IMG/VR virus record: IMGVR_UViG_3300009176_000659
Coordinates: 1 to 23,240 of that record
Length of the DNA stretch: 23,240 nucleotides
DNA from: a virus
Reading direction: 5' to 3' (one strand)
Shown: positions 1-23,240 of the stretch, one piece after another
How positions within the stretch are numbered: position 1 is the stretch's first letter
Layout of the letters: the number at the start of each line of letters is the position of its first letter
Position numbers and translations under genes: made by a program
Notes under the pieces: generated by a model
The model's input: only the letters and a program-made list of their open reading frames with translations
Databases searched by the model: none
What the model was told of the DNA's origin: nothing

Positions 1-734
1 ACACTTCGGAATATCTGCTTGGCGATGACCGATGCACGCGTCTCGCGTGCCACGATCTCACCCGTCGCGAGTGGCTTCTCGAGGGTGTGCGCCACCTTGG
101 GGATCTGCGAACTCTTCTTCCACCCAACAAAGTCGCCGTTCCGCTTGCGCATCTGGGGCATGACTTCAGTGAGCAGGGCGGAGACGTCATCCGCCCCCAT
201 CTGAACACGGGAGAAGTAGTCCAAGTAAGTCTGGTAGAGCTGGTCCTTGGCAGCGACAACCTTGGGCCCAGCACCCTCCGCCAATGTTTTGTACATCTGC
301 GACGTTGGGTCCAGTTCGAACAACGTCTGGACTTGTTCATCTTCAGCTATGGTGAACCCTTTGAAGATCCGTGGGACAATACTGTAGGATGGCTCTGCAA
401 GGAACTTCTCCGACGCTTCCCGACCGAGTTCGATTGATCGAAGCCAGGTCCAGACGGGTGCACCTGTCTGATACTGGACGTCCTTGAACAGCGAGGAGGG
501 GATCCGGAGGAAGCGACCTAGCTGGGCAAAGGGCTTGTTCTCCGCTGTGTCCCTATGGACGTACAGCTTCCCAGCGTCCCGCCACATCTGAGCCTCGATC
601 TCCGGATCCTCCACTTCGTGGGAGGAGGGCCCAACGTGGTCCTCCGGCCCGAACTCGATTCCGGGCGGCCCGATAATCTCCGCGAGGTCCTTGTCGCGGT
701 GCGGATCAACAGGGGGACAGCTTTCCGAAACCAC
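1..734 (-). CDS. Large unknown late protein, 3' end cut by window edge
   Basis: The frame is open from a GTG at 734 to the left edge: 244 codons, with no stop. The start is placed there because GGAGGAG at 739-745 lies five bases upstream, inside the last codons of the 1502-residue gene, with a 29-base overlap. It reads MVSESCPPVDPHRDKDLAEI, then IEAQMWRDAGKLYVHRDTAE, FLRIPSSLFKDVQYQTGAP, ELGREASEKFLAEPSYSIVP and QMRKRNGDFVGWKKSSQIPK. This is clearly protein-like, mixed alpha/beta and charged, without signal peptide or membrane segments. I recognise no family. Position and coupling suggest it works with the large protein before it. Confidence 0.75.
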   Translation of the reverse strand, partial: MVSESCPPVDPHRDKDLAEIIGPPGIEFGPEDHVGPSSHEVEDPEIEAQMWRDAGKLYVHRDTAENKPFAQLGRFLRIPSSLFKDVQYQTGAPVWTWLRSIELGREASEKFLAEPSYSIVPRIFKGFTIAEDEQVQTLFELDPTSQMYKTLAEGAGPKVVAAKDQLYQTYLDYFSRVQMGADDVSALLTEVMPQMRKRNGDFVGWKKSSQIPKVAHTLEKPLATGEIVARETRASVIAKQIFRS

Positions 735-3700
735 GTTTCTCCTCCGGTGTAAAGGTACGGAACTGACCTTGGGCGTCGTTCTGGAGTTTCCCGTTCAGGA
801 ACTCCTCTTTCATTCCCTTGCTCTTGAGCCAGCTGTACATGAAGCCGTCCGAGGGATCCCTGCCCTTCAAGATGTCCACGCCATCTGGGATAGTGCTAAG
901 CTCTGAGAGGAACTCCGATACAGGCTTGAAGGCCGGACGGCCAGGAATCTTCCTGTTTATCGGGTCCGCACCGATCGTCGCGAAGCCCTTGGCGTACTTC
1001 TGCATCAAGGCCTCGACCGCCGAAGGCTGGTATAGCAAGACGTGCGTGCGGCCCTCAGAGGTCTCTATGATCTGCGTCTTCACCGTCCGCAGGACAGGGT
1101 TCGTTCGTGCCATAGAGTCGATCACGTTCTGTACGTTTACGACTCCAAGGTCTTTCGGATCCGACTTCACCCAGAATGAGATAGCAGGACGCTTGGCTTC
1201 AACGAGCTCCTGTAGAGCTGTGTCGGCAAGCTGAGCAGGCGCGAAGCGCTTGATGTCCACATCAGCGTCCCAGCCGCGTTCGCGACCGAGACCCCATACG
1301 CGTTCAAGCTGACCCTCGATCTTCGGGCCCTCCTGGGAAGACGGAATGCGGCCCAGTGCTTCCATCGCCTCCAGCGGGTGATCGAAGCGCTGCTTCTCGC
1401 CCGAGAGAAGGGACTCTACGTAGACGCCATCCCCCTCGATCGAGACCTTGTAACCCTTCCACGCTGCTTCTTCCGTGAGATCCTTGACGCTGATGCTCTT
1501 CAGATTGATATGGGCAAGATCGCCCAAGGTCATGGTCGGGGGAAGTTTGCTCTGTACATGCCTGTCGAATACGATACGCGGCACGACAGGCGTGCTTTCC
1601 GGTTGGCCTTCCTTGATCAGGCGGCGTGCTGCGTTCCGCAGTGTCACCGCTTCCATAGCCTCGCCTTGATCCCTACCCAGGATCCAGGACTTGAACTGTG
1701 ACACCCTGTCGTGTGGATCGATGATCGAGAAGTTGATGTTCGAACGGTCCTGATCCAGACCCTCGCCGACACGCTGGATCTTGCGGACCTGCTTACGCTC
1801 GGTGTCACTCAACTCCTGATCAGTCAGCTTCTCATCGAACGGACGAGAGCGCTCCCTTGTCGCGAGGTCGATCTCAAGCCTTCCTTCAGGATCCCTTCTC
1901 CAGAGATGCTGCGACGAGGGCTCGAAGCCCGCAGGATACGAGCCCTCTTCGTAGCGTGGGGCATCATAGATCATCTTCCCGGGAATGATCTCACCCGTAC
2001 TCTTTGACTCCGGAACTAGGAGGGTATTTGACCGTTCAAGGTGAGATACGCTTCCCCGCTCGGCTACCTGAGCCTCTTCCTGAATGAAGTCCCCAGCCGC
2101 AGCACCACCTGGGCTCCGACCGAGAAGCTTCTTCTTCCCACGTGCACCGGCGACACGGTCTATCGGGCCGTACGATTCTGTGGGCCCGTACCGTAGCTCC
2201 ATCTTGAACGTAGAGACAGGCGTCGTGGACAGGGTTATCGTCCCGTCCGATGCGACAAAGCCCTTCACGATCTGATGCCCGAACTCGTTCTCCGGGTCAT
2301 CCGTGGTGAACACGGAGCTGCGCCAGAAGCTTCTGTCCCGGTTAGTGTTGTGCCCTTCTACGTCGACCAAGCCGTTCGCTGCAAGGTCGACCGTGAAGCG
2401 CTTCGCCGTTCCGTCGTCATGCGCGACGATGCGATGCGTCCCAGTCGCCTGCGGAACCTGCCCGTAGATGCTCGTGAGCGGAACCTCCTGCTCCTCCCCA
2501 GTTTGCAGGTTCCGGATCCAGACCATGTCTGGACGGGTGATCCTCTCCTCCGTCTCGTATACAGGAGTTGTCTTACCCTTCTTAGCCCGAGCCGCTGCAG
2601 CTTCCGCAGCCTTCTCTTCCGCTGACAGGGCTCCGGGCGTAGCCGGACCACCAGGTAGGATGCCAGGCGTACGAGACTCCCTGGACAATGCTCCGGTCGT
2701 GGAACGTACGTTATGCTCCTCTCCAGCCGCGACCGTTAAGTCCCGTGCCAGGAGCTTCAACGAGTGAGGCTTCCCCGCTTCTTCCCAGGCTTCACGCGGC
2801 GAAGCCCCGTGGCGTATGCTCTCCGCCATACGACGTGCCCCAGGTGAAGCACGCTCCGCACGTGCGAGAATGGCTTCCACGTCCGCAGCGTGGTTTACCC
2901 CATCTGCAGCTTCACCCGGTACAGTGTTAAGCCAGTGCCCCTGCGTATCTGCTTCGGTCGGAACGTACGGCTCCTTAGGCGGCTTGGGCTTCGTAGGCGC
3001 AGCCGTCGCGGCCTTCTTTCGGACAGGAGCAACGTACGGAGCATTCGTCCGTGAGCCATACTTCTCAAGCTGCTTCTGCCGCTCCGTCAAGCGAGCAATA
3101 CGACCCGCGTCCTTCTTCGGATTAAGCTTCCTCTTCTGCCGTTCCAGCTCATTGATGAAGCGCTGTGTCCAAGGCGACAGCTCGCCCTGTGGCTGTTCTT
3201 CTCGCGCTGCCCTGGCTACCTTGGTCGCCGTCGCAGCTGCCTCAGTCGCCGCGTCCTCTGCAGCCGTTGGCGCAGGATCCAGGCGACGCGCACCGGGGAT
3301 CTCGACACCAGGCGTAGACGCAGGCACCACCCGCTGAGCGGGAGCGGCTACGGGAGCCTCGCGTGAAGCGGCCTCTACACGAGCCTCCAGGCGCAGGCGT
3401 AGCCTTGCAGCCTTACGTGCGTTCACTATCCCCAGCGAGGCGACTGCTTCCCTAGGACTGCTCCCCTGTTGGAGCATCGTACTCAACTGTTGAGTCTGAT
3501 CTCGTGTCAACACCATGTCTGCGTCACGTGCAGCTTGCATCACGTGACCTGGTGTGACTTGAGGTGCGGCCGCGGTCTCTATCGCAGGCGCAGCCTCTAC
3601 ACCAGGCGTAGCCGGTCTCAGGTCAATCTTGGTCGTGACCGGCTCTACATCCGATGCCGCAGGCGCCGTAGACGTTGACCCAGGTGTGCCCGAGGTGTCA

Positions 3701-5214
3701 GTCCATTTCTGACGTGCAGCTGCCAGCGTGGCATCCGCTTCCGCCTGACGGGCAGCGTGCCGCGCTCGCCCCTCTTCCTGTCCAGCACGGAAGGCTGCCG
3801 CGCCTTCAGCCTGCGTGGTAGCAGTCGCCGTTTCCGCCGCAGGACCGGCTATGACCTGTGCCTGGATACGGCCCGCAGGTGTCTGCACCTCCACATTCGT
3901 TCCCGCTGTAGGCACAACACCCGTATGCGAGGCGCTACCCGCAGGCGCCGCGTCAGGCATCGGGGTGCCCACCGTACGGGTCTTCTTCTGCGGAAGCATG
4001 AGCCCGTTTATACGGGACACCACGCCGGGGTGCGCTGAGTAGGCGTTCTCTATCGAGACAGGCGTTCCTTGTGCCTGTGCAGACTCGATGAGCTGACGTA
4101 TCGCTACCACCTGCTGTTGGAAGCCCTTCGGATTATCCGGATTGGATTGAAAGCGTACAGGCGTTCGTTCTGTACCGATAACCAGATCGAAGCGCGCTCC
4201 GTAGTTCGCCCCAAGCGAGGGATCGATGACCCACTGCTTTGGAAGAATATCCTCCATCGCCTGGATAACCTTCTTCGCCTGCGCAACAGGAGGTGTCTGT
4301 TCCGCTCCTGCTTGTATCCCCGCCGCGACCACCGCACGTGCGGACTTCGTGGACGAGGACACGCCACCACGTACCCCGGCGAGCACCGACTCAGCGTTAT
4401 CCGTCGAAGTGTTAAGGCTCTTCGCGATCGAGTCCACCATCTGCTGCGTACGGGTTCCCAGCTCCGCACGCGTGACAGAGTGGAGCAAGGGAAAGATGAT
4501 CGCCTCGCCCGCTCCGCCGAGCGACATGTCCCGAAGGACGTTCATCGCCCTGTCCTCACCCGAGTCCGCCTTGGCAAAGGTCGAGAACGCGGCGCCCGCG
4601 GTTATACCCGCGGTCACGTTTCGCACTACATCGAGCCCCTCACCTACACGCCAGATTGCGTTGGAACCCTTGACAATGGCCCCGCCAGGGACCAAGGTGC
4701 CTACGAGGTTGCCCATGAGGTCCGGAGCGCGTGATGCTATCCCAGCCGCAGTCGGATTCAGCTTCTGGCCCAAGGTGGGCTGTTGCAGATACTGCTCGAA
4801 GGTCTTCCTATCCTCTTCCCCGCTCTTCTCGAGCTTCTCATACGTAGACGGAAAGAAGGCCGAGACGGGGTACATCACGCCACGCAAGGCGGATGTAAGT
4901 GTCCCACGTGAGACGGCCAACGCAGCATCAGCATCACGCACTGGAGGAACCGGACCGTGCTCCGTCTCCGCCCGCTTCTTGATCGCTGCAGCCAGCTCCG
5001 TGCCAAGCGGTGTAGGCTTCCGCACAGTCGCAGGCCCGATCCCATCCGCCTGACGACGCTCGTCGATAGCGTCTAGGTCTTCCCGCTTAGCCGGTGCGCT
5101 TGCGAGTATCGCTTCCAGGGTATGCGTGGCTGTAGGAGGCGGAGCCGCTGCAGGAGCAGGCCCCGAGACCAGTTCCATCAGCGTCTCGTATGCACCCTTC
5201 TGGTCGCCCAGCAT
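706..5214 (-). CDS. Very large internal or late virion protein, multidomain
   Basis: The product is about 1502 residues. I use the ATG at 5214, which overlaps the upstream stop by one base and has GGAG seven bases before it; a GTG at 5217 is also possible. The N-terminal 270 residues include Gly/Ala-rich hydrophobic stretches (LVPGGAIVKGSNAIWRVGEG, then NVTAGITAGAAFSTFAKADS), suggesting membrane contact. The middle (about 400-900) is Ala/Pro/Thr-rich linker with TPGV-type repeats and two related G(S/A)SPREA helical units near 3421-3480 and 2768-2830. The C-terminal 600 residues look globular (VWIRNLQTGEEQEVPLTSIY, then YKVSIEGDGVYVESLLSGEK and RPAISFWVKSDPKDLGVVNV), with no family I recognise. 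Size and place suggest an ejected protein, perhaps acting in the new host cell. No enzyme motif is identified. Confidence 0.75.
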   Translation of the reverse strand: MLGDQKGAYETLMELVSGPAPAAAPPPTATHTLEAILASAPAKREDLDAIDERRQADGIGPATVRKPTPLGTELAAAIKKRAETEHGPVPPVRDADAALAVSRGTLTSALRGVMYPVSAFFPSTYEKLEKSGEEDRKTFEQYLQQPTLGQKLNPTAAGIASRAPDLMGNLVGTLVPGGAIVKGSNAIWRVGEGLDVVRNVTAGITAGAAFSTFAKADSGEDRAMNVLRDMSLGGAGEAIIFPLLHSVTRAELGTRTQQMVDSIAKSLNTSTDNAESVLAGVRGGVSSSTKSARAVVAAGIQAGAEQTPPVAQAKKVIQAMEDILPKQWVIDPSLGANYGARFDLVIGTERTPVRFQSNPDNPKGFQQQVVAIRQLIESAQAQGTPVSIENAYSAHPGVVSRINGLMLPQKKTRTVGTPMPDAAPAGSASHTGVVPTAGTNVEVQTPAGRIQAQVIAGPAAETATATTQAEGAAAFRAGQEEGRARHAARQAEADATLAAARQKWTDTSGTPGSTSTAPAASDVEPVTTKIDLRPATPGVEAAPAIETAAAPQVTPGHVMQAARDADMVLTRDQTQQLSTMLQQGSSPREAVASLGIVNARKAARLRLRLEARVEAASREAPVAAPAQRVVPASTPGVEIPGARRLDPAPTAAEDAATEAAATATKVARAAREEQPQGELSPWTQRFINELERQKRKLNPKKDAGRIARLTERQKQLEKYGSRTNAPYVAPVRKKAATAAPTKPKPPKEPYVPTEADTQGHWLNTVPGEAADGVNHAADVEAILARAERASPGARRMAESIRHGASPREAWEEAGKPHSLKLLARDLTVAAGEEHNVRSTTGALSRESRTPGILPGGPATPGALSAEEKAAEAAAARAKKGKTTPVYETEERITRPDMVWIRNLQTGEEQEVPLTSIYGQVPQATGTHRIVAHDDGTAKRFTVDLAANGLVDVEGHNTNRDRSFWRSSVFTTDDPENEFGHQIVKGFVASDGTITLSTTPVSTFKMELRYGPTESYGPIDRVAGARGKKKLLGRSPGGAAAGDFIQEEAQVAERGSVSHLERSNTLLVPESKSTGEIIPGKMIYDAPRYEEGSYPAGFEPSSQHLWRRDPEGRLEIDLATRERSRPFDEKLTDQELSDTERKQVRKIQRVGEGLDQDRSNINFSIIDPHDRVSQFKSWILGRDQGEAMEAVTLRNAARRLIKEGQPESTPVVPRIVFDRHVQSKLPPTMTLGDLAHINLKSISVKDLTEEAAWKGYKVSIEGDGVYVESLLSGEKQRFDHPLEAMEALGRIPSSQEGPKIEGQLERVWGLGRERGWDADVDIKRFAPAQLADTALQELVEAKRPAISFWVKSDPKDLGVVNVQNVIDSMARTNPVLRTVKTQIIETSEGRTHVLLYQPSAVEALMQKYAKGFATIGADPINRKIPGRPAFKPVSEFLSELSTIPDGVDILKGRDPSDGFMYSWLKSKGMKEEFLNGKLQNDAQGQFRTFTPEEKRGFGKLSPC
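739..745 (-). promoter_or_regulatory. Shine-Dalgarno that sets the GTG start at 734
   Basis: GGAGGAG is followed by AAAC and then GTG. It lies within the coding end of the preceding gene, whose stop is 29 bases past the new start, so ribosomes finishing the large gene could re-initiate here. This is the main evidence for the start of the edge gene. Confidence 0.75.
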
Positions 5215-6905
5215 CACCTAACTCCGCCGTCGGGTGTGGGTATCTCAGACATGGGCTTGCCCGCCTGCAGAAGCCGCATGATCGCACCGTAGTCCTTCTT
5301 CTGCAGGGCGTCAAGCAGCTCCTGCGTGTGCGCACGGATCATGGCCTTCGTGTCCTCTGAAGTCGCAGGATCCATCATCTGCTTCGCGAGAGCATCACCA
5401 TGTGCCTTGACCTGACTCTCGACCTGGGCACCATACGCAGCAGCGATGTCCAGAGAGGGGCCTGCTGGCTTCCCGCCGCGCAGGACCTTCTCGATGTTGG
5501 GCGTCAGAGCGGGCTGCCCCGAACCTGCGATGGCGTCCAGCGTATTCACTGCGCCGGACACACCCGCTCGTCCAGCACCGACTGTCATCGCTCCCGCCTT
5601 CGTGGCAAGCGGCACTCCGTACGCGGCGACCATTGCCGCACCCTCCGGCCCAACTATCGGTGTGACCCCCTTCATGAGGGCAATGTAGAACATCGCCTTC
5701 GTGCTTGGCGGTGGGGTGCCAGTGATCCCGTGTATCTTCTTGAACTCCGTGTAGGCCTTGTCCATGAACTGCTGCTGCTTATCGGGATCCTTCTCGTGTT
5801 GCGCTAGGGTAATGAGCTGGTCGAACGTTGCACTCTTCTCCTTCGCTTGCTCGATGTCTAGGTTCATCTTGTTCCCCTGAGCCACGGTGAGAAGACGCTG
5901 CGCTTCCTTCATCTTGTCAGGAGGAAGCTCGATGTCCATGTTCTTCCCGGCCATGTACTTCCGCGCCTGGTCCATAGCGACTTCACTCGTTATGCCCTCT
6001 GGATTATCCGAGTTGGCCATGAGGAACTGAGCGAACGCTCCCGTAGCGATTGCCGTCTCCTGCTTGAACTTCTTTGTCTGCAAGCCCAGTTCGCCGGCAC
6101 GGAGTTCGTTTGCCCTCCGCTGAATCGCCTTCTCTTGCGCTGACATACTCAGAGGGACCTTGAAGCCCGGGGGCCTCTTGAAGTTCGGGTCGAAGGCCTC
6201 GTGCGACAGGACCTGAAGTGTCACGCCATCTACGTCCGGGAACTCACCCTTTAGAGTGTTGACGACCCCTGCAGCCTTCTCTTCGATCCACTCTTTCGTG
6301 TAGGGCTGAGACGTACGCAGTCTGGCCATCACGCCTTGTGGATCCGTACGCAGGGCGTAGCTCTCAGTGTTCACTGGCTGCTGTTCGAGCATCATCTGCG
6401 CGACAACATCATCAGGGTTCTCTTCCGCGCGCTTCATAATCGCGCCCTTTGACGCGGCCGAGAAGTCCGATTCAGTCTTCGCCTTTGCAGCGTCCGCAGC
6501 GGCCTTCGCCCGGGTCGAAGCAAGCTCAGGAGAGACCGCGTACGTCGGGGGCTTGAAGGCGGCAGCTTCGTCCTTCAGTGCCTGATGCTCTTTCCTGTGC
6601 ATGAGTTTAGGGATAAACCCTTCGCCCTCGTGCTCCTTGAGCTTAAGGAGCGCGGGATTCAAGCTATCTGCTACTGACGCTGCCGCCAACGTCGACAGCT
6701 CTGGATGATCAGTCGCAAGCTGAGTGAGTGTGGTTTTCAGGGTATCGGCATGCTTCTTCGCCTCGTCGATCCTGTCCTGCTTCGCCTGCTTCATCTTCTG
6801 CATCTGCATCATGGCAGCCATGGCGCCCTGCAGGGACTCTGACAGCTGCTCAGCGAGAGTCGGCTGAGTAACAAGCCGACCGTTCTTCATAACCGTTTCT
6901 GGCAT
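5214..6905 (-). CDS. Coiled-coil internal virion-type protein
   Basis: The product is 563 residues with ATG at 6905 and AGGAG six bases upstream. The N-terminal 130 residues are strongly helical and rich in Met/Gln/Lys (QGAMAAMMQMQKMKQAKQDR, then EAKKHADTLKTTLTQLATDH), probably a coiled coil. Further Ala/Lys helices follow (ASTRAKAAADAAKAKTESDF). Around residues 400-470 a Gly/Ala-rich hydrophobic region (KGVTPIVGPEGAAMVAAYGV, then GAGRAGVSGAVNTLDAIAGS) could insert into a membrane. The C-terminus is helical. A large helical protein of this kind after the fibre genes is what podoviruses use to form a DNA-ejection channel. That role is an inference; no lytic transglycosylase motif is visible. 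Confidence 0.7.
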   Translation of the reverse strand: MPETVMKNGRLVTQPTLAEQLSESLQGAMAAMMQMQKMKQAKQDRIDEAKKHADTLKTTLTQLATDHPELSTLAAASVADSLNPALLKLKEHEGEGFIPKLMHRKEHQALKDEAAAFKPPTYAVSPELASTRAKAAADAAKAKTESDFSAASKGAIMKRAEENPDDVVAQMMLEQQPVNTESYALRTDPQGVMARLRTSQPYTKEWIEEKAAGVVNTLKGEFPDVDGVTLQVLSHEAFDPNFKRPPGFKVPLSMSAQEKAIQRRANELRAGELGLQTKKFKQETAIATGAFAQFLMANSDNPEGITSEVAMDQARKYMAGKNMDIELPPDKMKEAQRLLTVAQGNKMNLDIEQAKEKSATFDQLITLAQHEKDPDKQQQFMDKAYTEFKKIHGITGTPPPSTKAMFYIALMKGVTPIVGPEGAAMVAAYGVPLATKAGAMTVGAGRAGVSGAVNTLDAIAGSGQPALTPNIEKVLRGGKPAGPSLDIAAAYGAQVESQVKAHGDALAKQMMDPATSEDTKAMIRAHTQELLDALQKKDYGAIMRLLQAGKPMSEIPTPDGGVR

Positions 6906-6914
6906 GTTAAGCTC

Positions 6915-8744
6915 CTAAGACCCGGCGCCAGCTGCCATGATGATATACGGGGCGATAGCCCCAATCAACTGAAGCCACTGGTTCCCGCCACTCTGCGTAG
7001 GCGGAATGATCTGTCCCGCACCAGTAGCGAGGTTCACAGCCTGATTGAGATACGCAGGCGTGTTCGTATCCCGGAAGTTCTGATAGTTCAGCCCGGCAGC
7101 GGTCGACTGTCCTTGTAGATCAATCCCAGCGAGGCCCATAGCGGTCTTCGCGAAGTCACTATAAGGCTGCGTCGTCGCCGAGCTGATCCCGGGGATCGCG
7201 CCCAAGGTACCGAGCTGTATTCCGGCGTTCGCACGAGCCTGATCCGCGGCAGATGTGAACAAGCCCTGTAGGCCGGGGATCGCACTCAAGTTCGCCAGGT
7301 TCTGTTGCAGCGTACGGTTCTGTACGTTCTCGTACGGCTGTGCTGCACCAGTCGCCATACCAGGCGCCATGCCCATGGTCTGGACACGACGATCCTGTGC
7401 CTGTCCCAGGACCTGAGCGATGAGCTGGCTCTGCTGGGAGTTGATATCCGCCATTCCACGTGAGGAGCCCCGTGCCACGGCCTCTGCGACGTCCGAACCT
7501 GCGCTGAGACCCATCTTGCCGAACTGCTCGCGGATCTGAGCGTTCTGGTCCTCGATACCCATCATCCCGCGAGTCTGGATATCGTTCAACGCTCCGGTGA
7601 TGTTCGGTGCACCACCATTCGCTAGCATCTCGTACCACGAGGGGACAGTAGAACCAATCCAGCCGAGCCCCTGCGTCTGGGGATCGTAGCTATGATTCAT
7701 CTGGCTCGAGATCATGTTCTTCAGCGGGCTCACGTCTCCAATGGGGTTGAAGCCTTGCAGGCTGTCCATGATCCCCATGGCCCGGTCGGAATAGTCTCCC
7801 GCGTAGTTCGTCGCGATCGAACTCTGTCCAAGTGCCGCACCGGAAAGAAGGCCGTTCAGCCCTACGTTCAGGTTCCCGGGGTAGTTCGGCTGGTTTACCC
7901 GATAGTTGTTCGAGAAGAAATTCGCCAATACCTGTTGCAGACCCGAGACGTTCGGATTAACCAAGCCCGAGACGTTCACGTTGCTTGAATTGGAACCACC
8001 GCCGGAGCCACCACCACTAGAACTACCACCACCACCCCCGGTAACTGGGCCTCCACTCTCGTTCGTACTCTTTCCGGGATAGTCCGTCCCATTCGGATGC
8101 GGATCATCCCCAGGCTTTGTTCCGGGCGGCCAGCAGCCAGCTGCCCCGTTGGGCATGATCTGCCATTCCGTTCCTTCAGGGCACGGAGAGCCAGGTTGCG
8201 TGCCAGGTGCGACGGGAGATTGACAACCGCCAAACGGGCCGAGAACGTCCCCATTCGGGCAGCTTCGGCAGACACTGTTCACTGAGTCCCAGAACTGACC
8301 AGAGGGACAGTTGTGCTGCGCTTCCGGGCTTATGTACGGTGGTTTCGAGGTTCCAGTACTAGTCCCACCAGTACCCTCACCACCCTCGATCGAGCTCGCT
8401 TGGCGCATCCGCGTAGGCGTGCCCGTGAGCGAGCCCATCGCTCCGCCCGTCTGCATCGCAGTCTGCGCGGACGCGGTCAAGTAGGGATTGACGTACTGCT
8501 GCGGCTGCATCTGAGCGAAGCTCTGCCCGCCCGACGAGGCCACGCCTGCGTACGGCGTGATCGGCGCAGGCGCAGGCTTCGGGGCCGTCGGCTTCGGGGC
8601 AGTCCCAGGTGCCTGTTGCGTCTGCTGCTGCAGCATGCTATCCATCGTCTGATAGCGTGCCAGCGTGTCCGCCTTCTGCTGGGCATACGGATCGTAGCCC
8701 AGCGTGCCGAGTCCAAAGTAATCATCCTGCAACGTAGTAGGCAT
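6915..8744 (-). CDS. Large virion protein with Cys-rich knob and Gly/Ser linker
   Basis: The product is 609 residues. Its ATG overlaps the upstream stop by one base and has GAGGA seven bases before it. The N-terminus is Gln/Pro/Ala-rich. Residues 146-204 carry six cysteines in CPxG-type repeats (CPSGQFWDSVNSVCRSCPNG, then CPEGTEWQIMPNGAAGC). Residues 231-254 are a Gly/Ser linker (GGGGGSSSGGGSGGGSNSS). The rest is Ala/Gly/Gln-rich and helical (NDIQTRGMMGIEDQNAQIRE, then QLIAQVLGQAQDRRVQTMGM), ending in a hydrophobic stretch (WLQLIGAIAPYIIMAAGAGS). It looks like an internal ejection-type or tail-hub protein. No enzyme motif is visible, and the Cys-rich module is unusual for such a protein. Confidence 0.72.
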   Translation of the reverse strand: MPTTLQDDYFGLGTLGYDPYAQQKADTLARYQTMDSMLQQQTQQAPGTAPKPTAPKPAPAPITPYAGVASSGGQSFAQMQPQQYVNPYLTASAQTAMQTGGAMGSLTGTPTRMRQASSIEGGEGTGGTSTGTSKPPYISPEAQHNCPSGQFWDSVNSVCRSCPNGDVLGPFGGCQSPVAPGTQPGSPCPEGTEWQIMPNGAAGCWPPGTKPGDDPHPNGTDYPGKSTNESGGPVTGGGGGSSSGGGSGGGSNSSNVNVSGLVNPNVSGLQQVLANFFSNNYRVNQPNYPGNLNVGLNGLLSGAALGQSSIATNYAGDYSDRAMGIMDSLQGFNPIGDVSPLKNMISSQMNHSYDPQTQGLGWIGSTVPSWYEMLANGGAPNITGALNDIQTRGMMGIEDQNAQIREQFGKMGLSAGSDVAEAVARGSSRGMADINSQQSQLIAQVLGQAQDRRVQTMGMAPGMATGAAQPYENVQNRTLQQNLANLSAIPGLQGLFTSAADQARANAGIQLGTLGAIPGISSATTQPYSDFAKTAMGLAGIDLQGQSTAAGLNYQNFRDTNTPAYLNQAVNLATGAGQIIPPTQSGGNQWLQLIGAIAPYIIMAAGAGS

Positions 8745-9256
8745 CAGAGTTCCTCAGAGATCATCCCGTACAGGAGCATGTCCTCAAAGCTGGTTGCCTC
8801 GACCCAGCCCTTACGTAGGGTACCCTCGTACACAAAGCCCACGCTGCGCAGGAACTTCAGATAGGCCCGATTCGACCACTTGAACTGCGCGGACACGCGA
8901 GCCAGGTTGAAGCGTTCTGCCGCCTGGCGCACGGCGACGCGGACTTCCAGAGCCCGAGCCTTCGTAAGCTTCCCATCCCAGAACAGGACATGAAGCATAG
9001 CACTGATTCCAGGGAACACACCCGTGAAGTACACAAGCCCCGCAGGATGCACGAGAAACCATGCATTGCGGTCCGTCGTCAACGTCTGAAAGAACAGCAC
9101 GGGATCTTCCTTCGGGATGTTCAAGGCCTCGTATCGGCGCATGATTTCCGCGATCTGATCCAGAGACTCGATCTCCAGAAGCCGCAGCGGGACCGGGGCC
9201 TCGAGAGCCGTTTCGGTGTGCGGAACTAGCGTTTCGACGGTATCCAGGATATCCAT
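8744..9256 (-). CDS. GNAT-like acetyltransferase
   Basis: The product is 170 residues from ATG at 9256 with AGGTG upstream. A GTG at 9265 adds three residues. The order of elements fits the GNAT fold: an N-terminal strand and helix (LRLLEIESLDQIAEIMRRYE), a central sheet (NAWFLVHPAGLVYFTGVFPG, then AMLHVLFWDGKLTKARALEV), and the C-terminal signature NRAYLKFLRSVGFVYEGTLR followed by a strand ending FEDMLLYGM. That last part matches the N-x-A-hyphenated helix and GFxxEG motif of RimJ/RimL-like enzymes. The pyrophosphate-binding RxxGxG/A loop is not clear, so catalysis is uncertain. GNAT proteins of this length are known from phage late operons, where the substrate is unknown. It sits between the small virion protein and the first large internal-type protein. 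Confidence 0.75.
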   Translation of the reverse strand: MDILDTVETLVPHTETALEAPVPLRLLEIESLDQIAEIMRRYEALNIPKEDPVLFFQTLTTDRNAWFLVHPAGLVYFTGVFPGISAMLHVLFWDGKLTKARALEVRVAVRQAAERFNLARVSAQFKWSNRAYLKFLRSVGFVYEGTLRKGWVEATSFEDMLLYGMISEEL

Positions 9257-9265
9257 GCGCAGCAC

Positions 9266-9619
9266 CTAAGAAGGAGTGTCAATCCCCGCGAGCGAGTTCC
9301 ACAGGGTGAGAATCTGCGACTGCAAATCGATGTCCGCGATCGTGCACGTAGAGGTCTGCTTCTCTTCGTCATACGTAGTCGCAGCTACTACGTTAACACC
9401 CATGACTACCTGTGGACCTGCCATCTGGGCCATCTGAGCAGGACGCTCTACCACTTTCTGAGCGAAGAACGCCCTAGACTGGTGATACGGCGTAACCCCC
9501 GGTTCACTGAGAATGTTTGATGTGACGAATGCCATCATCGCCGTGACACGCTCCATAAATCCACCTGGACCCGTATCGCGTGTTAACGCCATCTGCTTAA
9601 CCGATGATTCTACAGCCAT
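9266..9619 (-). CDS. Small virion-type helical protein
   Basis: The product is 117 residues, starting at the ATG that overlaps the fibre stop by one base (TAATG). The sequence is mostly helical (FMERVTAMMAFVTSNILSEP, then HQSRAFFAQKVVERPAQMAQ), with a C-terminal IQSQ-like helix (DLQSQILTLWNSLAGI). It resembles a family of small phage proteins with a YHQSRAFFA / LxxPxxxA pattern encoded next to fibre genes. These are probably structural, but have no proven role. It is likely co-translated with the fibre, so a chaperone or base element for the fibre is also possible. Confidence 0.65.
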   Translation of the reverse strand: MAVESSVKQMALTRDTGPGGFMERVTAMMAFVTSNILSEPGVTPYHQSRAFFAQKVVERPAQMAQMAGPQVVMGVNVVAATTYDEEKQTSTCTIADIDLQSQILTLWNSLAGIDTPS

Positions 9620-11313
9620 TATTGGATCTCCACCCGAATGTCAAGGTCAAGATAGAGCGTTTGTGGGCTGAACGAAAAGGCGGGTACTGGGTAGAATGTA
9701 ATATTCGTATTGCCAGCGGACGAGGATGCATATACTATCGTACCCCATGGGAGCGAACCCCCCGCACACACAGTTCCCATATTATTTGTACCGAACGCGG
9801 CCACATACCCACCGGGTAGCCGGATATAAATCGAGCCAGTCCCACTACCTCCAATAACTGCCGCATTCAGTGAGAGCTTCCAGTGTAGGGTCTTACCAAT
9901 CACAGCATAACGGTTATAAGTCACCTGACCCGATGCGACTGTAAGCGTCAGAGGCGCAGTGGCAGTGTAGTGCGCGGCATTGAAGGGTTCAGCTGCCCAG
10001 TGTCCCATCGGGACAGCGCGCTGCTTCTCATAGATATCCCGATTGACATTCAAGTCACCTGTTCTGGTGAAATTGAATACTTCTAATGCATTAGAATAAT
10101 CATCATTCGTCGCGTTAAAGGCTATTCGTTGCGAGCCACTATATAGGTGAAATACCCTTAGATTGGGTGGTTGTGAAGTATCATTCAGTGTAAGTACTGG
10201 AGCTGACTTTGTAAATATCTGATTCTGCGTGAATGTGTTAGACTGATCCTTACATGCTACATTTCCAGCTGAACTAGTTGCAGTCAGGGCAACGCCTGAT
10301 GTTAATCCAGTATTACGATCTATAGTAAGATAATCAGACCCAACATCTGTACCAAAATCATCAACAGCCTCAAAGCATAGTTTGGAATTGCTTCGTAGTT
10401 GCAATGCCATTGCTCGAGTATTCGCCGGTGCTGCTGGATTGATAAAAACGAGTCGTGCACCGTTCCCAAAACTCGTGTTTATCGTTTGAGACGCCGTGAA
10501 CGTGTTCTCTCTATGCGTCCATGCGTTGTTTAACAGTACATCAGTCGAACCCAACTGATGCGTGGCTGCATGTACGCCGACCGTTCCTGACGGACCCTGC
10601 GCACCTGTATCGCCCTTTGGGCCTTGCGGTCCTTGAACACCTTGCGGACCCTGAGCTCCAGTAGAACCTGTCGCGCCCGTTGGTCCAGTCGGCCCCTTCA
10701 GATTTCCACGAAGTGCCCAGGTGTTGCTTACCGCATTGGTACACTCATAGTAGTTCCCACTAACATTGTCTAGGTACCAATCGCCGGTCACCGCACCGAT
10801 ATCGGGTTGAGGGCCACCTGCGCCGGTAAACCAGCTCTCGCCAGGCTTTCCTGGTGCTCCTGGTGCTCCTTGCGATCCTGTAGCGCCGGGGTCACCTTTC
10901 GGCCCCTGCGCTCCTGTACTGCCTGCTGGGCCTGTTGAACCGGTCGGCCCTTGTGGACCAGTCGATCCCGTTGGACCAGCTGGTCCTGTAGTGCCAGTGT
11001 CTCCCTTGTCTCCCTTGTCTCCTTTAGGGCCAGTTGCACCAGTGGGACCCGTTGGACCAGGTGCACCAGGCGCTCCATCAGCTCCATCAGCTCCATCAAC
11101 ACCAGGCGGGCCTTGTGGCCCTTCTGGCCCTTCGGGGCCCTGAGGCCCTACAGGGCCAGGCTCTCCATTTCCCGTTCCGTCCTCCGGGACCCTTAGCAGA
11201 GCCTGGGCGATGATCGTGTAGTGCTGTCCCAGAGCGGTATTCAGGTTCCGAGCCCAGACCTTAAAGTCCTCACCCACTGGTGTGGGCAGTAAGGCGTTGA
11301 AGGGAATCCTCAT
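9619..11313 (-). CDS. Collagen-like tail fibre protein
   Basis: The product is 564 residues, starting in an ATGA junction with the gp10-like gene. Residues 1-45 form an attachment module ([20 protein letters not shown]). A collagen helix of 37 Gly-X-Y triplets spans 50-160, including [13 protein letters not shown] folded insert spans about 160-206 ([31 protein letters not shown]). A second collagen block of about 13 triplets spans 207-245. Residues 269-420 contain two similar shaft units, [11 protein letters not shown] and [11 protein letters not shown]. The C-terminal head (440-564) is beta-rich and ends [11 protein letters not shown], probably the receptor-binding tip. The fibre should trimerise through the collagen parts. 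Base composition falls sharply in the C-terminal half, which suggests a separate origin. Confidence 0.85.
10579..10695 (-). repeat. Second collagen block, 13 Gly-X-Y triplets
   Basis: Residues 207-245 of the fibre run from [10 protein letters not shown] to GAQGPSGTV. This block is separated from the first by a folded domain, so the shaft probably bends or branches there. Confidence 0.85.
10834..11166 (-). repeat. First collagen block, 37 Gly-X-Y triplets
   Basis: Residues 50-160 of the fibre keep glycine at every third position without a break. Charged GDK and GPKGD triplets are present, as in bacterial collagens where such pairs help hold the triple helix. The DNA reads as degenerate 9-base periods, often GGACC- and CCAGT-rich on the plus strand. 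Confidence 0.9.
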
Positions 11314-12881
11314 GGGATGTACATGTCCCGAATCTCGATCTCGGGGTGAAACGAACTAATGCTCATCGTCTCCGTCGCACTAGTCTGCTCAATACGGAAG
11401 CGGATCGAATGCCCGGTGAACTGTTGCTCGGACCACTGATACGGCGCGTCTAGCGACCCAGGAAGGTCAAGAGTCACAGGATACTTCTGGGACCACGTGT
11501 TTCCCGCGTCCAAGGAAAAGGTCAGGTTGAAGCTGAACGGGGCACCCAACGCTTTGAACCAGATCGTGAGCGTGCGTAGGGTAATCTGCCGCCCGATGAA
11601 TCCCGGATCAACATCCTCCGCACAGATGTCCTTCGAGGTCCAGTACGCCTTAATCGGGACACCATTGTCCCCAAGCTCCGCAGGTGACCAGATGTAGACC
11701 TGTCCGTCCTGATGCCCGGTCAAGAAGTTCGGGTACGCTTGCTGTAGAACATGCTGGTCCCACGCGACCACAAGCTGGTCCCAGGTGCCTAACTGAAGGT
11801 CCCAGATCGTGGAGTTATCGGCCCTATGAAGCGTCGCACACAAAGGACCGTCTACCGTCCAGGGATACCAGACTTTGTGGCCCCAGTGATGAACCCAGAT
11901 CTTATCGGGCGTCTTAGAGGCACCCGTGATCATGAAGATCATGTACTCTTGAGTGTCGTAATCCACCTCGCCGAACATCTTGTCGATCAACGAGATGTTG
12001 ATCGACCGGAAGATCTCGTCTCGCACAGGGAACCCGATGTCCTCAAGGTTCGACCCGTCGAACTCGTATATGGAATCGTTCCCGAAGAACATGTGTCGAA
12101 GGCCGCGTTCATGCAACGTGTGAGGTGCGTACAGGCCCGAACCTGTAACACGAGGCTCGTATATGATCGGAGCCGTAGCATCCCCTGTTCGTGTACCCAG
12201 ACTGACTGACTTCTCCGAGTACACCGCGATCTGAGACCCGATCTTCTTGAGCCCCTTTATGTGATAAGGGAACTCCGTCAAGTCCGTGAAGCCTGACCCG
12301 ACACCAGTCCAGTCGAAGTGATCTGCAACAACGGAACGTCGCACACGAAAGGGTTTCGAGGCACCCCCTTCGACCGTGAACGCTAGGATAAGGCGGTCCG
12401 CGCCACGCGTCAGGTACCGCGCCGGGGGACACGCCGCTGCGAGCGGAGCGTACGTTAGGCTCGTAAAGGGAATGCGCTGAACGGGGTCTACCCCTTGAGA
12501 GAAGACGAAGGAGTTCTGTGAGACCTCCCAGGAGAAGAGTCGATCAGGGCCCCCTGTAAGTGTGGGACCCGTAAGCTGCTGCCACACCGTTCCAGCAGCA
12601 TCGTGCTTCCAGACTCCCGTCGCGGTCATAGCGAAAAGGTGCGTTCCGTTCTCCTCGTCTTGAACGGAAGCGAGACCCAGGATGGGAGCACCGAACGAGG
12701 GGCTGTTCACATGCAGACGACGATATCCCGGACGCTTGCGCAGCCTTCCCGCCGCCACGCTCATGTTCTGCATATCCGGTGAAGCGCTCAAAGGCAAACG
12801 CTTCGCAGGCATAGCAGTGATCATCCCCCCGATCGGGTAGATGTCCAACGTACGACGTGGTACGAGTCCCGCCAGCGCCAT
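11310..12881 (-). CDS. P22 gp10-like tail stabilisation or nozzle protein
   Basis: The product is 523 residues with ATG at 12881 and GAGGA eight bases upstream. The N-terminus contains [20 protein letters not shown] followed by [20 protein letters not shown], the pattern of podovirus packaged-DNA stabilisation proteins such as P22 gp10, which form the nozzle or hub of the short tail. Later segments ([57 protein letters not shown]) read as beta-propeller-like blades. The C-terminus is a beta-sandwich with [15 protein letters not shown]. Its place between neck adaptor and fibre fits the role. The assignment is by motif pattern and context. Confidence 0.7.
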
Positions 12882-13076
12882 CTACTCGGTCCTCAGTTCT
12901 TCGACCTTCTTCATGTCCACGGACTCGACAACGAGCTTTCCCAGGTCGCGGGGAAACGACTTATGCCCTGCGAAGATGGCGAAGGATTCTCCCGTCCATT
13001 CCCCGATGATCAGGCCGTCCTCCAAGACGTCAAGCACGGGTTGCAGGACGAACTTTCGGATGCGAACCTCTCTCAC
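12882..13076 (-). CDS. Small unknown protein between tail genes
   Basis: The product is 64 residues from a GTG at 13076, with AGAGAGG six bases upstream. It reads REVRIRKFVLQPVLDVLEDG, then LIIGEWTGESFAIFAGHKSF and LVVESVDMKKVEELRTE. A TTG at 13109 would overlap the upstream gene. It is a short alpha/beta protein with no recognised family, and its stop abuts the start of the large tail gene. A minor tail or chaperone role would fit the position but is unsupported. Confidence 0.6.
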   Translation of the reverse strand: MREVRIRKFVLQPVLDVLEDGLIIGEWTGESFAIFAGHKSFPRDLGKLVVESVDMKKVEELRTE

Positions 13077-13086
13077 GGGCGCCTCT

Positions 13087-13803
13087 CTACGGATAGTAGG
13101 GGATAGCAACAGGCACCCCGTTCAGGACGATACGGAACGCGCCCGTTGCAACAGTAGGTGGAGCCTCTGTCGGGGCGTTGATACCGAGACCCGTAGTAAC
13201 CGTAAGCCTCTGGACGAGGAGATCATCAACCGCGACCAGCGCGGTGAAGTGCACAGGGTCCGAGTACGTGGGACCCAAGCCCTGACCAGGCGGTAGGTTC
13301 GTCAGCTGCGACGCATCGAGCGACGCGAAGGTCTGTGGATTCAGCCCGACAATCCTGCCGTCCGGCACCGTGAGCGTCACGCCGTTCGTTATGAGCTGTC
13401 CGGAGATGTGCGTGGTACCGTTCTTCTGGATAATGAACTTGTTCTGACCGGAGATCCGCAGGACCATCAGGTTAGAGAACGCATCGGACAACGTGTCCGT
13501 GATGTCCATGTAGATCGCTTGCATCGGGCCCGTTGTATTCCACTCTCCTCGGATATCTACAAGAGGCCCCGTGCTAGGTGACGTCGCTACAAACCCGGTA
13601 GAAGTGAACGCTACAGCATTGGGTCCAAGGCGTTGCGAGATAGACGTATGCCAGCCGTCCATCTCCTTGCTAACGTTCCAGTAGTGATTCACGGACATCC
13701 GTTCCCGAATGTCCAGCTTCATCTGCCGGATCTCATTATCCCCATTAGAGATCAGATCCGTGCCAGCAGGTGAAGCCTCGTTCCAGTCGTTCGTGTGTGA
13801 CAT
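13087..13803 (-). CDS. Short fibre- or appendage-type tail protein
   Basis: The product is 238 residues from ATG at 13803, with GAGG eight bases upstream. The longer frame to 13947 lies inside the adaptor gene and is Arg-rich junk. The N-terminus SHTNDWNEASPAGTDLISNG followed by NEIRQMKLDIRERMSVNHYW matches a widespread N-terminal module of phage tail-fibre or appendage proteins, which attaches to the tail. The rest is beta-rich, with repeated short strands (GPNAVAFTSTGFVATSPSTG, then NLMVLRISGQNKFIIQKNGT) and a C-terminus VATGAFRIVLNGVPVAIPYY. The module is recognisable; the receptor is unknown. Confidence 0.75.
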   Translation of the reverse strand: MSHTNDWNEASPAGTDLISNGDNEIRQMKLDIRERMSVNHYWNVSKEMDGWHTSISQRLGPNAVAFTSTGFVATSPSTGPLVDIRGEWNTTGPMQAIYMDITDTLSDAFSNLMVLRISGQNKFIIQKNGTTHISGQLITNGVTLTVPDGRIVGLNPQTFASLDASQLTNLPPGQGLGPTYSDPVHFTALVAVDDLLVQRLTVTTGLGINAPTEAPPTVATGAFRIVLNGVPVAIPYYP

Positions 13804-13813
13804 GTCGAAGACC

Positions 13814-14428
13814 TCAGCGCTGGCGGACGACAATGCTCGTCCCGTGGTCGTTATACTTCTGTTCTCGCGTCGGGAATCGGTGACCCGAAGTATACATCCC
13901 GATCTCCTTGCCCAACGCGTTTGCCTCGTCGTAGTCCCGCACTGCAAGCATTCCGAGGCGTTGAGCCCAGAGCCCGATCAAGGGATCGTAGACCTCCTCG
14001 AGGACCGAGGGTCCAGACTTCCACTCGTCGGGGATCTTCACATACCAGATCTTCAGCGTGTGCGGAACGTCCGCGAGCGTGTCGATGAAGATCTGTAGAC
14101 CCCAAGTGTAGAACCGACCCGGGCTGCCCAAGCGCTTCACAACACCTTCCATCTTGTCCCGATCGCCTGGGTACACCGGTCGCCCCGTTTGCAGGTCCTT
14201 GACGTTGTCGATCCAGGAGAAGTTTACCGTATCGGAGAGCAGCCCGAAGTCCGAGCTCTGTGCAATCTGCACTTGGACAATGTCCTGCAGTGTACGATGC
14301 TCGTACATATTCGCCACTTTGTTAAGGGCGTCATTCACGAGCTGTCCACGGTGCGTCTGCGTGATATCCTGCCTGTTGCCCAGGGCAAGGTTCACCTGCG
14401 TAAGGAAGTCGTCAAATGTCCGTCGCAT
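13814..14428 (-). CDS. Head-tail adaptor (neck) protein
   Basis: The product is 204 residues with ATG at 14428 and GAGG five bases upstream. It starts RRTFDDFLTQVNLALGNRQD, followed by HRGQLVNDALNKVANMYEHR. This is the helical start shared by many phage adaptor proteins that dock under the portal ring. The middle is beta-rich (VNFSWIDNVKDLQTG, then FYTWGLQIFIDTLADVPHTL and IWYVKIPDEW), and the end has a helix (VYDPLIGLWAQRLGMLAVRD) of the kind seen in podovirus neck proteins. It would link the portal to the tail or nozzle. The following fibre-type and gp10-like genes fit that role. The family resemblance is moderate to good. Confidence 0.7.
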   Translation of the reverse strand: MRRTFDDFLTQVNLALGNRQDITQTHRGQLVNDALNKVANMYEHRTLQDIVQVQIAQSSDFGLLSDTVNFSWIDNVKDLQTGRPVYPGDRDKMEGVVKRLGSPGRFYTWGLQIFIDTLADVPHTLKIWYVKIPDEWKSGPSVLEEVYDPLIGLWAQRLGMLAVRDYDEANALGKEIGMYTSGHRFPTREQKYNDHGTSIVVRQR

Positions 14429-14434
14429 AGGACC

Positions 14435-15115
14435 TCAATGACAGACGATACCGAGGAGAAGGCGTGAGCAGGCTCCAGGACCAGGTCCGCCAGGTTCAGT
14501 TGGAGGCCCAGCGTAATCCGCTCCTGTTGTGCGCCCCAGCTTCGAGGTCGGATGTGTGCTTAGAATCGCAGCTAACTGACCCGAGAGGCCAGTAGCCTCG
14601 ATAACGGGAATCCCAATACGCTGCCCGTTAAGTAGACACTGCACGTGTGTCTCAGGATAGGGACCCCAGACCTCGATACGTAAAGTATCTCCCGAACTCC
14701 AGGAAGCCCCAAGATTGGTAGAGATAGTAGAAACTCCTGCAGAAGTATACTTCTGGAAGAAAATAGTTCGAGTTCCAGCACCATCTGAGTACGAGGAACA
14801 TGCGTACATTACTCCATTCGTATTCGCACGCGCTCCGACGCCCTGTGTTCCGACTACATATGCTGGGTTTACAAGAACAGACTCAGTGTACATTGTTCGT
14901 GAGAACGCAGTACTCTGGAACGCAGAGCTGAAGGAGGTCGCAGACTCCGCGGAGATGGTGCCATCTCCATTCTGTCTGAGCAGGCCTGACGTAATCGACC
15001 AATTCGCACCAGGCAAGCTTCCTGCTGAACCAGGCCAGGTCTCCGTAAACGTGGCCGCGAAGAGACTCACGACCGTGAACACGACAAGGACAAGGACGAG
15101 TACGAGACGTCTCAT
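14435..15115 (-). CDS. Secreted lectin-like (concanavalin-fold) protein
   Basis: The product is 226 residues from the ATG at 15115, which forms an ATGA junction with the upstream stop. A GTG at 15127 is possible but lacks a ribosome site. Residues 1-20 are a signal peptide (MRRLVLVLVLVVFTVVSLFA). The body has the order of a LamG/concanavalin-like beta-sandwich: FTETWPGS and GANWSITSG at the start, GVGARANTNGVMYACSSY in the middle, GDTLRIEVWG, and VQCLLNGQRIGIP near the end, as in carbohydrate-binding or glucanase-like domains. No catalytic residues are identifiable. The tail is Gly/Pro-rich (PPTEPGGPGPGACS) and ends hydrophobic with a terminal CH. A carbohydrate-binding exported protein is the best reading. 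It lies just before the neck adaptor gene. Confidence 0.7.
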   Translation of the reverse strand: MRRLVLVLVLVVFTVVSLFAATFTETWPGSAGSLPGANWSITSGLLRQNGDGTISAESATSFSSAFQSTAFSRTMYTESVLVNPAYVVGTQGVGARANTNGVMYACSSYSDGAGTRTIFFQKYTSAGVSTISTNLGASWSSGDTLRIEVWGPYPETHVQCLLNGQRIGIPVIEATGLSGQLAAILSTHPTSKLGRTTGADYAGPPTEPGGPGPGACSRLLLGIVCH

Positions 15116-15921
15116 CGGGCTTTGCACCCTGTTACCGTGACATACAAATTAGCTACACCCGTTGAAGTGGTAATGCTCAAGGTACTGTTTGTGGACGTTG
15201 TCAACGGGACAGTAAAGCTGTGCACTACGCCAGCGAAGTTCGCTGGGACAGGGAGCACTACGAGAGTACCCCCTGCATGCGTGAGATAGATGATCACAGG
15301 TGTAGGTGATGTATTCGCTGCAATGATATCGTATATCTCGTACCGAATCCCCGCTATAGCAGAGAAGCCAACAACAGGCACGGTTGCGGGAGTCGTGCCT
15401 ATGGACGTCATGCTGCTAACACGATCATCTGCGTTACACCCGGTGATCTGAATCTGACGTCCGGTCTTGTCTGCTATGGCGAAGACCGCTGCCCCATTGG
15501 GAACGAGATTGGTCGTATAGTTATCCAGTGCGTAGAGCAGATTCTGTGCACCCGATGGACCAGGTCCTGCACCTGCGGTAGACGTAGAGCATCCCGACGT
15601 ACATATCACAGGAACAGGAACGCCGGACGCAACACCCTGTACGCTCGTGACTGAGGCAGAAGCTGAACCTGCCGTACCGGGTACCAGCTTCGCGCTCATC
15701 GCGGCAAGCGTGGCTTCCGTCGCGAGACCACCTCCACCTACCCCCGTCGCAATCGCTGCAAGCGTCTTCTCCGTAGCCGCGCCAGCGGGGAGGACAGACT
15801 GCACGACCTTCACATTGCTATCATCCCCATCCTGCGACAGGGCCACATTTAACGTTCCACCACCCGCCGTTCCAGCACTAAAGCCCGAACGCAGGTAGAC
15901 GGTCGCCGTACCAGACCACTG
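15112..15921 (-). CDS. Secreted beta-rich protein, C-terminal part (frame-changed)
   Basis: This frame completes the protein begun at 16289. The switch is near 15921, where VVGR in the first frame should be followed by QWSGTATVYLRSG in this one. The rest contains TLNVALSQDGDDSNVKVVQS, then two related ATEKTLAAI and ATEATLAAM segments. A disulfide-like CTSGC and a beta-rich C-terminal domain follow (GFSAIAGIRYEIYDIIAANT, then STGVANLYVTVTGCKAR). The domain resembles phage surface or fibre-associated beta modules. The open frame extends up to 16062, but its residues before the switch are unlike a real protein. It ends in an ATGA junction with the next signal-peptide gene. Whether an intact product is made depends on whether the frame change is real. 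Confidence 0.72.
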   Translation of the reverse strand, partial: QWSGTATVYLRSGFSAGTAGGGTLNVALSQDGDDSNVKVVQSVLPAGAATEKTLAAIATGVGGGGLATEATLAAMSAKLVPGTAGSASASVTSVQGVASGVPVPVICTSGCSTSTAGAGPGPSGAQNLLYALDNYTTNLVPNGAAVFAIADKTGRQIQITGCNADDRVSSMTSIGTTPATVPVVGFSAIAGIRYEIYDIIAANTSPTPVIIYLTHAGGTLVVLPVPANFAGVVHSFTVPLTTSTNSTLSITTSTGVANLYVTVTGCKAR

Positions 15922-16289
15922 CGGCCTACGACAGAGACCTTCACGCACTTCAAGGAGGAGATGTCCGCTACCCAGGTACCGTTCGACGTGAAAGACGTAA
16001 CCGCTTCCCCTGCACCCTTGGGCATGAGATTCAACGGGACGTAGCCCGAGTCCGCCACGCACCCCACAGAGCCGGTGACCCGGAGCGTCCCTTGCCAGGT
16101 GCCCGTTGTCTCCACACCAAGCGTCGAGTACGCATTCGTCAGTGTCATGACAATGACGGACGTCGCAGACGTGATGTTCGCATTCTGCGACGCGAACGAG
16201 GGCACGGACGAAATGGTGTTTTGAGCGGCTGCGCCGGAAGAGACCAGGAGCAAGATGCCGACCGCCAGGCCCCTCATGTACTTTTGCAT
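15849..16289 (-). CDS. Secreted beta-rich protein, N-terminal part (frame-changed)
   Basis: This is the first part of a gene that continues in another frame at 15112-15921. It starts at the ATG at 16289, two bases before which the zinc-ribbon gene ends, with GAGGA eight bases upstream. Residues 1-22 form a signal peptide (MQKYMRGLAVGILLLVSSGA, with cleavage expected after AAA or AAQ). Residues 45-123 read as a beta-sandwich of the kind seen in phage fibre or baseplate-associated proteins (TLGVETTGTWQGTLRVTGSV, then FTSNGTWVADISSLKCVKVS). After VVGR, near 15921, the frame turns into Arg-rich junk before stopping at 15849. The natural continuation lies one base out of frame. The functional product was probably 392 residues. 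This is either a real frameshift mutation or a sequence error; no canonical slippery heptamer is visible. Confidence 0.75.
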   Translation of the reverse strand: MQKYMRGLAVGILLLVSSGAAAQNTISSVPSFASQNANITSATSVIVMTLTNAYSTLGVETTGTWQGTLRVTGSVGCVADSGYVPLNLMPKGAGEAVTSFTSNGTWVADISSLKCVKVSVVGRSGLVRRPSTCVRALVLERRVVER

Positions 16290-16290
16290 T

Positions 16291-16536
16291 TCACAGGTCC
16301 TCATTGATCTGGGGAAGCGGTTCGATCGGCTGTTCACGTACGAGCTCGTATTTCCGGTATGCGTCTACACCTGGCTCGTCGAGGCAGTTCGACGTCCCGA
16401 GACCCGTGCAGACGATAACACCGTTCTGCACGATGACCTGCGAGCGAGGGAAGTCCAGACCACACTTCCCGCACTCGTACCATTCCTCGCCAAAGCGGCG
16501 ATTCGTCTGTCGGGTCTCGAGACGTCTTACAAGCAT
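16291..16536 (-). CDS. Small zinc-ribbon protein
   Basis: The product is 81 residues from the ATG at 16536, which lies one base beyond the stop of the upstream gene and has an AAGG site before it. A basic N-terminus (MLVRRLETRQTNRRFGEEWY) leads into ECGKCG, then C43 and C51, giving a CxxC-17-C-7-C arrangement expected to bind one zinc ion. WYECGKCGLDFPRSQVIVQN, VIVCTG and CLDEPGVDAYRKYE follow the pattern of a conserved family of small phage proteins encoded near structural genes. I know no assigned function. DNA or RNA binding or a structural virion role are both possible. The longer frame from 16578 overlaps the upstream gene and has no ribosome site. Confidence 0.75.
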   Translation of the reverse strand: MLVRRLETRQTNRRFGEEWYECGKCGLDFPRSQVIVQNGVIVCTGLGTSNCLDEPGVDAYRKYELVREQPIEPLPQINEDL

Positions 16537-16537
16537 G

Positions 16538-17005
16538 CTACGCCTTCGGTTCCGCGGTCTCGGGAAGCGTGTTATCAACGGTCGGCGGAGGAGTCGAAGG
16601 AAGCTCGTTGTCGGGCACGAGGATCAGTCCTTGGCACGCGAGCCACTTTACAACGAACTTGAGACCGGGACGCAGGCCAGTGGGCGGCAGCGTGTTGTCC
16701 GGACGTCCACCACTACCTGGCAATGAGTTGTCCGGACGTGCGGGAGCACCGGGAAGTGAGTTGTCCGGTCTTCCCCCGCCACCCGGCAGGCTGTTGTCAA
16801 CGGTCGGATCCCACGGGTACACGGGAAGCGTGCCGATGGATCCGGGAGGCCCTACGGGAAGACCGTTGTCCGGACGTACTGGCGCTGGACGACCCTGTCC
16901 GTAGCCCGGATCAACTGGACCGCCACCGAAGCCGGGAAGACCCACATCGGGATGGCCAACCTGACCATCGATGAACGTGATATACGCGAGCTGTCCCTTT
17001 GCCAT
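16538..17005 (-). CDS. Pro/Gly-rich protein with PDNxLP repeats
   Basis: The product is 155 residues with an ATG start and AGGAG six bases upstream. The N-terminus MAKGQLAYITFIDGQV is followed by a Pro/Gly/Asp-rich body. Four exact-length tandem repeats of 11 residues run from residue 68 to 111 (for example RPDNSLPGAPA and RPDNSLPGSGG). Further copies of the motif occur before them (HPDVGLPG, RPDNGLPV) and after them (VPDNELPS, TVDNTLPE). Between the last copies is a hydrophobic block, LKFVVKWLACQGLILV, probably a beta hairpin or short buried segment. It lacks a signal peptide. Such proteins occur in uncultured phages near fibre genes but have no established function. It could be an extended spacer, a binding surface or a fibre element. 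Confidence 0.75.
   Translation of the reverse strand: MAKGQLAYITFIDGQVGHPDVGLPGFGGGPVDPGYGQGRPAPVRPDNGLPVGPPGSIGTLPVYPWDPTVDNSLPGGGGRPDNSLPGAPARPDNSLPGSGGRPDNTLPPTGLRPGLKFVVKWLACQGLILVPDNELPSTPPPTVDNTLPETAEPKA
16673..16804 (-). repeat. Four 33-bp in-frame tandem repeats
   Basis: These 132 bases encode four consecutive 11-residue units of consensus (T/R)(V/P)DN(S/T)LPGxxx. The units differ at third positions and in the last residues, so the repeat is old and kept at the protein level. It is coding and not a CRISPR: there are no unique spacers. Confidence 0.85.
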
Positions 17006-17014
17006 TCTGTTCTC

Positions 17015-17176
17015 CTATCGAATCGTGTGACCACCAAGCAAGAGGTAAGCGATGATGATAACCAAGATGACGGTGAGCGCGCCACTTGGCCCATAGCCCC
17101 AGTCGCGGCTATACGGATACCACGGACCGGAGCCGAGAAGGAGGACGACGAGCAGGATCACGAGTATCGTGAGCAT
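17015..17176 (-). CDS. DUF3309-type small membrane protein
   Basis: The product is 53 residues starting at the ATG at 17176, four bases after the PEP-CTERM stop. It has a hydrophobic helix (MLTILVILLVVLLLGSG), a central polar turn YPYSRDWGYGPSG, and a second hydrophobic helix (ALTVILVIIIAYLLLGG). The SRxWGYGPSG turn between two membrane helices is the signature of the DUF3309 family of tiny bacterial inner-membrane proteins, whose function is unknown. The ribosome site is weak, so translation may be coupled to the upstream gene. The larger frame starting at 17551 is a shadow of the PEP-CTERM gene and is not used. Confidence 0.85.
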   Translation of the reverse strand: MLTILVILLVVLLLGSGPWYPYSRDWGYGPSGALTVILVIIIAYLLLGGHTIR

Positions 17177-17180
17177 CGTG

Positions 17181-17783
17181 CTACTTTCTGAACCGCCTGG
17201 CGACCCCCAAGAGAGCGGTTCCGAAGAGAAGGAACGAGGCGGGTTCGGGCACTGCCGTGTCGGTCGCCGAGAAGCTGAGAGCCGAACCGGCGCTTGTGAC
17301 CGCGAGAGAGAAGCGACCTGGAGTATCGTCGAAGCCAGCGATGTGGAACGTACCGGTCCCGATGAGCGTGAGAGCGTCAGCGCTCTTGAACGGGTTGAGC
17401 ACCGTGAGCAGGTCGAACGTCGCGCCGCCAAACGAGGTCTGCCACGCTGCCAGCGGGGCACCAGCGTAGATCCCACACGGACCGGAGAAGCAGATGTCCT
17501 TGATCGTACCTGCTCCGAGGATCCCGGCGAAGGTACCCGTGCCCCCGTCAATGCTCATCGGTCCTGCGACGCCTGGCGTCGGCGCACCCGTGTTCGTGAA
17601 GTCCAGTGCGATCGCGTCAGCCAAGCTGACAGCGACACCCGCGCTGTTCACTCCGAACACGCAGTCGGCTCCTGGGCAGACGAGCAGAGACTGAGAGAGC
17701 GTGACCGAGCCCGTGATGGGCACTGCCTGCGCGGTTGAGGCGAAGAGGGCGAAGCCCAGAGCGAAGCCGAGAAGCTTTTTCAT
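17181..17783 (-). CDS. PEP-CTERM sorting domain protein
   Basis: The product is 200 residues with every hallmark of an exosortase substrate. Residues 1-20 are a classic signal peptide (MKKLLGFALGFALFASTAQA). Near the C-terminus, VPEP at 178-181 is followed by a hydrophobic stretch (ASFLLFGTALLGVA) and a basic tail (RRFRK). In Gram-negative bacteria with the EpsH/exosortase system such proteins are exported, held in the membrane and processed at the PEP motif, usually together with exopolysaccharide. The body is a beta-rich secreted type. It has Cys 36, 41, 98 and 103, which could form two disulfides, consistent with a periplasmic or extracellular location. AGGA lies nine bases before the ATG. 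The gene sits inside the phage late operon, 13 bases after a small beta protein and directly before a membrane peptide gene. The sorting signal is certain; the body's function is unknown. Confidence 0.9.
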   Translation of the reverse strand: MKKLLGFALGFALFASTAQAVPITGSVTLSQSLLVCPGADCVFGVNSAGVAVSLADAIALDFTNTGAPTPGVAGPMSIDGGTGTFAGILGAGTIKDICFSGPCGIYAGAPLAAWQTSFGGATFDLLTVLNPFKSADALTLIGTGTFHIAGFDDTPGRFSLAVTSAGSALSFSATDTAVPEPASFLLFGTALLGVARRFRK

Positions 17784-17795
17784 GTGCTGTGTTCC

Positions 17796-18077
17796 TTACA
17801 AGATGCGGATGACCAATTCCCACGTGCCGGTCATTGTGCCGGCACAACCGATCCCGTCGATCCAAAACGGCTGGTGATTCCCCATGTCCGCAGAGAAGCC
17901 TGCGGCCGGGGCAACAACACCCCAGATCGTTGCACCTCCTTTGTCCTTGACTGTGATCGTGCCACCAACGTTCAGACCCGTGCCGATGAAGGTCATCCCG
18001 CCGACTTTTGTCCGTCCTGGAAAGGCATCTCCCAGGGCGGTAAGCGAGACCGTCTGTCCGGTTCTAACTGCAGCCAT
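17796..18077 (-). CDS. Small beta-sheet structural protein
   Basis: The product is 93 residues with ATG at 18077 and AGGAG eight bases upstream. It begins MAAVRTGQTVSLTALGDAFP and alternates short hydrophobic strands with glycine turns (GGMTFIGTGLNVGGTITVKD, then GGATIWGVVAPAAGF). It ends TGTWELVIRIL. The look is that of small all-beta virion proteins (decoration, head or tail subunits). I cannot assign a specific family. It is the last apparent head-type gene before the PEP-CTERM gene, which starts 13 bases further on. Confidence 0.7.
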   Translation of the reverse strand: MAAVRTGQTVSLTALGDAFPGRTKVGGMTFIGTGLNVGGTITVKDKGGATIWGVVAPAAGFSADMGNHQPFWIDGIGCAGTMTGTWELVIRIL

Positions 18078-18268
18078 TGTTCTAACTCCTGGAGAATCTG
18101 CCTGCGACCCGGACAGTTGCAGATCCGCTTGAAACGTGACGCGTGAAGCTTGAATTCTGCGCGGATGACGTCCTGTCGGGCGTCATCCGCGACTTGGTAC
18201 ATATCGGCGAGTCGCATGAGAAGTCGATAGAGCGTCTCCTTTTCGCGTTCCAGAGCGCTCTGCATCAC
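17993..18268 (-). CDS. Small basic helical protein, unknown
   Basis: The product is about 91 residues. A GTG at 18268 and an ATG at 18265 are adjacent, and neither has a strong ribosome site. Without this gene, 18078-18273 would be the only sizeable gap in the window. The sequence is strongly helical and charged (ALEREKETLYRLLMRLADMY, then ARQDVIRAEFKLHASRFKRI), followed by CNCPGRR and a second helix (QILQELEQWLQLEPD). Its last 85 bases overlap the next gene in another frame. I do not recognise a family. A charged helix-rich protein here could be a connector or assembly factor, but nothing in the sequence decides this. Confidence 0.55.
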   Translation of the reverse strand: MMQSALEREKETLYRLLMRLADMYQVADDARQDVIRAEFKLHASRFKRICNCPGRRQILQELEQWLQLEPDRRSRLPPWEMPFQDGQKSAG

Positions 18269-18273
18269 AAGAC

Positions 18274-18678
18274 CTAGAACGCGGATGTTCCCAACGTGAA
18301 GATCGTCACCGCGCCGGGTGACGTGATCACAGCCAAGAACTCGCGTGCGATGCCTTGTGCGAGGGTCATGGTACCGGAAAGCGTGATTCCGGTGTTTGTC
18401 GTCAGCGTGAGCACCTCAGCCGCCGCAGCGGTGTTACGGATGAGGAAGCGCACAGACGCTCCAGGACTGGGATTGTCGAGAGCACCGATGAGATCCGATG
18501 CGGTCGGAAACTGATCTGACCGTGCCGCACCGTTGGTGTTCCGAAGGATGATCTTGCCGAGGATCTGCTGCGCCGTGTAGGTGACGTTCCCTGCTGTGTT
18601 GACCGTGACCGGATTCACGAAGTCAACCAAGCCGGGGGCCTCCAGGGCGGAGATCGACGAGAAGTGGGTAACTCCCAA
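18274..18678 (-). CDS. Beta-rich small structural protein after the capsid gene
   Basis: The product is about 134 residues, reading MGVTHFSSISALEAPGLVDF. I prefer the TTG at 18678 because AGGGGG lies six bases upstream and it directly follows the capsid stop at 18681. A GTG at 18714 would overlap the capsid gene by 34 bases and has no clear ribosome site. The sequence contains VNTAGNVTYTAQQILGKIIL, then RNTNGAARSDQFPTASDLIG, VRFLIRNTAAAAEVLTLTTN and FLAVITSPGAVTIFTLGTSA. I recognise this as a domain recurrent in phage capsid fibres and decoration proteins, made mostly of short beta strands. It probably decorates the head or forms a fibre tip. The family resemblance is clear; the function is inferred. 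Confidence 0.75.
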   Translation of the reverse strand: MGVTHFSSISALEAPGLVDFVNPVTVNTAGNVTYTAQQILGKIILRNTNGAARSDQFPTASDLIGALDNPSPGASVRFLIRNTAAAAEVLTLTTNTGITLSGTMTLAQGIAREFLAVITSPGAVTIFTLGTSAF

Positions 18679-18680
18679 GG

Positions 18681-19601
18681 TTAACCCCCTGAGCTCCCAT
18701 AAACGCCCCGCCACTCGGAGAAGCCGCGTGAGTAGCGTGCATACGTTTTGAACATCGCGTCGCCGGTCAAGAAGTCATCGGCGTTCGCGTACTCCGGCTT
18801 GACGCGCCAGTACCATTTCAGGTCGTGGCCGCCCTTCGACTTGCCGGTCCGCTTGTGTGTGGTCACGAACCAGGAGTCGGCGTCCGTCAGATACCTGACG
18901 CACATGTACTCCATGGACTCGGACTTCAGAGTGTTGATCGTGTTGTCGGCCGTGTACGGCTTGTGCTCCGACTCCATGATCTCCCGGGCCTGCCATTCGA
19001 AGGAGGTATCCAGGTAGACCCGATACGGCTTTACGTCGATCGGGCGTCCGCGGTCATCGACCAAGGTCTTGAAATGGTCGAGGGCCGCCTGATAAGACGT
19101 GAACGAGAAATCCACGTCCGTGCTCGGCCGATTGCCGATCGTCGCTCCGCCGTCGAGCCGCGTGTGCGCGGTAGTGCAGAGCGACAGGCCGTCCTGTCCT
19201 GTGTACGACGCGCTGAACGCATTGTTCAGCACAGACCAGGCGTCGACCTCGATCTTGTACGCGGCGGCCTGCACGAGTTCTTCGGCCATCCCGTCCATGA
19301 TATCGTAGAGGTCGTCGTCGTACATCTCGCGGGTGATACGGAAGCCCAGCCCATACGAAGAGTGGGTGTAACGAACGGTGTTCCCCTTGAGGGGATCATC
19401 GAACGTTGTCGCCACGCCCTCGGGCTTGTCCACCATCGAACCGAGCCCCGCCACCTTGAAGTCCTCTTCGTACGCGCGCTTCGAGTCGCGGACGTTGAAG
19501 GTGCTCATCCAGGACGGGGGCGTTCGGCCCATCATGTTGAACATGACCTCGTAGAGGCCGGGTGCGAGGAGCTCGGAGAATCCGCCGGTTGAAGTTGCCA
19601 T
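18681..19601 (-). CDS. Major capsid protein (HK97 fold, Mu gpT-like)
   Basis: The product is 306 residues and forms the capsid shell. The N-terminus FSELLAPGLYEVMFNMMG and the block GFRITREMYDDDLYDIMDGM, followed by a helix (AEELVQAAAYKIEVDAWSVL) and LNNAF, match the pattern of phage major head proteins related to Mu gpT. DGLSLCTTAHTRLDGG corresponds to the usual LCSTSHP-like segment, and the C-terminal domain ends in YARYSRGFSEWRGVYG. There is no long N-terminal scaffold (delta) domain, so a separate scaffold is expected. The start has two adjacent Shine-Dalgarno cores (19609-19618), fitting very high expression. The gene sits between a decoration-like gene and another beta-rich structural gene. 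Confidence 0.92.
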   Translation of the reverse strand: MATSTGGFSELLAPGLYEVMFNMMGRTPPSWMSTFNVRDSKRAYEEDFKVAGLGSMVDKPEGVATTFDDPLKGNTVRYTHSSYGLGFRITREMYDDDLYDIMDGMAEELVQAAAYKIEVDAWSVLNNAFSASYTGQDGLSLCTTAHTRLDGGATIGNRPSTDVDFSFTSYQAALDHFKTLVDDRGRPIDVKPYRVYLDTSFEWQAREIMESEHKPYTADNTINTLKSESMEYMCVRYLTDADSWFVTTHKRTGKSKGGHDLKWYWRVKPEYANADDFLTGDAMFKTYARYSRGFSEWRGVYGSSGG

Positions 19602-19608
19602 GGCTGAT

Positions 19609-19618
19609 CTCCTCTCCT
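19609..19618 (-). promoter_or_regulatory. Double Shine-Dalgarno of the capsid gene
   Basis: On the minus strand the bases AGGAGAGGAG end seven bases before the capsid ATG at 19601 and overlap the TAG stop of the upstream gene. Two overlapping cores of this kind suggest strong initiation and coupling between the decoration-like gene and the capsid gene. Confidence 0.75.
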
Positions 19619-20123
19619 ATGCGCCAACGAGTCCCTGGAAGATCGACGTGATGAAGGAGAACAGGACATGGTGACGGATGTCACCGATTGCCTGGTTTCC
19701 GTCATTCGCGAATTCCCAGATGACTACGACTGGCTTCGTGGTTTCGGACTTGTCGACGAACCAAATCCCGTTCGTTGCGGACTTGGCGACGCCGTACTTC
19801 TTGAACAGGTCTGTTACTGCGGTCACACCGGTCGTTTCCGTGGCTCCATCGACATAGCCGCGGAAAAGCACGCCCGGCATTGCGAGTTCGACGATCTGAT
19901 TCTTCAGACCGGGTGATGCAGCGTTCTGCCCGTCACCGGTCATGATGCCCAGAACGAGCGTTGGGTCAGCTGCGCATTCGTCCAGGTACCCTGTTGCGGC
20001 GACAACGCACAGAGCCCCCTTCTTGGCCGTGAGATTCGCTTTCTCGGGCACGTGCTGCTTTGGCAGCGGAGTGCCCGAAATCGTGCGCACGGCTCGAATG
20101 GCAGCCTTTGACTGGATTGCCAT
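19617..20123 (-). CDS. Decoration-like head protein upstream of the capsid gene
   Basis: The product is 168 residues with an ATG start and an AAGGAG site nine bases upstream. It begins with a short basic segment (MAIQSKAAIRAVRTISG) and then reads as a small beta-rich protein. KKGALCVVAATGYLDECAAD, followed by DPTLVLGIMTGDGQN and VELAMPGVLFRGYVDG, resembles head decoration or stabilisation proteins encoded just before the major capsid gene in many phages. Such proteins bind the outer capsid lattice. The C-terminus ends in a hydrophobic segment (HHVLFSFITSIFQGLVGA) that is unusual for this type and might be buried. The stop codon sits inside the strong ribosome site of the capsid gene. The role is inferred from fold-like pattern and position. 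Confidence 0.65.
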   Translation of the reverse strand: MAIQSKAAIRAVRTISGTPLPKQHVPEKANLTAKKGALCVVAATGYLDECAADPTLVLGIMTGDGQNAASPGLKNQIVELAMPGVLFRGYVDGATETTGVTAVTDLFKKYGVAKSATNGIWFVDKSETTKPVVVIWEFANDGNQAIGDIRHHVLFSFITSIFQGLVGA

Positions 20124-20128
20124 GCAAG

Positions 20129-20575
20129 TTACTCCTTGGGTGGTGGGCCACCCGGGAACGATGGGTCGTCGCTGGTCTGGAAGACCATGTCGTGTCGTAT
20201 GTTCTTCATCCCAGCAAGGTGGAGGCGCTTCCGGGCAGACTCGTTTGCCTGCTCGACAAGCGTGTCGACGGAAGCTGCTTGCCGCTCCCTCGCAGCTCGG
20301 TGTGGCCCCGCGACGTTCTTCTCGAAGGCCTCCGTGCGCATGCGCATGAGAACGAGATCCCCACGCGTTACCGTCGTTCCTCCACCTGGTGCGGAGGTAC
20401 TTGCACCGGCTAGGGCTGCCGTTGGCCCTAACAGGTCTTCCGCTGGCTTGTGAACGGGTTCCCAGCCAACGTCTAGCTTGTCCTGCATGTGCAGGTCACG
20501 GTTGTTCACCCAGCGGTACTCGAAGCCGGGTTCCTTGTCTTTCACGCGAAGTCGGTCGTTAATCAGTGTAGTCAT
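20129..20575 (-). CDS. Conserved small phage head-module protein
   Basis: The product is 148 residues and reads MTTLINDRLRVKDKEPGF at the N-terminus. The start at 20575 is chosen because AGGAAGG lies about ten bases upstream and because the upstream extension is Arg/Ser junk typical of a shadow frame. The block YRWVNNRDLHMQDKLDVGWE (a WVN motif followed by a GWE/GYE motif), then GDLVLMRMRTEAFEKN and a charged helical C-terminus, resembles a widespread family of small phage proteins encoded beside the capsid gene. Its biochemical role is not known to me; a scaffold or minor head role is a guess from position. It overlaps the preceding gene by 17 bases. Confidence 0.75.
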   Translation of the reverse strand: MTTLINDRLRVKDKEPGFEYRWVNNRDLHMQDKLDVGWEPVHKPAEDLLGPTAALAGASTSAPGGGTTVTRGDLVLMRMRTEAFEKNVAGPHRAARERQAASVDTLVEQANESARKRLHLAGMKNIRHDMVFQTSDDPSFPGGPPPKE

Positions 20576-21350
20576 ACGCCGTTTTCCTTCCTGAGCCCTG
20601 CGCGGTCGTACGACCCTGCGTGGCGAGGGATTCCTGTGTGACGCCTCGGTCCTCGAGCTGGATGAGGTACGCGTCGTGCTCGATCCCGACATGGGAAGCG
20701 TACCGCATCGTCTTGTCGTTCCCACGCAGCTTGGGCTTTCGTTTGGGCTGCGGGGGCGTCTGCGACCTTGCGGACGCGGTCGGCGCCTGACCTACGGCCT
20801 TCGGCTTCGCCTTGGGCTTGGGTTCGGGAGTCGTGGGCACCTGAACGGGCTCTTCTACGACCTCTTCTTCCGCCTCGACCTCGTCACCATCCGCAGCACC
20901 TACGGGCTCCGGCTCAGGCGCGTTTATCCGGTCCATGAACTTCGTGTCATGCTGTCCCTTGACCATCAGGTAGAGGTTCTTGTGCAAGCCGGGCTGGATG
21001 CGTTGCTCCATCGGCATTGCCTTCTTCAGCTCGGACAGGATCTCTCGATAGGTCTTGTCCAAACCAGGTACCTTCTGGTCGTAATCCCGCACGAGCGCGG
21101 CGAAACTGTTCTCGTCCCCGGTCTCCTGTTGCAGGGCGAGCAGCATCATCGTCTTGTCCACGCGGCCCGTTGAGTCCTGCTGAAGCTTCGTAGCGCCATC
21201 AGGCTGCTTTGGCTTCGCCTCGGGTGGCGTGCCCTGCACATTGGTCATGTTCGCCGCGTAGTCCGCGACGTCATCAATGTGATATCCCGCGTAGGGACCC
21301 GATTGGATGATCCCCTGATCATCAATACCCAGTTTGCTTTGAACGGCCAT
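20559..21350 (-). CDS. Acidic, proline-rich head-module protein (scaffold candidate)
   Basis: The product is 263 residues if it starts at the ATG at 21350, which reads MAVQSKLGIDD and has an AAGGAAAGG site just upstream. An earlier ATG at 21374 adds eight residues but has a weaker ribosome site. The N-terminal half is mixed and helical (KTMMLLALQQETGDENSF). The middle is a very acidic run (DGDEVEAEEEVVEEPVQVP) followed by a Pro/Lys-rich linker of PKPKAKPK type. The tail is short and basic to polar. An acidic helical protein between portal and capsid is the usual place for a scaffolding or assembly protein, so that role is possible by position only. No conserved domain is recognised. Its stop overlaps the next gene by 17 bases, suggesting translational coupling. 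Confidence 0.7.
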   Translation of the reverse strand: MAVQSKLGIDDQGIIQSGPYAGYHIDDVADYAANMTNVQGTPPEAKPKQPDGATKLQQDSTGRVDKTMMLLALQQETGDENSFAALVRDYDQKVPGLDKTYREILSELKKAMPMEQRIQPGLHKNLYLMVKGQHDTKFMDRINAPEPEPVGAADGDEVEAEEEVVEEPVQVPTTPEPKPKAKPKAVGQAPTASARSQTPPQPKRKPKLRGNDKTMRYASHVGIEHDAYLIQLEDRGVTQESLATQGRTTAQGSGRKTAYDYTD

Positions 21351-21561
21351 CGGTATTAGCCTTTCCTTCTCCATCGTGGAGCTTTTTCAGCTCCTCGTGT
21401 TTCCTATACAGGTAACGAGCTTGCCCCTGCAGTCTGAGGAGCTCGCGTGGGCTGTCTTGCACCCGGAGGAGGTGGAGCGCCTTGTCCAGGTCCTCCTCCA
21501 GGTCCTTGAGGAGGAGCTCCTTGGCCCGGCTGGGGAGGTCCGCCCATTGCGCCTTGTCCAA
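21322..21561 (-). CDS. Small helical protein overprinted on the portal 3' end
   Basis: This is a 79-residue product with a TTG start. An AAGGAG site at 21571-21576 lies nine bases upstream of that TTG. The sequence is strongly amphipathic and charged (AKELLLKDLEEDLDKALHLL, then SPRELLRLQGQARYLYRKHE), consistent with two helices or a short coiled coil. Its first 158 bases overlap the portal gene in another frame, where the portal reads only as a Pro/Gly-rich tail. Small helical proteins directly after the portal are common in phages and are usually unnamed. Its sequence and position suggest a portal or scaffold accessory, but I do not know the function. The well-formed helical sequence and good ribosome site make it more than a shadow frame. 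Confidence 0.72.
   Translation of the reverse strand: MDKAQWADLPSRAKELLLKDLEEDLDKALHLLRVQDSPRELLRLQGQARYLYRKHEELKKLHDGEGKANTDGRSKQTGY
21379..21395 (-). promoter_or_regulatory. Small hairpin upstream of the scaffold-candidate start
   Basis: GGAGCT and AGCTCC form a perfect six-base stem with a five-base loop in the transcript. It lies inside the end of the overprinted small gene and about 30 bases before the ATG at 21350. It could affect initiation of the downstream gene, but a chance match inside coding sequence is also likely. Confidence 0.25.
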
Positions 21562-23240
21562 CGGCTTGTGCTCCTTGCAAGATGGTTGAAATGTCCGGGA
21601 CGATCACGTCCGCGTTTTCCACGTCGAATCGATCCACAAAGCGCTTGACAATGTTATGCGAGGCCATCATGATCTGCGCTGCTGCCATCTTCGCGGGCGG
21701 CGGGATCTGTGGATTGAAGATCATCATCGCCGCACCGGAGAGGCGAGCGTAGTACTCGTTCAGAACCTGCATCAGGACCTGCAGCTGCTGCAGCTCGAGG
21801 TCCCGGTTCACCTGTTCCGACGTGACTTTGAGCTTCAGACCCAGCGAGGTACGCACGTCTCCCTGTGGGAACTGGATGGTACGACCCGGGGTCCACTCGA
21901 ACCCTTCGGGTCGATACTGCTGTTCCATCTGGATCGTGAGGTACAACAGCTCGACGAGCGCGTCCCGCATGTCGTCGATCGAGACCCACTGGCGTATGTT
22001 GCCCTCGGAGATCAGAGCGGTCGTGCCGGTCGCGGTCGCACGGCTGCCCACAGTGCTGGATTCCATGCCCAGATTGTAGGACGACATCCCAGAACGCTTC
22101 TCCGCATTGTACGCTGCCTTCTCCTCAATGCTCGCAATCGCGGGCGAGGGGGCGTTCATATGCAGGATTCGCACGTCCTTGTCCGGATTTTCCGTCACGA
22201 GCTTCTTTCCCGGGTAGATATCCTCCTGATTTCCCAGGTTCGTGTCGGGATGCACGACGACAATGCCCGCATTTGACGCGGTCGCCGCGTCAATCATCTG
22301 ATTGTGAGACGTGGAAGCCTCACGTTGGAAGGGTCCAACCTGCTCCGCAACGCCCATTGGCTGGATTTCGTGCGGCTGATTGAGGAAAGGGATCTGCACA
22401 ATCATGTGCTGCTGGCCAAAATGCGGGTTCATGATGGCCTTCACGAGCGTTCGGGTCTCCAGGTGATACGTGAGGATGACCTCTTCGAACGTTGCCTCCT
22501 GTGCTTCGCCCTCTCCGTCTCCCGAACGCCCGGGAATTTCCCACAGACCATGCACTTCGTGGAACTCGTACTGCTTCGCGGAGCCTGACGTCACGCCAGA
22601 ATTCTTGTTCTGGACCTCTTTGAGCTGGTCAACACGCTCCGTTTTGCCGTGGGCCCAGACTGCATCGAGGTTCTGGAACTCACCCGCGGCCTCAAGGCGC
22701 TTGAGTTCCGCCTTCGTATAACGCAGACGGTTAGAGACCCACGGCAAGTTCGCCCATTCGTCGAACCCTTCGGGCCAGATGAGGTCATTTGGCGAAGCGA
22801 CGTACCACCGCGTGCCCGTGAAACCGGGCACGGGGAACTTGACCACGTTCCCTGCGTCGTCGTAGCGATGATAGTCGCGGACCTCTTCGACCCAGATGGC
22901 TTTGGCGTAGGCCGCCCCGTAGAGGGCCATGTCGAAAGCGATCGTGCGGAGACGGCCCTTCAGGCCACCCATTTCGACGTACCAGTTGATCCAGTCGCGG
23001 ATGTCCTTCTCGAGCGGTTCCCACTGAGGAGCCTTGATCTCTACCTCGGCGAAGTCCTTGGACCCGATTATCGCCTTCTGCAGTCGCGCTACGATCGCGT
23101 CCACTGTGACTGCTACGAGGGGGACGACTACGTTCGAGGCGCCGGGCCAGGGGAAGTTCTTCTTCTCATGCTCCGGCTTCGACTTGTAATCGCGGAGGAA
23201 CTGAGCGTACAGCGTCGCGCGCTGCTCATGGAGCTCAAGC
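21404..23240 (-). CDS. Phage portal protein, 5' end cut by window edge
   Basis: The reading frame is open to the right edge, so about 611 residues are visible and the N-terminus is missing. The ring-shaped portal sits at one capsid vertex, threads DNA during packaging and ejection, and anchors the neck. The first visible residues contain the block FPWPGASNVVVPL, which I recognise as characteristic of podovirus-type and related portals. It is followed by a long alpha/beta body (WINWYVEMGG, TRWYVASPNDLIWPEGFDEW, QIPFLNQPHEIQPMGVAEQV). The in-frame GTG at 23104 is not the real start, because the conserved motif lies upstream of it. The last roughly 50 residues are a low-complexity Pro/Gly/Gln tail read in a different frame from the overlapping small gene at 21322-21561. 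The terminase should lie just beyond the window. The family call is confident; the exact subtype is not. Confidence 0.9.
   Translation of the reverse strand, partial: LELHEQRATLYAQFLRDYKSKPEHEKKNFPWPGASNVVVPLVAVTVDAIVARLQKAIIGSKDFAEVEIKAPQWEPLEKDIRDWINWYVEMGGLKGRLRTIAFDMALYGAAYAKAIWVEEVRDYHRYDDAGNVVKFPVPGFTGTRWYVASPNDLIWPEGFDEWANLPWVSNRLRYTKAELKRLEAAGEFQNLDAVWAHGKTERVDQLKEVQNKNSGVTSGSAKQYEFHEVHGLWEIPGRSGDGEGEAQEATFEEVILTYHLETRTLVKAIMNPHFGQQHMIVQIPFLNQPHEIQPMGVAEQVGPFQREASTSHNQMIDAATASNAGIVVVHPDTNLGNQEDIYPGKKLVTENPDKDVRILHMNAPSPAIASIEEKAAYNAEKRSGMSSYNLGMESSTVGSRATATGTTALISEGNIRQWVSIDDMRDALVELLYLTIQMEQQYRPEGFEWTPGRTIQFPQGDVRTSLGLKLKVTSEQVNRDLELQQLQVLMQVLNEYYARLSGAAMMIFNPQIPPPAKMAAAQIMMASHNIVKRFVDRFDVENADVIVPDISTILQGAQAVGQGAMGGPPQPGQGAPPQGPGGGPGQGAPPPPGARQPTRAPQTAGASSLPV
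21571..21576 (-). promoter_or_regulatory. Shine-Dalgarno of the overprinted TTG-start gene
   Basis: AAGGAG lies nine bases before the TTG at 21561, inside the portal coding region. It is the strongest local support that the small overlapping frame is translated. Confidence 0.6.

Follow-up and report, generated by a model that had tools for sequence, protein, structure and literature searches.

In many environmental bacteria, sorting by exosortases shapes the matrix of flocs and biofilms. The known phage morons and superinfection-exclusion surface proteins, for their part, are membrane proteins or lipoproteins, and to our knowledge none of them uses the exosortase route. In the accepted model for PEP-CTERM proteins, Sec exports the protein, its tail keeps it in the inner membrane and an exosortase performs the cut (PMC12188702). 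Overexpression of one of them, PepA, raises the amount of bound polysaccharide and lowers that of soluble polysaccharide, and PEP-CTERM proteins thus keep exopolysaccharide on the cell (PMC9850573). As to viruses, TIGR03118 proteins were counted in a gene-transfer survey of hot-spring viruses (n = 13; PMC11003980); apart from this mention, no account of phage-encoded exosortase substrates was found in the open literature, a scope outside which most subscription papers and preprints lie.

The gene considered here, located in a window of 23,240 bases that is a complete IMG/VR record, resembles those of bacterial PEP-CTERM proteins (PF07589/TIGR02595, with PepA of Zoogloea and Aquincola among them) in that its product combines a signal peptide, a VPEP motif, a hydrophobic helix and an Arg-rich end with a mature part devoid of any known enzyme domain. 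It differs from them in being phage-encoded and embedded in a virion operon, and from PepA in that the weak PepA score of its product depends on the tail. The architecture is also that of the VPDSG-CTERM proteins (PF18205/TIGR03778), one of which is found at this very position in L070, a related phage, although the motif in the window is VPEP and not VPDSG. With phage morons and superinfection-exclusion surface proteins the gene has in common that it is an extra, variably present gene among virion genes, with a predicted action at the host surface. The TIGR03118 proteins of hot-spring viruses offer a further parallel, as cellular proteins with a putative exosortase-interaction domain in viral contigs, but the passage that mentions them gives a count without operon, spread or mechanism (PMC11003980). 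None of the parts is of a new kind; what appears to be new is that phages use them regularly.

The PEP-CTERM gene and its operon

The large genes of the window lie on the minus strand. Among them are a portal protein (21404..23239; PHROG 1216), which runs off the contig end, a major capsid protein (18681..19601; PHROG 371, PF25209 and PF10124) with relatives in 21 phage records, and a head-gene homologue (18274..18714) matching PHROG 673, which is named head scaffolding protein. Directly upstream of the PEP-CTERM gene is the gene for a small protein of 93 aa (17796..18077, minus strand), whose relatives come after the capsid gene in many related phages, with 27–42% identity in several capsid relatives. 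The PEP-CTERM gene itself (17181..17783, minus strand) encodes 200 aa from ATG to TAG. It is followed on the same strand by genes for a DUF3309 small membrane protein of 53 aa (17015..17176; PF11752, 61.4 bits against a cut-off of 22.3) and for the 155-aa PDNxLPG-repeat protein P0002 (16538..17005), which is found beside exosortase substrates in several unrelated phages. Further downstream, again on the minus strand, 11310-12881 encodes a virion structural protein and 9619-11313 a collagen-like (Gly-X-Y) tail protein. The gap from the 93-aa gene to the PEP-CTERM gene is 12 nt, and 4 nt separate the PEP-CTERM stop from the DUF3309 start. Since the ribosome site of the PEP-CTERM gene, AAGGAA, overlaps the stop codon of the upstream 93-aa gene and that of the repeat gene likewise overlaps the preceding stop codon, the region looks like one operon; the 12 and 4 nt spacing suggests operon translation rather than a promoter of its own. 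As regards the neighbours, DUF3309 is a family of small bacterial membrane proteins, here present in a phage head operon, and a motif search found none in the other loci covered, while the collagen-like tail protein matches many phage tail fibre families.

The N-terminus of the PEP-CTERM protein, MKKLLGFALGFALFASTAQA^VPITG..., displays KK, a hydrophobic stretch and AQA, and residues 1-20 are predicted to form a signal peptide, a call based on inspection and a simple script rule. The mature domain (residues 21-177) is novel and holds four cysteines that are invariant in all copies of the family. The sorting tail (residues 178-200; 17184..17252, minus strand; VPEPASFLLFGTALLGVARRFRK) matches both PF07589 and TIGR02595, and the C-terminus, ...TAVPEPASFLLFGTALLGVARRFRK, consists of VPEP, a hydrophobic stretch and RRFRK followed by the stop, with basic residues only after the helix. 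PF07589 scores 29.9 bits on residues 177-200 (cut-off 20.7, E 5e-7) and NCBIfam TIGR02595 scores 16.9 on the protein (cut-off 16). With both ends present, both curated cut-offs passed and the operon packed, the original prediction of a complete PEP-CTERM substrate in a phage late operon is confirmed. Chance is excluded as the origin of both ends because six other contigs keep both, and the comparison of sequences supports the view that the window protein is a real exosortase-type substrate, phage-borne and encoded in a virion-gene operon.

Once the tail is removed, the mature domain gives no Pfam or NCBIfam match; a search of the PDB found no relatives, and an AlphaFold model built from six sequences reached a pLDDT of 37. 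With a mature domain that has no known relative or structure, no particular benefit is supported by sequence. Defence-system models gave no match. Homology of the mature domain to the flocculation protein PepA was considered and rejected: the full-length protein scores 22.4 bits with the PepA model NF033554, below the cut-off of 80, and without the tail the score is gone.

Proposed route and effect of the protein

We consider it probable, at roughly 70%, that the gene is phage cargo encoding a secreted protein that is handled by the host exosortase and shifts the envelope or matrix of the infected cell in the phage's favour. In the proposed course of events, of which export, cleavage, location, benefit and the host exosortase are what we infer, the protein would be translated from the late structural operon and exported by Sec through its signal peptide. 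The C-terminal helix would anchor it in the inner membrane, the Arg cluster facing the cytoplasm. The host exosortase would then cut near VPEP, so that the freed mature domain would end up on the cell surface or in the exopolysaccharide. There it would most likely mask receptors or bind exopolysaccharide around the cell and the progeny; the roles first put forward for it, namely the blocking of other phages, aggregation and a change of the matrix, may likewise be envisaged. No exosortase gene was found in the carrier records (7 + 45), so that the host would have to supply the enzyme. With expression from a late operon, lysis would follow too soon to allow much of an effect at the surface, which we count against an action there. 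If the proteins do reach the surface, phages would have a means of changing the matrix or blocking rivals that has been overlooked in phage annotation.

The same gene in unrelated phages

Six further IMG/VR contigs carry the window's PEP-CTERM gene, with 65-71% identity, and in agreement with the original prediction 6/6 keep the tail, i.e. VPEP and the Arg cluster. The seven carriers belong to four phage lineages with unrelated head genes. Besides that of the window, these are G001-G003, in which the terminase differs, G004 and G005, with another terminase, and G006, whose terminase and capsid are different again. From one lineage to another the PEP-CTERM protein keeps about 65-82% identity, and the capsid, the portal and most other genes give no BLAST match; inside the lineage of G004 and G005, most other genes show 29-68% identity. 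One gene of G001-G003 has relatives in Stenotrophomonas, Vibrio, Rhizobium and Rhodobacter phages. The repeat protein accompanies the PEP-CTERM gene in G004, G006 and, weakly, G005. In G006, about 39 further residues follow the tail, which is near-terminal in all other relatives, and this extension may spoil sorting there. The G006 copy (L007 9797-10708) is also preceded by a long in-frame Ser-Pro repeat.

The dN/dS ratios of the mature part range from 0.08 to 0.16, with dS near saturation for most pairs, and the sole close pair gives 0.08; these values indicate that the mature part is under purifying selection. They bear on an alternative in which the tail alone matters: PEP-CTERM protein produced late and in excess would occupy the host exosortase as a competitor substrate, host matrix proteins would stay unprocessed, the cell would leave the floc and the progeny would be freed. 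The late-operon position would suit such a competitor, as would the occurrence of the same tail on many unlike mature domains in phages. In the window's family, however, it is the mature domain that is strongly conserved (dN/dS about 0.1, with many invariant columns), whereas the signal peptide and the tail diverge more. Conservation of the mature domain beyond that of the tail and signal peptide argues that the mature part has a function of its own, and we regard both the occupation of the exosortase and the resulting escape from the floc as unlikely.

Presence and replacement among capsid relatives

Among relatives of the window's capsid, PF07589 was found in 0/50 records; one further record, L069, combines a PEP-CTERM tail with a repeat gene. 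The relative with the closest capsid, L030 (72%), carries the capsid, the head genes and the repeat gene in order, and the 47 bp from its small gene to the repeat gene hold neither a PEP-CTERM nor a DUF3309 gene. On that side, the small genes of L030 and the window resemble each other in size and start without showing significant similarity. L070 (capsid 62%) encodes, between its capsid and its repeat gene, a signal-peptide protein that ends in a VPDSG-CTERM tail, scoring 32.8 bits with PF18205 (cut-off 25) and 21.7 with TIGR03778, just under the cut-off of 22; a different sorting signal thus occupies the same position. The type of tail might hint at the exosortase of the host and so aid host prediction for uncultured phages. 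Being an extra gene absent from otherwise collinear close relatives, the PEP-CTERM gene has, in this respect, the mark of cargo, or of a moron.

The same comparison weighs on the idea that the product is a virion or lysis component, that is, a structural or release protein whose export is incidental, and not a host-surface effector. Its gene does lie among head genes, 12 nt and 4 nt from its neighbours, and elsewhere a PEP-CTERM gene adjoins the capsid gene (L104) or is found between portal and connector (L164). Nevertheless, a signal peptide and a membrane tail would keep the protein from being assembled in the cytoplasm, the PEP-CTERM gene is missing from close relatives that share the head genes, and the gene moves between phages with unrelated heads, all of which makes a role in the virion or in lysis quite improbable.

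Recurrence in viral records

The original prediction had dealt with a single phage copy; the gene instead turns out to be one of a recurrent class, with unrelated carriers and 46 contigs. These contigs were recovered by a codon-pattern scan of IMG/VR for VPEPASL-type tails, and 46/46 have true PEP-CTERM C-termini; in all 46 the reading frame of the motif runs into a stop codon 23-33 residues after the motif begins. The survey includes contigs of uncertain viral origin, and 10 of 45 motif-scan records match the single portal family used for comparison. Portal and connector genes flank the PEP-CTERM gene in L164 and L176, and the homologues of these two flanking genes overlap in G006.

A search of IMG/VR by the repeat protein, in which PEP-CTERM was ignored, returned 40 records, 11 of which have PF07589 over the cut-off. 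The PEP-CTERM gene directly adjoins the repeat gene in L104, L124, L135 and L138-L140 and is at least 3 kb away in others, and the proteins concerned form several families with unlike mature parts. After clustering, PF07589 was present in 8/23 clusters with the repeat gene versus 0/29 without it (Fisher p 6.5e-4, indicative only, as the 29 comparison clusters represent one capsid clade). Enrichment of signal-peptide genes beside the repeat gene was not significant (p 0.48), with an ORF picker that misses genes in GC-rich contigs. We count the other PEP-CTERM families beside the repeat gene or between portal and connector as independent acquisitions. The PDNxLPG-repeat family, which is linked to exosortase substrates, comprises the window gene and 40 viral loci, among them L069 and L103-L141; its conserved end is GLKFVVKWLACxGLILVPDNxLP, and it has no Pfam, PHROGs or NCBIfam match.

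Outside IMG/VR, no close relative of the window's protein family turned up when 84,980 bacterial and archaeal genomes were scanned with a peptide pattern, a genome scan with the G006 terminase gave no match, plasmids gave no match to the window protein, and 50,697 records of annotated phages gave none to the window family or to two other phage PEP-CTERM families. It is very hard to credit that the gene was caught by chance from a host, or stems from contamination or chimeric assembly, without phage function: although PEP-CTERM genes are normally bacterial, host DNA may occur in IMG/VR records and annotated phages gave no match, seven contigs, which come from separate data sets and represent four lineages, carry the gene, the same repeat gene adjoins it in at least three lineages, it has phage genes on both sides, it bears signs of purifying selection and it lacks a close relative in the scanned bacterial and archaeal genomes. 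The PEP-CTERM gene is not an assembly oddity.

The use of host surface-sorting machinery looks like a recurrent phage tactic. We would put at about even the chances of a broader proposal, in which a widespread phage class infecting exosortase-bearing environmental bacteria would carry interchangeable substrates in a capsid-proximal cargo slot, with a PEP or VPDSG signal matched to the enzyme of the host, whose sorting system would be a regular target. In L103, a predicted lipoprotein (6560-6973, plus strand) follows the repeat gene at the place where other phages have a PEP-CTERM gene, a hint that the slot may serve surface proteins in general.
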